From NCBI GenBank assembly GCA_016208105.1, contig JACQYS010000009.1, forward strand, positions 62,001-126,000: a stretch of 64,000 nt of DNA, written 5' to 3'. A program made the translations under genes and the position numbers. The first letter of the stretch is position 1, and every line of letters begins with the position of its first letter. Below the pieces are notes generated by a model that was not told where the DNA came from, made no database searches, and was given only the letters and a program-made list of their open reading frames with translations. This document shows, piece after piece, positions 1 through 64,000 of this stretch. The stretch comes from Desulfovibrio sp. GTDB lineage: Bacteria; Desulfobacterota; Desulfovibrionia; Desulfovibrionales; Desulfovibrionaceae.

Positions 1-1
1 G

Positions 2-382
2 CGCCAGGCCAAGGAGACAGGGGACGACTGGGACAAGATGCGCGCCGCCTGCCTGCTTTCCGGCGAAGGCGTGGAGAGCGTGGCCCGGCAGATGCTGGCC
101 GACTACGTGGTGCAGCATAAAGCCTTAATGGAAATCATCACCACCAGCGCGGACATGAAAGCCGAAGTCAAAGTGCAGATGCTGGCTAGCCTGGCGGACA
201 GCTTCAACAAAACGGTGGCAGCCAGCAAACGCGTGCTGCCGGAAACCAGCGAGCTGGCCACGGCACTCAACGTCCTGGACCGGCTTTCCAATTTCATCCG
301 TGAGCGATTTCCCCAGCACGGCCCGGCCTTCGTGGAGGTGTTGGAGCCATTCGGCGCGGAGATCGCACGAGTGTTCGGGTAG
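2..382 (+). CDS. Mu-like small terminase subunit (DUF1804/gp27 type), 5' end outside window
   Basis: The reading frame is already open at the window edge and runs to TAG at 380-382, so the 5' end of the gene lies upstream; the ATG at 38 is probably internal. The visible part includes GDDWDKMRAA and a helical domain with GEGVESVARQMLADYV, typical of the DUF1804 family that sits directly before the large terminase in Mu-like phages. The expected role is DNA recognition for packaging. It is followed 12 bp later by the large terminase, which supports the call. Confidence 0.75.
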   Translation, partial: RQAKETGDDWDKMRAACLLSGEGVESVARQMLADYVVQHKALMEIITTSADMKAEVKVQMLASLADSFNKTVAASKRVLPETSELATALNVLDRLSNFIRERFPQHGPAFVEVLEPFGAEIARVFG

Positions 383-394
383 GGAGCCACGTGC

Positions 395-2029
395 GTGAAA
401 CTCAAGCGTAAAGACTTCCTCCTCGAACTGACCCGCATGGCCGAGGGCCTGCGCCGGACCATCGAAGCCGAGTGTGAAGGGTTCTCCCCCGATCCGGAAG
501 CCTCCAGAAAGCGCCGCAAGATCGCCATGCGCGATTTCGCCTTTTTCCGTCGCACCTACTTCCCACATTACGTCCGCTTCGGGGATTCCGTGCTCCACAC
601 CTGGCTGGACGAAACCTTGCCCGCCCTGGTGAACCACCCCGAAGGCCAGCGCCTGGCCGTGGCCGCTCCGCGCGGCGAGGCCAAGTCCACCCTGGTGTCT
701 CTCATCTTCGTGCTCTGGTGCGTGGTCACCGGGCGCAAACGCTATATCCCCTTGATCGCGGACGCCTTCGAGCAGGCCGCCGCCACCCTGCTGGAGCCTA
801 TCAAAGCAGAACTAGAAGCCAACCCGCGCCTGGCCATGGACTTCCCCGAGGCATGTGGGCCTGGCCGCCTGTGGAACGTGGGCGTGGCCATCACGGCGGG
901 TAACGTGAAGCTCCAGGCGTTCGGCTCCGGCAAGCGCATGCGCGGGCTTCGCCACGGGCCGCACCGGCCCGACCTGGTCATTTGCGACGATCTTGAGAAC
1001 GACGAGAACGTGCGCAGCCCTGAACAGCGCGACAAGCTGGAAAGCTGGCTCAAGCGCACGGTGCTGAACCTCTCCGGCGCGGGCGACACCATGGACGTGA
1101 TCCTGGTGGGCACCGTGCTGCACTACGACTCCGTGCTTGCCCGGCTCTTGGGCAACAAGCTCTGGCGCTCGCACAAGTTCAAGGCGGTGATCGAATGGCC
1201 GCACCGTCTGGACCTGTGGGACCGTTGGGAAGAGATCCTTTTGGCCGAAGGCGAGGAAGCCGCCCGAGCCTTCTATGTGGAGCGCTCCACGGCCATGGAG
1301 GAAGGGTCCGTGGTGTCCTGGCCGAGCGCCCGGCCGCTCTACAAGCTGATGCTCAAGCGCGCCCGCGATGGCCACGCCGCCTTTGACTCCGAGCAGCAGA
1401 ACGACCCTCTCGCCGGGGAAGGCGCGCCGTTTTCGGCCTGCATCACCTTCTGGGTGGAGCACCGCGACGATTGGCTCTTCTTTGGGGCCGTGGACCCTTC
1501 CCTGGGCAAGTCCGGCTCCGGGCGTGACCCCTCCGCGATCCTGGTGGGCGGCTACTCCCGTGAGCGCGCCGTGCTGGACGTGGTGGAGGCTTCCATCCGC
1601 AAGCGCGTGCCGGACCGCATCATCGAAGACGTGCTGGCTTTCCACGCGCAATACCGTTGCCTGCTTTGGGCGGTGGAGACCGTGCAGTTCCAGGAATTTC
1701 TGCGCACGGAGCTGATCCGCCGGGCAGTCGAACGCAAGCTGGTCATCCCGGCCCGTGGCGTCACCCCGATAGCGGACAAGGCCCTGCGCATCGAAGCCAT
1801 GCAACCCTATTTCGCGCAGGGTCGCATCCGCGTGCATCCCTCCCAGCGCACGCTGGTCGAGCAACTCAAACACTTCCCCAAGGCGGACCACGACGACGGG
1901 CCGGACGCGCTGGAAATGCTCTGGCAGGCCGCCACCATGGGCTTTACCGTTATGGAGTTTACCCCTGTGCCCAAAACAGGCGGGCGCGGGATGATCCGGA
2001 GGGGTCACGATGATTTCGACGATGATTGA
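395..2029 (+). CDS. Mu-like phage terminase large subunit (gp28)
   Basis: Packaging motor ATPase/nuclease that drives phage DNA into the capsid. A Walker A-like APRGEAKST lies at about residues 91-99, a Walker B DLVICDD at about 193-199, and an RNase H-like nuclease start AVDPSLGKSG near residue 360. At 544 residues it is of normal length. The start is GTG at 395, preceded by GGGAG at 382-386. Its 3' end overlaps the portal gene by 20 bp, as expected in this late operon. Confidence 0.93.
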   Translation: MKLKRKDFLLELTRMAEGLRRTIEAECEGFSPDPEASRKRRKIAMRDFAFFRRTYFPHYVRFGDSVLHTWLDETLPALVNHPEGQRLAVAAPRGEAKSTLVSLIFVLWCVVTGRKRYIPLIADAFEQAAATLLEPIKAELEANPRLAMDFPEACGPGRLWNVGVAITAGNVKLQAFGSGKRMRGLRHGPHRPDLVICDDLENDENVRSPEQRDKLESWLKRTVLNLSGAGDTMDVILVGTVLHYDSVLARLLGNKLWRSHKFKAVIEWPHRLDLWDRWEEILLAEGEEAARAFYVERSTAMEEGSVVSWPSARPLYKLMLKRARDGHAAFDSEQQNDPLAGEGAPFSACITFWVEHRDDWLFFGAVDPSLGKSGSGRDPSAILVGGYSRERAVLDVVEASIRKRVPDRIIEDVLAFHAQYRCLLWAVETVQFQEFLRTELIRRAVERKLVIPARGVTPIADKALRIEAMQPYFAQGRIRVHPSQRTLVEQLKHFPKADHDDGPDALEMLWQAATMGFTVMEFTPVPKTGGRGMIRRGHDDFDDD

Positions 2030-3617
2030 TCGGCTCACCGCCGCGTTCAAGGCCTTGAAGGGCAAGGAAGAGATGCAGACGCAAACTGCATCGGTCGCCG
2101 CATTGAGCAGGCAGTATCTCTCCAGCCTGACCGGCGGGCTCACGCTTAAGCGTTTGGAAGCTATTCTGCGCGCGGCCGACAACGGGGACATCATAGGGCA
2201 GCATGAGCTTTTCGATGAAATCGAAGGACGCGACGAACACATCCACGCCGAGCTGTCCAAACGCCGCCGTGCGCTCTTGGCAGTGCCCTGGAACATTCGT
2301 CCCGGTCGGGCCAACGACAAACGCGCTGAGGACGTGGCCGCAACCGTACGCGAGCAAGTGTCCTGCATTCCGGACTTCGAGGACGCCATTCTGGACCTGG
2401 CCAGCGGCATCGGCCACGGCTATTCCTGCTCGGAGTTTGAATGGGGCATGGACGGGAAAACCCACTTGCCACTAGCCTTGCACCACCGGCCCCAGTCCAT
2501 GTTCCAGTTGGCCCCGGACTTCCTCACGCTTCGCCTGCGCGACAACACCCCCGAAGGGCAAGAGTTGTGGTCCTGTGGCTGGATCATCCACCGCCACGCC
2601 TCCATGTCCGGCTGGTTCCCCCGCCGGGGCTTGTTCCGGGTGCTGGTGTGGACCTATCTGCTCAAACAGTACGCCCGAAGCGATTTCGCCGAGTTCCTGG
2701 AAATTCATGGCCTGCCGCTTCGCGTTGGCAAATATCCTTCCATGGCCAGCGACGTGGAGAAGAAGGCATTGCTCCAGGCTCTAACGGCCATCGGACACGA
2801 CGCGGCCGGGGCTATCCCGGACGGCATGTTGATAGAATTCCATGAGGCCGCGCGTGGCTCCGAAGCTCCCTTCACTGCCATGCACGACATCTGCGAGAAG
2901 GGCCAAAGCAAGGCCATACTCGGCTCCACGCTCACCACGGACACGCAGGGCGTGGGTAGCCAAGCCCTGGGGGAAATCCACAACGAAGTGCGCCTGGACA
3001 TCCTGGCCAGCGACGCCCGCCAGATTGCCGGGACCCTCACTCGTCAGCTGTGCGCCCCGCTGGCCTACTTGAACGAAGGAGTCACGGACGCAGCCCTGAT
3101 GCCGGTCTTCGAGTTCGACTGCAACCGGCCGGAGGATTTGAAAAAACTGGCCGACTCCATTCCCAAGCTGGTGGACGTGATGGACATCCCGGCATCCTGG
3201 GCGCACCGGCGCGCGGGTATTCCCATGCCTGAGGACGGCGAGCCGGTGCTCAAGCGCAAGAGCCAAGCCAAGATGCAGGAAACCAAAGGCGCACCTGGAG
3301 CGAATGCGCAAGGTGGCCGGGAGGGAACGACGGCCGTCGTGGGCTTATCCTCCGAGGGCGCGGGCCTCTTCCCCGATCAAGACGCGGTGGACTCGTCCAC
3401 GGTGCCAAACGCCACACTCACGGCCTTGGCCAGAGACCTGCTGGAGCCGATCATCACCGAGGCTAAGGACGCGGGGCCGGAGGTGCTGCTTGGCAAGCTG
3501 GCCGAGCTGTACCCCAAGATGGACACTTCGGGGCTGGAAGAGCTTTGCGCGCGGGTGCTGTTCGTGGGCGAGCTGTGGGGGCGCTTGAGTGTGCAGACGG
3601 AGAGCGGTGACGGCTGA
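2010..3617 (+). CDS. Mu-like portal protein (gp29, DUF935)
   Basis: Forms the portal ring at the capsid vertex. The 535-residue protein has the DUF935 pattern: an N-terminal SRQYLSSLTGGLTLKRLEAIL, then DNGDIIGQHELFDEIEGRD with KRRRALLAVPW, and a central WSCGWIIHRH region. The order terminase-portal-gp30 is the Mu order. The gene begins inside the end of the terminase gene, and its stop overlaps the next start as TGATG at 3615-3619, so translation is probably coupled along the block. Confidence 0.93.
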   Translation: MISTMIDRLTAAFKALKGKEEMQTQTASVAALSRQYLSSLTGGLTLKRLEAILRAADNGDIIGQHELFDEIEGRDEHIHAELSKRRRALLAVPWNIRPGRANDKRAEDVAATVREQVSCIPDFEDAILDLASGIGHGYSCSEFEWGMDGKTHLPLALHHRPQSMFQLAPDFLTLRLRDNTPEGQELWSCGWIIHRHASMSGWFPRRGLFRVLVWTYLLKQYARSDFAEFLEIHGLPLRVGKYPSMASDVEKKALLQALTAIGHDAAGAIPDGMLIEFHEAARGSEAPFTAMHDICEKGQSKAILGSTLTTDTQGVGSQALGEIHNEVRLDILASDARQIAGTLTRQLCAPLAYLNEGVTDAALMPVFEFDCNRPEDLKKLADSIPKLVDVMDIPASWAHRRAGIPMPEDGEPVLKRKSQAKMQETKGAPGANAQGGREGTTAVVGLSSEGAGLFPDQDAVDSSTVPNATLTALARDLLEPIITEAKDAGPEVLLGKLAELYPKMDTSGLEELCARVLFVGELWGRLSVQTESGDG

Positions 3618-4861
3618 TGCCTCAGCCCGTGAACCTTTCCTTCGCCATGGGCCTGCCGCCCAAGGATGCCGTTAGCTATTTCGAGTCCAAGGGCTACCAG
3701 ATCACCTTCGACTGGAAAGAGATGGACCAAGCCGCCCATGCCCAGGCCTTCACCGTGGCCAAGTGCGCTCAACTGGATATCCTCAAAGACATACGGGAAG
3801 CCTGCGCCGACTCTCTGAAAGAGGGAAAGACTGAAGCCTGGTTCCAGAAGCACCTGGAGCCCAAACTGCGCGAGAAGGGCTGGTGGGGCAAACAGCCCAT
3901 GGTGGACCCGCGCACCGGCGAGGAGCGCCGCGTCCAGCTCGGCAGCCCGGCCCGTCTTGGCCTGATATACCGCCAGAACATGCAGAGCGCCTTCATGGCC
4001 GGACGCTACAAGCAAATGCTGGAGAACGCGGACGCCCGGCCCTGGTGGCAGTACGTGGCCATCCTGGACGGCAAGACCCGTCCCGCCCACAAGATTTTGA
4101 ACGGCCGCACCTTCCGGTACGATGATCCTTTCTGGTCCAGCCACTACCCTCCAAACGGCTTCAATTGCCGGTGCCGCGTCCGGGCGCTCTCGGACAGCCG
4201 CCTGGACGCGGAACAGGTGCAGCCGGAGTCCGGCGTGGGCAACATGGTCACGGAAGAGGTGACCACGGTGGACAGCTCTACCAGGCAGGAAGTCCGCCGC
4301 ACCGTCACCGGCTACAAGGTGCCGGAAACTGGCTACACCGTGTTCACGGACGTTGGCTTTTCCTCCAATACCGGCGCGAGCTGGATCGGGCAGCAGCTTG
4401 AGGACGTGGTGCGCAAGATAGAAGCCGCCCCGCCGGAGATCGCCCGCCAGGCTGTGCGGGACATGACGCATGGGCCGCTGCTCCCGGCCTGGTTGGAGAA
4501 GCCTGTGGGTAATTTCCCGCTGGTGGTGGTGCCCGAGGAAGACGCAGCGCTCATCGGAGCCAAGTGCCAGGTGGGGCGCTTGTCGCAGCAGACCATGGGG
4601 AAACAGGCCAAGAGCCACCCAGAGCTTGGCCCGGCGGACTACCGCCTAGCGCAGGAAGCCGTAGACCATGGGGAGCGGATGCTAGAGAGCACCCGGAAGC
4701 TGGATTACGTGCTGGACCAGCCGAACGGCGTGTTGGTGGTGGTGAAGGCCGCCTCCGATGGCGGCGAGCTGTACGTGCAAAGCTTAGTTCGGTTGAGCGG
4801 AGACGACGCCAAGCGGGAGCGGGAACTCAGGAGGCTGAAAAAACGGAGCGCCCGGCAGTAA
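3617..4861 (+). CDS. Mu F-like head morphogenesis protein (gp30) with C-terminal nuclease-like domain
   Basis: Minor head protein. Residues about 1-200 are the Mu F/SPP1 gp7-like domain; its hallmark is HYPPNGFNCRCRVRAL, preceded by RPAHKILNGRTFRYDD. The last ~100 residues (including DYVLDQPNGVLVVVKA and ELYVQSLVRL) resemble the PBECR2 domain, a barnase/EndoU/ColicinE5/RelE-like nuclease class found fused to phage head proteins. The first assignment is strong; the nuclease domain is from memory of the family and less certain. The start overlaps the portal stop. Confidence 0.9.
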   Translation: MPQPVNLSFAMGLPPKDAVSYFESKGYQITFDWKEMDQAAHAQAFTVAKCAQLDILKDIREACADSLKEGKTEAWFQKHLEPKLREKGWWGKQPMVDPRTGEERRVQLGSPARLGLIYRQNMQSAFMAGRYKQMLENADARPWWQYVAILDGKTRPAHKILNGRTFRYDDPFWSSHYPPNGFNCRCRVRALSDSRLDAEQVQPESGVGNMVTEEVTTVDSSTRQEVRRTVTGYKVPETGYTVFTDVGFSSNTGASWIGQQLEDVVRKIEAAPPEIARQAVRDMTHGPLLPAWLEKPVGNFPLVVVPEEDAALIGAKCQVGRLSQQTMGKQAKSHPELGPADYRLAQEAVDHGERMLESTRKLDYVLDQPNGVLVVVKAASDGGELYVQSLVRLSGDDAKRERELRRLKKRSARQ

Positions 4862-4871
4862 GTCGGGCGCT
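4847..4871 (+). terminator. GC-rich hairpin spanning the gp30 stop codon
   Basis: An 8-bp perfect stem AGCGCCCG (4847-4854) / CGGGCGCT (4864-4871) with a 9-nt loop containing the TAA stop. There is no T tract, so it may be a weak or attenuating terminator, or an RNA-stability element between the head gene and gpG. Bases 4872-4997 contain no gene that I can support. Confidence 0.35.
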
Positions 4872-4997
4872 GGCGTTTGGTGGATGGCGAGGCCTCCCAC
4901 CCGCTTTCGCGGAAACCTCGCATGGTGCTCCAGGCTGAGTGCCCAGGCTACGGCAGGGAGAGTATCACCGTGTCGCATCCACTAAAGGAATATAAGC

Positions 4998-5477
4998 ATG
5001 ATCCAGATCGAAGTAAACATCTCAGGGGTGGCAGCCATCCTGTCCCGAATCGTCACCCTGGGTGCGAACATGACGCCTATATCTCGTGCCCTGGCGGGAG
5101 TGCTGGCGGACATCCCCGAGCGGGCCTTCGCTGAACAACGCGACCCGGCCACGGGCGCGCCCTGGGCTCCACTCTCGCCGGTTACGGTGAACAAGAGGGG
5201 AAGTGCAACACCTATTCTCCAGATGAGCGGGCACTTGGCCAGCTCCATCCAGACCGAACACGGGCCAGACTTCGCCCGCGTGACAACGAACGTCCCCTAT
5301 GCCCCCACGCATCAGTTTGGAGCCAAGAAGGGGCAGTATGGAAGGACGAAGCGCGGCGCGTCGATTCCGTGGGGGGACATACCTGGCAGGCCGTTCTTCG
5401 GCGTCGGCCCGGCTGACGAAGCCGAAATCGAACAGGTGGCCCGTGAACACCTCCAGCGCGAACTCGGTGGTCCGTGA
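4998..5477 (+). CDS. Mu gpG-like virion morphogenesis protein
   Basis: A 159-residue protein of the phage virion morphogenesis (gpG/tail completion) family. Supporting features are FAEQRDPATGAPWAPLSP, the LQMSGHLASSIQ stretch and VPYAPTHQFGAKKG near the middle, then IPGRPFFGVGPADEAEI at the C-terminus. It is thought to act in head-tail joining or particle maturation. It lies in the Mu position after gp30, but protease I, which normally follows, is displaced about 1.5 kb by an AT-rich insertion. Confidence 0.88.
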   Translation: MIQIEVNISGVAAILSRIVTLGANMTPISRALAGVLADIPERAFAEQRDPATGAPWAPLSPVTVNKRGSATPILQMSGHLASSIQTEHGPDFARVTTNVPYAPTHQFGAKKGQYGRTKRGASIPWGDIPGRPFFGVGPADEAEIEQVAREHLQRELGGP

Positions 5478-5494
5478 TGCAGCCAAAGGCTGCA
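5478..5494 (+). terminator. Hairpin directly after the gpG stop
   Basis: Perfect 7-bp stem TGCAGCC (5478-5484) / GGCTGCA (5488-5494) with loop AAA, beginning at the base after the gpG TGA. No T run follows. It marks the left edge of the AT-rich cargo block and could end phage transcription or insulate the cargo. Confidence 0.4.
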
Positions 5495-5615
5495 CGAATA
5501 ATTCTAACGGGACACTAACGGTCAATATGCCGGTTTGTGCGAAACAATCTTGTGCAAAAAAAGCGGTAGGTATAGAGTAGGGATAAAATTCTCACTATTC
5601 TCTGGGGAGGCTGCC

Positions 5616-6491
5616 GTGCCAAGAATGACTTTTAGGCTTTACGCGGTTGAGTGTAACAATGCGAGTGTAACTTTCGGCCAAGCTCTTGAGCATATATTCC
5701 GTGAGCTACCTGAGAATAGAATACAAAATGTTGGTGAACACGAAGGCTTTTTGTTTGACATCCGCAGCATATTGCAAATCCAAACATACCTTTTCTCGAA
5801 GCTAAGGATGGATGATTTGCCTTCAGCAACAAGTCGCCTTGGTGTCAGAACCCCGTTGAATCTTGCAGCTGACCAAGGCTTAGGTGAAGAAATGGCTATG
5901 GGCTATGATGCCGGACTGGGCGTTGTTTCTATACAAGCAAGCGGTTATTCGTTTCGTCCCAGTAGAATTGCACAATATATAAACACATTCTTTCCTGATA
6001 TAGAAGCTCGTTTCTTACCAATTATTTCTCCTGATATTGTACAACGATTTCGTAGGATGTCTATCCTGAGGAAACTTTCGTTCCGCATAGCAAGCACAAC
6101 AAATTTGGATTTTCTACAGCAGAGTGGCTTGAGCGCTGCTGAACGAAATGCCTTGCAAGAGTTCCTGCTGGCTCCACACCTTGATATAACTTTAAGTGTT
6201 GGGAACGGTAGGCGAGACATTGGCCTCGTTGACAGAGTAAAGCATTTTGCATCTGTATTAAGCCATGCCGCATGGGGTAGAGGCGAAGAAGGCATTGAAC
6301 GTCTTGTTGTTACTGGGAAGGATGATGAATTTTCGAAGTCAGATACTATTGATCTTCTAGAAAATCAAGTTCAGTACGTAGCAGATGTTCAAAGTCAAGG
6401 AAGATCAATTGACATAGATCATTTATGTCGCACTGCTGCTGCTGCGATTAACGACAATCGACAAGTGTTGAGACAAAGAAATGTCACATAG
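5616..6491 (+). CDS. AT-rich prophage cargo protein of unknown function (first gene of a two-gene module)
   Basis: I do not recognise this 291-residue protein with certainty. The start is GTG 5616, chosen because GGGGAGG (5604-5610) lies 5 bases upstream; longer forms have no ribosome site. It has no signal peptide or clear membrane segment and looks cytosolic, with an N-terminal alpha/beta region (MTFRLYAVECNN) and a helical C-terminus. Base composition is clearly more AT-rich than the flanking phage genes, so it was acquired separately. It overlaps the next gene by 11 bp, so the two products probably act together. A prophage exclusion or anti-phage role is inference from position only. Confidence 0.75.
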   Translation: MPRMTFRLYAVECNNASVTFGQALEHIFRELPENRIQNVGEHEGFLFDIRSILQIQTYLFSKLRMDDLPSATSRLGVRTPLNLAADQGLGEEMAMGYDAGLGVVSIQASGYSFRPSRIAQYINTFFPDIEARFLPIISPDIVQRFRRMSILRKLSFRIASTTNLDFLQQSGLSAAERNALQEFLLAPHLDITLSVGNGRRDIGLVDRVKHFASVLSHAAWGRGEEGIERLVVTGKDDEFSKSDTIDLLENQVQYVADVQSQGRSIDIDHLCRTAAAAINDNRQVLRQRNVT

Positions 6492-6927
6492 TAAAGAGTA
6501 CTATTTTGAGAGGTTTATTCCAGAAGCCTGCTTCATTATTGTTTTAACTCTCACATATATTTACTCAGACATCATACCTGTAAATACAAAGGACCTTTCC
6601 GGATCATTTGCGGCCATATTTGCTGTCTTTGTTGGCTTTATAACGACATCTATTTCTATTTTTTTCTCGGCACAAGACAAGCAGTTTATCAAAAGTATGA
6701 AGAGCTCTGGGTCATTCGCAATGATTGTCAGTTATCACCATATGGCAATCATGTGGTGTTCAGTTGCTGTTGTTGCGTCTCTTGTGTGCACTGTTTTTTG
6801 TGATAACTGTTCCAACAACAATTTTGTAACTGCAATAAAAGGTGTAATGTTCTCAACAAGCTTTGCAGCATTTGTTTCTATGGTTCGCGTTGGATATTTC
6901 TACAAAAAAATTATTCTAAGAAATTGA
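6481..6927 (+). CDS. Small multi-pass membrane protein, partner of the preceding cargo gene
   Basis: A 148-residue, AT-rich gene with about four hydrophobic segments: residues ~12-30 (ACFIIVLTLTYIYSDI), ~38-60 (FAAIFAVFVGFITTSISIFF), ~78-100 and ~113-133. No good ribosome site precedes ATG 6481, which lies inside the end of the upstream gene, so translation is probably coupled. A cytosolic protein paired with a small membrane protein is a layout shared by several superinfection-exclusion and abortive-infection systems; that function is inference. Confidence 0.75.
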   Translation: MSHSKEYYFERFIPEACFIIVLTLTYIYSDIIPVNTKDLSGSFAAIFAVFVGFITTSISIFFSAQDKQFIKSMKSSGSFAMIVSYHHMAIMWCSVAVVASLVCTVFCDNCSNNNFVTAIKGVMFSTSFAAFVSMVRVGYFYKKIILRN

Positions 6928-6965
6928 CCTGCTACTGAAGTCCTTCACCTATCGCACATAGCCCG

Positions 6966-6988
6966 CCGCCACTAGCGTGGCGGGCATG
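6966..6988 (+). repeat. Cargo-boundary hairpin motif, copy 1
   Basis: Stem CCGCCAC (6966-6972), loop TAGC, stem GTGGCGG (6977-6983), then GCATG. The same 23-base element recurs at 15611-15633 with only two loop differences. Both copies lie at the downstream edge of an AT-rich block and carry the start codon of the next phage gene. It may be a terminator for the cargo, a start-site control hairpin or a recombination scar. Confidence 0.7.
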
Positions 6989-8167
6989 CGCAACGCGAAT
7001 CCCACCCCACATAAGGCCACGGCCATAGCAGCCTTGGTCGTACAGTTGGCCACGGACGCCCCTGGTCTGCCCGAGGGCTGCAACGTCCAGCTTTTTCCGG
7101 ACGGCGAGTTCGCGGCCCGCGATGGTCGTCCCGCCTCCGTGAAGAACTGCGAGGCCGCCGCCTGGCGCATGGACGGGGACATTGCCGCCGCGCTTATCGC
7201 ACAGGTTGAGTCCCGCGAGACCCCGCTTTTCATAGACTACGAACACCACACCCTCACCGCCAAAGAAGGCGGGCACAAGGCCGTGGCCGCCGGGTGGGTC
7301 GAATCCCTTGCTTACGTGCCCACCCAAGGTCTTTTCGCAAAGGTCGCCTGGACCGACACCGCCCGCCAACACATCCAGGCCGACGAATACCGCTTCATCA
7401 GCCCGCTTTTCGGCTTCGACCTCAAAACCGGAGCCATCCGCACCCTCATTAACGCAGCCCTTACGAACAACCCGGCGCTGGACGGCATGGCCGCCGTGGC
7501 CGCCGCGTTGAAAACCAACCTTACGGAGGAAGACATGAATCCCAAGGACTCTAAAGGCCAGGAAGCTCTCAGCGAGGACCTGGCGGAGCGTCTGCGCTGG
7601 ATGCTCAACCTGCCCGTGACCGCCACGGCGCAGGAAATCATCGCCGAGTTGGACAAGGTGAAGACCCAGTTGGGCGGTGAGGCAGCCGCATCCACCGGCG
7701 TGGACCTGGTGGCCATCCTTCAAACCAAGGATTCCCAGATCACCGCCCTGACCGCCCAAGCGAGCCAGCCCGATCCGATCAAGTTCGCTCCGGTGAGCGC
7801 CTTGGAGGCCCTCACCCAGGACAACGCCACCCTCAAGGCCAGAGTGGCCGAGCTGGAGCAACAGAACGGCACGGCGGCCTTGTCCGCCCAGATCGAAGCC
7901 GCCCTAGCGGACGGCCGCCTCAACAAGGGCCTGGAGGGCTGGATTAAGGACCTGGCCAAGGCCAACCCCGAGCAAGCCCAGGCCTACCTGGAGAAAGCCG
8001 CGCCCATCGCCGCGCTCTCCAGCATGCAGACCAACAACCAAGGCACACCTCCCACCCCGTCCGCGCCGGGCAGCGGCGTTGCCGCCCTGTCGGCCGAGGA
8101 AAAGGAGGCCGCACGCCTGCAAGGCAAAACCGACGAAGAATACCTCGCCTGCAAGGAGGGCAAGTAA
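6986..8167 (+). CDS. Mu-like prohead protease I / scaffold Z protein
   Basis: The N-terminal half is the Mu gpI-type capsid maturation protease, with IDYEHHTLTAKEGG and YRFISPLFGFD; the C-terminal half is a coiled, Gln/Ala/Glu-rich scaffold. I used ATG 6986; GTG 6977 in the same frame lies inside the hairpin stem. Neither has a clear Shine-Dalgarno site. A second, well-formed start exists inside the gene at 7535. In Mu, I and Z share the same 3' end, and this gene follows that plan. Confidence 0.88.
   Translation: MRNANPTPHKATAIAALVVQLATDAPGLPEGCNVQLFPDGEFAARDGRPASVKNCEAAAWRMDGDIAAALIAQVESRETPLFIDYEHHTLTAKEGGHKAVAAGWVESLAYVPTQGLFAKVAWTDTARQHIQADEYRFISPLFGFDLKTGAIRTLINAALTNNPALDGMAAVAAALKTNLTEEDMNPKDSKGQEALSEDLAERLRWMLNLPVTATAQEIIAELDKVKTQLGGEAAASTGVDLVAILQTKDSQITALTAQASQPDPIKFAPVSALEALTQDNATLKARVAELEQQNGTAALSAQIEAALADGRLNKGLEGWIKDLAKANPEQAQAYLEKAAPIAALSSMQTNNQGTPPTPSAPGSGVAALSAEEKEAARLQGKTDEEYLACKEGK
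7535..8167 (+). CDS. Probable internally initiated scaffold protein (gpZ-like)
   Basis: In frame with the protease gene, ATG 7535 is preceded by GGAGGA at 7525-7530 with 4-base spacing, far better than the ribosome site of the full-length product. The product would begin MNPKDSKGQ and be about 210 residues, containing the coiled-coil scaffold region but not the protease domain. This matches the nested I/Z arrangement known in Mu and the scaffold genes of other tailed phages. It is an overlapping gene product, not a separate locus. Confidence 0.65.
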   Translation: MNPKDSKGQEALSEDLAERLRWMLNLPVTATAQEIIAELDKVKTQLGGEAAASTGVDLVAILQTKDSQITALTAQASQPDPIKFAPVSALEALTQDNATLKARVAELEQQNGTAALSAQIEAALADGRLNKGLEGWIKDLAKANPEQAQAYLEKAAPIAALSSMQTNNQGTPPTPSAPGSGVAALSAEEKEAARLQGKTDEEYLACKEGK

Positions 8168-9073
8168 ATGGCACTTCTCACCCCGGCGCTCATCAGGGCG
8201 CTGTTCACCGGTTGGCGGGGCGATTTCCAGAGCGCCCAAAAAGGAGCGGAGAGCGTCTACGGCAAGGTGGCCACGCTCATTCCCTCATCCTCGAAGTCCA
8301 ACACCTACGGCTGGCTGGGGCAGTTCCCCAAGCTCAGGGAATGGATCGGCGACCGCGTGGTCAAGGACATGGCCGCCCACGGCTACAGCATCACCAACAA
8401 GAAGTATGAAAGCACGGTGGGCGTGGACCGAGAGGACATCGAAGACGACAACGTGGGCGTCTATGCTCCGCTCTTTGTCGAAATGGGCCGGGCCGTCGGC
8501 GTTTTCCCCGACGAGCTGGTTTTCGGGCTGATGGCCCAGGGCTTAACTTCCCTGTGCTACGACGGGCAGAACTTCTTCGACACCGACCACCCCGTCTTCC
8601 CCAATGTGGATGGCACCGGTACGGCCGCCACCATCTCCAACTTCGGAGGCGGCACCGGCACCGCCTGGTATCTTCTGGACTGCTCCCGCGCCATCAAGCC
8701 CGTGATCTTCCAGGAACGCACCAAGCCGGAGATCACCTCCATAACGGACGTTACCGACCACAACGTCCATACCACCGACAAGTTCGAGTACGGCGTGCGC
8801 TACCGCTGCAACGTGGGCTTCGGCTTCTGGCAGTTCGCTTACTGCTCGAAGCAGCCCTTAAACGACGCTAACTTCGACGCGGCCTACGACGCCATGGCCG
8901 CCTTCGCGGCTGACGGCGGACGCCCGCTCGGCATCAAGCCCACCCTGTTGGTTGTACCCACCAACCTGCGCACCGCCGCCAGCGAAGTGGTGAAGGTGGC
9001 CCGCCGAACCGACGGCTCGGACAACCCCAACGCTGGCATCGTGGACGTGCTGATCACGCCCTGGCTGAACTAG
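8168..9073 (+). CDS. Mu-like major head protein (gpT/gp34)
   Basis: Main capsid protein, 301 residues, the usual size. The family's opening is visible (LTPALIRALFTGWRGDFQ), followed by the conserved GWLGQFPKLREWIGDR and GQNFFDTDHPVFPN. It starts at the base after the protease/scaffold stop, consistent with coordinated production of scaffold and capsid. Confidence 0.95.
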   Translation: MALLTPALIRALFTGWRGDFQSAQKGAESVYGKVATLIPSSSKSNTYGWLGQFPKLREWIGDRVVKDMAAHGYSITNKKYESTVGVDREDIEDDNVGVYAPLFVEMGRAVGVFPDELVFGLMAQGLTSLCYDGQNFFDTDHPVFPNVDGTGTAATISNFGGGTGTAWYLLDCSRAIKPVIFQERTKPEITSITDVTDHNVHTTDKFEYGVRYRCNVGFGFWQFAYCSKQPLNDANFDAAYDAMAAFAADGGRPLGIKPTLLVVPTNLRTAASEVVKVARRTDGSDNPNAGIVDVLITPWLN

Positions 9074-9083
9074 GAGGCGCGGC

Positions 9084-9359
9084 ATGAATAAGGTTGAAAA
9101 CATCGTCCGCACCCGCAGCCTGCGCGGCGGCCACTACCGCGCCGGAGTGCGGCACGGCGAGGAAGCAAAGGATTGGCCGTCCGGAACCTTCACGGAGGAG
9201 CAGCTGGCCGCAATGCGGGATGATCCTGACCTGGCGGTGGAAATGCTGGATGCCCTGGCCGTTGATCCCGATGCATCCGGGGCCGGGAATGGTGATGAAT
9301 CCAGCAAGGATGAAGGGGCCTCCGAAGCTACCGCCAAGAAGGACAAGAAGAAGGACTAA
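9084..9359 (+). CDS. Mu gp35-like small protein (HI1506 type)
   Basis: A 91-residue acidic-basic protein. The N-terminus (TRSLRGGHYRAGVRH) and the middle FTEEQLAAMRDDPDL match the HI1506/gp35 family that lies between the capsid gene and gp36 in Mu-like phages. The C-terminus is low-complexity, ending in a Lys/Asp run. Its exact role is not known to me; a head-decoration or connector role is possible. Confidence 0.75.
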   Translation: MNKVENIVRTRSLRGGHYRAGVRHGEEAKDWPSGTFTEEQLAAMRDDPDLAVEMLDALAVDPDASGAGNGDESSKDEGASEATAKKDKKKD

Positions 9360-9362
9360 CGC

Positions 9363-9782
9363 ATGTACGCCACGATTCAGGACATGCTGGCCGCCTTCGG
9401 CCGGGAAGAGATGGTCGCCCTGACCGACCTCGAAAACACCGGCAACATGGTGGAGGCCGTGGCCCTGGAAGCCATCGCGCGCGCGAGCAGCGAGGCAGAT
9501 AGCTACCTTTCCGCCCGCTATGTCGTGCCGGTTGCCGTGGTGGACAAGGTCCTGACCGACGTGGTGTGCCAAATCGCCCGCTACCGCCTCCCCGGCGGCC
9601 AAGTGAACGAAACCGATCCCATACAGGAGCGCTACGACCGGGCCATCAAATGGCTGGAACGTGTCGCCAACGGCGATGCCAACCTGCCCGGCATGCAGGA
9701 CCCGGCGGCCACGGCGGGGGACGTGCTGTTCTCCACTGGCCGCCGGGTTTGGCTGCGGGCCAACGAGGAAACCGATGATTAG
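9363..9782 (+). CDS. Mu gp36-like protein (DUF1320)
   Basis: A 139-residue DUF1320 protein starting MYATIQDMLAAFGREEM, with RASSEADSYLSARYVVPV in the middle, both hallmarks of this head-tail connector family. It follows gp35 by 3 bases and overlaps the next start by 8 bp. Confidence 0.88.
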   Translation: MYATIQDMLAAFGREEMVALTDLENTGNMVEAVALEAIARASSEADSYLSARYVVPVAVVDKVLTDVVCQIARYRLPGGQVNETDPIQERYDRAIKWLERVANGDANLPGMQDPAATAGDVLFSTGRRVWLRANEETDD

Positions 9783-10356
9783 CGTCATCGAAGAGGCCAT
9801 CAAGCGCCGCGTTGCGAACGCTGCGCTCCCCTATAAACCCAATGTGGCCACCTACGGAGGTGAATTCGATGACGGCCTGGAGGCCGTGGTCCGCTCCTTC
9901 CCGGCCATCTGGGTGTGCTTCGGCAGCGACGGGCCGGGGAAAGCCCTGGCCATGCCCAAGCGCGTCTGGCGTTTCCCGGCCACCTTCGTGGTGATCGTGG
10001 CCGCCCGCAACCTGCGCTCCGAGGCGGCCACCCGCAAGGGCGATGCCCGCAAAGTGGGCACGTACTCCATGCTTGAGGATGTGCGCCGCCTGCTTCTCTA
10101 CCAGGACCTGGGGTTGGAGATTGAAGAGCTGGCTCCCGGGAGAACCCGGACCCTGGTCAACGCCAGGCTAAAAAACAACAGCGTCTCCGCCTACTCCATG
10201 GAGTGGCACACCAGCTACGACGTGGTTCTTGGCGAACTGCCCCAAACCGACCCGCCCACGCTGGAGCGCGTGGGTCTCAATTATCACCTGGCTCCGGACG
10301 ACGGCGAAGCCGACGCCCAGGACCTGGTCACCCTGCAAAACGGAGAACAACCATGA
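9775..10356 (+). CDS. Mu gp37-like protein (DUF1834)
   Basis: A 193-residue DUF1834 protein, expected to act as a head-tail connector or tail terminator. The frame is open further upstream, but ATG 9775 (MISVIEEAIKRRV) is chosen because it fits the family start and overlaps the gp36 stop as ATGATTAG. A typical feature is the long variable middle with FPAIWVCFGSDG. The stop overlaps the next ATG by 4 bp. Confidence 0.85.
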   Translation: MISVIEEAIKRRVANAALPYKPNVATYGGEFDDGLEAVVRSFPAIWVCFGSDGPGKALAMPKRVWRFPATFVVIVAARNLRSEAATRKGDARKVGTYSMLEDVRRLLLYQDLGLEIEELAPGRTRTLVNARLKNNSVSAYSMEWHTSYDVVLGELPQTDPPTLERVGLNYHLAPDDGEADAQDLVTLQNGEQP

Positions 10357-10547
10357 CCATTCTCGTGAAAGCCACGCCAGGCGTGAAGGTGCCAAAGGAG
10401 GGCGCACCGCGCGAATACATCACCGAAGCCGAGGCCCAAACCGTGCCCCAAAGCGCCTACTACCTGCGCCGCCTGGATGACGGCGACCTGATCCGCGTGG
10501 TTGAGTCCACCGCGAAGGCCAAGCTCAAGGAGCAAACCGATGGCTAG
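10353..10547 (+). CDS. Small DUF2635 protein (Mu gp38 position)
   Basis: 64 residues. VKATPGVKVPKEG at the N-terminus and the YYLRRLDDGDLIRV ending are the DUF2635 signature; these small proteins precede the tail sheath gene in Mu-like phages. ATG 10353 lies 3-4 bases after GGAGAAC. Its function is not known to me. It overlaps the sheath gene by 8 bp. Confidence 0.85.
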   Translation: MTILVKATPGVKVPKEGAPREYITEAEAQTVPQSAYYLRRLDDGDLIRVVESTAKAKLKEQTDG

Positions 10548-12072
10548 CGAAAACATCAGCTTCGACACCTTGCCCGCAAGCATCCGAAAGCCGGGCAAGT
10601 ATTTCGAGTTCAACACCCGCCTGGCTGTCCGCACCCTACCGACGAACGAGCAGCGGGTGCTCATCCTGGCCCAGGCCAGCCCGGACGCGGAGCAGGCAAC
10701 GCTCACACCGGTGTCGGTCTATTCAGATGAAGAGGCGTCGCGCCTTTTCGGGCCGGGCAGCCAGGCGCATCTGATGACCCGCGCGGCCATCACCGCCAAC
10801 GCCTATTTGCGTTTGACCGTGGTCGGACTTCCCGACGATGCCGCCGGAATCGCGGCGAGTTGCACGGCAACCGTCACCGGAACATCCGCCGGACTCGGCG
10901 TCGCCGGGATCACCATCGGCAGCCAAACCGTGCAGATTTCCGTTTCATTGGGTGTTTCGGCCGCCGCCATCGCCCAAGCTTTGGCCGACAAGGTGAACGC
11001 GCACCCCTCCCTGCCGGTTACGGCTTCGGCCGCTGGCGGGGTCATCACCCTGACCGCCAGAAACAAGGGGGCCGCCGGGAACCAGATTCCCGTGGCTGCC
11101 AACTCCGCCGTGGACGGCGTGAGTATAGCCATTACGGCCATGGCCAACGGCGCGGTGGACCCGGATATGACCCAGGCCTTGTCCGTGGTCTTCGCCGACG
11201 GGCACAACATCATCGTAACGCCCTACGGCACCCAGGCGGCGCTCACCACTTTGCGCCAGCACCTGGACGCGGTTTCCCATGCCCTGGAACAGCGCGGAGC
11301 CATCGGGGTTTGCGCCAGCACAGGCACGCTGGCCGCCGCCGTCACGCTGGCCGGGCAGATCAATGCCGGGCGCATAGGCAAGGTGGCCAGCATGCCGGAC
11401 GTATTCGGCAAGTTCGCCTCCCTCTCCAACTTTTCGGACCTCTTGCCCCGGTTCTCCCTGAACGCAGACGGCCAGAACAAGGCCTATACCATGACTCCAG
11501 CCGCATACTCCGGCACGCCGGTCAGCGGCCCGCTTACCGGGGCGGCGGAAGCCCGGCCTGTCGTGGTGGTGCCGTCCACGTCCGAGGCCAGCCAGGTTTC
11601 CTCGCCGGACATGAGCACTCCGTCAGGCCAAGGGCGGGCCATGGCCGCCGCCACCCTCAACCTGGCCAGCGCCATGGCCGTGGCCAACGCGACCTCGAAC
11701 GTACTGGCCGCCGAGGTGCAGGCTCCCACGCTCACCCCGGCGGAGGTGGAAGCCGCTGTGGGCGTAAGCCGCCAGCGGCTTCAGGATTGCATTGCGGATC
11801 AACGGACGCTCTTTCCCACCCACCAAGCCTACCCGATAATTGAAGAGTTGCGCACGTCCGCCCTGGCGGTTCAGGACATGGGCGCGCAAGTCATCCGCCT
11901 GCATCCTCCGCTTGTGGTCCAGACCGCCCCGTCGTCCTGCAACCTGCATCTGTTAGCCCACTGGCTCTACGGCGACTATACGCGGGCGACCGAGCTGTCG
12001 CGCCTGAATCCAGGCGTGCGCAACCCCAATTTCGTGGCCTCCGGGCAGGAACTCTATGGCTACGCAAAGTGA
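10540..12072 (+). CDS. Chimeric gene: N-terminal tail sheath (L) fused to C-terminal gpN
   Basis: Start ATG 10540 (MASENISFDTLPASIRKPG); 510 residues. Residues 1 to ~285 match Mu-like sheath L, through QRGAIGVCASTGTLAAA and LAGQINAGRI. After that the sheath pattern stops: the subtilisin-like and C-terminal parts (normally with a QESCLHNG-type motif and an RPLNTL stretch) are absent. The last ~100 residues, with PIIEELRTSALAVQ, HLLAHWLYGDYTRA and LNPGVRNPNF, are what I expect at the end of gpN, the DNA circularisation/tail protein encoded four genes later. An in-frame deletion near 11,375 best explains this. The total length happens to look like a normal sheath, so automatic annotation would miss it. 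Confidence 0.8.
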   Translation: MASENISFDTLPASIRKPGKYFEFNTRLAVRTLPTNEQRVLILAQASPDAEQATLTPVSVYSDEEASRLFGPGSQAHLMTRAAITANAYLRLTVVGLPDDAAGIAASCTATVTGTSAGLGVAGITIGSQTVQISVSLGVSAAAIAQALADKVNAHPSLPVTASAAGGVITLTARNKGAAGNQIPVAANSAVDGVSIAITAMANGAVDPDMTQALSVVFADGHNIIVTPYGTQAALTTLRQHLDAVSHALEQRGAIGVCASTGTLAAAVTLAGQINAGRIGKVASMPDVFGKFASLSNFSDLLPRFSLNADGQNKAYTMTPAAYSGTPVSGPLTGAAEARPVVVVPSTSEASQVSSPDMSTPSGQGRAMAAATLNLASAMAVANATSNVLAAEVQAPTLTPAEVEAAVGVSRQRLQDCIADQRTLFPTHQAYPIIEELRTSALAVQDMGAQVIRLHPPLVVQTAPSSCNLHLLAHWLYGDYTRATELSRLNPGVRNPNFVASGQELYGYAK

Positions 12073-13147
12073 AGACCGCCTCACCGTGCGCGTGGCCGGG
12101 TTGGAACACCGCGACTGGACCTCCTATTCGCTCGATTCCGACCTGCTCACCCCGGCGGACGCCTGGCGCGTCTCGTTGGGCATTCCGGCCGCCAAGATAC
12201 CGGCCAGCATCAAGCCGTGGGCAAAAATGGAAGTGCTCCTGGGCTCCAACCTCCTTCTCACCGGACGCATCGACCGCATCGAACGCGAGTTGGCCAAGGA
12301 CACCCAGACGTTGAGCTTGTCCGGCCGGGACAACGCCGCCGTGCTGGTGGACTGCTCCGCGCCGATCTTCACCCAGCGCCAGGCGTCTCTTGAGGAAATC
12401 GTGGACCTGGTCGCCCGGCCGCTAGGCATCGAACGCATCGACGTGCGGACCACCGGCCGTCAAAAAAAGGTAGAGATCGAGCCGGGAATAACCGCCTGGG
12501 ACGCCCTCAAACAAGCCTGCGAGGCCAACGGCTGCTGGGCCTGGATGGAGCCGGACGGCACCATGGTGGTGGGCGGCCCGGATTATTCCGCCGCCCCGGT
12601 TTCCTCCCTGGTCGAGCGTTACGACGGCAAGGGCAACAACACCTTGTCGCTTTCCGTGCGTGAGGACGTTTCCTCCCGGTATTCGGAAGTGACGGTGCTG
12701 GGACAGACGCATGGCACCGAGAGCGAGGACGGCAAGAACGACATCATGCATCGAGAGACGGACCCGAACGTGCCGGGCTACCGGCCGCTCATCATAGCCA
12801 AGGGCGAGTGCGACAACGAGGAGGAAGCCAAGCGCCGGGCCAAAAAAGAGCTTATGGACAGCCGCCTGGCAGGCTTCGAGATCACGGCCAGGGTGCGTGG
12901 CCACCGCGTGGGCGGGCAAAGTGGTGAGCCGTGGCGGCCGGGCCAGCGGGTGCATGTGTTGAGCGAACCCCACGGCCTGGATGGCGTGTACTTCCTGATG
13001 AAACGCGCCTTTATCGGCGGTAAGGATCGGGGCCGGATCACCGAGCTGACCTTGAAAGAGGACGGCGTGTGGCTGCCGGAATTGGCCGACAAGTCAAAGG
13101 TCAAGAAGAAGGGGAAGAAAGGCCCCGGCGAAGTGGTGGACCTGTGA
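12056..13147 (+). CDS. Mu gpP-like baseplate hub protein (gp44)
   Basis: A 363-residue protein of the Mu P/phage late control D type: RVAGLEHRDWTSYSLDSDLL at the start, a central LTGRIDRIERELAKD, and WRPGQRVHVLSEPHGLDG toward the end. It forms the hub of the contractile-tail baseplate. The start lies 17 bp inside the preceding chimeric gene, the overlap expected of an intact N-P junction. That supports the idea that the upstream 3' end comes from gpN. Confidence 0.88.
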   Translation: MATQSEDRLTVRVAGLEHRDWTSYSLDSDLLTPADAWRVSLGIPAAKIPASIKPWAKMEVLLGSNLLLTGRIDRIERELAKDTQTLSLSGRDNAAVLVDCSAPIFTQRQASLEEIVDLVARPLGIERIDVRTTGRQKKVEIEPGITAWDALKQACEANGCWAWMEPDGTMVVGGPDYSAAPVSSLVERYDGKGNNTLSLSVREDVSSRYSEVTVLGQTHGTESEDGKNDIMHRETDPNVPGYRPLIIAKGECDNEEEAKRRAKKELMDSRLAGFEITARVRGHRVGGQSGEPWRPGQRVHVLSEPHGLDGVYFLMKRAFIGGKDRGRITELTLKEDGVWLPELADKSKVKKKGKKGPGEVVDL

Positions 13148-13785
13148 GCGACGTGAATCGCATAGACGCCCGAATAGCGCGGGCTTTCGCTCGGGTGCGG
13201 CTGGCCTTTCGGGCTGTGATGACCGCCCTGGATACCAAGCCTGGCGTGCAGCTTCTCCAGGCGGACGGTTTGAGAGGGGAGAAGCTCCAAGCCAGCGAGC
13301 TGTTTCAGCACTTCGGCTTTACCTCGGCCCCCCCAGCCGGGACACAGTGTATTGTGCTGCCGCTGGGCGGAAAGACCGCGCACTCGGTCATCGTGGCTAC
13401 CGAGGCAGGGGCCTACCGGGTGGATGGACTCAAAAGCGGCGAAGTGGCCGTCTACAACCAGTCCGGGGCCAAGATCGTGTTGAAAGAGGGAAAGATTATC
13501 GAGATTGAGTGCGACGAACTCAAGGTGAAGGCGGAAAAGTCAATCAGGATGGAAGCCCTGGAGATCGAGGTCCACGCCAGTGAACACTTGGGGATGTATG
13601 CGCCCGCGTGGGACATGGGAGCGGAAGGGGAAGGCGACAGTGAGGCTCTGTGGCGCGGGAGCGTGCATTTCACTGGGACTTCACGGGCGGACGTGGATCA
13701 CGTCACCGAGACGGTGTCCTTGCGACACCATGTTCATCGTGAACATGACGGCGGCGGGCCGACGGAGCCACCAGATAACATATGA
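13144..13785 (+). CDS. Mu gp45-like baseplate spike protein
   Basis: 213 residues from GTG 13144, which overlaps the gpP stop (GTGA). It has an N-terminal OB-fold-like region (GVQLLQADGLRGEKL, PPAGTQCIVLPLGG), then a beta-helical stretch rich in Lys/Glu/Ile, and ends with HHVHREHDGGGPTEPP. The terminal His-x-His and DGGG are typical of Mu-type membrane-piercing spikes, in which His residues bind metal. Phage gene order is interrupted immediately after it by cargo block 2. Confidence 0.9.
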   Translation: MSDVNRIDARIARAFARVRLAFRAVMTALDTKPGVQLLQADGLRGEKLQASELFQHFGFTSAPPAGTQCIVLPLGGKTAHSVIVATEAGAYRVDGLKSGEVAVYNQSGAKIVLKEGKIIEIECDELKVKAEKSIRMEALEIEVHASEHLGMYAPAWDMGAEGEGDSEALWRGSVHFTGTSRADVDHVTETVSLRHHVHREHDGGGPTEPPDNI

Positions 13786-13813
13786 TCAAGGATGCTTACG
13801 AAATGAAGTCGTG

Positions 13814-13833
13814 CGGCTTGTCAGGTCAAGCCG
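13814..13833 (+). other. Stem-loop upstream of the sce7726-like gene
   Basis: Perfect 7-bp stem CGGCTTG (13814-13820) / CAAGCCG (13827-13833) with a 6-base loop, between the spike gene stop and the cargo ATG at 13853. No T tract. It may be a weak terminator for the phage operon or part of the cargo leader. Confidence 0.3.
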
Positions 13834-13852
13834 ACTGACTTATAGGGGCTCT

Positions 13853-14491
13853 ATGCGGGACATTGATGTTAGAAAAGCCCTATTCCGTGGACAACTCCTG
13901 CGATTTAAGGAGGATGGCCGCTCACGAATTGTTGAGGAACTTTCCCTTTGCCAAGGTGACGCACGTATCGATATCGCGGTCGTAAATGGAAAGCTTCATG
14001 GGTTTGAAATAAAAAGCGACAAAGACACGCTCGAACGTTTAGCAAACCAGGTGGTTGTTTATTCAAAGGTTTTTGATCATGTCACCCTAGTTGCGGGAGA
14101 AGCGCACCTTGATAAGTCGTTGCAAATTATTCCTTCATGGTGGGGTGTCTGCACCGCTGTAGTCAAAAATGGATCTCCGCAGATTAAAACAATCAGGAAG
14201 CCAAAACAAAACAGAAGCATAGATGTACGTGCCGTTGTTCAACTCCTCTGGAAAGAGGAATGTCAAATGTTGCTCGCACGACTTGGAATCAAATCAACGA
14301 TTACCTCAAAATCAAGATCATTTCTATGGGAACAGTTGGCTGACGAGCTTAATCAGCGCGACCTATGTATGCATGTGCGCGACACAATTAAGCAACGAAA
14401 GGATTGGAGAGAGGGCGTTGTAAGACAACACCCTCCCTGTCGGCCATCAAATGGAGTTACATATATTGGCCCATTAGTTTTGACATCATGA
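13853..14491 (+). CDS. sce7726-like cargo protein (PD-(D/E)XK-type fold suspected)
   Basis: 212 residues from ATG 13853 after AGGGG at 13844-13848. It opens MRDIDVRKALF, then IVEELSLCQGDARIDIAVVNGKLHGFEIKSDKDTLERL: the spaced E...D-IAVV...FEIKSD pattern is the core of the sce7726 family and resembles a PD-(D/E)XK nuclease site (Asp, then Glu-x-Lys). AT-rich compared with the flanking phage genes. It faces the next gene, and their 3' ends overlap by 6 bp. In other genomes sce7726 proteins tend to lie next to beta-like (sce7725) proteins, as here. A defence or interference role is inference. Confidence 0.75.
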   Translation: MRDIDVRKALFRGQLLRFKEDGRSRIVEELSLCQGDARIDIAVVNGKLHGFEIKSDKDTLERLANQVVVYSKVFDHVTLVAGEAHLDKSLQIIPSWWGVCTAVVKNGSPQIKTIRKPKQNRSIDVRAVVQLLWKEECQMLLARLGIKSTITSKSRSFLWEQLADELNQRDLCMHVRDTIKQRKDWREGVVRQHPPCRPSNGVTYIGPLVLTS

Positions 14492-15553
14492 TGCGTCAGG
14501 ACATATTTCATTTTGTAGCTGATGAATTACGTATGCTATGTGATGGTTTACGTCGACCGTCACCCAGTTAGTGAGGTTTCCTGGACCACAAGTTCTTTGA
14601 GCACACCCGTCAATGTATCCGTCTCCCCATGAGAATGATGCTCCCATGTACTCCTGACGAGCGATGACGTTGGCCGCAAGGTTGTGGTACTGTCCACCAT
14701 TGCCCTTCATTTGACTACCTTTGAATGTTACCCACACGCGCTGACTTGTATATCGTATTTTTGCAGCTGGTTTCATAGTTAAAGGGTCGAAATCGGTGAT
14801 CTCAGGATTCAAACAGGTATAATCACCATACGACGGTTTTCTAACGATGCTCGGTCTGGATAAGATGCTAGTCCATAACAGCCAGTCTAGCCTTCTTACC
14901 ATTGATATTCCTTTTGGAATCCCTGACGACGTAGGAAAGGATGAACTTGCCAGAGTTAATGTTCGAAAACTGGCAATCGCATTAGTTGAATTGATTGTAT
15001 TTACAATGGCAGAAGCCAACAAGCCTGTTGAGGAAAGATCCGTCGTCCGCATATCAAAAACAATGTCACATGAACCTCTCTCAAGTTGAAAAAACTCTAG
15101 CAGTTCATCAATGTCTTGATTTGCTGACTGTTCTTCATCCTCGTAATCGAGAAACAGCCTAAAACAGAGACCTTCCCCTCTCTTAACCACTTCGTTCCGT
15201 ATAGCCTGTTGATACTGAATTGGCGACCCAGGCGAAATAACCGGAATCGCCCTGACCCCACACAAGTGGAGTTCATTAAACAATACCTCGGCAGGATGTA
15301 CGCCCGTTGTGATTGTTATCTCTTGCATGTTGCTTGCATCAACAAAACAAGGTTCATCTCGCTGCCAAGCCCGTCTTATTTTATTAGCCAACTTATTTAA
15401 TGCTTGTTGACTCAAATTATCGTTGTCATCGAAATCTCCAAAGACTTCCCAAAGCGGTGTGACATTGGAAATTTGGCTTTGCAAATTCTCAACTCCGACC
15501 AATTCACCTTTTTTTGTTTTAACAATTGGTACATAGTGGCAGAAGTCAAACAT
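14486..15553 (-). CDS. Beta-like (sce7725/beta family) cargo protein
   Basis: 355 residues. Start ATG at 15553, chosen for AAGGAGG seven bases upstream on the minus strand; an earlier in-frame ATG at 15592 lacks this. The opening MFDFCHYVPIVKTKKGE and the pattern of conserved aromatic and Asp residues match the family named after phage T4 beta protein, whose sce7725 branch pairs with sce7726. The gene is AT-rich and opposite in direction to the whole phage operon, so it must have its own promoter and is probably expressed in the lysogen. Confidence 0.7.
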   Translation of the reverse strand: MFDFCHYVPIVKTKKGELVGVENLQSQISNVTPLWEVFGDFDDNDNLSQQALNKLANKIRRAWQRDEPCFVDASNMQEITITTGVHPAEVLFNELHLCGVRAIPVISPGSPIQYQQAIRNEVVKRGEGLCFRLFLDYEDEEQSANQDIDELLEFFQLERGSCDIVFDMRTTDLSSTGLLASAIVNTINSTNAIASFRTLTLASSSFPTSSGIPKGISMVRRLDWLLWTSILSRPSIVRKPSYGDYTCLNPEITDFDPLTMKPAAKIRYTSQRVWVTFKGSQMKGNGGQYHNLAANVIARQEYMGASFSWGDGYIDGCAQRTCGPGNLTNWVTVDVNHHIAYVIHQLQNEICPDAS

Positions 15554-15610
15554 GCGTAGTCCTCCTTGTATGGACTGACTGAACCCTTTCATCTTTCTCC
15601 AACACCACCA

Positions 15611-15633
15611 CCGCCACTAAAGTGGCGGGCATG
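15611..15633 (+). repeat. Cargo-boundary hairpin motif, copy 2
   Basis: Stem CCGCCAC (15611-15617), loop TAAA, stem GTGGCGG (15622-15628), then GCATG: 21 of 23 bases identical to the element at 6966-6988. The bases before both copies also show weaker similarity (a GAA..CTTTCA..CT-like stretch). Confidence 0.7.
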
Positions 15634-15987
15634 GGCATAGACAAAGGCATCGACCCTTACACCGGCGAGTACTTACCCACCCGGATAAACCACCTGGGCA
15701 ATGCCGTCTATATTCGCCTGGCAACTCCTTTAGGTTCCTGGTGGGCCGATACCACCATAGGCTCGCGCCTGCATGAACTCGCTCGCGAGAAAGACCTGCC
15801 CCGTGTGGGCCTCCTTGCCGAGCAATACGCCGAACAAGCCCTGCGCCCATTGATTGAGGATGGCCGGGCGCGCTCCATAACTGTCACTTCCCAACAGCCC
15901 CACGACGGCCGTTGCCTCCTTCTCATCACGGTAGAGGACGCCACGGGCCGCGAACAAACCTTCCAGCATCCGGTGAAGGTTTCCTGA
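15631..15987 (+). CDS. Mu gp46-like baseplate protein
   Basis: 118 residues from ATG 15631 (GTG 15622 in the hairpin is an alternative). GIDPYTGEYLP and ATPLGSWWADTTIGSRLHEL are typical of the gp46 (W/gp25-like) baseplate wedge family. It resumes the phage operon after cargo block 2 and ends in a TGATG overlap with gp47. Confidence 0.9.
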   Translation: MGIDKGIDPYTGEYLPTRINHLGNAVYIRLATPLGSWWADTTIGSRLHELAREKDLPRVGLLAEQYAEQALRPLIEDGRARSITVTSQQPHDGRCLLLITVEDATGREQTFQHPVKVS

Positions 15988-17051
15988 TGTACACCATCCC
16001 CCTGTTCGAGGACATCCGCGCCGCCTACCTGCGAGACATTAAGAACCTCTTGCCGGACGCAGCCACGGATGTGGACTCGGATTTTTACATCCGCGCCACG
16101 GCCCTGGCCTCCGCCATCGACGGCCTCTACCATCACCAGCTCTGGACCGCCCGGCAGGTCCTGCCGGACACCTCCGACCCCGAATACCTGGAGCGCCACG
16201 CCGCGCTTCGCGGCATCACCCGCAAACCAGCCGTCGCGGCCAGCGGTGAACTTACTGTCCAGGGCACGCCTGGTGCGGTCATACCTTCAGGTGAATCCGT
16301 CAGACACACGGCCACCAGCCTCACATTTCTAACGGCCGAGCAAGGCATCATCGGCGCGAACGGTCAGGCCAAGATCGCGGTGCAGGCGTCCCAACCTGGC
16401 ATCATGCCCGCCTTCTCGGGAGAGCCGGTGCTGTTCACCCAGGCCCCGGCGGGCATCCAATCCGAAGCCGGGCTCACACTCTCCGGTGGCATCGCCGCCG
16501 AGACGGACGCCGAGCTGCTGGCCAGGTTGCTGGAGTACATGCAGCACCCTCCGGGCGGCGGTAATATCTACGACTACAAGCGCTGGGTCATGGCCGTGCC
16601 CGGCATTTCCAAAGCCTGGGCCTACCCCAACCGGCGAGGCCTCGGCACCGTGGATGTGGCCGTGCTCGGCCCGGACGGCCAGGCCTCGGCGCAGGCCATA
16701 GCCGAAGCCCAAGCCAAGGTGGACGCGAACCGCCCGGCCGCCTGCAAGGATGCCTGGGTGCTTTCTCCCACTCCGCTCCTGGTCAATGTGAACGTGGCCG
16801 TGCGCCTGGATGCAACGATCACCACCCTGGCCACATTCACCGCACAGCTCCAAGAGGGGCTGGCGTCCATCTTTAAGGACTTGCCGCCCGGTGGCGTGGT
16901 CTACCGCTCGAAGATCGAAGCCGTGACATCCAGCCTGCCGGGAGTGATCGACCGCCAGGTCAAGGTGCCGCAGTCCAATTACGTGGCCCTGGTGAATGCC
17001 CAGCGGTTGGAGTGGCCCCGCCTCGGGCTGGTGCAGGCGGAGGCGCTCTGA
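15987..17051 (+). CDS. Mu gp47-like baseplate J protein
   Basis: 354 residues starting MYTIPLFEDIRAAYLRDI. The baseplate J pattern includes RATALASAIDGLYHHQLW near the N-terminus, then GTPGAVIPSGE and LLEYMQHPPGGGNIYDYKRW. Wedge component of the contractile-tail baseplate. Both gene ends overlap neighbours (TGATG). Confidence 0.93.
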   Translation: MYTIPLFEDIRAAYLRDIKNLLPDAATDVDSDFYIRATALASAIDGLYHHQLWTARQVLPDTSDPEYLERHAALRGITRKPAVAASGELTVQGTPGAVIPSGESVRHTATSLTFLTAEQGIIGANGQAKIAVQASQPGIMPAFSGEPVLFTQAPAGIQSEAGLTLSGGIAAETDAELLARLLEYMQHPPGGGNIYDYKRWVMAVPGISKAWAYPNRRGLGTVDVAVLGPDGQASAQAIAEAQAKVDANRPAACKDAWVLSPTPLLVNVNVAVRLDATITTLATFTAQLQEGLASIFKDLPPGGVVYRSKIEAVTSSLPGVIDRQVKVPQSNYVALVNAQRLEWPRLGLVQAEAL

Positions 17052-17671
17052 TGGCCGGGCACGCCGAACTCCTCGCCCGGCTTCTGCCCGTAAGCTATGC
17101 CCTGACCGGCCAGATAGAGTCGGAGCTAGCGGCGGAAGGGACTGCCCTGGATGCCGTCCTGGCCGTAAGCCTTGACCCTCTTCGCGGGCTGACTCCGCTT
17201 CAGGCCTTGGAGTGGTTGGAAGACTATGAGCGCAACTACGGCCTGCCAGGCGATTGCCGCCAGCAAGGGCTTTTGCTCCAGGAACGCTTGGCGCTCCTGT
17301 CCATCGCCCTCACGGAACGCGCCGCCATCAACCGGGCCTACTACGTCTGGCTGGCGGCGCAGCTCGGCTACACCATCACCATCGAAGAGTACGGCCAGTT
17401 CAAGGCCGGGTTTTCTTCAGCTGGGGACCGGCTCACCAACTACCAAACCTTGTTCACCGCCGGATGCCGTGCCGGTCAGCCTTTGGCTGCGGGTGCGCTC
17501 TGGCAATACGTCTGGGTGGTTCACGCTACCGGCGAGCCGACAACGCTTTTTCGGGCAGGTCTCTCCGGCGCGGGGGAACCCTTGGCCAGTTGGAGCAACC
17601 AATTGTTGGAATGCGCCATCACGAGCGGGGCTCCAGCTCATACAAAAGTACTTTTCGCATACGGAGGATAA
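17051..17671 (+). CDS. Mu gp48-like tail protein (DUF2313)
   Basis: 206 residues, DUF2313 family: LLARLLPVSYALTGQIESEL, then DPLRGLTPLQALEWLEDYER and LPGDC. It lies between baseplate J and the tail fibre, the Mu order, and is thought to link fibres to the baseplate. Confidence 0.9.
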   Translation: MAGHAELLARLLPVSYALTGQIESELAAEGTALDAVLAVSLDPLRGLTPLQALEWLEDYERNYGLPGDCRQQGLLLQERLALLSIALTERAAINRAYYVWLAAQLGYTITIEEYGQFKAGFSSAGDRLTNYQTLFTAGCRAGQPLAAGALWQYVWVVHATGEPTTLFRAGLSGAGEPLASWSNQLLECAITSGAPAHTKVLFAYGG

Positions 17672-17673
17672 CA

Positions 17674-18387
17674 ATGCACAGGATCGACGGCCCCGGAGCC
17701 GTAAGCAACCTGTTCACCGAGGGCGACCCCTCGGTGCCACAGATGGCCACGGTGGTTTCGGCTGCCTGGCTCAACGACGTGCAAGAGAATCTGGCCCGCG
17801 CCATTGAGGCCGCCGGTATCACCCCGGTCAAGGCCGATTATGACCAACTGCGCCGGGCCATCACGCTGCTCTCCGGCTCCGGCGAGATCGGCGAGGTGAA
17901 GCTCTGGCCAAGCGAAATCCTGCCCACCAGCGGCGACTGGATGGAATGCGATGGCTCGGCCCTGCCCATCGTGGATTATCCGGCCTTGTATGCCGCCATT
18001 GGAGGGAGTGCTTTCGGCTCGGCCCTGAGCGGCTATTTCAGGCTGCCCAATGTTCGCGGCCGTGTCGTTCGTGGCTGGGACCACGGCGCGGGAGTGGACC
18101 CCGACGCCGCGCTTCGCAACGGCGGCGACCACGTGGGCTCCACCCAGGAAGACGCCATCAGGAAGCACAACCACCCCACAGGATCGAACACAGGCAAGGC
18201 CGATGGTGGGGCGAGCGTGGTTGACCCCGGCACTTGGAACAGCGCCAACGCGCTTATCTACAACGCCTACACCCAGGACTTCAACGTAACCACAGGGAAG
18301 ACGGCCACCGAAATGAATAACGTTCCCAAGGCGCTGGAAACCCGCATGAAGAACATCGCCTTCATGTTCATCATCCGTTGGAGGTAA
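17674..18387 (+). CDS. Tail fibre protein with phage tail collar domain
   Basis: 237 residues from ATG 17674, after ACGGAGG at 17661-17667. The N-terminal ~70 residues resemble the baseplate-attachment region (LNDVQENLARAIEAAG). The tail collar domain follows: GEVKLWPSEILPTSGDW, LPIVDYPALYAAIGG, YFRLPNVRGRVVRGWDHG. This is much shorter than a Mu S fibre, so receptor binding may rest with the genes that follow. Confidence 0.85.
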   Translation: MHRIDGPGAVSNLFTEGDPSVPQMATVVSAAWLNDVQENLARAIEAAGITPVKADYDQLRRAITLLSGSGEIGEVKLWPSEILPTSGDWMECDGSALPIVDYPALYAAIGGSAFGSALSGYFRLPNVRGRVVRGWDHGAGVDPDAALRNGGDHVGSTQEDAIRKHNHPTGSNTGKADGGASVVDPGTWNSANALIYNAYTQDFNVTTGKTATEMNNVPKALETRMKNIAFMFIIRWR

Positions 18388-18390
18388 CGA

Positions 18391-19101
18391 ATGAAGCTTT
18401 ATATCTACGACGAACAGGGGGCGCACCTCGGAGAGGTTGAAGCCCGTCTGTCACCGGCAAGACCGCAAAACCTGGATGGCAGCCCGAATTACCTCTATCC
18501 GGCCAATTCCACGGAGCTGCCCCCGCCGCTGGTCGGAACTGGGCAGGTCCCCATGTTCGACGGGGAGGCTTGGCGCGTGGAGGAAGACCACCGGGGGCAG
18601 ATCGCCTTCAACACGGCCACCCTCCAACCGGTCTGGATTCAGAACGTCGGCCCCGTGCCCGAGGGCTACACACTCATTACGCCGCCAAGCCTGCTTCACG
18701 TCTGGGACGGCTCAGCCTGGCAGCCGAACATGGACGCTATCCGCTCCAGCGCCGAGGCCACCATTGACGCCCAAGCGGACGCACTGCTCGCCCCCTACAT
18801 GACGCTCACCCCCGGCCGGGCCATGACCTACATGGCCAAGGAAGCCCAGGCTACAGCCTTTCTGGCCGCCACGAACCCCAACCCGGCGGACTACCCGCTT
18901 ATCGCCGGGGAAGTGGGCATCACCGCCGACACGCCAAAGGCCGTGGCTGAAACCATCCTGTCCATGTCACGGGCCTGGCACGCCATGGGCGCGTTAATCG
19001 AAACCGTGCGCTTGACCGCAAAAAAGCGAGTGCGCGAAGCCCAAACCCCCGATGCCGTCCAGGTAATCCTTGACGGCATCACTTGGCCAAAGGCGGAGTA
19101 G
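18391..19101 (+). CDS. Tail-fibre-associated protein (assembly/chaperone-like)
   Basis: 236 residues. The N-terminal half is beta-rich with repeated WxxE/PxGYT-like pieces (PEGYTLITPPSLLHVWDG), as in tail fibre assembly or DUF4376-type proteins. The C-terminal half is helical (ETILSMSRAWHAMGALIETV). Position after the fibre gene fits a chaperone or distal fibre. No catalytic motif seen; family assignment is tentative. Confidence 0.6.
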   Translation: MKLYIYDEQGAHLGEVEARLSPARPQNLDGSPNYLYPANSTELPPPLVGTGQVPMFDGEAWRVEEDHRGQIAFNTATLQPVWIQNVGPVPEGYTLITPPSLLHVWDGSAWQPNMDAIRSSAEATIDAQADALLAPYMTLTPGRAMTYMAKEAQATAFLAATNPNPADYPLIAGEVGITADTPKAVAETILSMSRAWHAMGALIETVRLTAKKRVREAQTPDAVQVILDGITWPKAE

Positions 19102-19104
19102 CCC

Positions 19105-19578
19105 GTGAGCGCCATCCCCACCGTTGCGGTGACGATCCGCTTCCAGGACAACCAGGGCCAGGCCGTGGAAGGCGCTACCGTCAAGGCCGTGCTCACGGCT
19201 CAAGAACGCTACCAGGGCCTGGAAGTCCCCGGCCAGGTTCAAGGCCAGACAAACGCCCTAGGGATTGCCGTTCTGGCGCTGTTCCCCAACGAGCTTGGCA
19301 GCGAAGGCAGCTCCTATTCCCTGACCATCACCCCACCGCTGGGCGGCAGCATTGTGCGCTTTGTGGCCATCCCGGATTCCGCCTGCGACGTGCTCATCCG
19401 GCCTCACTCCTTTACCGCCATCACCGGACCGCAAGGGCCGCAGGGCTCCAGAGGGGATAAGGGCGAAAAGGGCGAGCGCGGGGAACGCGGGCAGACAGGG
19501 CCGCAAGGACTTCCCGGACAATCCAACGGCGTGGCCTTGGCCAGCGTGATGGCGGCCCGCTTGTACCATCACCTTTAG
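19105..19578 (+). CDS. Collagen-like tail protein
   Basis: 157 residues from GTG 19105. Residues ~1-105 look like a beta-sandwich (Ig/carboxypeptidase-regulatory style: VEGATVKAVLTAQERY). It is followed by about 14 consecutive Gly-X-Y triplets (GPQGPQGSRGDKGEKGERGE and onward), then a short C-terminal end. Collagen-like triplets usually form trimeric stalks in phage fibres. It probably contributes to a fibre made of several small polypeptides. Confidence 0.75.
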   Translation: MSAIPTVAVTIRFQDNQGQAVEGATVKAVLTAQERYQGLEVPGQVQGQTNALGIAVLALFPNELGSEGSSYSLTITPPLGGSIVRFVAIPDSACDVLIRPHSFTAITGPQGPQGSRGDKGEKGERGERGQTGPQGLPGQSNGVALASVMAARLYHHL

Positions 19579-19587
19579 GAGACCGAC

Positions 19588-19971
19588 ATGGGTGCGTATC
19601 CGAACTTTCCAAACACCCCCGTCCACTTCGGCGTGAAGATTCAAGCCGCCGACCTGACGGACATCAAGGATTTCATAGAATCCCCCGAGGGCGGCTGCCT
19701 GATTGGAGTTATTCGAGCTTCCAGCGACAACGGGACTCCGATCACGCTTCGTTTTTTCCGGAGAATCGGCGAGGAAGATTTCCCTCTTGAAGAAGTGATC
19801 ATCCCCGCAGGGGCTGGCTCCGGCGGCGTACCTTTCGTGGATGTGCTGGACAAGATCAACCAGAGCGAAGCCATGAGCTTCCCCTCCCTGGGCAAGTTGC
19901 GAGTCCGGGCCATGGCCCCCGTGGCCAACGAGAAAACCATCTACCTGGTTGCCGAGGGTGGCCAATTCTAG
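19588..19971 (+). CDS. Hypothetical tail-region protein
   Basis: 127 residues, not recognised. It starts MGAYPNFPNTPVHFG after a GGAG site (AGGAGACCGAC) and appears beta-rich, with IIPAGAGSGGVPF. It sits between the collagen-like and glycine-rich fibre genes with short gaps, so a structural role in the fibre or its cap is likely but unproven. Confidence 0.65.
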   Translation: MGAYPNFPNTPVHFGVKIQAADLTDIKDFIESPEGGCLIGVIRASSDNGTPITLRFFRRIGEEDFPLEEVIIPAGAGSGGVPFVDVLDKINQSEAMSFPSLGKLRVRAMAPVANEKTIYLVAEGGQF

Positions 19972-19980
19972 GGGGCGCTC

Positions 19981-21240
19981 ATGATTAATGTCTTTGCTGA
20001 GAAGAGCACGCCCACACGGCGACCCCAGCCTTGGGCCGATGTGCTGGCCTTCGGCTCGAATATCGCCAGCTTCTACCAGTCACGGGGGGATGCGACGATC
20101 ATCGGGCACGAGAAGGTCGCCACGATCCTTGACGGCCCCGAGAAGGTGGTCCTCTACGAGAACCTCACCGTTGGCGACGGCACCACCCCCAGCAGCTTGA
20201 CTGCCACGCAAAGATGCAAAGGGTTGACCATCATCGTCCGGGGCAATCTCACCGTTAAGAACAACGCCTCCATCAACATGACCGGCAAAGGCGCGCGGGT
20301 TGACCGCGCCGATGACCCGCGTTTTCCTTTCATCGACTTCCTCATCCCCAACAAGGTGAGCATCTCTTCGGAAGTGATGCACCACCGCGAAGCCTTGGGC
20401 ATCATCAAAAAGTACGGCTTCGCCCCTTGGGATCGTGGGCTGTGGGAAGTGGACGGTGCCGGGCTGCTGGGCGTCAATGTCGCCATCGCGGAACCTGGGG
20501 AAGCCATTCTTCTGGAGGCCGCAGGATGTGGCATTCCCGACGAGGCGAATCTGAGAGGATATAATGGCGAGCCTGTCGGAAAAGCCGGAGGCGCTGGCAA
20601 GAACGGCGCACCAGGTGCGGGTGGAACAGGAGGAGTCTGGTCTGCTGCGTGGAGCATGCGCGGACGTGCTGGGCGAGGTTGTCCATATTCCGGCGGCGCT
20701 GGTAGCGGCGGCGTGCATGATTACGGCTCCAACTGGAGCTTGATGGGCCATCCCGCCTCGCGCTTTTCCGGCCCAGGAAGTTCCGGCGGAGGTGGCGCGC
20801 CAGCCACAGCGATTTCAGCTCTGACTGTTCAACAGCCCGGCGAGCGGGACTCTTCCCCAACCGCCAACCCCATGTATGGTTGTGGTGGCGCGGGCAATCC
20901 TGGCGGCCCGAAAGGCTACCACGCTGCCGACACCCCCGGCGGAGACGGATGCGGCGGTAAGCTGGTCATCATCTGCTACGGCAACATCATCGTGGAAACG
21001 GGCGGCAAGATCGAAGCCAATGGCATGCCCGGCGGTTCAAGCGCCAGCACGGCCGCAGGGGGCGGCTCCGGCGGCGGCCACGTTTCGATTATCTACAGGG
21101 GAACGTTGACAAACAATGGAACCATCCAAGCGGCGGGAGGCCCCGGCGGAGACGGCTACAGCACTGCCGACGGCGGCGCAGGCGGAGCCGGTTGCGTCGT
21201 GACCAAGACCTTCCCCCAAATGGGCACAGCCTGGGTTTAG
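19981..21240 (+). CDS. Glycine-rich putative adhesin / distal tail fibre
   Basis: 419 residues. Residues ~1-180 form a beta-helix-like region (LTVKNNASINMTGKGA). The region ~195-410 is strongly Gly-rich, with GGAGKNGAPGAGGTGG and PGGSSASTAAGGGSGGG. Such Gly-rich blocks form polyglycine-II sandwich tips in some phage receptor-binding adhesins; I infer a similar host-recognition role. Last gene of the tail module before the com region. Confidence 0.65.
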   Translation: MINVFAEKSTPTRRPQPWADVLAFGSNIASFYQSRGDATIIGHEKVATILDGPEKVVLYENLTVGDGTTPSSLTATQRCKGLTIIVRGNLTVKNNASINMTGKGARVDRADDPRFPFIDFLIPNKVSISSEVMHHREALGIIKKYGFAPWDRGLWEVDGAGLLGVNVAIAEPGEAILLEAAGCGIPDEANLRGYNGEPVGKAGGAGKNGAPGAGGTGGVWSAAWSMRGRAGRGCPYSGGAGSGGVHDYGSNWSLMGHPASRFSGPGSSGGGGAPATAISALTVQQPGERDSSPTANPMYGCGGAGNPGGPKGYHAADTPGGDGCGGKLVIICYGNIIVETGGKIEANGMPGGSSASTAAGGGSGGGHVSIIYRGTLTNNGTIQAAGGPGGDGYSTADGGAGGAGCVVTKTFPQMGTAWV

Positions 21241-21248
21241 GAGGCACC

Positions 21249-21356
21249 ATGCAAATAATCCTACTTCATAGCGCGCAGGTCGAGGCCTCGCGCGATATCG
21301 TGGGCGGAGTGCGTGGAATTTTTCGACAGTCCGCCCGAGAAAGCGAAGGTTCTTGA
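21249..21356 (+). CDS. Possible 35-residue small protein
   Basis: ATG 21249 follows AGGAGG at 21239-21244, a good ribosome site just after the adhesin stop. The product MQIILLHSAQVEASRDIVGG... is short and of unknown function. Another frame after 21300 reads like natural coding sequence (SPPEKAKVLEPAQN), so this may instead be a frameshifted remnant. Confidence 0.35.
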   Translation: MQIILLHSAQVEASRDIVGGVRGIFRQSARESEGS

Positions 21357-21409
21357 ACCGGCGCAGAATTGATTGAGGAGCGGCAGGGCGGCGGCAACCG
21401 CCCCACCGA

Positions 21410-21429
21410 CGGGTTGCGTTAACAACCCG
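21410..21429 (+). other. Hairpin in the leader of com
   Basis: Perfect 7-bp stem CGGGTTG (21410-21416) / CAACCCG (21423-21429), loop CGTTAA. It lies in the ~150-base non-coding stretch before the com gene. No T tract. It may control com or the transcript leaving the tail genes. Nothing else is supportable in 21357-21507. Confidence 0.35.
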
Positions 21430-21507
21430 CCACGGCCGAAGCCGCGCTCCAGCCCGCGCGGGCGTTAGAGGGCTAGCAGCTTCCGGCGCAACCTGTAAAG
21501 GTTTGTA

Positions 21508-21681
21508 ATGGCGGAGATTAAGTGCGGAGTTTGCGGACGCTATTTGGCAAAGGGTGAGGTGGTCAGCTTGGAAATCAAGTGCCCACGCTGCAAGACATTA
21601 AACCACGTGAGGGTCGAGAACCCCGACCAGAGCCCCCAGGGCCGACATGAGGAGTTCTCGAATGCGTCACGAGGTCTTTGA
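21508..21681 (+). CDS. com: Com-like zinc-finger translational regulator
   Basis: 57 residues: MAEIKCGVCGRYLAKGEVV then LEIKCPRCKTLNHVRVE. The two Cys-x-x-Cys pairs (residues 6/9 and 25/28) and the KGE...LEIKCPRC pattern are the Mu Com signature. In Mu, Com binds mom mRNA and exposes its start site. Here the 3' end overlaps the start of a DNA methyltransferase by 20 bp, so that gene is the likely target. Confidence 0.88.
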   Translation: MAEIKCGVCGRYLAKGEVVSLEIKCPRCKTLNHVRVENPDQSPQGRHEEFSNASRGL

Positions 21682-22402
21682 CAACGGAATACTGTACAAT
21701 GGCGATGCTCTCTCGATTCTGAGGGAGCTTCCGGAAGGGTCGGTGGACGCTGTGCTCACCGACCCCCCTTATTCGAGCGGCGGCGTCCATCAGGCGGCGC
21801 GCCAGGCCGATCCGGCCACCAAGTACCAAAACACAGGGACGAAACGAACCTACCCGCCCATGCTGGGCGACCTCAAGGACCAACGCTCCTTCACTATGTG
21901 GGCCACGCTCTGGCTTGGGGAGTGTTGGCGCTTGGCCAAGTCGGGAGCGCCCTGCCTTGTTTTCTCGGATTGGCGGCAGCTCCCGGCCATGACCGACGCG
22001 ATCCAGGCCGCCGGGTGGGCCTGGAAGGGTATCGTCGTTTGGCACAAGCCCAGCGCCAGGCCTCACCTCGGTTCATTCCGGCGTGATACGGAGTTCGTGA
22101 TTCACGCCGTAAAGGGGCAGGCGAAGATACACACTCGCCAATGCTTCCCCGGCGTGTTCAAACACGCGGTGAACACCGCCCAGAAGGTCCACCTCACCGG
22201 CAAGCCTGTTGCCCTGGTGAAGGACCTTTTAGCCGTCGTCCCCGAGGAAACGAACGTGCTTGATCCTTTCATGGGAGGAGGAACCACGGCGCTTGCCTGC
22301 GTGGAAACAGGAAGGCGCTTCACAGGGGTGGAATTGTCGGCCGAATACGCCGCCCTCGCGGGGGAGAGAATCCGCAAGACCGAGGCGGCGTTAAAATTGT
22401 GA
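21662..22402 (+). CDS. Prophage DNA adenine/cytosine-N4 methyltransferase
   Basis: 246 residues. ATG 21662 is used because GAGGAG (21649-21654) precedes it; ATG 21647 in the same frame is possible. DPPY at residues 34-37 is the catalytic motif IV, and LDPFMGGGTTALACVETGRRF near the C-terminus is the SAM-binding motif I. This order (IV before I) is typical of beta-class N4/N6 enzymes. It replaces Mu mom as the DNA-modification gene after com, presumably protecting phage DNA from restriction. No restriction partner is next to it. Confidence 0.9.
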   Translation: MRHEVFDNGILYNGDALSILRELPEGSVDAVLTDPPYSSGGVHQAARQADPATKYQNTGTKRTYPPMLGDLKDQRSFTMWATLWLGECWRLAKSGAPCLVFSDWRQLPAMTDAIQAAGWAWKGIVVWHKPSARPHLGSFRRDTEFVIHAVKGQAKIHTRQCFPGVFKHAVNTAQKVHLTGKPVALVKDLLAVVPEETNVLDPFMGGGTTALACVETGRRFTGVELSAEYAALAGERIRKTEAALKL

Positions 22403-22415
22403 GTTAGCCTGACGG

Positions 22416-22463
22416 GGCGGCGTGCCGAATCCGGCGCAAATCAGTGCCAAATCGCGCGCCGCC
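22416..22463. other. Candidate right-end region of the prophage: inverted repeat with internal near-repeats
   Basis: GGCGGCG (22416-22422) pairs with CGCCGCC (22457-22463). Inside lie two near-repeats, GCGCAAATC (22434-22442) and GTGCCAAATC (22444-22453). They could be a terminator of the methyltransferase gene or part of the transposase-binding right end that a Mu-like phage must have near here. The exact end cannot be fixed from this side alone. Confidence 0.3.
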
Positions 22464-22519
22464 TTACAGCAGAGGGCAATGAAAGAAAACGCGGGGCTGG
22501 AGTTGGGTAAAAATCTTTT

Positions 22520-22557
22520 CCAAAGAATAACGGGTTACGGACAGCGTCCGTAACCCG
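22520..22557 (-). terminator. Strong terminator of tRNA-Arg
   Basis: On the minus strand, after the tRNA, a perfect 12-bp stem (22557-22546 with 22542-22531, arm CGGGTTACGGAC) with a 3-base loop is followed by TTATTCTTT. This is a classic intrinsic terminator. Confidence 0.85.
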
Positions 22558-22567
22558 CTCAATTCTA

Positions 22568-22644
22568 TGGTGGTCCCGACAAGATTCGAACTTGTGGCCT
22601 GCCGCTTAGGAGGCGGCCGCTCTATCCACCTGAGCTACGGGACC
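22568..22644 (-). tRNA. tRNA-Arg (CCT anticodon)
   Basis: Reading the minus strand from 22644: acceptor GGTCCCG, D arm GCTC...GAGC, anticodon stem GCCGC / loop CTCCTAA / GCGGC (anticodon CCT), T arm ACAAG-TTCGAAT-CTTGT, acceptor CGGGACC, discriminator A, and an encoded CCA at 22570-22568. All stems pair. It lies next to the prophage end, but Mu-like phages insert by transposition, so the tRNA need not be an attachment site. Confidence 0.95.
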
Positions 22645-22799
22645 CCGCGAAGGAAGGTCTAGATAGACAAGCCGCCCCTTGCGGTCAACACTTTCTGGCG
22701 CACCACTCCGAGAAGCTGGCCCTTCTTGCGGGTCCTGGGACAAACCTGCCACGGTAATCCTGCCGCAATCGGAGTGTGTTCCTCTCTGGGCGCTTGCTT

Positions 22800-23363
22800 C
22801 TACGGTTTACGCACCGAATATATCGTGTTCTGGGTGTAACGGGTGACGATCTCGTCCCCCTTCTTGATGTACCTGAAATTCTTCACAGTCTCTGGGACGC
22901 GGACCATGAACGTATTTCCTGAGGCATCCTTCAGGGTAAGAGTGCGGTTGTTGTAACTAACAGCCGTCACCCAGGCAGTGGTTTCTATGGTGTCCACCAC
23001 TGTCTTGGTGGGCAAGCCGTCCTCGGTTCCGAATTCCTCAACAGAGTTCTGCTGAACATACGGATAGTCCTCGGACTTGCGCACATACACCGCATAGGAT
23101 TCAACCACGTCCACATCCACGATATCGCCAGGCGCAACCTTCTCCAGATTCTCAACCTCTTGGCGCACATGGAACGAGAATTCCTTCCCCTGGGCATTCT
23201 TGAGGGTGACCCATCTGGTCTTCTGGTTTACCGCCACTACCGTGGCGCTCCAGGAGCTGGTTTCGGCGTTCCAACGCCCAGGTTTGGAGTCGACCTTGGA
23301 ACATGCGGCCCCGGCAACAAGCAGCATTATGGCGCCAATGGCAAGAATCAGGTTTTTCATCAT
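22800..23363 (-). CDS. Exported lipoprotein of unknown function
   Basis: 187 residues from ATG 23363 (MMKNLILAIGAIMLLV), with lipobox AGAAC putting the acylated Cys at residue 21. The mature part holds two similar beta-rich halves, each with a TxxxTVxAVxxxxRxxTLKxxxG pattern (TRWVTLKNAQGKEF and NRTLTLKDASGNTF) followed by a VPGD/KKGD turn, i.e. an internal duplication of a small beta-barrel. No enzyme motif. Located at the envelope by the lipid anchor. Confidence 0.75.
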   Translation of the reverse strand: MMKNLILAIGAIMLLVAGAACSKVDSKPGRWNAETSSWSATVVAVNQKTRWVTLKNAQGKEFSFHVRQEVENLEKVAPGDIVDVDVVESYAVYVRKSEDYPYVQQNSVEEFGTEDGLPTKTVVDTIETTAWVTAVSYNNRTLTLKDASGNTFMVRVPETVKNFRYIKKGDEIVTRYTQNTIYSVRKP

Positions 23364-23731
23364 GGTTGTCTGCACCTCTGGCTTGATTTCCGCCATCAAC
23401 GCCGGCGGTTGGGAATGATTGTATCATCATATGCTCTGCAAAGCCACCTTGGAGCGCTCGCTGGAACACCCGCACCCTGCCTGGCAGTGGTATTAAGACA
23501 TCCTCCAGGGATATCACGCCGGGACACCTGGAATATCCACACCCGCCGTCGTGTACCTGCAATCGCAGGCTGTGCGCAGCGCAACATTTTTTCCAGACAA
23601 AAGTCCAATATAACTGTCAATTATCGTTGAAATGTGTCACTTTCTCATCGTCTCGGAGCACTTGTTTACAAAGCCGGTTCGCCCCGGAGACGCCCTTCCG
23701 AGCGAACCTATCCACCCAGAAAGGAGCAGAT
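23364..23731. other. Divergent intergenic region between the lipoprotein and aspartase genes
   Basis: 368 bases that must hold promoters for both diverging genes. A TATAAC at 23609-23614 could be a -10 box for the rightward gene, but its -35 is poor (T-rich). AAGGAG at 23721-23726 is the aspartase ribosome site. No RNA gene or clear operator seen. Confidence 0.4.
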
Positions 23732-25234
23732 ATGAACGCTACCCGAAAAAATTCAAGCATCTGGATAACCTTCGGGCTCATCTGTGCCTTGGCAGTGGCA
23801 TGGTCCGGATCAGCACTGGCCCAGTCGGCCCCGGCCACACGAACAGAAAAGAACTCCATCGGCGAGAAGGTCATCCCCAACACCGCCTATTATGGCGTGG
23901 CCACGGCCCAGGCCATCGAGAATTTTCCCTTCAACACCCGGACACTTAGGAATTTTCCCAGCCTTATCGTGGCCCACGCCTACGTAAAGAAGGCAGCAGC
24001 CCTGGCCAATGCGGAACTGGGCGAGCTGGACAAGGAAAAAGCCAAATTCATCGCCGCGGCCTGCGACGAGATCATCGCCGGCAAGCTGCATGATCAGTTT
24101 CCGGTGGACATGGTCCAGGGCGGAGCCGGCACCTCCACCAACATGAACGCCAATGAGGTCATCGCCAACCGCGCCCTGGAACTCATGGGCAAGCAGAAAG
24201 GCGATTACAAGTTCATCCACCCCAACGACGACGTCAATAATTCCCAGTCCACCAACGACGTCTATCCTGTGTCGATCAAGCTTGCCGCCCTTCTGGAGCT
24301 CAAGGCCACCCTGGCGGCGATGGAGAACCTCAAGGCGGCCCTGGAGGCGAAGGCGCAGGAAAACAAGACCGTGCTCAAAATGGGCCGAACCGAGATGCAG
24401 GACGCCGTGCCCATGACCGTGGGTCAGGAATTCCACGCCTGGGCCGACACAGTGGCAGACTCCATCCGCCAGCTCAAAAGTGTCCAGCCCGCGCTGCTCA
24501 AGAGCAGCATGGGCGCCACCGCCATCGGCACCGGCATCAACACCCATCCCCAGTACGCGGCCCTGGTCACCAAGAAGCTGGCTGAAGTGACCGGCATGCC
24601 CTGGACCCTGGCGTCCGACCTGGTGGCTGCGACCTCCGAGGCAGGCACGTATATGGAAACCTCCGGAGCCCTGAAGCGCAGCGCCATACAGATTTCCAAG
24701 ATCTGCAACGACCTGCGCCTGCTCTCCTCAGGCCCCAGGGCCGGTTTCTTTGAGATCGTGCTCCCGGCCACCCAGCCCGGGTCGTCCATCATGCCCGGCA
24801 AGGTCAACCCGGTCATACCGGAAGTCTTCACCCAGATCGCTTACCAGATCGCCGGATACGACACGACCATCACCATGGCCGCCGAGGTCGGCAGCCTGCA
24901 GTTGAACATGGCCGAACCCATCATCGCCTACGACCTGCTCGACGGCATTGGTCTTCTGGGCCGCGGCTGCACCGTGCTCACGGAGAAGTGCATCAAGGGC
25001 ATCGTGGTGAACAAGGACCGCCTGGCCGACATGGTGAAAAACAGCATCGGCCTGGTCACCGCCCTGAACCCGGTGCTTGGCTACGACAAATCCTCCTCGG
25101 TGGCCAAGGAGGCCCTCGCCACCGGCAGATCCGTGTACGACCTGGTTCTGGAGAAGGGTTGGCTCAACAAGGCCCAATTGGACGACCTGCTCAAACCCGA
25201 AAAGATGACCCAGCCGCGCGAGGTCAAAAAGTAG
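23732..25234 (+). CDS. aspA: Aspartate ammonia-lyase with an N-terminal signal peptide
   Basis: 500 residues from ATG 23732 (AAGGAG 6 bases upstream). Aspartase/fumarase superfamily, converting aspartate to fumarate and ammonia: GGAGTSTNMNANEVIANRA, a substrate-binding loop at SQSTNDVYP, and the signature GSSIMPGKVNPVIPE, whose last residues favour aspartase over fumarase. Unusually, residues 1-32 form a good Sec signal (ICALAVAWSGSALA, then QSAPA), so the enzyme should work in the periplasm, where fumarate could serve as an electron acceptor. A strong terminator follows. Confidence 0.88.
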   Translation: MNATRKNSSIWITFGLICALAVAWSGSALAQSAPATRTEKNSIGEKVIPNTAYYGVATAQAIENFPFNTRTLRNFPSLIVAHAYVKKAAALANAELGELDKEKAKFIAAACDEIIAGKLHDQFPVDMVQGGAGTSTNMNANEVIANRALELMGKQKGDYKFIHPNDDVNNSQSTNDVYPVSIKLAALLELKATLAAMENLKAALEAKAQENKTVLKMGRTEMQDAVPMTVGQEFHAWADTVADSIRQLKSVQPALLKSSMGATAIGTGINTHPQYAALVTKKLAEVTGMPWTLASDLVAATSEAGTYMETSGALKRSAIQISKICNDLRLLSSGPRAGFFEIVLPATQPGSSIMPGKVNPVIPEVFTQIAYQIAGYDTTITMAAEVGSLQLNMAEPIIAYDLLDGIGLLGRGCTVLTEKCIKGIVVNKDRLADMVKNSIGLVTALNPVLGYDKSSSVAKEALATGRSVYDLVLEKGWLNKAQLDDLLKPEKMTQPREVKK

Positions 25235-25258
25235 CCCCACCTTTCCGAGAATGAAAGC

Positions 25259-25287
25259 GGGAGGCCTTTCGGGGCCTCCCTTTTTTT
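25259..25287 (+). terminator. Intrinsic terminator of aspA
   Basis: 8-bp stem GGGAGGCC (25259-25266) / GGCCTCCC (25273-25280) with a 6-base loop and seven T residues (25281-25287). Confidence 0.95.
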
Positions 25288-25387
25288 AGGGTTGGCATGC
25301 CCCTTGCCAGTTTACATTCCCCACCAGAGGATTATAGTGGCTTTCTCCAACGCCACCCGGGCTCTTTAAGAGCCGCAGGAGTTTTTC

Positions 25388-26809
25388 ATGTCCCGGTTGA
25401 CCGCAGCCGTCTGCATCGCCCTTTGCCTTTCCCTGGCCATCCCGGCCCAGGCCCGCGTGAACCTTCCCGACTTTTCCGAGCTGGTGGACCAGGCCGGTCC
25501 GGCGGTGGTCAACTTGAGCACCACCCGCACGGTAAAAAGCCAGGACCAGATGCGCGAGTTCTTCAAGAACCATCCCCGCAGCGGCCCGTTCGAGGAATTC
25601 TTCGAGCAGTTCGAGCGTCAGTTCAAGGATGATTCTCCTTCTCGCCGCCAGCGTTCCATGGGGTCTGGCTTCATCATTTCCAAGGACGGCTACATAGTCA
25701 CCAACAACCATGTTGTTGAAGAGGCCGACGAGATCAAAGTACAACTGCGCGGCCAGGAAAAGCCCGTAAGCGCGAAAGTAGTGGGGCGCGATCCGGAGCT
25801 GGACCTGGCTGTGGTCAAGATCGACAATGGCGGCGACCTGCCTTTCCTTGAGTTCGGCGATTCGGATGCCGTGAAGGTCGGCTCCTGGGTGATGGCCATC
25901 GGCAATCCCTTCGGACTCCAGAACACCGTCACCGCCGGTATCGTAAGCGCCAAGGGACGTGTGATCGGGGCGGGCCCCTTTGACAACTTCATCCAGACCG
26001 ACGCCTCCATCAATCCCGGCAACTCCGGCGGCCCGCTTCTGAATCTGGACGGTAAGGTCGTGGGCATAAACACGGCCATCATCGCCTCGGGTCAGGGCAT
26101 CGGGTTCGCCATCCCCTCCAGCATGGCCAGGACTGTCATTGCGGACCTGCGCGAACAGAAGGAAGTGAAACGCGGCTGGCTGGGCGTTTCCATACAGGAC
26201 GTGGATGAGAACACGGCCAAGGCCCTGGGGCTGGCCGAGCCCAGTGGAGCGCTCATCACCACTGTCATGGAGGGCGATCCCGCGGCCAAGGCGGGAGTGC
26301 TGGTGGGTGATGTGGTCACCGAGGTTGGCGGCAAGCCGGTCAAGGATTCCAACGGCCTCTTGCGGGCCATTGCCTCCATCAAGCCCGGAGAGAAGGCCGA
26401 ACTCACCGTATGGCGCAAGGGCAAGAGCGTGAAGCTCGCCGTCACCCTGGGCCAGCGCGACGGAACAAAACTGGCCAAATCGCAGCCCGGCGGCAAGGAA
26501 GAGACTCCCGCTCGCAACGACCTTGGGCTCAGCCTGCGCCTTCTCAAACCCGAAGAAGCCAAGGCTTTGGGAATCAGCGGCGGCAAAGGACTGATGGTGA
26601 CAGAGGTTGTCCCCGGGTCGCCGGCCGAGGAAGTCGAGCTCAAGCCAGGTGACGTCATCCTGGAGGTCAACCAGACAGCGGTGAGCAGCGTGGCTGAATT
26701 CAACAAGATTCTGGAGCAGGACGCCCGAAAGAAGGGCGTGGTCCTCCTTCTCATAAAGCGCGGGCAGCAGAACCTGTTCCGCACGGTGCCTTTGCCAGAG
26801 AAGAAATGA
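25388..26809 (+). CDS. DegP/HtrA-type periplasmic serine protease (Do family)
   Basis: 473 residues with a signal peptide (IALCLSLAIPAQA, cut near residue 22). Catalytic triad H108 (TNNHVV), D139 (LDLAVVKI) and S213 (NPGNSGGPL), then two PDZ domains (~265-350 and ~375-465). Degrades or refolds damaged envelope proteins. Its last bases overlap the ispE start (ATGA). Confidence 0.95.
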   Translation: MSRLTAAVCIALCLSLAIPAQARVNLPDFSELVDQAGPAVVNLSTTRTVKSQDQMREFFKNHPRSGPFEEFFEQFERQFKDDSPSRRQRSMGSGFIISKDGYIVTNNHVVEEADEIKVQLRGQEKPVSAKVVGRDPELDLAVVKIDNGGDLPFLEFGDSDAVKVGSWVMAIGNPFGLQNTVTAGIVSAKGRVIGAGPFDNFIQTDASINPGNSGGPLLNLDGKVVGINTAIIASGQGIGFAIPSSMARTVIADLREQKEVKRGWLGVSIQDVDENTAKALGLAEPSGALITTVMEGDPAAKAGVLVGDVVTEVGGKPVKDSNGLLRAIASIKPGEKAELTVWRKGKSVKLAVTLGQRDGTKLAKSQPGGKEETPARNDLGLSLRLLKPEEAKALGISGGKGLMVTEVVPGSPAEEVELKPGDVILEVNQTAVSSVAEFNKILEQDARKKGVVLLLIKRGQQNLFRTVPLPEKK

Positions 26810-27675
26810 GCGAGTCCCTGAGGATAGGCTGCAAGGTCAACCTGTACCTGGACATCACCGGGGTCAGGGAGAACGGCTACCACGAGTTGGAGACGCTCTT
26901 CTACCCGGTGCCCGAGCCGCACGACACGTTGGAGCTTGAGCTTTCGCAAGAATCTGACGGATTGTTTTTGACCTGCTCGGACACGGCGTTGCAAGGCCCC
27001 TCCAACCTGGTTGCCAAGGCCTACGAGGCTTATGCGGCCAGGACGGGCTTCAGGCCAGGGCTCACGGCACGCCTGGAAAAAGGGATCCCCTCTGGAGCGG
27101 GTTTGGGCGGAGGAAGCGCGGACGCTGCCGCCCTGCTCGGCTGGTTGAACGCCCAGGCTCAGGAACTGGCGCTTTCCCCGGGCGAGCTTGGTTCCCTGGC
27201 GGCGGGACTCGGCGCCGACGTGCCTTTCTTTCTCTCGAACAGTCCGGCTTGGGCCACCGGAATCGGAGACGTCCTGCAAGCGGCCGCCAGCTCTCTTTCA
27301 GGGCTCGCCATGCTGATCTGCGTGCCTTCCGTAAGGGTGAACACCGCGTGGGCCTACAAGGCTTGGGACCAGGCCCGGGAACATGGCTCAGCTCTAAGCA
27401 CGAGCCAACCCTTGACAAGGCTTTCACCTGCGAGTATGCGACCTTTTTGCGTTTCCGGGACGCTCATAGCAAACTGCTTTGAAAGGGTGGTTTTCCAGGC
27501 TTATCCCGCAGTGCGCCTCCTTAAGGAGCGCCTGCTCGGCCTGGGCGCCGCCTCGGCCTGCATGAGCGGTTCGGGATCGGCGGTGTTCGGAATTTTCCGG
27601 GACGCCGCCAGGGCGGATGCGGCCGCTTCGGCACTTGACGAGCCGGAGGTTGCGGTCTTTTCCGCCCTTTTGTAA
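26806..27675 (+). CDS. ispE: 4-diphosphocytidyl-2-C-methyl-D-erythritol kinase
   Basis: 289 residues, GHMP kinase fold. IspE signs: [20 protein letters not shown] at the start and the ATP loop [19 protein letters not shown]. Phosphorylates CDP-ME in the MEP isoprenoid pathway. It begins with ATGA overlapping the protease stop and is followed at 27688 by tRNA-Gln. Confidence 0.93.
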
Positions 27676-27687
27676 CGGCATCGCTGT

Positions 27688-27762
27688 TGGGGAGTCGCCA
27701 AGCGGTAAGGCACGGGGTTTTGGTCCCCGCATTCGAGGGTTCAAGTCCTTCCTCCCCAGCCA
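27688..27762 (+). tRNA. tRNA-Gln (TTG anticodon)
   Basis: 75 bases: acceptor TGGGGAG / CTCCCCA, D arm GCC...GGC, anticodon stem CGGGG, loop TTTTGGT (anticodon TTG), CCCCG, T arm GAGGG-TTCAAGT-CCTTC, discriminator G and encoded CCA at 27760-27762. A T run follows immediately, and prs starts 20 bases later. Confidence 0.95.
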
Positions 27763-27782
27763 TTTTTTTCATAGGGACACAT

Positions 27783-28739
27783 ATGGCAACCCACGGGGAT
27801 TTGAAGATCATCACCGGCAACGCCAACCCCGAGTTGGCCAGGGCCATCTGCGACCATCTGGGATGCACTCTCCTGCCCTCCATGGTCAGCCAGTTCTCGG
27901 ACGGCGAGATCAGGGTCGAGATCGGCGCCAACGTCCGGGGTTCGGATGTGTTCGTGGTTCAGCCCACGTGCAAGCCGGTCAATTTCAATCTCATGGAGCT
28001 CTGCCTCATCCTGGACGCCTTGAAACGCGCCAGCGCCTCCCGGGTCACTGCGGTGGTCCCTTACTACGGGTACTCCCGCCAGGACAGGAAGGTGGTCCCC
28101 CGCGCCCCGATCAGCGCCAAGCTCGTGGCCGACTTTCTCCAGGTGGCGGGCATGCACCGGCTCTTGACCGTGGACCTTCACGCCGGCCAGATTCAGGGGT
28201 TTTTCAACGTCCCGGTGGACAATCTCTTTTCATCAGGACTTCTGGCCGAGTATGTGGGCGAGTACGTTTCCGGTGACCTTACCGTGGTTTCTCCGGACGC
28301 CGGCGGCGTGGAACGCGCCAGGAGCTTCGCCAAGCGGCTGGGCTGCGGCTTGGCCATCGTGGACAAGCGGCGCGACGCCCCCAACCAGGCCAAGGCCATG
28401 CACGTCATCGGCAACGTGGAAGGCAAGACCTGCATCCTGGTGGACGACATGATCGACACCGCCGGAACCATGGTCCAGGGCGCCCATGTTCTTTTGGAGA
28501 ACGGCGCCAAGGACGTGATGGCCTGCGTCACCCACCCGGTGCTTTCCGGCCCGGCCATCGAGCGCTTGTGCGGTTCGCCCTTCTCCCAGGTGGTGGTCAC
28601 GAATACCATTCCCTTGACTCCCGAGGCTCTGGCCTGCGGCAAGATCAAGGTCCTCTCCGTGGCTGGTCTTCTGGCCAAGGCCATCCACAACATACACACC
28701 GAGTCCTCGGTGAGCGTCCTTTTCAACAAGACAAGCTAG
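27783..28739 (+). CDS. prs: Ribose-phosphate pyrophosphokinase
   Basis: 318 residues from ATG 27783, making PRPP for nucleotide, His and Trp synthesis. Motifs: [16 protein letters not shown], the flexible-loop region [15 protein letters not shown], and the PRPP-binding loop [15 protein letters not shown] near residue 220. Normal length. Frames open upstream run through the tRNA and are not real. Confidence 0.96.
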
Positions 28740-28771
28740 CATCGCCGTCCGGCGGAACAAGGAGATATCCC

Positions 28772-29380
28772 ATGAAGGAACAAATGAGCCTCACCGTGCA
28801 GACTCGTGCCGAAAAAGGCAAAGGCCACAACCGCCGCCTGCGCGTAGAAAAGATGGTCCCCGGTATTTACTACGACGACAAGGGCCTCAATATCCCCGTG
28901 GTCGTTGCTGATCTGCCTTTCCGCAAGGTGTACCAGAAAGTCGGCTCGTCGCGTGTGTTCGATCTCATCATAGAGAAGGACGGCAAGACCGAGACCCATC
29001 CCAGCCTTATCTGGGAAGTCCAGGCCCATCCCTGGAAAAACCAGGTTAGCCATGTGGATTTCTACGGCATCGACCCCAAGAAGCCCATTCACGTTCATGT
29101 GGCCCTGGTGGTCACCGGAAAGGCCAAGGGCGTCACCGTGGGCGGCAAGCTTGAAATCTACCGCGAGTCCATTGAGGTCGTCTGCCTGCCCGCCGCCATC
29201 CCCGACAGGATCGTCATCGACGTGACCGAGCTCGGCCTCAACCAGCACATCAGCGCCAAGGACCTGGTCATGCCCGAAGGGGTCAAGGCCGTGTTCGAAC
29301 AGAACTTCGCACTGGTTGGCGTCATCAACCCGGCTGACGAGGCCGAGGAAGAAGGCGAGGCCGCTGCCGCGGCGAAATAA
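28772..29380 (+). CDS. rplY: Ribosomal protein L25 (CTC/TL5 long form)
   Basis: 202 residues from ATG 28772, after AAGGAG. The N-terminal 5S rRNA-binding L25 domain starts MSLTVQTRAEKGKGHNRRLR, with HVDFYGIDPKKPIHVHVAL joining to the C-terminal TL5 domain and an acidic tail (DEAEEEGEAAAAAK). The acidic tail is a usual feature of CTC-form L25. Confidence 0.93.
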   Translation: MKEQMSLTVQTRAEKGKGHNRRLRVEKMVPGIYYDDKGLNIPVVVADLPFRKVYQKVGSSRVFDLIIEKDGKTETHPSLIWEVQAHPWKNQVSHVDFYGIDPKKPIHVHVALVVTGKAKGVTVGGKLEIYRESIEVVCLPAAIPDRIVIDVTELGLNQHISAKDLVMPEGVKAVFEQNFALVGVINPADEAEEEGEAAAAAK

Positions 29381-29403
29381 CTCCGCCCAAAACGATTCGC
29401 CCC

Positions 29404-29444
29404 ATGGCCGGGGCCGCCAGGAGGCGGCCCCGGCCATGACTTTT
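29404..29444 (+). terminator. Long GC-rich terminator after rplY
   Basis: A perfect 15-bp stem (29404-29418 with 29423-29437), loop AGGA, followed by GACTTTT. Very stable; it probably separates the rplY transcript from pth, whose ATG lies 18 bases beyond. Confidence 0.8.
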
Positions 29445-29454
29445 AAGGCGCGCC

Positions 29455-30063
29455 ATGCCCCCGCATACCCTCATAGCCGGCCTGGGCAATCCCGGCCCCA
29501 AGTACGAGAAGACCCGCCACAACTTCGGGTTCATGGCGGTCGACGCGCTTCTTGATGCCGGGTCCATGCGCCAGCTCTCCATGGGCAAGGACGCGGACTT
29601 GTACAACCTGCGCCTGCCGGGCATCGACGGGGAAGTGCTGGTCATAAAGCCCATGACCTTCATGAACCTGTCGGGACGGGCCATTGCCCATGCACTGAAC
29701 TACTACAAGCTTTCCGTTGAAGACCTTGTGGTGGTCCATGACGAGTTGGACCTTCCGCTCGGGCGCATGCGCATGAAAAAGGGAGGAGGATTGGCCGGCC
29801 ACAACGGGCTCAAGTCCATCGTGGCAGAAACAGGCTCCCAGGATTTCGTGCGGCTGAGGCTTGGAATTGGCCGCCCTCAAGGAAGAATTGATGTTTCTTC
29901 CTGGGTTCTCAATGCGTTCCTGCCTGGTGAACGCGTGATAGCTGAAAAAGTCCTTCCAGCCGCCGTGGCCGCGCTTCGGCTCTACCTGAATCAAGGATTA
30001 TCGGACGCCATGCGCGAGGCTGGACAGTTCAGCGCGGAGCCTTCCCCGGAGGAGTCGGGCTAG
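29455..30063 (+). CDS. pth: Peptidyl-tRNA hydrolase
   Basis: 202 residues. GLGNPGPKYEKTRHNFGFM contains the catalytic His in TRHNFG. Also KPMTFMNLSGRA, HDELDLPLGRMRMKKGGG and GHNGLKSI, all canonical. Recycles peptidyl-tRNA. The rplY-pth neighbourhood is common in many bacteria. Confidence 0.97.
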   Translation: MPPHTLIAGLGNPGPKYEKTRHNFGFMAVDALLDAGSMRQLSMGKDADLYNLRLPGIDGEVLVIKPMTFMNLSGRAIAHALNYYKLSVEDLVVVHDELDLPLGRMRMKKGGGLAGHNGLKSIVAETGSQDFVRLRLGIGRPQGRIDVSSWVLNAFLPGERVIAEKVLPAAVAALRLYLNQGLSDAMREAGQFSAEPSPEESG

Positions 30064-30227
30064 ACTCTTTATGCCACTTGAGGTAATGATTAAACCGTGC
30101 TGTTTTGCGTCCCCGCCAGCGCGCGGCCCATCACCCGCCGGGCCGACGGTTCAAGACCGTTCCCGCCGGACAGGGCATATCCACCGCGTTCCCCCTGGCC
30201 GCTGTCACATTAAGGAGTATCGCCCAA

Positions 30228-30740
30228 GTGTTTTCTTTGGACGAGTTGGTCGTTTATCCAGCCCAGGGTGTGGGCAAGGTCGAGCGCATCGAATCCCAGA
30301 CCGTAGGCGGACAGGCGGTGGATTTCTATATCGTTCGCATCCTGACCAACAATGTGACGCTCATGGTTCCAGTCAAGAACGCTCCCAACGTTGGTCTGCG
30401 CCATGTTTGCCCGGCCAGTGAAGCCCAGGCGATCATGGAATCGCTCAAGGACCGTTCCACCTTTACCGGCTACACCGGACAGAACTGGAACCGCCGCTAC
30501 CGCGAATATTCCGAAAAGCTCAAAAGCGGCAATCTGGCTGACGTGGCCTATGTGCTCAAGGAACTGCTTCTCATCGGCGGGGGAAAAGAACTTTCCTTTG
30601 GTGAACGCCGCCTGCTGGAACAGGCAACCGGGCTTTTGACCCTGGAAGTCGCCCACGCCCTGGACGTTCCGCAGGATGAAGTCAAAGGCGATATTAACAC
30701 GCTGTTCGAGGACGTCATAAAACCCAAGACGCCTGAATAA
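30228..30740 (+). CDS. CarD family transcriptional regulator
   Basis: 170 residues from GTG 30228, after AAGGAG (30212-30217); upstream start codons give an Arg/Pro-rich leader unlike the family. The N-terminal RNA-polymerase-interacting domain reads FSLDELVVYPAQGVGKVERI, and the C-terminal helical domain holds LKSGNLADVAYVLKELLL and KELSFGERRLLEQATGLL. Probably stabilises open complexes at rRNA and other promoters. Confidence 0.9.
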   Translation: MFSLDELVVYPAQGVGKVERIESQTVGGQAVDFYIVRILTNNVTLMVPVKNAPNVGLRHVCPASEAQAIMESLKDRSTFTGYTGQNWNRRYREYSEKLKSGNLADVAYVLKELLLIGGGKELSFGERRLLEQATGLLTLEVAHALDVPQDEVKGDINTLFEDVIKPKTPE

Positions 30741-31178
30741 CGGGTCCTCGCAACCATTTTAGCAGTCTCGCCCAAGCCGCTCTTGACACCTCTTCAAAAT
30801 GATATATGGAGCCCTTGGGCAAGCCGTTAATACAATCACACCGCACGTCGCAACAAGCTTCCTGCAAAGCGTTGAAGATAGAATGCCTTCGAAACGACTT
30901 TGCGGCATGCCATGCAAGCCAAGATTGTTGCGTTGAATCTGCGACGGTCCAGGGTTGACCCCCATTAGGCGGCACGCAATTACGCTCGTTTCGGTTGTCG
31001 CAGGCACGAGCAACCCCCTCAACAAGGTGAATCCTCTCGCATTAAAGCGAGTTGCTATGTCCGAGACTGTACCAATACGCCGCTGCGTCGACATTACTGA
31101 CGCACCATCTTCCCCCGCCGGGCCGGCTGCCTAGGCGGACAACCTCCAGCCTTTGTCAACATCCTCACGGAGTCCTCG
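30741..31178 (+). promoter_or_regulatory. 438-base leader and promoter region upstream of rho
   Basis: No credible gene. TTGACA at 30783-30788, with TATGGA at 30805-30810 (16-base spacer) or an overlapping TATATG, is a possible promoter. The rest is a long untranslated leader; rho is autoregulated through such leaders in other bacteria, which is inference here. Antisense frames in this stretch lack ribosome sites. Confidence 0.4.
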
Positions 31179-32426
<1,248 letters not shown>

Positions 32427-32451
32427 GCGGTCCCTTTTTTCGAGCAACCAA

Positions 32452-32478
32452 AGAGGCGCCGATCCGGCGCCTCTTTTT
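32452..32478 (+). terminator. Intrinsic terminator of rho
   Basis: 9-bp stem AGAGGCGCC (32452-32460) / GGCGCCTCT (32466-32474), loop GATCC, followed by T residues. Confidence 0.9.
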
Positions 32479-32698
32479 ATTTTCCAAGCGTACTGAAGCC
32501 AACCGTGGTCGGCCATAAGAATCACTCAAGGCTATCGGTTCTCGAAGCGCAAATCCTGACTCGATGACTCCAGCGAATGATCGCGCAACACATTGCCAGG
32601 GACGGTTGTAACCTTTTTGGCCTGCATGACGGCTAACCCTCTGGAGCCGCCCTGATTCTCCGGTTGCCAACGCACCCAAAGGATTTATAAACACACTC

Positions 32699-34165
32699 AT
32701 GCAGCGACGCTCACATCGTCTGGAAAGCCTGTTCCCGCGCGCCCTGGCCCTGGTGATGGCCCTGGTGATGGTTCTTCCCGCTCCGCTGGCCGTGACACCG
32801 GCCAGGGCCAGCATGTTCAACTTCGGCATCAAGGAAGAAAAGGAACTGGGCGACAAGTTCAATGTGCTGATCCGCTCCAAGCTCCCCATGATCGAGGACT
32901 CGGAAGTGGTGGAGTACGTGCGCGACATCGTGGAACGCCTTGGCAAGCAGATGCCCCCCCAGCCGTTCAGGTTCTCGGTGGCGGTGGTCAAGGACAATGC
33001 CATAAACGCCTTTGCCGCCCCGGCCGGATACGTGTTCGTGTTCACCGGGCTCATCCTCAACATGAACCACGAATCCGAAGTGGCCGGGGTGCTGGGGCAC
33101 GAACTGGCCCACGTGACCCAGCGCCACATAGCCAAGCGCGTCGAGCAGGGCAGCATGCTGAACATTGCAGCCATCTTGGGGGCTTTGGCGGGATTCGCCC
33201 TGGGCGCGGCAACTGGACAGCGGGACGCTGCGGCCGCCGTGATGGTCGGTTCACAGGCCGCGGCGACTCAGACCATGCTCAACTATTCCCGCGACGACGA
33301 ACGCGAGGCGGATGAGGTGGGCATGAACTACCTTACTGCGGCCGGATACCCGCCGAGAGGCCTGCCTCAGGCCTTCGACGTCATGCAGCGCATGAAGATT
33401 TTCAAGGGCTACGGTTCCATTCCGGCCTACCTGTCCACCCACCCGGACATCAACGAACGCATCGGCTACCTGACAGAGCGTGTCAGCCGCATGCCCAAGG
33501 ACATTGCCTCCCGCCCGGACCGGGACGACCGCTTCCTCAGGGTCCAGACCATCATCCGGGCCCGCTACGGCGACCCGGCCGCGGTCATCGCCTACTATGG
33601 CAAAAAGGGTACGGCCATGACGCCTCTGGACCGTCTGGGGCTGGCCATGGCCCTGGGGCGCACCAACGACAACGCCAAGGCCAGGCAGGCTTTCGAGGAC
33701 GCCCTGAAGGAAAACGGCAGGGACGCGCTGTGGCTGCGCGAGGCTGGGCGCTTCTTTTTGAAGGTGCGTGATTTCGACCGGGCCGGCACAGTGCTGAAGG
33801 CGGCCGTGGAAGCCAACCCCAAAGACATGGTGGCCAACGCCGAATACGCCCTGATCCTGGCGCAGGAACGCCGCTTCAACGAATCCTTGAATCTTATGCG
33901 AAGGGTTTCCAGCTTCGCTCCCGAATCTTCTGAAGTGCGCCAGCAGTTGGGGCGCATCTACGGTGAAGCGGGCGACATGTTCCATGCCTATCTCAATCTG
34001 GCCTATGCGGCGGTGTACGCCAACGATCCACGCCAGAGCAAACACCAGATGGAAAAGGCCAAGAACTATTCCAAGACCGAGGAAGAGCGAAAAGAGTACG
34101 CCAAGCTGGAAAAGGTTTATAAGGAAAGAAGCGAGCACTGGCCCAAGGGGCCGATGTTTCAATAG
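32699..34165 (+). CDS. Periplasmic M48 metallopeptidase with TPR domain (BepA-like)
   Basis: 488 residues. Signal peptide (ALALVMALVMVLPAPLAV, cut near residue 37). Zinc motif HELAH at 134-138 within VLGHELAHVTQRH, third ligand Glu in the EREADEVGMNY stretch, and AFAAPAGYVFVFTGL just before the motif. The C-terminal half is TPR-like helices. Related BepA proteins police outer-membrane protein assembly. Confidence 0.92.
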   Translation: MQRRSHRLESLFPRALALVMALVMVLPAPLAVTPARASMFNFGIKEEKELGDKFNVLIRSKLPMIEDSEVVEYVRDIVERLGKQMPPQPFRFSVAVVKDNAINAFAAPAGYVFVFTGLILNMNHESEVAGVLGHELAHVTQRHIAKRVEQGSMLNIAAILGALAGFALGAATGQRDAAAAVMVGSQAAATQTMLNYSRDDEREADEVGMNYLTAAGYPPRGLPQAFDVMQRMKIFKGYGSIPAYLSTHPDINERIGYLTERVSRMPKDIASRPDRDDRFLRVQTIIRARYGDPAAVIAYYGKKGTAMTPLDRLGLAMALGRTNDNAKARQAFEDALKENGRDALWLREAGRFFLKVRDFDRAGTVLKAAVEANPKDMVANAEYALILAQERRFNESLNLMRRVSSFAPESSEVRQQLGRIYGEAGDMFHAYLNLAYAAVYANDPRQSKHQMEKAKNYSKTEEERKEYAKLEKVYKERSEHWPKGPMFQ

Positions 34166-34216
34166 GGACGTTCGGACTCTGTCATAGACATCGGGGCATG
34201 TACCGCCGGGGCCGTC

Positions 34217-35611
34217 TCACGCTGCCGGAAGACTGAACACGAAGTCGCTCCCCCGCCCCACCCTGCTTTTCACCGTTATATTTCCGCCGTGGGCCTTGAG
34301 CACGGCCCGCACCAAAGACAAGCCAAGCCCTAACCCCCTGTGGGAGCGGCTCTTGTCGCCGCGATAGAGGCGTTCGAAAATACGCGGGATGTCCTCCTCC
34401 GGTATTCCTTCGCCCTCGTCGCGCACCATGACGCGCACCTTCCCTTCCTCCAGCCATCCCTGCACATACACCTGCCCGCCCGGCTTGGAGTATTTGAGCG
34501 CGTTGTCCAGAAGATTGGCCAGCACCTGGCGCACCCTTCCGGCATCTGCCATGGCGTAAAGGCCCGGGAACGAGTCCGAAACCAGTATGATCCCCTTTTC
34601 CTGGGCCAGATATTCGTAGATTTCCACGCTCTCCTCGATGAGGCCGGCCATGTCCACCCGTTCGATGGCCAGGTGCATGGTGCCCGTCTCGGCCTCGGAG
34701 ATGTCCATGAGCGTGGTCAGGGTGGTGCGGATACGCTCGTTCTCCTCGGCGATGTCCATGAGCGCTTCGCGCAGGCCCCGCTCCGACAGATTCGACTGCA
34801 ACGCCGTCTCCACCACGGCCTTGGCCCTGGTCAGGGGCGTGCGCAGATCGTGGGCCACGTTGTCCAAGGCGTCGCGCATGCCCTGGATGAGCGTGGAGAT
34901 GCGCTCCAGCATGGAGTTGAAGAGGCTGGCCAACTCGTCCAGCTCGTCTCCGGAGCCCCGGGTCGGCACTCTGGCCTCCATGCTGCCCCGGCCGATGGAG
35001 GTCACAGTGCCTATGAGGTCCCGGATGGGAGCCAGGGAGCGGTTGGCCAGGACAGCTCCCACCACCACGCCAATAAATATCACCGTGAAGGTTATTCCCG
35101 CAAAGATCCGCTTGAATTCGGCGAGAAGCTCCTCGCGCTGCTTGGCGTCGCCCCCCACGATAATGACCCCGCTGCCCAGCTTTCGGGACGAAAAATCGTA
35201 GACTCCGCCCCCGGCCCCGGGCTGCTCCCACAAATGCCAGCTGGTGCCTTCCCAGGCCCGCGCATCCAATTGTTCCTTGGGCACGGCATCCCACCCGGAA
35301 GGGGCGATGGTAAGAAGCTCCCGCTTGGAAGAATCCAGTATGCGCACGAAATAGTCGGGCTCCTGGTACTCCTCGGTATCGCGCCGGATGAACTCTATGA
35401 GCGCACCGAGGCCCTTTGTCCGCTCTATATAGCTATACTCGTTTAGTTTTTCCGTTAGAAGCTTCTGGTCCTGGGTACGCACCACATTGGCCAGCAGCAC
35501 ATAGGCGATGGTGAAAAGAAAAAGTGAACTGACGATGTAGAGAAAGGCGTAACTGGCGGTGAGACGAAAGGTGGTACTGCGTCTAATCCTGCCGAGGAGG
35601 CTTGAGGACAT
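34217..35611 (-). CDS. Membrane sensor histidine kinase (OmpR/CusS type)
   Basis: 464 residues. Membrane segments at ~19-43 and ~165-190 flank a periplasmic sensor loop; a HAMP linker follows (NRSLAPIRDLIGTV). Phospho-acceptor His in DNVAHDLRTPLTRAK, then HATPase boxes (NLLDNALKYS, DEGEGIPEEDIPRIFERLYR, GLGLGLSLVRAV). Its start overlaps the regulator gene's end by 29 bp; the two form one minus-strand operon. Confidence 0.93.
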   Translation of the reverse strand: MSSSLLGRIRRSTTFRLTASYAFLYIVSSLFLFTIAYVLLANVVRTQDQKLLTEKLNEYSYIERTKGLGALIEFIRRDTEEYQEPDYFVRILDSSKRELLTIAPSGWDAVPKEQLDARAWEGTSWHLWEQPGAGGGVYDFSSRKLGSGVIIVGGDAKQREELLAEFKRIFAGITFTVIFIGVVVGAVLANRSLAPIRDLIGTVTSIGRGSMEARVPTRGSGDELDELASLFNSMLERISTLIQGMRDALDNVAHDLRTPLTRAKAVVETALQSNLSERGLREALMDIAEENERIRTTLTTLMDISEAETGTMHLAIERVDMAGLIEESVEIYEYLAQEKGIILVSDSFPGLYAMADAGRVRQVLANLLDNALKYSKPGGQVYVQGWLEEGKVRVMVRDEGEGIPEEDIPRIFERLYRGDKSRSHRGLGLGLSLVRAVLKAHGGNITVKSRVGRGSDFVFSLPAA

Positions 35612-36266
35612 AGCCGACCCCCCTCAGGGTGGAGAGAATCTTGGGTTCGAAATCCCGGTCTATCTTGTTGCGCAGGCGGCAAACCAGCACGTCCACCACG
35701 TTGGTCTGGGGGTCGAAATGGTAATTCCAGACATGCTCCATGATCATGGTTTTGGAAAGCACCTTGCCCGGGTTTCGCATGAAGAATTCCAGCAGGGCGA
35801 ATTCCCTGGGCTGGAGGTTTATGGGCGTCTCGTCCCGGTAAACCTCGCGGGTGAGCAGATTCATGGAGAGCCCGCCGACGGAAATGTGTGTTGTTTCGGC
35901 GGAACTGGTGGACCTGCGGATAAGGGCCTGAAGCCTGGCCAAAAGCTCGGCAAACGAAAACGGCTTGGCCAGGTAGTCGTCCCCGCCGGTTTGCAGGCCT
36001 TTGACCCGGTCGTCCACGGAGTGCTTGGCCGAGAGAATGATCACCGGGGTGTTGACGGAGTTCTTGCGCATCTCCTCAATGAGCTTAAGCCCATCAAGGC
36101 CGGGCAGCATCACATCGACCACCGCCGCTGAATAGGACTCGTTCAAGGCCATGTGCAGCCCGTCCTGGCCGTCGTCGCACTGGTCCACAGCGAAGCCGTT
36201 TTGCTTGAGGCCCTGGGCAATGAATGCCGAAATTTTCGGGTCGTCCTCGACCAGGAGTATTCGCAT
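35583..36266 (-). CDS. OmpR-family response regulator
   Basis: 227 residues from ATG 36266 (MRILLVEDDPKISAFIA), the family start. Receiver with phospho-acceptor Asp in AAVVDVMLPGLDG and Lys in DYLAKPF, then a winged-helix DNA-binding domain (NLQPREFALLEFFMRNPGK, VVDVLVCRLRNKID). No clear ribosome site precedes this ATG; longer frames upstream are Cys/Ser-rich and unlikely. First gene of the pair with the sensor kinase. Confidence 0.9.
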   Translation of the reverse strand: MRILLVEDDPKISAFIAQGLKQNGFAVDQCDDGQDGLHMALNESYSAAVVDVMLPGLDGLKLIEEMRKNSVNTPVIILSAKHSVDDRVKGLQTGGDDYLAKPFSFAELLARLQALIRRSTSSAETTHISVGGLSMNLLTREVYRDETPINLQPREFALLEFFMRNPGKVLSKTMIMEHVWNYHFDPQTNVVDVLVCRLRNKIDRDFEPKILSTLRGVGYVLKPPRQD

Positions 36267-36478
36267 GCTTTGCAGGAGATAGTCCCGAGGGTGGATGCTG
36301 TCAACGCGGTAACGGGCCGAAACCCTTTCAATTCTGTAACCTGAAGGAAAGGAACCTGTAATGCAGAGACACGTAGCAGAGGTGCAGCGCGAAATGGCCG
36401 CGAACGTCACTGTGAACGGCTGTTTGGCAGTGTTTTAAAGACGATTCCAACATGGTCGACAACCCAAGGAGAATTGAG

Positions 36479-36637
36479 ATGAAAAAGGCTGTTATTCTCG
36501 CCATTGTTTCCTGCTTCCTGATGAGCTCCGTTGCCTTCGCCTTCCCCACCAAGGACACCTCCGACAAGGGCTCCTACACCGAGCAGATGGCCAAAAAGAA
36601 GAAGAAGTCCAAGAAGCCCGCGACCACCCAGTCCTAA
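36479..36637 (+). CDS. Small exported Lys-rich peptide
   Basis: 52 residues from ATG 36479 after AAGGAG. MKKAVILAIVSCFLMSSVAFA is a good signal peptide with cleavage at AFA/FP. The mature part is only ~31 residues, very basic (MAKKKKKSKKPATTQS). It is read divergently from the response regulator and ends at its own strong terminator. Function unknown; a small envelope-stress or metal-related protein controlled by the adjacent regulator is one possibility. Confidence 0.75.
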   Translation: MKKAVILAIVSCFLMSSVAFAFPTKDTSDKGSYTEQMAKKKKKSKKPATTQS

Positions 36638-36661
36638 GCTATCGCTTCTTACAGCATTCTC

Positions 36662-36691
36662 GAGGGCCCCATGGGGCCCTCTTTCATTTTT
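36662..36691 (+). terminator. Terminator after the small exported peptide
   Basis: 9-bp palindromic arms GAGGGCCCC (36662-36670) / GGGGCCCTC (36673-36681), then TTTCATTTTT. Confidence 0.9.
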
Positions 36692-36734
36692 CGAGAACCA
36701 AACAAAGACGCGTTGCAGCCTTTTCCGCTCTCTT

Positions 36735-37919
36735 TCAGGCGCCGTAACGATCACGGAGTATACGTGCCGCTTGGGCAATGCTTGTTATCTTGGCCGCAGC
36801 AACATTCTCCACGTTCACGCATCTGTTGGCGAAACAGCCGAAGCCGCAATCCGTGTTCAAAAATACCTGGGACGGTTTGTAGAACCGCAGTGCGGACTCA
36901 GCCCGAGACACGATCTCTTGCGGGGTTTCCACTTCCGTGGTGCGCGGATTGACCACTCCCAGGCCCAGCTCGCGCGGGGTGTCCGTTCCCGGAACCAGTC
37001 CGGACAAAGCCCGCCCCACCACTTCGATCTCACCTGCCCTGGGTGTGGCATACTCCAAAACGAACTGCCGCACCCGCATGTGAGCCAAGGCGGGCAGCAG
37101 GGGCCGATAGTCTCCGGTAAGAAGAACCTCTTCCTTGGTGCTCCAGTTACCCCGGCAGACGTGCAGGCCGATGCGGGGGCCGTCAATACCATCGATCACC
37201 TTGTTGATCAGTTCCGCCGCGTAGGCCAGTTCTTCACCCACATCCCGGCGGGTGGCGAGCGTCGCTCACATGAAGGTTCGTCGGCCGCACTCCCCGCTTA
37301 AAACCACCTCGGTGAGCACAGGCTCATCGAACTGCACGAATTCGCAGCCCGCCAAGGCCAGGTCGCTCAACTCTTCGCGTAACAGCCGGACCACGGCGTC
37401 ACCCATCTCACGCTGGCTGGCGTAGGCCTTCTTGGTATAGGCGCTCACCCACATGGACCGGGTGAGCAGGTACGGCCCGGGCAGAGTGATCTTCACGGGC
37501 TTGTCCGTGATGGACTTGACGAAATGAAAGTCCTCCAGGGCCAGGGGCTCTCTGCGCTCGAGCCTGCCCGTGCAGGTTGGGTTGCGGATGGCCGAAGCGG
37601 GGACATCCAAGGTGGTGAGCATTTCCTCAAACCCGGACTTGTCCTCCATTTCATCGAGCATCTCGGCCAGGGACATGAGCCTGGTGCCATCCACCTTGTC
37701 CGTGATGAAGGAATAAAAGTTGTCGCGGCGATGCTCTCCGTCCACCACAACGTCCAACCCGGCCTCTTCCTGAATGCGCACCGTGCGGCGGACCTCTTCG
37801 TCAGCGATGCGGCCGAACTCGGCGCGGCCCATCCGCCCGGTGCGCCGGTCCCGCAACGCGCGCAGCATCTCCTTGGAACGGGGCCAGCTGCCGACCTGGG
37901 TGGTGGTGAATGCGGTCAT
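36735..37919 (-). CDS. MetE-like methyltransferase with an in-frame TGA: candidate selenoprotein
   Basis: Read as one frame, 395 codons: 217 residues, TGA at 37268-37266 (codon 218), then the same frame to 36735. The family is short (C-terminal) cobalamin-independent methionine synthase: TTQVGSWPRS, PGPYLLTRSMWVSAY and VQFDEPVLTEV before the TGA. After it lie all zinc-ligand candidates: H253 and C255 (GLHVCRGNW), E289 (VLEYATPRAGE) and C358 (NTDCGFG). The context is RRTFM-TGA-ATLATRR; I recall Cys at that place in relatives, unverified. Its ATG overlaps the OsmC-fusion stop by 4 bp. If the TGA is a true stop, the gene is a pseudogene and its product lacks the metal site. Confidence 0.75.
37227..37268 (-). 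promoter_or_regulatory. Candidate bacterial SECIS element after the in-frame TGA
   Basis: Reading the minus strand from the TGA: 11 bases, then a 5-bp stem CACCC / GGGTG closing a 10-base loop that begins with G (GCCGGGATGT). Loop position (16 bases after the TGA) and the leading G agree with the loose bacterial SECIS consensus. A competing mini-hairpin, GCGA-CGC-TCGC, starts at the base after the TGA. The stem is short, so support is modest. Confidence 0.4.
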
Positions 37920-38683
37920 GCTATGGCGAAGGAGGTTTTTAATTCCACGGCTTTGGCCAAGGTGGCGGCGAGTGGAGAACGGGCGACCGTTCGCTCCCAG
38001 GCGGTTCTGGCTTTTTTCTCATCGTCCAGCGTGGAGGCGAAGCAGCGGACCTCAATGGCGCTGAAGGAGGGATCGCCCTCTTCCATGCCCAGATGAGCCA
38101 GGATGTTGTTCAGGCGTCCTTTCACGGTGATCTCGATGTCATCCATCTCCAGGGAGTCCCGCGAACACTCGGTGGCATAGCCCGTGGCCAATGCGGCTCC
38201 CAGAGCGCCCAACAACCCTTCCACCGCGCAGGGGTTTCGGTCGCGCTCCTCGAAACTGGCCGGTTGCCCCAGCTTCCAGGAGAAATTTCGGCAGTAGACA
38301 GTGCTGGTCTGGTTTTCCCCGGCCCGGACCCGAAGCCGCCATTCGTATTGCCTGGCCCGGGCCTTGTCCTCTTCCAGGGCGCGGCGCTCGGACTCTTCCG
38401 AAGCCTCTGGCGAGGCATTGTCGCCACGGCGCAGGAAGTAGCGAACGCCCGTGTCCCCGGGAAGGCTCCCCAGGAAATCGTGCCCGGAAAGCCTGCACCA
38501 GGGAGGAAGATCGTCGGCCACGGTGGGTTCGCGGCTTATCATTTCCAGCACCTCTCCGGGAGGCACTTTCAGCATGTGTTCCCTGATGAGAAGGGCCAGC
38601 CCGGAGCCGCAGTCCAGATCGCCTCCGTCAAAGATGCGGCTTGGAGCGAGGAGGGCTAATTCATTACTCGCAGATGTGGACAT
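37916..38683 (-). CDS. TusA-OsmC fusion protein
   Basis: 255 residues. Residues ~10-85 are TusA/SirA-like with active-site Cys in DLDCGSGLALL and a PPWCRLSGHDFLG element. Residues ~130-255 are OsmC/Ohr-like (NFSWKLGQPASFEERDRNP, then CAVEGLLGALGAALATGY), with the two redox Cys positions C (NPCAVE) and C (ATECSRD). TusA moves persulfide sulfur; OsmC domains reduce peroxides or handle thiols. The fusion suggests sulfur relay to a thiol enzyme. 84 bases after dsrE; its stop overlaps the MetE-like start. Confidence 0.85.
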   Translation of the reverse strand: MSTSASNELALLAPSRIFDGGDLDCGSGLALLIREHMLKVPPGEVLEMISREPTVADDLPPWCRLSGHDFLGSLPGDTGVRYFLRRGDNASPEASEESERRALEEDKARARQYEWRLRVRAGENQTSTVYCRNFSWKLGQPASFEERDRNPCAVEGLLGALGAALATGYATECSRDSLEMDDIEITVKGRLNNILAHLGMEEGDPSFSAIEVRCFASTLDDEKKARTAWERTVARSPLAATLAKAVELKTSFAIA

Positions 38684-38767
38684 GAGGCATGGCCTTCTTC
38701 ACATGGGGACAGTCGAGTCATTGGCCCGCCGAGTCCGGCGAGAGACACATGAGCCAAACATACCGGA

Positions 38768-39133
38768 CTAGTAGGCAACGCAGGGCGAACCCGAGCACAG
38801 CCACTCCACCAGCACGGCTCCGCCAGCGGGCGTGGCCCCATCGATGAGGTCCGCCTCGGAAAGCCCGCGCTTCTTGAGGCATGGGGTGCACACGAACACC
38901 TTTCCTCCAGCGTTCACGAACTTTCCGATGAGTTCCTTGAGGGGTGCGAACGGCGCGCCTTCATCGATCTTCTCCGCCTCGCCCTTCACGGCGCAGTACA
39001 CGCCGTCGGTGGAGAGAAATACCATGGTGTCCTTATCGCTTCCCAGTGCGGCATTGGCCACAACGAAGCCCAGCGTGGCCTTGTCGCCGTCCGTGCGGCA
39101 ATGGGTGATGGTGACGCAGAACTTCTCAGCCAT
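38768..39133 (-). CDS. DsrE-family sulfur-transfer protein
   Basis: 121 residues. DsrE/F-like fold with VVANAALGSDKDTMVFLSTDGVY and a Cys pair in KVFVCTPCLKKRGLSEADL. Cytosolic; such proteins carry sulfur between TusA-type proteins and acceptors. Its start overlaps the upstream TusA-like gene by 8 bp. Confidence 0.88.
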   Translation of the reverse strand: MAEKFCVTITHCRTDGDKATLGFVVANAALGSDKDTMVFLSTDGVYCAVKGEAEKIDEGAPFAPLKELIGKFVNAGGKVFVCTPCLKKRGLSEADLIDGATPAGGAVLVEWLCSGSPCVAY

Positions 39134-39392
39134 GTTCCCTCTCCTTCTGTTCGGGTTTTAGTTCAATCAGGTAGAACGGGTGCGCGCGATCAAGAAGCGT
39201 GTTGCGGGTCATGCGGCACCATGCGGGAAACTCCACGGGAGCGGCGGGATCCTTGGAAATGAGCATGAGCCTTGTCCCCGGGGCCAAAGGCTTCACATAG
39301 GAATGCAGGTTGATGATGACCCGGCCGCAGGACTCATCCCCGCTGTCGAATTCATCGTCGAAAACCCAATGTTCAGGGTAGGATTCGGTCAT
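39126..39392 (-). CDS. TusA-like sulfurtransferase
   Basis: 88 residues from ATG 39392 (AGGGG just upstream). SGDESCGRVIINLHSYVKPL carries the active-site Cys, and FPAWCRMTRNTLLDRAHPF is the second conserved block, both like the TusA part of the downstream fusion. First gene of the sulfur-handling operon. The longer frame (start 39476) lacks family similarity in its leader. Confidence 0.8.
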   Translation of the reverse strand: MTESYPEHWVFDDEFDSGDESCGRVIINLHSYVKPLAPGTRLMLISKDPAAPVEFPAWCRMTRNTLLDRAHPFYLIELKPEQKEREHG

Positions 39393-39529
39393 AGGCCCCT
39401 GGCTCGGTTTCGAGTGTCCGCTTCTGGGAAATGAAAAACAAAGTACGGCAAAGGACAAATCGTTTGTTATCGTCAACAGATATCGGAACCATAGCCGCAG
39501 CCTATACGATAGTCATCCATCACCGACTG

Positions 39530-39569
39530 AGACCAAAAGAAAAGGCCCCGGAACTTGGAGTTCCAGGGC
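39530..39569 (-). terminator. Terminator of the CxxC-tailed protein gene
   Basis: On the minus strand: GGCCC-T-GGAACT / AGTTCC-G-GGGCC stem (39569-39543, loop CCA) followed by TTTTCTTTT. It isolates the gene at 39596-40141 from the sulfur operon, which must have its own promoter in 39393-39530. Confidence 0.85.
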
Positions 39570-39595
39570 CGTACAGGTCGACTCATTGAGAAGCG

Positions 39596-40141
39596 TTATT
39601 CTTCCACCCGCCCTATCTCGCGCGCCTGGCTGGAGGGACAGGTGTCGCAGGAATGGCAGACTTCGCAGCCGCCCTTGTAGGGATAGGGGGTGAGAACGAT
39701 GTAGGTGCGGTTTATGGTGCCCTTCTCGTCCCATTCGAGCCCCAGCTTCTTAAACTTTTTCCTGGCTTCCCGGGTGGGAGTTGGGGTGGGCATGCACCCG
39801 CCGATGAGTTCGGGCATCACGCTCTGGGCCGCGCACATCACCAGGGTGATGGCCAGATGATGGTAGGCGAAGCCGTGGTGGCTGTTCTCCTCAAAGGCAC
39901 GCTGCACTTCGGCTTCGGTGTCCGTGTCCAGGTAGACCAGCAGGAAGCCGTCGTCCGCGTCCTTCTTGGTGGGCTCCATCTTGTAGGCTTTGAGCTCGTC
40001 CTGCCACTTGAACCAGTACTTCTCCAGGCATTCGGCCAGCTCCTGCTCGATGCGCATGAGCCCGCTGATCTCCATGTAGTATTCCATGTCGAATTCGGGC
40101 TGAGTCTGGATCTTCTCCAGGGTCATGTTTTCCTTGCCCAT
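39596..40141 (-). CDS. Hypothetical protein with a C-terminal Cys cluster
   Basis: 181 residues from ATG 40141, after AAGGAGC. Acidic helical N-terminus with an aromatic core (DMEYYMEISGLMRIEQE), then an alpha/beta part (GFAYHHLAITLVMCAAQSV). It ends with GGCEVCHSCDTCPSSQ, four Cys in a C-x2-C-x2-C-x2-C run suggesting zinc or Fe-S binding. Not recognised. It stands alone behind its own terminator, upstream of the sulfur operon in the same direction. Confidence 0.75.
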   Translation of the reverse strand: MGKENMTLEKIQTQPEFDMEYYMEISGLMRIEQELAECLEKYWFKWQDELKAYKMEPTKKDADDGFLLVYLDTDTEAEVQRAFEENSHHGFAYHHLAITLVMCAAQSVMPELIGGCMPTPTPTREARKKFKKLGLEWDEKGTINRTYIVLTPYPYKGGCEVCHSCDTCPSSQAREIGRVEE

Positions 40142-40326
40142 GCGCTGCTCCTTGAGGGGAAATGAGGTGGGCCAGGGGTGTAGCCTGTTTGAGCCCGGGG
40201 GGCAACTTCGGGCTAGCCCAGGCAGGACGGGTTTTCCGGACAAACGGGAATGCAAGCTCCCGCCTTGGGCGGAGCGATCCCAAAGGGTTGTCTATGGATT
40301 ACTCCGCTGGCCGGCGAGTGGCGCGG

Positions 40327-41052
40327 TCAAAGCCCGGATGGCAAGGTGACGTTTAGAAGCAGGGCTCGCTTGTCCGCCCCGGAAAAAAACATGAGAAACC
40401 GGTTCATTCCCGAGGGGTCCGCCAGGTTGAGCTTGTGCGTCCCGGATTTGGGCGTGGCCTGATACAGCCAGCGCCCTCCCGACGCATCCGCGAGGATGAC
40501 TCCCACATGGTAGTGCTGCAGGGTGTAGCCCTTGCGGCGCCCTGTCTGGCTGAAGCTCACCAGACAGGCCTGGTTGGGACCGATCTGGGAGAAGGCCTTT
40601 TTCCAGGCGGCCTGGTCGGACGTCAAGAATCCAAGCATGGTTTTACCGCTCTCCTGGCCGGACACGGACGTGGATTCGGGCAAAAGCCAACGCCGGGGCA
40701 TTCCCTCGGAGAGGTTCAGTATCAAATCGAACCCGAAATCCCAGTCCTGGCCCATGGCAGCGCCTGGGCCCGAGTCGCCCTGCCTGTCCCGGGCGGCCTG
40801 GCGGATGGTGGACGTGACCGGGGCGATGAGGCGCATCAGCGCGTAGTCCAGCCCGGAGCAGTTGAGCCCTGGGGTGGCGAAGCTCTGCTCCGGATGCTCG
40901 AACAGGGTCCAGCGACCGGTCTCGTCGCGCACGCCGTCCGGGCGGTAGGGAATGCCCAGGAGCTGGTCGGCCCTGGCCGTGAGGTCCGCTCCGAAGCAGG
41001 GGCATGCCGCCAACAAAACAGCCAAAGAGAGTAAAGCGTGCTTGAGCATCAA
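40327..41052 (-). CDS. Exported NlpC/P60-like cysteine peptidase (putative)
   Basis: 241 residues with a signal peptide (LLSLAVLLAACPCFGA). ARADQLLGIPYRPDG then GLNCSGLDYALMRL fits the NlpC/P60 catalytic Cys; the candidate His is in LQHYHVGVILADASGG, near the C-terminus. Overall similarity is weak, so a related papain-like amidase is possible. Overlaps the upstream small secreted protein gene by 4 bp. Confidence 0.65.
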   Translation of the reverse strand: MMLKHALLSLAVLLAACPCFGADLTARADQLLGIPYRPDGVRDETGRWTLFEHPEQSFATPGLNCSGLDYALMRLIAPVTSTIRQAARDRQGDSGPGAAMGQDWDFGFDLILNLSEGMPRRWLLPESTSVSGQESGKTMLGFLTSDQAAWKKAFSQIGPNQACLVSFSQTGRRKGYTLQHYHVGVILADASGGRWLYQATPKSGTHKLNLADPSGMNRFLMFFSGADKRALLLNVTLPSGL

Positions 41053-41336
41053 TAGAAAGAGTCGATCACCGACATGGGTATGATGAAGGTTTCCGAAAAG
41101 CCCGCGTTGTTTTCCGGCCCGGCTGGTTGCGAAACAGAAAACAGATTGGCCGGTCCGATGGACACGGACATGCCCTGGGCTACGCGAGTCAGGATCATGC
41201 TGGAGTTCACCCGGTAGGAGAAGCCGTCAACCGTGGCGCTCAAGGTGACTGATTGGGAGGTCTGGGTTCCTATGGGAGCGGCGAAGGCCGGGCATGCCAG
41301 CATGCCCAGAACAAGCAGAGCGATGAAAGTCTTCAT
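41049..41336 (-). CDS. Small secreted protein
   Basis: 95 residues; signal peptide ALLVLGMLACPAFA then APIGTQTSQSVTL. Mature part ~75 residues, beta-rich with no Cys. Unknown. It overlaps the peptidase-like gene and follows a similar Thr/Gln/Ser-rich secreted protein, so all three may form one export-related operon. Confidence 0.7.
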   Translation of the reverse strand: MKTFIALLVLGMLACPAFAAPIGTQTSQSVTLSATVDGFSYRVNSSMILTRVAQGMSVSIGPANLFSVSQPAGPENNAGFSETFIIPMSVIDSFY

Positions 41337-41346
41337 GGCGCGCCTC

Positions 41347-41700
41347 CTAAAAAAACAGCTGATTGATTAAGGAGTCGGGGATTTCCAGAGTAAGCCCTTC
41401 GGTCTGTCCCCTCAGGGAACCGGTTCCAGAGAGCGCCGCTGGCGAGAGCACCACCAAAAGTCCGGTCGCTGTCTTGAAGTAGGTGACCGGATTGACCGTC
41501 TGGTAGGTGGCCCCGTCTATGACCGGGGTGGCTGTCACCGTGGGCTGAACAGATGTTTGCTGGACCGTGGCTGACTGGGTGGTGGCAGACTGGGTTGATG
41601 TGGTCTGGGTTGAGCCGGATTGGAAAGCGACGGTCTGAGCTTGCGCGGCCCCAGCCAGAGCCAATGCCACTACAACGAGAAACAAAACAAGAAGGCGCAT
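41347..41700 (-). CDS. Small Thr/Gln/Ser-rich secreted protein
   Basis: 117 residues from ATG 41700 behind AGGAGG. Signal peptide (LVLFLVVVALALAGAAQA), then a low-complexity TQTTSTQSATTQSATVQQ stretch, then a hydrophobic C-terminal part (YFKTATGLLVVLSPAAL) ending in FF. Unknown function. Just downstream of typA. Confidence 0.7.
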   Translation of the reverse strand: MRLLVLFLVVVALALAGAAQAQTVAFQSGSTQTTSTQSATTQSATVQQTSVQPTVTATPVIDGATYQTVNPVTYFKTATGLLVVLSPAALSGTGSLRGQTEGLTLEIPDSLINQLFF

Positions 41701-41760
41701 GGCTGAACCTCCTAAGTATTGGATGTCCCACTCCATGCGCCTTCAGAAGGTCAACGTCAA

Positions 41761-43602
<1,842 letters not shown>

Positions 43603-43881
43603 AAGGATTGATCTCCGGAATTTTTGGGAGGCCCCTCCATACGGCCCGAAGGTTCCGCTGGCAAGCGAAAGTACTGTGACGACAACGCTTCAGACGGTGT
43701 TTTTTCGGGCGGGCACCCTCGCGCCGGGCACCGGTTGCATGCGATATGAGAATGGTAGCCTGTTTTGGGGAACAATATCAGGGCCATGCCCTGTAACCGC
43801 TCATTCCAAAAAAACTTTTGCATTTTGCCGCAACACGTCGCAATGGACGCGCCCTTGCACTCCGAGAGACCGGACAAACCG
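43603..43881. other. Intergenic region upstream of typA
   Basis: 279 bases between the start of typA and the end of the phospholipase-like gene; both are on the minus strand, so it must hold the typA promoter. I see no clear -35/-10 pair and no RNA gene. Confidence 0.3.
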
Positions 43882-44355
43882 TCAGGGCTGAGAGAGGCAA
43901 TCCTTGCAGGGGGTGACGAGCGTCGTGGAGTTGGCCTGCTCGTATGTGGTCTTGGCTTCGAATATCTGAATGGCCATGTTGCGGTAGAGTTCTCCCGATG
44001 GCGTGGAGGCTTGGGAGAAAGTAAGATTGCCTATGAACTGCCGGTCAGCCTGGACCACCTGGGCCAGGGTGGGGTTGGACGTGGAATAGCCAGGTGAGAG
44101 ATCGTGCTCCATGCAGGCGGCGTCCAGGCAGTCGATGGGGGCGGCATTCGACGATGTGGTCTGGAAGCCGCACCAGTTGCCATACTGGGGAACGAGCGAC
44201 TTCAGGCTGTCCACGGTGGAGACAGAACTCGTCTGCGTGGATGAAGACATGGCGCTGTAGATGGCCTGCCGGTCGGCCAGGGCGGATGTCTGGGCAAGGC
44301 AATAACTGGGGAGACCTAATGCCACAAGAAGAGGTAAGAAACGAATTGTAAACAT
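43882..44355 (-). CDS. Secreted phospholipase A2-like protein
   Basis: 157 residues from ATG 44355 (AAGGAT upstream). Signal peptide ([15 protein letters not shown]). [16 protein letters not shown], then [17 protein letters not shown] resembles the phospholipase A2 core: calcium-loop WCG and catalytic His-Asp in MEHD. Length and single catalytic domain match small bacterial PLA2 proteins. Two further Cys near the end (CKDCLSQP) may form a disulfide. Function inferred from the motif only. Confidence 0.6.
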
Positions 44356-44472
44356 GGCATCCTTATGTTTCTTTTTTTGGGTTTGATCAAGACGGATCAT
44401 CCTGCGTTTGACGCGACCAGGACGCCCCTCGGCGCACCAAACGCTCGGAGTAGGTTTCCCGTCTAAAGGATA

Positions 44473-44502
44473 TTGAGCTATATCGCTCTTTGCTAATAAT
44501 AA
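44473..44502 (+). promoter_or_regulatory. Possible promoter of the binding protein gene at 44533
   Basis: TTGAGC (44473-44478) with TAATAA at 44497-44502 after an 18-base spacer; a second TAATAA at 44494 overlaps. The AT-rich patch contrasts with its surroundings. Confidence 0.35.
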
Positions 44503-44532
44503 TGGACGAAAAGTATTCTCGACGGAAGACGT

Positions 44533-45270
44533 ATGAAAAAAACATCCGCACTTGCCATCGTCCTGGCTCTCCTTGCATCGGCCACCTCCAGGAGCGAGCC
44601 GATACAGTTTTATTATCCCGCGCGCCCGCCATATAACTTCACCCTCAATGGCAAGCCCACAGGTTTCCTGGTCGAGTTGACCCAAGCCATCCTGCATGAT
44701 GCCGAAGTCGAGGCCGTCTTCGTCGAGTTGCCCTCGCCGCGCATCTTCTCGGAACTGCAACGCGAAGACAGTCAGTGCTGCCTTTTCGGGGCGCTCAAGG
44801 TTCCTGAGAGGGAAGCCTACGGATCATTCACCCTGCCCATCATGGAGGACAGCCCCTTGGTGGCCCTCATTCTGGCCAAGAACGCCGCGCTTTTCTTCGG
44901 GAAGACCTCATTCAGGGAGCTCGCGGCGGACAAGAAGCTCACCTTGGGCCTGATACGTTCCTGGTCCTACGGGGACTATGTCGACGGCGTGATCAAGAAG
45001 GAGCACGCCAAGGTGATTGGGATTCCGGAAAAGGAGAACCAGGCCCGCATGCTGGCCAGCGAGCGTTTCCTCTATACTCTTGCCAGAGAGACGGAGATCG
45101 ACGACCTCATCAGGCTCTCCGGAAAAAGCAGGGCGGACTTCGTGAGTATACCTCTCTCCGACACAAGCGAACGAAAAAAGCGTTATATCCTCTGCGGGAA
45201 AGGGGTCCCAGGGGAAGTGATCGAGCGGATCAACGCCTCGATTGTGAAACACTGTGATGTCCGCGAATAG
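44533..45270 (+). CDS. Periplasmic amino-acid-binding-type protein (SBP family 3 fold)
   Basis: 245 residues with a signal peptide (ALAIVLALLASATSRS). The mature chain follows the type II binding-protein pattern: YYPARPPYNFTLNGKPTGFLVELTQAIL, then ADKKLTLGLIRSWSYGDYV and a C-terminal GKGVPGEVIERINASI. No permease or ATPase is nearby, so it may be a sensor-type or orphan binding protein. Confidence 0.75.
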   Translation: MKKTSALAIVLALLASATSRSEPIQFYYPARPPYNFTLNGKPTGFLVELTQAILHDAEVEAVFVELPSPRIFSELQREDSQCCLFGALKVPEREAYGSFTLPIMEDSPLVALILAKNAALFFGKTSFRELAADKKLTLGLIRSWSYGDYVDGVIKKEHAKVIGIPEKENQARMLASERFLYTLARETEIDDLIRLSGKSRADFVSIPLSDTSERKKRYILCGKGVPGEVIERINASIVKHCDVRE

Positions 45271-45315
45271 ATTTTCCACTGGCTGACAGCCGTCAGAAGC
45301 ACAAAAGAGCTTGTA

Positions 45316-46116
45316 TCATGCTCCTGGTTTGTCAGGAAAACGCGCCACCTCGGTTTCCCAACCCTGCACAACCTCCCTTCCCTGCTTGTAGCGGAAGTCG
45401 CACTTCACATCTCCCTGGGCAATGGTCATGCTACGGTACAAGCCGGTTCCCTCGCACCGGGATCTGGGGAAATCGTTCAGGCAGAAATACGGAGCCACGT
45501 CCTCCATTTTCTGTGCCTTGAAGAACTTCGCAACCCCGCATTCGAGCATGTCGTAGCCCATGTCGAAATCAGAACCGTCACTGAAAAAGGCCGTGGCCAC
45601 CCAATCACCCGGATAGAGGCGCTCATGGGTCCACCTGGCCCATTCAGCCAGCGACGCCTTGCTTTCAGGCGAAAAAAACGCAGCTCCGCGCGCCGCAAGC
45701 TGGGCGGCAGGAGTTGAGGCAAGTTCCTCCGCGTTCAAGTCGTAGAAAAGCCGCCCCGCATCCTTGGCAGCCATACCTTTGGCCTTCATTGCCGCGTATA
45801 TGGCCGCCAGCCAACCGGCCTGGGTGAGGTACTGCTGGTTGCGGTTGGAGTCTCCACCGAGATCGGCCATGGAGAGCAGCATGGAGTCGAATGCGGAGAT
45901 GGCGTCGGCGGATATTGCCGCGGCCTGAGATGCAGGGTGTTTGGCATTGAGATACTGCCTCACCCCTTCGCAGACGCCCTTGAACTCGCCCAGCAGGCGT
46001 TCCCGGCTGACCGCGTAGTAGTTCGGCTGCGAGGCAGCTCTGGTGTTCCAGGGGAAGACGCACCCACAAGCTGCCACGCATCCGGCTTGAATGATTTTAC
46101 GTCGAGAAATCGTCAC
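45316..46116 (-). CDS. Tat-exported ATC-hydrolase-like protein
   Basis: 266 residues. N-terminus MTISRRKIIQAGCVAACGC has the twin-Arg motif and a hydrophobic stretch. The C-terminal half, with CLNDFPRSRCEGTGLYRSMT and DVKCDFRYKQG, matches the L-2-amino-thiazoline-4-carboxylic acid hydrolase family (Cys metabolism). Whether it hydrolyses that compound here is unknown. Convergent with the binding protein gene. Confidence 0.7.
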   Translation of the reverse strand: MTISRRKIIQAGCVAACGCVFPWNTRAASQPNYYAVSRERLLGEFKGVCEGVRQYLNAKHPASQAAAISADAISAFDSMLLSMADLGGDSNRNQQYLTQAGWLAAIYAAMKAKGMAAKDAGRLFYDLNAEELASTPAAQLAARGAAFFSPESKASLAEWARWTHERLYPGDWVATAFFSDGSDFDMGYDMLECGVAKFFKAQKMEDVAPYFCLNDFPRSRCEGTGLYRSMTIAQGDVKCDFRYKQGREVVQGWETEVARFPDKPGA

Positions 46117-46184
46117 TATATCTCCCTGTGGAGATGGGTCGTATCAGCAATTGCAAGCTCGCGCATCTCAGGTACAAAATGTTA

Positions 46185-46898
46185 TTAATTGTTCTTAAGC
46201 ATCCCAGCAAAATCACGCACACTTGGCAGAGAAAGATAATTTATAACTTGCATGATAATCTTCCCATCTTTTTTCAACGAGATATCTTCAACCTCTCTAT
46301 TGCGATGGTTTGAAATGGTTATGAACCAAGCACCGCCTGCATACAGTGTCATATATGAAACTGACCCCAAAAACCTATGCTTTTCTGGAGGCATTATAAT
46401 TCTATCTTCGAACCGACGGACAGGATTGACGAGAATAAATCCAAATAGATTATATAACTCAATGTCACGACACTCCAAAATACTTAATCGAAATGAATCA
46501 ATGTGCTTGCCTAGTGAAATTTTATATGGATTCATTTTTGTAGATATTGCGCACCTAAAAAGAACTGAAAGATGGTACAACTTAAAAATTAAATAGTCTC
46601 CGACATCTACCTCACATACTTCGTCGTTAATTACACCAGGGAACAAATCTCCTTTAAACCATAATTTAGCAAACGCATTCTCATATCGACTACTCAAAAG
46701 TCCTTCACAACTTTTGCAAAAAAGTCTCTCTTTGATGCCACCCTGAAGAAAAATGGGACTACCACTGTTCGCCTGGTAACCGTGGCACCGACGAGCACCT
46801 TTCATTTCCTTGTACATGCTGTTTTTGAAGACATGCTCGGGGATAATGTGCGACTGACATAACTTGGCGACATCATGCTTGCACAACCCGCAAACCAT
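46185..46898 (-). CDS. AT-rich zinc-finger/HNH-like protein of unknown function
   Basis: 237 residues. MVCGLCKHDVAKLCQSHIIPEHVF followed by ERLFCKSCEGLLSSRYENAFAKL: two Cys-x-x-Cys pairs flanking a SHIIPE element, as in HNH-type nuclease relatives, with a beta-rich C-terminal domain of no known motif. Much more AT-rich than the genes on either side, so probably transferred as a single gene. Not recognised further; a defence-type nuclease is inference. Confidence 0.65.
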   Translation of the reverse strand: MVCGLCKHDVAKLCQSHIIPEHVFKNSMYKEMKGARRCHGYQANSGSPIFLQGGIKERLFCKSCEGLLSSRYENAFAKLWFKGDLFPGVINDEVCEVDVGDYLIFKLYHLSVLFRCAISTKMNPYKISLGKHIDSFRLSILECRDIELYNLFGFILVNPVRRFEDRIIMPPEKHRFLGSVSYMTLYAGGAWFITISNHRNREVEDISLKKDGKIIMQVINYLSLPSVRDFAGMLKNN

Positions 46899-46943
46899 GC
46901 AAAATCCTCTCTCAAAAAATCTTTCCCAACTATTTCAGGCTCA

Positions 46944-47672
46944 CTACTTTATCCAAATAAGGCTGGCCTGGCGCCCCGAGTTGGCCTTGTCGCGACGGTA
47001 GGAGTGGAACTCCGCCAAACTCACGGTGCACAGGTCCAGGCTGAATATCCTCTCCCGGCGAAGCCCGGCCTGGCGAAGCTGGGCCACGGTGAGCCGCCAG
47101 AGGTTCACTGTCCGCGTGGCCGGATCGAAGAAGTCCCGGAACCTGTCCCCGAACTCCATCTCGAAGTTGGTGAATTCGCTTTCGCCTGGCCCCATGCTCG
47201 GGCCCCGCACGGCCAGGAGTTCCTCCGGCGCTACCCCATAACGCTCGCAGAAGGCGGCCACCGCCTTTTGCGGAAACTCAAGCACGTTCCCACGCCAACC
47301 AACGTGCAGCGCGGCCACGTACTTCCCGCTCTCATGAGCCATGAGGATTGGCTGGCAGTCCGCTGTCTTTATCACTAATGCCTGCCCGGCAGCGCTTGTT
47401 GCCGAGCCGTCGGCCTTCAGGCTGGAGCGTTCGTCCATTGCGACAGCAGCCGGCTCGAAAGCCATGCCCGTGCCGTGCACCTGTTTGAGCGAATGCCAGC
47501 TCGAAAACCCCAGCTGATCCTTAAGCGACAGCCGGTTGGCCAGCACCGCTTCGGGATCTTTTGTCACAGTATATGCGATGTTCCCCTTCTCAGGCCCGCT
47601 CGCGGCAGTGGTGAACACGGCGCACACGCCCGGCAGACCAGGAAACGAGAACGGTATCGACGTCACGGCCAT
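46944..47672 (-). CDS. pgeF: Peptidoglycan editing factor PgeF (YfiH / laccase-domain)
   Basis: 242 residues. Typical pieces: LKQVHGTGMAF, ALVIKTADCQPILM (metal/active-site Cys) and VAALHVGWRGNVLEFPQKAV. Removes L-Ser-containing mistakes from muropeptide precursors in characterised members; older annotations call it multicopper polyphenol oxidase. The start lies inside the end of the upstream cyclo-ligase gene. Confidence 0.9.
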   Translation of the reverse strand: MAVTSIPFSFPGLPGVCAVFTTAASGPEKGNIAYTVTKDPEAVLANRLSLKDQLGFSSWHSLKQVHGTGMAFEPAAVAMDERSSLKADGSATSAAGQALVIKTADCQPILMAHESGKYVAALHVGWRGNVLEFPQKAVAAFCERYGVAPEELLAVRGPSMGPGESEFTNFEMEFGDRFRDFFDPATRTVNLWRLTVAQLRQAGLRRERIFSLDLCTVSLAEFHSYRRDKANSGRQASLIWIK

Positions 47673-48262
47673 ATGATCTCCTCGTCGGTCACCACCACAT
47701 GCACGGGTTTGTCCCAGGAGTCCTGCGGCAGATGCTCCACCACCTGAAAACTGTGGGCCAGGCCTATAAGGAAGGTGTTGTCGAATTGCGGGCCGGCCAG
47801 AAGCCTATCGTAATAGCCCTGGCCAAAACCAAGACGGGCTCCCCTGCGGTCGAATGCCACGGCTGGAATAAGCGCAACTCCGGGGCTGAAGCGCCCAAGC
47901 GCCGGGCACCTGTCCTCTTTGGGCTCCAAGATGCCGTATGCGCCGGGTGCGAGGTCGGACAGGCAGGATATGCAGGCCACGTCCAGTATTCCGTCCTCCC
48001 ACGGACGGCAGCGCGGAGCCAGCACGCGCACCCTCCGGCTCCAGAGACCTTCAAGCAGTTCAGTAGTCTCTATCTCGCCCTTGAAGGACAAGTAGACCAT
48101 GGCCTCCTTGGCGCCGCGCCATCGTTCAAGGCGTTCGACCAGGGCCGTCGCGGCAAGGCTCGCCAGACGCACCTCTTTCTCGCTCAAGCCCGCCCGCCTG
48201 GACAGGATCGTCTGGCGAAGGGCCGCCTTGTCCGGCCTGGATTGGTTCGCGTTGAGTGGCAT
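47663..48262 (-). CDS. 5-formyltetrahydrofolate cyclo-ligase
   Basis: About 199 residues from ATG 48262 (ATG 48280 also possible; neither has a good ribosome site). PDKAALRQTILSRRAGL at the start and the nucleotide-binding GARLGFGQGYYDRLLAG are diagnostic. Makes 5,10-methenyl-THF from 5-formyl-THF with ATP. Overlaps pgeF by 10 bp. Confidence 0.9.
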   Translation of the reverse strand: MPLNANQSRPDKAALRQTILSRRAGLSEKEVRLASLAATALVERLERWRGAKEAMVYLSFKGEIETTELLEGLWSRRVRVLAPRCRPWEDGILDVACISCLSDLAPGAYGILEPKEDRCPALGRFSPGVALIPAVAFDRRGARLGFGQGYYDRLLAGPQFDNTFLIGLAHSFQVVEHLPQDSWDKPVHVVVTDEEIIWP

Positions 48263-48322
48263 CGTGTTCCATGCTACCATGTAAGCCGTTGGCGGAAAAG
48301 AATCTTTCCACTGGAGTCTTGC

Positions 48323-48997
48323 ATGACAGGCCCCCATCCCTTCTGGGTCGGCATAGGCGACATCCACGGCCACACGGCCAATCTGCGCCGCATTCCGGAG
48401 CTTCCCCGGGCGACCGGGGTGATCGTCAGCGGAGACCTCACCATCAGGGGCAAAGTGCCCGAAGCCCGCGAGGTTATCGAGGCCGTATCCGATATTAATC
48501 CCCGGGTGCTGGCCCAGATAGGCAACATGGACTTCGCTTCCGTGCAGACATGGCTGAACGAAAGCGGTCTGGGCATACACCTACAGACCAGGGAGCTGGC
48601 ACCGGGGCTTGGGCTCATGGGAGTTGGCTGGTCGCCCCCCACCCCGTTCGCCACCCCGAGCGAAGTCCCGGACGCCCAATTGGCTGAATGGCTGCTGGAA
48701 GCCTACGACAAGGCCCGTGACTTCGAGCACCTCATTCTTGTCTCCCACACGCCCCCTCATGGTACCGCGACCGACGTGGTGAGTTCCGGAACCCATGTGG
48801 GCTCCCTGGCCGTGCGGGAGTTCATCGAGCGTGCCCAGCCGGACCTGTGCCTTACCGGCCACATCCACGAATCCCGAAGCATGGACTCCATCGGCAAAAC
48901 CGTTGTCGTGAACCCCGGCGACCTGGACTCCGGCGGCTACGCCCTCATTGGCTTTGACGGGCAAACCGTGACCGCCACCTTGAAAACCATTTCCTGA
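48323..48997 (+). CDS. Calcineurin-like metallophosphoesterase
   Basis: 224 residues from ATG 48323 after GGAG. Metal-site motifs GDIHGHTANL, VSGDLTIRGK, IGNMDF, LVSHTPPHG and LTGHIHESRS appear in the expected order. The substrate is unknown (cyclic nucleotide or other phosphoester). Divergent from the cyclo-ligase gene; 9 bases before exonuclease III, so likely co-transcribed with it. Confidence 0.88.
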   Translation: MTGPHPFWVGIGDIHGHTANLRRIPELPRATGVIVSGDLTIRGKVPEAREVIEAVSDINPRVLAQIGNMDFASVQTWLNESGLGIHLQTRELAPGLGLMGVGWSPPTPFATPSEVPDAQLAEWLLEAYDKARDFEHLILVSHTPPHGTATDVVSSGTHVGSLAVREFIERAQPDLCLTGHIHESRSMDSIGKTVVVNPGDLDSGGYALIGFDGQTVTATLKTIS

Positions 48998-49006
48998 AGG
49001 CATGTC

Positions 49007-49768
49007 ATGATCCTTTATTCCTGGAACGTGAACGGGCTTCGTGCCGCCGCAGGCAAGGGTTTCCACGACTGGCTCGAATCCTCCGGTGCGGATGTGGTGG
49101 GACTTCAGGAGACCAAGCTCCAGAAGGACCATGAGGACGGCTTTCTTGATGCCAAGGGCTACAAAGTCCGCTTCGTCTCCAGCTCGGTGAAAAAAGGGTA
49201 TTCGGGGGTCGGGGTGTACTATCGCGCCGAGCCCCTGGCCGTGAACGCTGAGTTGCCGGATCCGGCGTTTGGGGGAGAAGGCCGGCTTCTGCACCTGGAA
49301 TACCCGGATTTTCACTTCTTCACCGTCTACTTTCCCAACGGCCAGATGGGCCCGCACCGTCTGGAATACAAGCTGGGCTACTACGAAGCCTTCCTGGCCC
49401 ACGCCCAGGAGCTCCGCAAGCAAAAGCCCATCGTGGCCTGCGGCGACTTCAACACCGCCCACACCGAACTGGATCTGAAAAACGCCAAATCCAACGAAAA
49501 AACTTCGGGGTTTTTACCTGTGGAACGGGCCTGGCTGGATACATTCGTTGCCGCCGGGTATGTGGACACCTTCCGCATGTTCGAGCCGGGGGGCGGGCAC
49601 TACTCCTGGTGGGACTACCGTTTCCACGCCAGGGACCGCAACGTGGGCTGGCGCATCGACTACTTCTTCGTGTCCGAGGAACTACGGTCCAAAGTGACCA
49701 GGGCCTGGATTGCCGACGATGTTATGGGCTCGGACCATTGCCCGGTCGGTTTGGAACTGGCGATTTAA
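49007..49768 (+). CDS. xth: Exodeoxyribonuclease III
   Basis: 253 residues. SWNVNGLRAAAGKGFHDWL, GLQETKLQKD (catalytic Glu), YFPNGQMG, CGDFNTAH and the C-terminal SDHCPVGLEL, all of the ExoIII/AP-endonuclease family. Repairs abasic sites. Confidence 0.95.
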   Translation: MILYSWNVNGLRAAAGKGFHDWLESSGADVVGLQETKLQKDHEDGFLDAKGYKVRFVSSSVKKGYSGVGVYYRAEPLAVNAELPDPAFGGEGRLLHLEYPDFHFFTVYFPNGQMGPHRLEYKLGYYEAFLAHAQELRKQKPIVACGDFNTAHTELDLKNAKSNEKTSGFLPVERAWLDTFVAAGYVDTFRMFEPGGGHYSWWDYRFHARDRNVGWRIDYFFVSEELRSKVTRAWIADDVMGSDHCPVGLELAI

Positions 49769-49951
49769 TCGATTCTTGGATAGGGATGTCCTCGTAGGCT
49801 TTGGAAATTTTTCCTTTGTCAGGCCTTCCATTCGTAAACGTCTTACGTATAATTCACGGTGATGTCCGATTCACGCATGCGCGGGCATCCTTCACGAACA
49901 CGAGGGAGCATCACGCTCTCCGCCGGAGGCGCGTACTTGCACCGAACCGAG

Positions 49952-50710
49952 ATGATTCGATCCCTATGCCTTTCGTTTATCCTGATGGCAGGGCTCGCCC
50001 TTCCCTTTGGGGCGTTCTCCCAGACCATCGAGGTCGTCACCGAGGAGCTGCCGCCGTTTCAGATGGTGAAGAACGGCCAGCTTGGTGGATTCGCCACGGA
50101 AATAGTGCAGGCGTGCTTCGAACAGGCGGGGTTGAGCTACACCATCGCCGCCTACCCATGGGCGCGGGCATACAATATCGCCCTCACAAAGGGGAACATC
50201 TGCATCTACTCCATCGTGCGCACCCCGGAGAGGGAGGACAAATTCAAATGGTCCTCCCGCATCGCCCAGTTACGCGCCAGCATGTACGCTTACAGAAAGG
50301 ACGACCAGCCGGCACCGCAATCCCTCGAAGAAGCCAGGAAGCATCTCGTGGCCGTGGCAAGAGACGATGTGACCCACCAGTTCCTGCTCTCGAGGGGATT
50401 TGTTGCGGGCGAAAACATCTTTATCGTGAATAATTCCCAGGAAGCATTTCGGGCCATCTCTTCATTCAACGACATATCGCTCACCATTCTTGACGATCTG
50501 ACCCTTCCTTACCGCGCGAAGGATGCGGGCGTTCCCCCTGACAATTTGGTTGCGGTATTCGACATTCCAGAGCTGTCGCTCGCACAGTGGGTCGCGTTCA
50601 GCAAGGACACTCCTGACGAGGTCGTCACCCGCTTTACCGCTGCCTTCAACAGCCTTAAAAAAGACGGGACCATCGCCAACATTAAGAAGAGGTGGAACGT
50701 TCAGGAGTAG
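49952..50710 (+). CDS. Periplasmic amino-acid-binding-type protein
   Basis: 252 residues from ATG 49952 (MIRSLCLSFILMAGLALPFG, signal peptide). Type II binding-protein fold: EELPPFQMVKNGQLGGFATEIV, WARAYNIALTKGN, CIYSIVRTPEREDKFKW, and a C-terminal DEVVTRFTAAFNSLKKDGT. No transporter genes adjacent. Distantly like the binding protein at 44533. Confidence 0.8.
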   Translation: MIRSLCLSFILMAGLALPFGAFSQTIEVVTEELPPFQMVKNGQLGGFATEIVQACFEQAGLSYTIAAYPWARAYNIALTKGNICIYSIVRTPEREDKFKWSSRIAQLRASMYAYRKDDQPAPQSLEEARKHLVAVARDDVTHQFLLSRGFVAGENIFIVNNSQEAFRAISSFNDISLTILDDLTLPYRAKDAGVPPDNLVAVFDIPELSLAQWVAFSKDTPDEVVTRFTAAFNSLKKDGTIANIKKRWNVQE

Positions 50711-50844
50711 CATCACTTCACATGTCACACATGGCCCTCTGATCCGAAATATCTTTCTTTCACTTCCAGCCTTTCCGCCCGTCTCCTGACTCCATTCAAC
50801 ACTCTCCGGCATGGCCCTTGCTTACACAATTCCCGGAGAACCCT

Positions 50845-51579
50845 ATGGCAATAGAGAAGTCCACTCCTGTATCAGCGTCCGTATTTACGCCCCGGATTCT
50901 GACCCAAAAGTCCCAGGGCCAGAGCTTCGAGGCGACGCTGGCATCCACCTTGGGCGAAGCCCCGCCATTGGCCACTCTGCCAGCTAAAATCGAAAAACAC
51001 TCGCGCCCGAAGCCAGCCGTCAACGAGGTCCGGGGCGTGGTCGTGCGCCCGGAGGAAACCTCGCAGGCATGCCAGCCCAGTGGCTTCACCCCTGAGGAAG
51101 AGGCCGTTCTCAAGATATGGGCCAAGAGCGTCAACTCCCCGGCACGCACGCCCAAGCCCGCCAAGGTCCCGTCGCTGGACATCCTCCCCTCGGAAGCTGC
51201 GGCGCAAGCGGCTGCCGATCCGGACACCGTGATAAAAGCCGCCGAAGCCCAGGTCGGCAAACGCTACGCAGCTGGCGGAGAAACCCCGCGCCAGGGCTTC
51301 GACTGTTCAGGCCTCACCAGCTACGCTTATTCCCAAAGTGGCCTGGACATCCCCAGAAATTCCAGGGAACAGTTTCAACAAGGCACCCCCGTGCCGCGTG
51401 AGGAGCTGAAAAAAGGCGACCTGGTCTTTTTCGGAAAAAAGGGAGTGAATCACGTGGGTATCTACGTGGCTGACGGGAATTTCGTCCATGCGACATCCTC
51501 CAGAGGGGTGGTGAAGATGAGCTCCCTGGATGAACCGATCTGGAACAAACTTTACGCCGGAGCCAGGCGAGTTTTTTAG
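50845..51579 (+). CDS. NlpC/P60 family protein without a signal peptide
   Basis: 244 residues from ATG 50845 (GGAGA upstream). A Pro/Ala-rich N-terminal ~120 residues, then an NlpC/P60 domain: AQVGKRYAAGGETPRQGF-DCSGL (catalytic Cys), FFGKKGVNHVGIYV (His). A cell-wall peptidase fold. Lack of a Sec signal is odd; it may be a structural or conditionally exported enzyme. Confidence 0.85.
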   Translation: MAIEKSTPVSASVFTPRILTQKSQGQSFEATLASTLGEAPPLATLPAKIEKHSRPKPAVNEVRGVVVRPEETSQACQPSGFTPEEEAVLKIWAKSVNSPARTPKPAKVPSLDILPSEAAAQAAADPDTVIKAAEAQVGKRYAAGGETPRQGFDCSGLTSYAYSQSGLDIPRNSREQFQQGTPVPREELKKGDLVFFGKKGVNHVGIYVADGNFVHATSSRGVVKMSSLDEPIWNKLYAGARRVF

Positions 51580-51641
51580 CCTCCTTCTTATACCGGCCAA
51601 AGCACGGCCGGCCTTTCTCCCGACTTGCCCACAGACCAGGG

Positions 51642-52835
51642 ATGGCGTATGATTTTTGGATGCTTGGTTACGATGTCGTCATCATAGGTGCCGGAGCCTC
51701 CGGCCTGTTCTGCGCTCTCACCGCCGCCCGAAGGGGCCTTAGCGTCGCGGTTTTCGACCACAACACCCAGACCGGAAAAAAGCTCAAAGTCACGGGCGGA
51801 GGGCGATGCAACTTCGGCAACACCCAGGTTGGCCCTGAAAATTTTCTGTCCGCAAATCCGCAGTTCTGCGTCTCCGCCTTGAGCCGCTTCAAACCCTTGG
51901 CGTTCAAGGATTTTCTAGAAGAAAACGGGCTTTCGAGCGTGGAAGAGAGCCACGGCCAGCTCTTCTGCCGCGAGGGCGCGGTCAAGGTGGCCGAGCTTCT
52001 CGAGCGACTCTGCCGCGAGGCGAACGTGCACTTCTACATGAACGCCCGCATAAAAAACATCGAACGCACCGAAGAGTTCCGCGTCACCTACCCGGGCGGG
52101 TCTGTTCCGGGCAAACACCTGGTTGTGGCTGCCGGAGGCCTGGCCTGGCCGCAGGTCGGCTCGTCCTGCTTCGGCTACGGAGTGGCGGAGACCTTCGGTC
52201 TTGAGCTTATCGAACCGCGTCCCGCCCTCACCCCGCTGAACATGGGGCCCGGCTGGCAGATGGGGGCCCTGTCCGGTATTTCGCTTCCGGTGCGTGTGAG
52301 CATAGGCAAAACTTCCTTCCAGGACGACATGCTTTTCACCCACAAAGGATTGAGCGGTCCCGCCATACTGCAGATTTCCTCCTACTGGCAGCCCGGCACT
52401 CCCCTGACCGTGAATCTCACGCCCGGTGTTTCCCCTGAAGAAGTTCTGGCAAAAGCCAGAAGCAGCAAATCGCAGGTGAAAACCATCCTCTCCAGGCTCC
52501 TGCCCGCACGGCTCGCCGCCTTGGCGGCCCCGCCTGAGTTCGGTGTCAAGCAGGTGGCGCAGTTACGCAAGGAAGAGACCGCCTGGCTCGTCAAACGTTT
52601 GAGCGCCTGGGAAATCACCCCCAAGGAGCTTGCCGGCTACAAGAAGGCGGAAGTCACTGGTGGCGGAGTGGACACCAAGGCTATCTCTTCCAAGACCATG
52701 GAAAGCCTTACCGTGCCAGGCCTGTATTTCATTGGGGAAGTCATGGATGTCACGGGGCATTTGGGAGGCTACAATCTCCATTGGGCCTGGGCTTCAGGAT
52801 ATGCGGCAGCGCAATCGATCAAGCAGGGCGGGTAA
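51642..52835 (+). CDS. HI0933-like FAD-dependent oxidoreductase
   Basis: 397 residues; a shorter start at 51660 (MLGYDVVIIGAGASGLF) is also possible. The dinucleotide fold VVIIGAGASGLFCALTAARRG, GKKLKVTGGGRCNFGNT, GGLAWPQVGSSCFGY, and the C-terminal PGLYFIGEVMDVTGHLGGYN are the HI0933/BaiN flavoprotein signs. Substrate unknown. Confidence 0.9.
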   Translation: MAYDFWMLGYDVVIIGAGASGLFCALTAARRGLSVAVFDHNTQTGKKLKVTGGGRCNFGNTQVGPENFLSANPQFCVSALSRFKPLAFKDFLEENGLSSVEESHGQLFCREGAVKVAELLERLCREANVHFYMNARIKNIERTEEFRVTYPGGSVPGKHLVVAAGGLAWPQVGSSCFGYGVAETFGLELIEPRPALTPLNMGPGWQMGALSGISLPVRVSIGKTSFQDDMLFTHKGLSGPAILQISSYWQPGTPLTVNLTPGVSPEEVLAKARSSKSQVKTILSRLLPARLAALAAPPEFGVKQVAQLRKEETAWLVKRLSAWEITPKELAGYKKAEVTGGGVDTKAISSKTMESLTVPGLYFIGEVMDVTGHLGGYNLHWAWASGYAAAQSIKQGG

Positions 52836-52919
52836 GAAGATCCTTCCAGCCGCTGCTTCCAGGCTTACCCGTACAGCCAGGATGGGAACCTTCACGGTTT
52901 TCCCCAAAGCGAGGTAGGC

Positions 52920-54104
52920 ATGACCCAAGACATCCCCATTTCCAGGTTGGAATTCTTCCGCAAAGAAATCGGCCTCGACGAATCCAAGCTCATCGCCATC
53001 CGCCCCTTTGCCGACCAGCTGGCCCAGCGCAGCAAGAAAGCCGGAAAATACCTGGACACCCTCTTCCGCCGGGTGGTTCCACGCACCCGGTTGGAACTCA
53101 TCCTGGAATACTACGACGGGACACTCAAGAATTTCTGGACGCAATGGTATGCCACCCTCTGGACCAAACCCTGGGATTCCGAGTTCCTTCGTGAACTCTG
53201 GCAGCAGGGGATATACTCGGCCAAGATCGGCATCGACCTTCAGTACATGATGCTTGGCGAGGTGAAGTGCCGCCAGCTTTTCATACGGGCAGTGCGCCAG
53301 GATGTCCCCATCGACCACCGCGGCCCGGTGGCCTCGGCAGTGAACGATCTTCTCGACCTCTGCCTCATGGTGCGGGCCAAGGGGCACGCATCCTACCGGG
53401 CCCGAGCGGCCGAGCCGCTTCTGCAGGGCCTCTTCCACCAGACGCGCAACCCCCTGACCGTTATCGGCGGCACGGCCATGCGGCTCATGCGTTCCGGGGG
53501 GCCGGACATCCAGGGAATGGCCCAGGTGATCCTCGACGAAGCCCTGCGTATGGAACGCATGACCCGGGACATCTCCACCTTCAATTCGGTCGAGCTGGCC
53601 GACCCAGCCTTTCAAACCATCGCTATCGGCCCTTTTCTGCACCAGACCATCGATGGCCTCAGGGCTGAAGGCCTCTGGCAGCATGGTGTTGAAGCCAAGA
53701 TATCCATCGATCCAAAACACTCCGAGGTGGACTCTGACCCTTCGCTTCTGAAAGCAATTTTCAAAGAAATCCTTGTGAACGCCCTGGACGCGTTGCCCCC
53801 TACCGGGTGCGTGATCGAAATTTCCACCGGTGTGGACCCGGCCACCCCAAGCCATTTGACCGTGTCCGTCTTTGGCGAAGGCGAACTCCCTCGAGGCCAG
53901 GAGGTAGACCAGCTCTTCCTGCCCTTCAATTCGACAAAACCCCAGGGCACCGGATTCGGCCTGCCCATCGCCTGGGCCGCTGCACGGAAGTGTTACGGAA
54001 AGGTAGCACTGATCCAAACCAAGGACGGGGTTCAGTGTTCAGTGAAACTCCCACTCAAGGGGCAAATTGACGAAACGGGCCTTATGACCCGTCAGGATTT
54101 TTAA
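52920..54104 (+). CDS. Sensor kinase-like protein with globin-type N-terminus
   Basis: 394 residues, soluble. The N-terminal ~150 residues (IRPFADQLAQRSKKAG, LWQQGIYSAKIGIDLQYM) look like a globin-coupled sensor domain. At the place where such domains carry the heme-binding His before the RIG element, this protein has Ser (SAKIG), so heme binding is doubtful. C-terminal HisKA-like helix (GLFHQTRNPLTVIGGTA, with His) and HATPase (FKEILVNALDALPPTG, GTGFGLPIAW). Globin reading is tentative. Confidence 0.7.
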   Translation: MTQDIPISRLEFFRKEIGLDESKLIAIRPFADQLAQRSKKAGKYLDTLFRRVVPRTRLELILEYYDGTLKNFWTQWYATLWTKPWDSEFLRELWQQGIYSAKIGIDLQYMMLGEVKCRQLFIRAVRQDVPIDHRGPVASAVNDLLDLCLMVRAKGHASYRARAAEPLLQGLFHQTRNPLTVIGGTAMRLMRSGGPDIQGMAQVILDEALRMERMTRDISTFNSVELADPAFQTIAIGPFLHQTIDGLRAEGLWQHGVEAKISIDPKHSEVDSDPSLLKAIFKEILVNALDALPPTGCVIEISTGVDPATPSHLTVSVFGEGELPRGQEVDQLFLPFNSTKPQGTGFGLPIAWAAARKCYGKVALIQTKDGVQCSVKLPLKGQIDETGLMTRQDF

Positions 54105-54107
54105 AGT

Positions 54108-54359
54108 ATGCCAGACAATCGCTGTGAAACGTACTCGAGGCAGTATGCCCAGTTCGTGGCCAAAGAGGTGGTCAAGGCGGCTGCCGCCACCATTTTCGAC
54201 GACCTGCGCCACACCTTGTCGACCCACTTCAAGGAGAACCCAGGCCAGACAGGTGGCGATCAGGCCCAAAAGGTCATGGAGCTGCTCTCCGATGTGGAGT
54301 GCCGCTACTACAACGAATTCAAGCTGCAAGACATTTTCGACGAGGTGTTGGAACGCTAG
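54108..54359 (+). CDS. Small helical hypothetical protein
   Basis: 83 residues, 3 bases after the kinase-like gene and probably co-transcribed. Two long amphipathic helices (YAQFVAKEVVKAAAATIFDDL, NEFKLQDIFDEVLER). No known motif. Could be a partner of the upstream sensor. Confidence 0.65.
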   Translation: MPDNRCETYSRQYAQFVAKEVVKAAAATIFDDLRHTLSTHFKENPGQTGGDQAQKVMELLSDVECRYYNEFKLQDIFDEVLER

Positions 54360-54367
54360 TGTCGGGA

Positions 54368-54395
54368 TTTTAAAAACATATGCATGTTTTTAAAA
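54368..54395. terminator. AT-rich inverted repeat
   Basis: Perfect 12-bp arms TTTTAAAAACAT (54368-54379) / ATGTTTTTAAAA (54384-54395), loop ATGC. Placed between two convergent genes. Works in either direction as a possible terminator, but is AT-only. Confidence 0.5.
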
Positions 54396-54456
54396 ATTCA
54401 ATGATTATAACATTTTGCGCACCTGGGGCATGTGAACGGATTTCGAGGACACCACA

Positions 54457-55626
54457 CTAGGTACGGGTGCCACCCTCGGGCAACCGGACCACAATGTGGG
54501 TGCCATCAGGCTCCCCAGTTGTGAAACTTATCTCGCCATTGTGGGCCTTGGCGATAAGAAACGCGCTGTGCGCCCCAAGGCCGGTGCCACCCTCCTTGCC
54601 GCTGGTGACGTACGCCTGGAAGAACTTCTCCCGAACCTGCGGGGGAATCACTCCCTTGTTGTGGATGTCGATGATAACGTATCCACCCTCATGGCGGACG
54701 TTCACGTCCACCCTCTCCCCTTCGGGAGACGCTTCCACCGCGTTCTTGATAAGGTTTGAAAGCATGTCGTCCAGGAAGGCCTCCTCGCCAAGTAGGTTGC
54801 ATGCCTGGTCTCCTTTTTTTGCCGGGCCGATCTCGCAGGTGAAGGACACTCCCTTCTCGCGCATGGCCGGCTCGAAGCGCTTGCCCAGATCTTCCAGCAG
54901 CTTCACCAAATCCACTGGCTTGGGCGTCACCCGATAACTCCCCTCGTGGATGCGCAGCATGGCCTGGGAGTTGGTCAGCAGATGGTTCATCTGCATGCCC
55001 GATTCGTAGATGAGCCTGGCCCACTCCTGCTCCTTTTCGGGCAGGGCCGAGTCCTCCATGAGCAGTTTGGCAAAGCCCACTATGCCCAAAAGCGGAGACT
55101 TGAGATCGTGCCGGACAATGCGCTCCACGTCCTCGCGCAGTTTCTCGTAGCGCTTGCGCTCGGTTATGTCGCGGATGAATGCGGCGAAAAAGATGTCCGC
55201 CCCGCGCCTCCAACTGGAGTGGGTTATCTCGATGGGAAATTCCACGCCGTCCTTGCGCACGGCCTCGCACTCAAGAGGAGCGCTCGGTTTCAGGGCTTTC
55301 CCGGCCTCCAGGGCCTTGGCGAACCCTTCCTCGTGGCGTTCGCGGTAGCGCTCGGGCATGAGCAGGATCACGCTCTTGCCCATGATTTCGCCGGGTTCGT
55401 AGCCAAACAGGTTTTGGGCGGCTACGTTCCAGAACACCACTCGCCCTGTGGCGTCCGAAGCGATAATCGCGTCCGGCGCGGACTGAGCCAGGGACAGATA
55501 CTCCTCGCGCAGATCGTCCAGCATGCGCCGAAGCAGCTGGCAATGACGCTCGCGCCGGGAAAGGTCGGCCACCTGACCGCGGAGGTCGGCGATTTCTTTC
55601 GCTGGATGTCTTCGCTTGTCAGCCAT
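54457..55626 (-). CDS. PAS-domain sensor histidine kinase
   Basis: 389 residues, soluble. An N-terminal coiled region, a PAS domain (~55-165, with ASDATGRVVFWNVAAQNLFGY and FAAFIRDITERKRYEKL), HisKA with RIVRHDLKSPLLGIVGFAK (His), then HATPase (NLIKNAVEASPEGE, TGLGAHSAFLIAKAHNG). No regulator gene is next to it. Senses an unknown cytosolic signal. Confidence 0.9.
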   Translation of the reverse strand: MADKRRHPAKEIADLRGQVADLSRRERHCQLLRRMLDDLREEYLSLAQSAPDAIIASDATGRVVFWNVAAQNLFGYEPGEIMGKSVILLMPERYRERHEEGFAKALEAGKALKPSAPLECEAVRKDGVEFPIEITHSSWRRGADIFFAAFIRDITERKRYEKLREDVERIVRHDLKSPLLGIVGFAKLLMEDSALPEKEQEWARLIYESGMQMNHLLTNSQAMLRIHEGSYRVTPKPVDLVKLLEDLGKRFEPAMREKGVSFTCEIGPAKKGDQACNLLGEEAFLDDMLSNLIKNAVEASPEGERVDVNVRHEGGYVIIDIHNKGVIPPQVREKFFQAYVTSGKEGGTGLGAHSAFLIAKAHNGEISFTTGEPDGTHIVVRLPEGGTRT

Positions 55627-55783
55627 GCCATGAACCCTACACTCACCCTGCCGGTTGAAACAAGGTTTTATGACGCAACCAAAGCGCTGGTTCCAGGCAT
55701 GCCGAGCGATTTACAATCACGTTCAAATGCGGCATCTCACTTGGGCGTTTACGCACACCATCATACACGCTCAAGGAGGCTTC

Positions 55784-56875
55784 ATGCGCAGGCGCCTGCT
55801 CATCGTTCTCTTCAGTCTGGCGGTTTTTGCCGCCCTGCCCGGCCTGGCCCAGGCGGCCAAGCTCAAGGTGGCTTTCGCCCTTTTGGGCACCATAAACGAC
55901 CAGGGATGGAACCACGCCCATTACCTGGGCATCGAAGAGCTGAAAAAGCAGCTGGGTGACAAGATCGAGGTGAGCTACACCGAGAACGTCCAGGCAGCGG
56001 ACGCCGAGCGGGTCTTCCGCCAGTACGCCCAGGATGGCTACGACATCATCTTCGGCACAACTTTCGAACACATGGACCCCATGCTCCAGGTTGCCAAGGA
56101 TTTCCCGAAGACCACCTTCGAACACTGCTCCGGCTACAAGACCGCCCCCAACATGGGCAACTACATGGGGCGCATCGAGCAGGGCGAATACCTGGTGGGC
56201 TACATGGCCGGGCTCATGGGATACAACAATGTTGGCACCGTGGCCACCAACCCTATCCCGGAGCCCATCCGCGGCATAAACGGCTTCACCCATGGCCTCA
56301 TCCGCGGCCTCAAGGAATCGGGCACCACATTCAACCCGGACAGCGTGAACACCGTGGTCTGGCTCAAGAGCTGGCGCGACCCCATTGGCGAAACCACCAT
56401 GAGTGAAGCGTTGGTTCAGCGCGGCTGCACCTTGATTCGCCAGATGGCCGACACACCGGACGCTTCCCTGGCCGCGTGCGCCAAGAACGTCCCCGCCATC
56501 GGCTATGGAGCAGACGCCTCAGAATTTGGCGCAAAATGCGTCCTGGTTTCCACCATCTGGAACTGGGGTCAGTTCTACGTGAAGCTCGTGCAAGCCAAAC
56601 TCGACGGCACATTGAAGCCCGAAGAGCTCTACTGGGGGTTCGAAAAGGACGCTCTCAAACTCTCTGCTTTCAACGAGAAGGTTCCGGCCGCAGTGCGCCA
56701 GAAGGTGCTGGCCGAGCTTGAACTCATGAAAAAGGGCGAGGACAACTCCTTCCTTGGCCCCATGGTGGACCAGGCTGGCAAGGTTATGATCCCCGAAGGA
56801 AAACGCGCCAGCGTGCAGGAACTCTATACCATGCGCTGGCTCTTGAAAGGCGTTAACGGCAAGCTGCCTGAATAG
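55784..56875 (+). CDS. BMP-family substrate-binding protein of a nucleoside-type ABC transporter
   Basis: 363 residues from ATG 55784 behind AAGGAGG. Signal peptide (LLIVLFSLAVFAALPGLAQA). BMP/PnrA pattern: FALLGTINDQGWNHAHYLGIE, TTFEHMDPMLQVAKDFPKT, GRIEQGEYLVGYMAGLM. Members bind purine nucleosides; a ligand is not shown here. Its partners lie at 57705 and 59201. Confidence 0.9.
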   Translation: MRRRLLIVLFSLAVFAALPGLAQAAKLKVAFALLGTINDQGWNHAHYLGIEELKKQLGDKIEVSYTENVQAADAERVFRQYAQDGYDIIFGTTFEHMDPMLQVAKDFPKTTFEHCSGYKTAPNMGNYMGRIEQGEYLVGYMAGLMGYNNVGTVATNPIPEPIRGINGFTHGLIRGLKESGTTFNPDSVNTVVWLKSWRDPIGETTMSEALVQRGCTLIRQMADTPDASLAACAKNVPAIGYGADASEFGAKCVLVSTIWNWGQFYVKLVQAKLDGTLKPEELYWGFEKDALKLSAFNEKVPAAVRQKVLAELELMKKGEDNSFLGPMVDQAGKVMIPEGKRASVQELYTMRWLLKGVNGKLPE

Positions 56876-56890
56876 ATGTTGCATCGAACA

Positions 56891-56919
56891 GGGGCGGTCC
56901 CGCAGGGCCGTCCCTTTTT
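56891..56919 (+). terminator. Terminator between binding protein and phosphoribosyltransferase
   Basis: 10-bp stem with two G-T pairs (56891-56900 / 56905-56914), loop CGCA, then five T. May attenuate so that the binding protein is made in excess over the transporter. Confidence 0.75.
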
Positions 56920-56932
56920 CTTGCGAGAAACC

Positions 56933-57580
56933 ATGCCCTACGAACGTCCTGTCCGCGAATCCGGTGAGAAACACTCCCTTGCAGTCGAAGGGCTGGGCTA
57001 TGACGTCCTTATCCCCTGGGTCTGGCTGCCAAGCGATGGGGGAGAACTTCGCATCGCCTCCCTGGACCTGGTGGGGCAGACCAGGCTGAACCAGGACCTG
57101 GGCCGTCTTCTGGCCTTACGCCTTAAGCCCCTTCTCACAGGGAAAAAGCGCGTGGCCATGCTCACCGCCGTGGAAAAAGGGCTGCAGCTGGCCCAGGTGA
57201 CCGCCCAGGAACTGGGCCTTGACGAGATCGCCGTGGCCCACAACCGGGTGAAGCCGCACATGGAGCCAAGCCGCAGGCCAGCCGTCCAGGTCGGGGCGGA
57301 TTCCATCACCAGCGGAGACAAGTTCCTGGCCCTGTACGAGCGTTCGCTCTCCATCGTGGCCGAAGCCACGGACGGCGTCATTCTTTTTGACGACGTGGTC
57401 TCCACCGGTTCGACAATGGTGGCCATGCAGGCCCTGGTGGAACAGGCAGCCCGGTTCGCACATCTTGCGTCGCCGCCGCCGGTGCTGGCCATGGCCTGCG
57501 CTGCCATAGAAGGCGAGCCTGTGCTTGAGCCCCTGGTGTACCTGGCCAAACTGCCAACTCCGATTTTCAGGGCGTTATAA
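56933..57580 (+). CDS. Purine phosphoribosyltransferase-like protein
   Basis: 215 residues. PRPP loop VILFDDVVSTGSTMVAMQ near residue 145 with TAVEKGLQLAQVTAQEL before it and RVKPHMEPSRRP as the flexible loop: like adenine/xanthine PRTases. Set between the binding protein and ATPase of the transporter, it suggests salvage of imported bases or nucleosides. Confidence 0.82.
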   Translation: MPYERPVRESGEKHSLAVEGLGYDVLIPWVWLPSDGGELRIASLDLVGQTRLNQDLGRLLALRLKPLLTGKKRVAMLTAVEKGLQLAQVTAQELGLDEIAVAHNRVKPHMEPSRRPAVQVGADSITSGDKFLALYERSLSIVAEATDGVILFDDVVSTGSTMVAMQALVEQAARFAHLASPPPVLAMACAAIEGEPVLEPLVYLAKLPTPIFRAL

Positions 57581-57704
57581 TGCTCGGGGTTCACTGTTTT
57601 TCTCCTGAGGATGGGTTGACTCCAGGCCGGTGCGCACAAACGCCAGGCACGGCTTACACGCCCCCCCACCTTCTATGCCCCGGGTGTTCATCAAGGGGAG
57701 CGCC

Positions 57705-59204
57705 GTGAGCGCTGCCCTTGAACTGTGCGGCATCACCAAGCGTTTCGGCACCACACTGGCCAACGACCAGGTGTGCCTGACTGCCCATGCAGGTGAAATC
57801 CATGCCCTCCTTGGCGAGAACGGAGCAGGCAAGTCCACGCTCATGTCCATCCTGTCAGGCCGTTACCACCCGGATGAGGGAGAAATTAAGCTCCAGGGCG
57901 AGCCGGTGCGTTTTTCGTCCCCAGCAGACGCGCTGGCCCGGGGCGTGGGCATGGTGCACCAGCGCTTCATGCTGGTGGAGGCCTTCACCGTTGCTGAGAA
58001 CGTGGCCTTGGCCGCCGGCGGAACCGCCATGCTTGATCTGGCCGAAGAATCGAAACGTATCCGCGAACTCTCCGATCGATTTGGCTTGCAGGCCCATCCG
58101 GACCGCAAGGTGAGCGAACTCTCCATGGGCGAGCGTCAGCGGGTGGAGATATTGAAGCTTCTGCGTTTGGGCGCGCAGGTGCTCATCTTTGACGAGCCGA
58201 CTTCGGTACTCACCCCCACGGAGATCGACAGCTTCTGCGACGTGCTGAGGACACTCCGGCGCGAAGGCCGCACCATCGTTTTTATCACCCATAAGCTGGA
58301 AGAGGCTCTGGACCTCTCAGACCGCATTTCCATCCTTCGCAAGGGGTGTCTGGTGGCGCGCACCACCCCTGCTGAAGCCGGGGGAAAACGCAACCTTGCC
58401 CGCATGATGGTGGGCCGGGAAGTCATTTTCGCCATAGACAAACCCGCTGTGAACCTCGGCCGGGAGGTTCTTCGGACAGAGGGCCTCACCGGCGGAGGAG
58501 AACCGGACCGCCCGGCCTTTCAAGACGTGGATCTCTGCCTGCGCCAGGGCGAGATTCTGGCCGTGGTCGGCGTTGCAGGAAACGGCCAGACCGAGCTTAC
58601 CGAAGCCTTGGCCGGACTCGCACCATGCTTTGCAGGCACCGTTGCCTTCGCTGGAGGCACACACAAGGCTCCCGTCTGGCCAACTGTCTCAAAGGACTCT
58701 TTGGCATACGTGCCCGAGGATCGCCATCACGAGGGCAGCATCCCAAGCTTGTCGCTCGTCCACAACTTTCTGCTGACCAGGCTCTCGGCCTTCACCCGGG
58801 GGCTTCTCCTCGACTGGACAGGGGGCGAAGCCGCCACCCGCCAGGCCATCGAGCGCTTTGCCATCAAGGCCGAAAACCCGAAACAGGCCTCGGGCGAACT
58901 CTCAGGCGGCAACCTCCAGAAGCTCCTCCTGGCCAGGGAGCTCTCCCGCAAGCCCGTGGTCCTTATTGTTCACCAGCCCACCCAAGGCCTGGATGTGGGC
59001 GCGTCCGAGGATGTCTGGAAGAGCCTTCTGGACGCGAGGGAGCACGCCGGGGTGCTCATCGTCACTGGCGATCTGACCGAAGCCTTGACACTCGCCGACC
59101 GTGTGGCCGTGATGTTCGGCGGCAAGATACTGGGTATTGTCGATGTGGCCGACCCTGACCAGGTGGCGCGCATAAGCCCCATGATGGCCGGAGTGCGCCA
59201 ATGA
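57705..59204 (+). CDS. ABC transporter ATP-binding protein (double-domain, nucleoside/sugar type)
   Basis: 499 residues from GTG 57705, after AAGGGGAG (57693-57700). Two ATPase domains: first Walker A GENGAGKSTLMSIL with LSMGERQRVEILKLLR and VLIFDEPTSVLTP; the second has a modified VAGNGQTELTEAL and SGGNLQKLLLAREL. This layout is that of YufO/NupA-like proteins. Overlaps the permease start by 4 bp. Confidence 0.92.
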   Translation: MSAALELCGITKRFGTTLANDQVCLTAHAGEIHALLGENGAGKSTLMSILSGRYHPDEGEIKLQGEPVRFSSPADALARGVGMVHQRFMLVEAFTVAENVALAAGGTAMLDLAEESKRIRELSDRFGLQAHPDRKVSELSMGERQRVEILKLLRLGAQVLIFDEPTSVLTPTEIDSFCDVLRTLRREGRTIVFITHKLEEALDLSDRISILRKGCLVARTTPAEAGGKRNLARMMVGREVIFAIDKPAVNLGREVLRTEGLTGGGEPDRPAFQDVDLCLRQGEILAVVGVAGNGQTELTEALAGLAPCFAGTVAFAGGTHKAPVWPTVSKDSLAYVPEDRHHEGSIPSLSLVHNFLLTRLSAFTRGLLLDWTGGEAATRQAIERFAIKAENPKQASGELSGGNLQKLLLARELSRKPVVLIVHQPTQGLDVGASEDVWKSLLDAREHAGVLIVTGDLTEALTLADRVAVMFGGKILGIVDVADPDQVARISPMMAGVRQ

Positions 59205-60217
59205 CATTGCTGAAATCGAATCTGTCGCTATGGTGTTTGGCGCTGGCAATCCCGCTCCTTGCCGGAGCGGCCATCTTCGCTTTCCTGGGGGCCGACCCGC
59301 TGTCCGCCTACTCGGTGATGTTCCAAGGCTCGTTCGGCACCTGGGCGAGATTCTCGGAAGTGCTGGTCAAGGCATCGGCGCTTATGCTCACCGGACTGGC
59401 CGTAATCCTGGCAGCCCGCATGAACCTTTGGAACATCGGCTGCGAGGGGCAGCTGGTCATGGGCGCGGTGTTCGCATCTGGCCTGGCCCTTTCACTTGGG
59501 CCCGTACTCCCTTCGGCGGTTCTCCTGCCCATTCTCTTTCTGGCAGGCGCCACAGGTGGCGCCGTCTGGGCGGCAGGTCCTGCCTGGCTCAAGTCCAGGC
59601 TCGGGGTGAGCGAGATAATCACCACCCTTCTTTTGAACTACGTTGCCATCGCAGTGATGGAGCACCTGTTTTTCGGCCCGTGGCGGGATTCCGCCGGATT
59701 CGGTTTTCCCGGCACGGCCATGTTCGCGGATTCCGCCAAACTGCCCCGTTTTCCGGGAACCCGGATCCATCCGGGCCTTCTCTTTGGGCTGGCGGGTGCC
59801 GGGATCATGGCCTGGGTCCTGGCCAGGACCCGCTGGGGATTCGAGCTCACCGTCATGGGGCTTGGGCCCAAGGCCGCTGGGTACGCCGGCATGAACGCCG
59901 CGCGCCGGGGCATGTGGGTGCTCATGCTGAGCGGGGCCATCGCCGGGCTTGCGGGAATGGCCGAGGTTACGGCCATCCACCACCGTCTGCAGCAGGGCGT
60001 GGCCGTGGGCTACGGCTACGACGGCGTGATTGTGGCCTGCCTGGCCAGGCTGCACCCGGCCCTGGCCCCGGTGGCCGCCGTGACCCTGGCCGCCGTTTTG
60101 GTGGGGGGAGAATACTTGCAGACAAAGATGCGTTTGCCCTCGGCGGCCAGCCTGGTCATCGAAGCGACCCTGCTGTTAAGCCTCTTGTGGCTTCAGACCA
60201 GAAAGCCCGGACGCTGA
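59201..60217 (+). CDS. ABC transporter permease (nucleoside type)
   Basis: 338 residues, about eight to nine hydrophobic segments. Motifs MNLWNIGCEGQLVMGAVFASG, SEIITTLLLNYVAI and GPKAAGYAGMNAAR (ATPase-contact loop). Similar to YufP. Homologous operons usually have a second permease next; here a sensor kinase follows instead. Confidence 0.9.
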   Translation: MTLLKSNLSLWCLALAIPLLAGAAIFAFLGADPLSAYSVMFQGSFGTWARFSEVLVKASALMLTGLAVILAARMNLWNIGCEGQLVMGAVFASGLALSLGPVLPSAVLLPILFLAGATGGAVWAAGPAWLKSRLGVSEIITTLLLNYVAIAVMEHLFFGPWRDSAGFGFPGTAMFADSAKLPRFPGTRIHPGLLFGLAGAGIMAWVLARTRWGFELTVMGLGPKAAGYAGMNAARRGMWVLMLSGAIAGLAGMAEVTAIHHRLQQGVAVGYGYDGVIVACLARLHPALAPVAAVTLAAVLVGGEYLQTKMRLPSAASLVIEATLLLSLLWLQTRKPGR

Positions 60218-60263
60218 CGGACGGGCAACTTGCTTTTGGTCACGTCCTGCCGGATGATGGGCC

Positions 60264-61445
60264 ATGCTTGAACGCGCGACAAATCGACGCAGGCCGTCTC
60301 CCTGGTCCTTGAACCTGCTGGCCAGGATGCGCGGGCGGCTCGAGGCCTTCCGGACGGTGGCGGATTTCACCTATGACTGGGAAATCTGGCTCGACCGAAA
60401 CGGCGCGGTCCGTTACGTCTCCCCTTCCTGCCTGCGGGTGACCGGCTACTCCCGCGAAACCGCTCTTAAGGACCCGCTTTTCTTTCGAAAAGTCATTCAC
60501 CCCGACGATCTTCCGGGCTGGCTATCCGCCATGCTCACAAGCAGCGGCAAGGACATCGCCTCCCTGGATTTTAGGATACTGCGCAAGGACGGGGTGGAAG
60601 CCTGGATAGCCCAGGAAACCACCCGGGTGTTCGGTCCTCGTGGGCGCTACCAGGGGTTGCGGCTCTCCCTGCGCGACGTCACGGACCGGGTGAAGGTCCA
60701 GCAGGACCTGCGCGAAGCGCGCGAGAAACTGGAAGAGCGCGTGCGGGAGCGCACCTCGGAATTGGAACGGTCCCGCGAGCGTTACCGGGCTCTTTCCAAC
60801 TATCTGCAGGAACGCATCGAACAGGAGCGTACGCGCATCTCCCGGGAAATCCACGACGAACTCGGGCAAAATCTCACCGCCCTGAACATGGGGCTGTCCC
60901 GGCTGAAGCGCACCGCCCCCGAGAATGACCATGCCGGCCGGCAACGAATAGATGCGCTACGGACGCTGGTCGGAGATACCGTGGAGATCGTACGGCGTAT
61001 CTCGCGCGAACTGCGCCCGGCGATACTCGACGAACTGGGCTTTTACGAAGCCGTGTCGTGGAGGGCGCGAACTTTCGAGGAATCCACCGGAATCGCGGTG
61101 GATATTGTCCTGGAGCCGAGAGCGCCCACATTCTCCTCCGAAGTGGCCACAGCCCTTTTCCGGGTTCTTCAGGAAGCCCTGACCAACGTTGCCCGCCACT
61201 CCGGAGCCTCACGGGTGCAGGTCCGGCTCGGGGTGGAACGCATGGTGTTTCGCATGCTGGTGGAGGACGATGGGTCCGGGATATCCCCGAATGCGCTCAA
61301 TTCCCCGGATTCGCTCGGCCTTATCGGCATGGGGGAACGCATACGGGCCATCGGAGGGAACATGGACATCACGGCTCACGAAAGAGGCGGTACACGCCTG
61401 CTGGTGACCCTGCCAAAGCCCCGGCCGCAAAGAAAGAAGCGATGA
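60264..61445 (+). CDS. PAS-containing NarX/UhpB-type histidine kinase
   Basis: 393 residues, soluble. PAS domain ~40-150 (RYVSPSCLRVTGYSRE, GLRLSLRDVTDR), a coiled-coil linker, HisKA_3 with RISREIHDELGQNLTALNMG (phospho-His in EIHDELG), then HATPase (ALTNVARHSGASRVQVR, DDGSGISP, SLGLIGMGERIRAIGG). Overlaps its response regulator by ATGA. Confidence 0.93.
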   Translation: MLERATNRRRPSPWSLNLLARMRGRLEAFRTVADFTYDWEIWLDRNGAVRYVSPSCLRVTGYSRETALKDPLFFRKVIHPDDLPGWLSAMLTSSGKDIASLDFRILRKDGVEAWIAQETTRVFGPRGRYQGLRLSLRDVTDRVKVQQDLREAREKLEERVRERTSELERSRERYRALSNYLQERIEQERTRISREIHDELGQNLTALNMGLSRLKRTAPENDHAGRQRIDALRTLVGDTVEIVRRISRELRPAILDELGFYEAVSWRARTFEESTGIAVDIVLEPRAPTFSSEVATALFRVLQEALTNVARHSGASRVQVRLGVERMVFRMLVEDDGSGISPNALNSPDSLGLIGMGERIRAIGGNMDITAHERGGTRLLVTLPKPRPQRKKR

Positions 61446-62077
61446 ACCGCCCCTTGACCATCCTGGTGGTGGACGATCACGCCGTGGTCCGGCGGGGGAC
61501 CATGGATATTATCACGGATATGCCCGGCGAATGCCGGTTCGTGGAGGCCGCCAGCGTAGCGGAAGCCGAGGCGGCTCTCGAAGCCGGTGAGTTTGGGCTG
61601 GCGGTGCTGGATATTTCGCTTCCGGATGGAAGCGGGCTGAAGCTTCTGGAGCGCATGACCCGTGAACGCCCCGACATGCCTGTGGTGGTGCTGAGCATGC
61701 ACCGCGAGGCCGAATACGCCCGCAGGGCGTTGGCCCTTGGCGCAAAGGGATATCTGAGCAAGAATTCCGCGCCCGAAGAACTGGCCGAGGCACTTTCGCT
61801 GGTGCTCGAGGGCGAAACCTATGTCAACCCCGCGTTATCGCACCAGCTGTCAGGTTCGGGCGTCACACGGCCGTCCTCTTCCAGACTCTCGCGCCAGGAA
61901 AGGGAAGTTGCTTACCGCCTCGGCCGGGGAGAAACGCTCAGCGGCGTCGCTGCGAGCATGGGCGTGAGCGTCAAGACCGCCAGCACCTACCGGGCCAGAA
62001 TCATGCGCAAGCTCGGACTCAAGACCACTGCGGATTTCTTCCGCTACACCATCGAAAAAGGTGACTTCTTCCTCTAG
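61442..62077 (+). CDS. NarL/LuxR-type response regulator
   Basis: 211 residues from ATG 61442. Receiver: ILVVDDHAVVRRG, phospho-Asp in LAVLDISLPDGSG, Lys in KGYLSKNSA. LuxR helix-turn-helix: LSRQEREVAYRLGRGETLSGVAASMGVSVKTASTYRA (last part is the recognition helix). Paired with the upstream kinase. Confidence 0.93.
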   Translation: MNRPLTILVVDDHAVVRRGTMDIITDMPGECRFVEAASVAEAEAALEAGEFGLAVLDISLPDGSGLKLLERMTRERPDMPVVVLSMHREAEYARRALALGAKGYLSKNSAPEELAEALSLVLEGETYVNPALSHQLSGSGVTRPSSSRLSRQEREVAYRLGRGETLSGVAASMGVSVKTASTYRARIMRKLGLKTTADFFRYTIEKGDFFL

Positions 62078-62184
62078 CCCAATCGTGTCGGATTTTTCCG
62101 ACAAAGTTGCTGTTACGGACATTGACGGTATCCTTGGCCCATGCATCCAGTGAAAGGGGGATTTTATTCCCTGGAGGTGAGGCC

Positions 62185-62334
62185 ATGGAACGACTTCCAG
62201 CCATGTTTGCAATAGCCGCTGTTGTGATTGCTGCGGTCGTGCCGCTGCTTGCTCTGCTCGCGCGCAAGGACGGCGGACGTATCCTTCCCCGCGACTTCGA
62301 CTTCACCCATTACAAGAGGACCGAACATAAATGA
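62185..62334 (+). CDS. Small single-span membrane protein
   Basis: 49 residues from ATG 62185 after GGAGGTGA. One transmembrane stretch (MFAIAAVVIAAVVPLLALLA), basic cytosolic tail. Its stop overlaps the next start (ATGA). Function unknown. Confidence 0.75.
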   Translation: MERLPAMFAIAAVVIAAVVPLLALLARKDGGRILPRDFDFTHYKRTEHK

Positions 62335-62702
62335 GGGTCCAGAGTGAGGAGCTCACGCTCCTGGCCTTCGACCCGCCGCATATGGGCATTCCTCAGGGCG
62401 CGGCATACTCGGCCAAGGTGTACGGCCCCGACGGCCGCTTCGTGGAGTTTTTTCTCGATGTCCAGGAAGGGATCGTGTCCCAGGCCGGCTTCCTCACGGA
62501 CATCCCCTTTGTGGGAGTCCTGTGTGCGTCGTTCTGGTGCCAGAGCGCATTGGGCGCGGACCTGAAAACGGTCCGCGCCCTCTCACCCCGAAACATCCTG
62601 GCCCGCTTCCCTTCCGGCTTCCCCGCGCCTGTGGCAACAGCAGAACTGTGCGTCAAAACTGGCCGCGAAGCCGTGAAAGCGGCGGAAGAGCAAAAGAGCT
62701 AA
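62331..62702 (+). CDS. NifU/IscU-like protein with an altered Cys set
   Basis: 123 residues. YSAKVYGPDGRFVEFFLDV and VLCASFWCQSALGADLKTV, then AELCVKTGREAV follow the NifU N-terminal scaffold layout. The first Cys (usually in a GCGD-like element) is absent (YGPDGR), leaving two Cys positions; metal-cluster building is uncertain. Coupled to the small membrane protein upstream. Confidence 0.6.
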   Translation: MRVQSEELTLLAFDPPHMGIPQGAAYSAKVYGPDGRFVEFFLDVQEGIVSQAGFLTDIPFVGVLCASFWCQSALGADLKTVRALSPRNILARFPSGFPAPVATAELCVKTGREAVKAAEEQKS

Positions 62703-62932
62703 TAATACCTCCACTCCCCCGGGCCTTCGCGAAACACCTCGTCCATCTCCTCGGAGATACCCACCCGAATCTCCTTGTCGCCCTCGGCAATGGTGACGTT
62801 CTTGGCCGGGTCCAGTCCCTGGTCCAGAGCCACGTCCTCCCAGTGCTTCCGTATGGCTTGCGCGGCCTGCTTCACATCCGCCTCGTTGCCTTCCTTCTTC
62901 AACCAGCGAGCCACCCAGATCCATGTGGTCAT
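62699..62932 (-). CDS. Small hypothetical protein
   Basis: 77 residues, ATG 62932 behind GGGAGGA. Acidic and helical, ending REGPGEWRYY; no known motif. Convergent with the NifU-like gene, overlapping it by 4 bp. Confidence 0.65.
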   Translation of the reverse strand: MTTWIWVARWLKKEGNEADVKQAAQAIRKHWEDVALDQGLDPAKNVTIAEGDKEIRVGISEEMDEVFREGPGEWRYY

Positions 62933-63067
62933 GACGTTCCTCCCACTTCATACGGATTTTGAAGAACGCCTTCAGCTTACGCCACACGAACCGTTCGAAG
63001 TCAATCCGCCTGGCTTGGAAAATGGTCCCCCCCATGCTACCTGGTTCCAGCCTAACCAGGAGACCCC

Positions 63068-63940
63068 ATGAGCGACCGTGCCAGCCTCATAGACACCCTC
63101 ATCGCCAACACGGCTTTTCGCCGCAACGTCTACGAGATGATTCCCCAAGGTGCGGACCGGATTCTGGACTTCGGATGCGGAGAAGGCGGCCTGGCCCTGC
63201 GGTTCATACGCGACAAGGGGTGCACCGATGTCCACGCCTTGGAAATCGATCCAAATAACGCTGAGCGTCTGGAAGGGTTGATGGAGCATGTCTGGCGGGC
63301 GGATTACGAGAAAGGGGAGACCCTGCCCGAGAAATTCGCCGGCTATTTCCGCCACGTCATCCTGCACGACGTGGTGGAACACCTTTTCGACCCCTGGGTG
63401 ACCCTTTCCAAAGTCCGGGAACTGGTGGCGGATGACGGGCGCATGATCGTGTCCACGCCCAACATCCACTACTGGATGTTCCAGTACGAGATCATGCGCG
63501 GCAGATTCCACTATGGTCCCGGAGCCTGGCACACCGGCCATCTTCGCTGGTACACCCCGGCCAGTTTGGTCGAGCTATTGACCATCGCTGGGCTCAAGAT
63601 CGAAACGTTGTACCTGGACATCCCGGACAAGGTCTCCTTTCTGCAAAAGGCCAGCGCCGGCACTGTGAACCAGGTGAGCTTCCCTCCCGAAGAGCTGGCC
63701 AACCTCTATCCGGACAAGCAGCCCATCACCGTGACCTATCCTGGGGACATAAAGAAATACTACCCGGCCTTTTTCGCTGGCAAGCTCATCGCGGTATGTT
63801 CCAAGGGCAGGCCACCCTTCGAGCTGACCAAGGTCACCTACAACTGCGGCTACCTGGAGGGCATGCGCCAGAAGCTGCGCCTGCGCCACGACATCTACTC
63901 CCCGCCGGACATGGTCCCGCTCATCGGGACTTCCCACTGA
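63068..63940 (+). CDS. SAM-dependent methyltransferase
   Basis: 290 residues. Class I SAM fold: ILDFGCGEGGLALRFI (motif I), LEIDPNNAERLE, VILHDVVEHLFDPW (motif IV-like), GRMIVSTPNIHYW. Similar to methyltransferases that modify lipids, sugars or small molecules; substrate unknown. 'GAWHTGHLRWYTP' is typical of this branch. GGAG precedes ATG. Confidence 0.85.
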   Translation: MSDRASLIDTLIANTAFRRNVYEMIPQGADRILDFGCGEGGLALRFIRDKGCTDVHALEIDPNNAERLEGLMEHVWRADYEKGETLPEKFAGYFRHVILHDVVEHLFDPWVTLSKVRELVADDGRMIVSTPNIHYWMFQYEIMRGRFHYGPGAWHTGHLRWYTPASLVELLTIAGLKIETLYLDIPDKVSFLQKASAGTVNQVSFPPEELANLYPDKQPITVTYPGDIKKYYPAFFAGKLIAVCSKGRPPFELTKVTYNCGYLEGMRQKLRLRHDIYSPPDMVPLIGTSH

Positions 63941-64000
63941 TTTCGGTTTTGTCACACTGGCCTGCCTTTTCTGTGTCGCTGCCCCTTTCTTTCGCGCGTT

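Follow-up and report, generated by a model that had tools for sequence, protein, structure and literature searches.

The window analysed here, a stretch of 64,000 nucleotides, carries on its minus strand a gene for a MetE-like methyltransferase (36735..37919) that begins with the ATG at 37919 and ends with the TGA stop at 36737-36735. A further TGA lies in frame at codon 218 (37266..37268, minus strand), in the local context RTFM-TGA-ATLATRRD; it is TGA in close relatives and TGT or TGC in more distant ones. The sequence-only reading that preceded this work had described two halves joined in one frame across a single TGA, and we confirm this, as the codon at 37268-37266 is the sole internal stop. 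Read with a predicted selenocysteine at this position (Sec218), the gene encodes 394 residues, of which residues 4-360 match PF01717 (E 9.7e-29; 101.1 bits against a Pfam cut-off of 21). We refer to the product as Sec-MetE.

Sec-MetE is the last gene of a cassette encoded on the minus strand in the order TusA - DsrE - TusA/OsmC - MetE(Sec). The first gene encodes a TusA-like protein (39126..39476) with an uncertain start codon, a Pfam TusA score under the cut-off and conserved Cys50 and Cys87. It is followed by genes for a DsrE-like protein with a conserved CxxC motif (38768..39133; Cys82 and Cys85 in 55/55 rows) and for a TusA-OsmC fusion protein (37916..38683), in which the OsmC domain exceeds its Pfam cut-off and the TusA domain falls just under its own. 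The reading frame of the fusion ends at 37916 and overlaps the start of the MetE gene by ATGA, which bears out the coupling to an OsmC-type gene that had been noticed earlier. These OsmC- and DsrE-type neighbours carry cysteine codons, not TGA. The four-gene cassette, like the links to selenium operons described below, lies beyond what the earlier reading had seen.

The protein resembles the catalytic part of cobalamin-independent methionine synthase: nine NCBIfam methionine-synthase equivalogs match, none at its cut-off, the best being NF003317 with 169.2 against 406 bits. A structure model built from 48 sequences (mean pLDDT 85.7, pTM 0.89) is most similar in the PDB to MesD (3rpd; Z 38.1, rmsd 2.3 over 322 residues, 23% identity), followed by MetE of T. 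maritima (1xdj; Z 36.5, 24% identity), with UroD family matches from Z 22.5 down. Only the catalytic half of MetE is present, and Sec-MetE is therefore regarded as a core enzyme without a folate domain. The predicted zinc ligands are His253 (37161..37163; E. coli MetE His641), Cys255 (37155..37157; Cys643), Glu289 (37053..37055; Glu665) and Cys358 (36846..36848; Cys726), all on the minus strand. They lie 3' of the TGA, as had been pointed out, and are invariant in our alignment A2, which comprises 48 rows (34 Sec-form and 14 other). Also invariant in A2 are Ser11 (37887..37889, minus strand; E. coli Ser433), a predicted contact of the homocysteine carboxylate, and Glu62 (37734..37736, minus strand; Glu484), a predicted contact of its amino group. 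A second predicted amino contact, Asp198 (37326..37328, minus strand; Asp599), is found 20 residues before Sec218. These roles follow the account of zinc and homocysteine binding in PMC7857596.

The stretch that carries Sec218, 20 residues past Asp198, is 8 residues long in 3rpd and 29 in the profile. The model places this loop after the strand that ends in Asp198-Glu199-Pro200, at the C-terminal end of a barrel strand, although the confidence of the model is lowest around Sec218, with residues 210-212 and 219-223 under pLDDT 50. The C-terminal ends of the strands form the catalytic face of such barrels. We had considered that the loop might correspond to the MesD insertion that holds the substrate-contacting Tyr226; this idea was dropped, since Tyr226 aligns directly behind the His-x-Cys motif. 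Around Sec218 there is no CxxU or UxxC motif.

The TGA is conserved among the closest relatives of the gene. Within the same family, 93/199 sampled genomes gave some match, mostly distant (24-33% identity). Full-length close members number 13 when the window gene is counted (77-100% identity), and 13/13 carry an in-frame TGA at the same codon; a fourteenth member is a fragment that ends short of codon 218, and the extra stops flagged in 4/13 are terminal stops. With an E-value limit of 1e-25, the order sample (297 genomes), which overlaps the family sample in genomes, yielded 24 matches: 21 carry the TGA, and the other 3 are fragments short of it. The phylum sample (395 genomes) gave 8 matches: 2 Sec forms, one of them from the window's own genome, 5 Cys forms and 1 genome with only a distant paralogue.

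For a wider survey we scanned one genome per species from 84,980 species with the peptide patterns CEFVQFD and TTQVGSWP. The scan returned 67 loci, of which 48 have TGA at codon 218 (55-83% identity), 12 Cys (10 TGT and 2 TGC; 50-54%), 2 Arg (CGC; 44-47%) and 2 a gap, these being distant proteins, while 3 do not cover the codon; Cys forms are under-sampled in these counts because both patterns were drawn from Sec forms. The Arg codons belong to one divergent pair (L108 and L109). The Cys forms come from Poribacteria, one Dehalococcoidia bin and the five phylum-sample genomes, and share the motif [TS]FM-C, so that the RTFM-Cys suggested for relatives in the sequence-only reading is borne out in slightly altered form. 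Cys stands opposite the TGA in 12 of the 67 scan loci and, in addition, in 5 phylum-sample genomes. In paralogues of about 30% identity the site is occupied by different residues or by a gap. A sequencing error at codon 218 was considered and rejected; it is very unlikely because the same TGA recurs in 48 loci of other assemblies. Among the organisms with Sec-form loci are the named isolates Fundidesulfovibrio agrisoli SG106 and Desulfopila aestuarii DSM 18488.

In a tree of 47 rows a branch with an SH-aLRT of 97 separates the 34 Sec rows from all others. Two changes of state at codon 218 are needed on this tree, which fits one change between U and C and one to Arg. The Sec side carries the labels Thermodesulfobacteriota, Bacteroidota, Acidobacteriota, Chloroflexota, Armatimonadota and Pseudomonadota; these phylum names are the submitters' labels, mostly for metagenome bins. 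The tree came from a quick search without bootstrap, with the Sec-loop columns and row L116 omitted, and long branches among the Cys rows drew a warning from the program.

The part of the gene behind the TGA appears to be maintained as protein. Comparison with 13 relatives gives Ka/Ks values of 0.057-0.18 for the 5' part and 0.095-0.19 for the 3' part, with Ks near saturation in several of the 13 pairs; judged from these sequence comparisons, the codons 3' of the TGA are under purifying selection, like the 5' part. The genome also contains what is required for decoding UGA as selenocysteine. All four genes that were to be checked are found, each located off the window's contig: selC, the tRNA-Sec (79.4 bits), and the genes for SelB (366 bits), SelA (600.1 bits) and SelD (334.4 bits), the last with an in-frame TGA of its own. 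Across genomes, selA exceeds its cut-off in 30/32 with the Sec form and in 16/18 with non-Sec forms; inside the phylum this co-occurrence is uninformative because 355/395 sampled genomes have selA. The two Sec-form genomes in which selA falls short of the cut-off have completeness values of 81% and 73%.

A SECIS-like hairpin follows the TGA (37235..37254, minus strand), with a stem of 37254-37248 paired with 37241-37235 and the loop CGGGAU at 37247-37242. The sequence-only reading had described a hairpin here, and the hairpin is real, but it differs slightly in two details: the stem opens 11 nt after the TGA instead of 12, and the G is the second base of the loop instead of the first. The bacterial SECIS model of PMC13188914 (section 5) has a loop of 3-9 nt with a G in its first two positions, 16-37 nt from the UGA, and an MFE at or under -7.5. 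The window hairpin agrees with this model in its 6-nt loop, which has G second and opens 18 nt after the TGA, and in its MFE of about -10.5 (22-nt piece). Energies at or under -7.5 are found in 54/57 distinct TGA genes.

To compare the hairpin between genes we aligned 58 gene rows, 57 of them distinct over 48 nt and one (L133) from a partial gene. With the TGA as columns 1-3, the consensus stem joins columns 15-21 to 28-34 by at most 7 pairs and closes a 6-nt loop that is mostly CGKGAY. Standard pairs occupy 91% of cells; sliding one side by 1-3 columns leaves 31-53%, and 0/500 shuffles match the observed pairing. Pairs that have changed on both sides are rare (2/7, a number that 27/500 shuffles reach), and the RNAalifold consensus has 5 pairs, 1 of them with changes on both sides. 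All six inner stem pairs are present in 46/57 TGA genes, 5 in 9 and 2 in 2; the last are L089 and L093 (Bacteroidota), in which the hairpin is shifted and weak over the fixed interval (-1.5 kcal/mol). The control genes keep fewer inner pairs, 0-4 in 17 Cys genes and 3 in the 2 Arg genes.

The constraint is visible at silent sites as well. Codon choice is restricted at +5 (ACC 56/58), +6 (CGC 55/58), +7 (CGG or CGT in 54/55 Arg), +9 (GCG in 34/36 Ala) and +10 (GGT in 47/56 Gly), and codon +8, whose third base lies in the loop, is silently free (GAT 32, GAC 26). Variation is greater at most of the 60 codons that precede the TGA and at the others up to +39, with a few exceptions such as -33, -9 and +20. 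Nearly all Sec forms, but not Cys forms, keep T-R-R-D and the Gly at +10, a pattern that would follow from a constraint of the RNA on the protein sequence.

Taken alone, the window hairpin is unexceptional in energy (z -1.74; 13/200 shuffles fold as well), and the evidence for it, drawn from comparison of sequences, is its conservation and not its single-gene energy. A chance hairpin was nevertheless rejected despite this weak z, as both the slid and the Cys-gene controls are clear. A search of Rfam gave no match to a SECIS family and one match to a microRNA (21 of 80 bits), attributed to chance. A covariance model of the hairpin region, run against 16 sources, finds the window site (67.2 bits), L096, L089 and L093, all four of which are in its training set; the next match, with E 0.2, lies elsewhere in the window, the best E among 11 non-Sec loci is 1.9, and the SelD locus gives none.

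Because these several independent lines agree, we conclude that the MetE-like gene of the window very probably encodes a real selenoprotein, the incorporation of selenium being predicted. The earlier reading of the gene as a candidate selenoprotein is thereby supported; the refutation tests open to computation were all run, and none refuted it.

The cassette is conserved together with the Sec form. Genes for DsrE and TusA/OsmC lie upstream on the same strand in 45/48 named Sec loci, and a TusA-like gene further upstream in 40/48; the exceptions are L094 and L096, which are without DsrE and TusA/OsmC, and L072, whose flank is too short for DsrE. Among named Cys loci, DsrE is found in the covered flank, 3-6 kb upstream, in 6/12. 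Of the phylum-sample Cys genomes, L141 and L142 have DsrE upstream; the short flanks of L138-L140 yield only an OsmC-type match, located downstream. The carrier-type cysteines of the cassette proteins are conserved: in TusA/OsmC, Cys25 and Cys63 are present in all 54 rows that cover them and Cys214 in 54/56, and Cys50 of the TusA-like protein is present in 56/56 rows. The alignments run into a stop in 1/56 TusA/OsmC and 9/59 TusA-like rows, and some TusA-like rows may represent the TusA part of the fusion.

At several loci the cassette, or Sec-MetE itself, adjoins genes of selenium metabolism. Sec-MetE is next to selA, selB or selD in 1/3 Bacteroidota and 2/2 Pseudomonadota loci. The Bacteroidota locus L149, from the same genome as L087 (a bin named Marinifilum), has an unbroken same-strand run with gaps of at most 72 bases: selA-selB-Cys desulfurase-yedF-PF11823-selD-TusA-DsrE-TusA/OsmC-MetE(Sec). 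Its cysteine desulfurase family protein exceeds the TIGR01977 cut-off and scores 371.2 bits with the SclA Sec lyase model, under the cut-off of 525; its PF11823 protein is a Se/S carrier. The other Bacteroidota loci, L155 and L156, have the cassette alone. Of the two Pseudomonadota bins, L096 has an ArsR-rhodanese gene followed by MetE(Sec)-selA-selB-selD, and L094 likewise an ArsR-rhodanese gene, followed by MetE(Sec)-selA up to the contig end. The order at L150 is selD, yedF, cassette, and at L059 a YedF gene follows MetE(Sec). LysR_Sec_metab regulators above the model cut-off are encoded near four loci (L067, L078, L080 and L162), at L162 about 2.6 kb upstream of the cassette.

Selenium markers were detected by tblastn in the covered flanks of 9/48 named Sec loci and 0/12 Cys loci; these are raw counts, and 29/48 named Sec loci have at least 4.3 kb on both sides. 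When wider regions were inspected (n=15), a marker was present in six (L149-L152, L158 and L162) and none in nine. L152 is a Cys form whose sole marker is a selA about 18 kb away, in a region chosen because both were in it. The 64,000-nt window itself contains no selenium marker, its SelB-like match being a BipA-type GTPase gene.

These observations suggest the following model. UGA codon 218 would be read as selenocysteine by the SelA/B/C/D machinery, helped by the hairpin 11 nt downstream. The product would be a stand-alone MetE-type zinc methyltransferase that keeps the zinc and homocysteine sites of MetE and moves a methyl group between homocysteine and a partner; because the folate domain is absent, this partner would be non-folate. 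We propose that the enzyme takes part in recycling methylated selenium (or sulfur), for example by converting methylselenol and homocysteine to selenide and methionine. The Sec218 selenolate, in the loop after the Asp198 strand, would take the methyl group or the selenium atom, and the TusA, DsrE and OsmC proteins may act as a relay for the released selenium or sulfur. We propose a recycling role because selenium genes accompany Sec-MetE in several lineages and thiol carrier-type proteins do so nearly always. We hold this role tentatively, at somewhat short of an even chance, and the exact reaction is a guess, with both methyl donor and acceptor only proposed. A broader and more doubtful possibility is that the cassette, which occurs in lineages bearing the labels of at least five phyla, forms a module for handling selenium that has so far gone unrecognised. 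In this module the Sec enzyme would demethylate methylated selenium and hand the selenium to SelD. The methylated selenium could be formed from selenide and S-adenosylmethionine, or imported. If this were the case, a selenoprotein would help to supply selenium for its own kind.

An alternative explanation is that Sec-MetE is a core methionine synthase of ordinary biosynthesis, its methyl donor perhaps a corrinoid protein, with the selenocysteine only tuning reactivity or protecting from oxidation. The invariance of the zinc ligands and of the homocysteine contacts (Ser, Glu and Asp) agrees with this explanation, as does the size of the protein: its 394 residues correspond to the catalytic half of MetE without the folate-binding domain, as in MesA-MesD (PMC7857596). 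However, a MetH-type match in the same genome (461 bits over model positions 2-867/1182, the cut-off of 1010.85 not being reached) lowers the likelihood of a role in ordinary methionine synthesis. Furthermore, none of the methionine-synthase equivalogs reaches its cut-off (best 169.2 of 406 bits), and the cassette and selenium operons would be unexpected for housekeeping methionine synthesis. We consider this explanation fairly unlikely.

Sec218 might instead be a redox or peroxide sensor that forms a selenenylsulfide with Cys116 or another Cys and has the OsmC-type protein as partner, methyl transfer not being its job. Cys116 (37572..37574, minus strand), a possible partner of the selenocysteine, is present in 34/34 Sec rows and 0/14 other rows of A2, with Cys362 in 31/34 and Cys211 in 29/34 Sec rows, and OsmC and DsrE families work on thiols and persulfides. 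However, the Sec rows group together in the tree, and the Cys116 pattern, which follows this one clade, may therefore be a single event; in addition, the zinc and homocysteine sites are kept, and CxxU and UxxC motifs are missing. This makes a sensor unlikely. A role of Sec218 as an extra zinc ligand, or as a gate of the zinc site, is quite improbable: its loop does follow the strand ending in Asp198-Glu199-Pro200, at the C-terminal end of a barrel strand, but the four canonical ligands are already present.

Two further explanations dispute the selenocysteine itself. If the TGA were a true stop, the 3' part would be a separate or dead gene, and a mechanically called ORF (37241-36735) does open with GTG shortly 3' of the TGA; however, relatives have an uninterrupted gene with Cys at the aligned position, purifying selection acts on both parts in one frame, the zinc site needs the 3' part, and the conserved hairpin sits just after the TGA, all of which make this reading very improbable. 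The chance that a recoded or suppressor tRNA reads the UGA as Cys or Trp is judged very small: alternative decoding of UGA occurs in other systems, but here the Sec machinery is complete, the hairpin is SECIS-like and the relatives have Cys, not Trp.

A 2026 review lists 119 bacterial selenoprotein families in its Table 1 (PMC13188914). Methyltransferases do appear in this table (arsenite methyltransferase, PF13649, PF01035 and HgcA, a corrinoid protein), but no MetE or PF01717 entry is among the 119 families. Nor did we find a report of a selenocysteine MetE in the literature searched, including parts of PMC12013277, PMC9312934, PMC8318568 and PMC5322559, although a database annotation may exist. 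Given both results, we call Sec-MetE a new selenoprotein family within known protein kinds. Most selenoproteins characterised so far combine a thioredoxin-like fold with a redox motif (PMC13188914, section 7). The few Sec methyltransferases in the table of that review include none of the MetE fold, so that a methyltransferase of the zinc and homocysteine type with a conserved selenocysteine would place this residue in a new chemical environment. Annotation that reads the TGA as a stop would presumably split the gene and hide its function. The prediction is directly testable, since culturable strains with the Sec form exist, and the operon links offer a handle on the function of the cassette.

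Among known systems, Sec-MetE shares with the core methionine synthases MesA-MesD (COG0620/PF01717) the fold, the zinc and homocysteine residues and the absence of a folate domain. It differs from MesD (3RPD) by an insertion of about 20 residues after Asp-Glu-Pro, which carries Sec/Cys218, and from MesA-MesD, of which only MesD was compared for identity, by its place in a TusA/DsrE/OsmC cassette. MesD depends on a partner, MesX; the genes beside Sec-MetE in the window encode the TusA-like, DsrE-like and TusA-OsmC proteins. MetE of T. maritima (1XDJ) has the same catalytic domain fold and zinc site, whereas Sec-MetE is without the N-terminal folate-binding half and has the TGA codon. With the bacterial selenoproteins described in PMC13188914 it shares a single UGA, Cys homologues, a loop 18 nt after the UGA and selABCD, but unlike these families it is without a UxxC or CxxU motif. 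According to PMC10418091, the methyl-selenium Mlp methyltransferases of type 1 mlp clusters belong to the same (UroD) superfamily, are linked to selenium genes and are proposed to recycle methyl selenide into methionine. Type 1 mlp clusters hold a corrinoid protein and its activase (PMC10418091); among the Sec-MetE neighbours that were scanned, 5 window proteins and 20 neighbours of other loci, there is neither a corrinoid protein nor a reductive activase. Finally, YedF (TusA-DsrE, TIGR03527) combines the same two domain types as the first two genes of the cassette and adjoins it in L059, L149 and L150; however, in the cassette the TusA-like and DsrE proteins are encoded by separate genes, and YedF, where present, is an extra gene.

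At three loci in other genomes, the gene for the predicted MetE-like selenoprotein, MetE(Sec), lies among genes of selenium metabolism. The selenium operon of a bin named Marinifilum (L149:2002-11136) comprises ten genes and carries the cassette at its end, the order being selA, selB, a desulfurase gene, yedF, a PF11823 carrier gene, selD, and the TusA-like, DsrE, TusA/OsmC and MetE(Sec) genes. Two Pseudomonadota bins have runs without the TusA/DsrE/OsmC cassette, in which an ArsR-rhodanese fusion regulator is followed by MetE(Sec), selA, selB and selD (L096:4196-10720) or by MetE(Sec) and selA (L094:2012-5031).

In two Bacteroidota loci (L089:5643 and L093:5643) the hairpin 3' of the TGA is displaced and its arms are altered, possibly representing an alternative SECIS register. 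The Sec position is occupied by Arg (CGC) in two divergent relatives (L108 and L109, 5652 in each), whose genomes possess selA; these Arg-form proteins may have a different function. Downstream of the Cys-form gene, six Poribacteria loci (L097:5490-8521, L100, L102, L104, L105 and L113) share two conserved genes; of the two in L097, one encodes a DUF4432 protein and the other a product of 629 residues that had no match in a Pfam search.

Elsewhere in the window's genome, the tRNA-Sec family matches at a second site (G000:C31:58842-58931) with 50.7 bits, barely above the cut-off of 47; this site may encode a different tRNA whose variable arm is long. A MetH-type match (G000:C23:123746-126139) is limited to model positions 2-867 of 1182 and contains one TAG. 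Within the window, a small Lys-rich ORF of 61 residues (36452-36637, + strand), whose start resembles a signal peptide, adjoins the end of the MetE gene and has matches at 59-72% identity in several further genomes of the genus.
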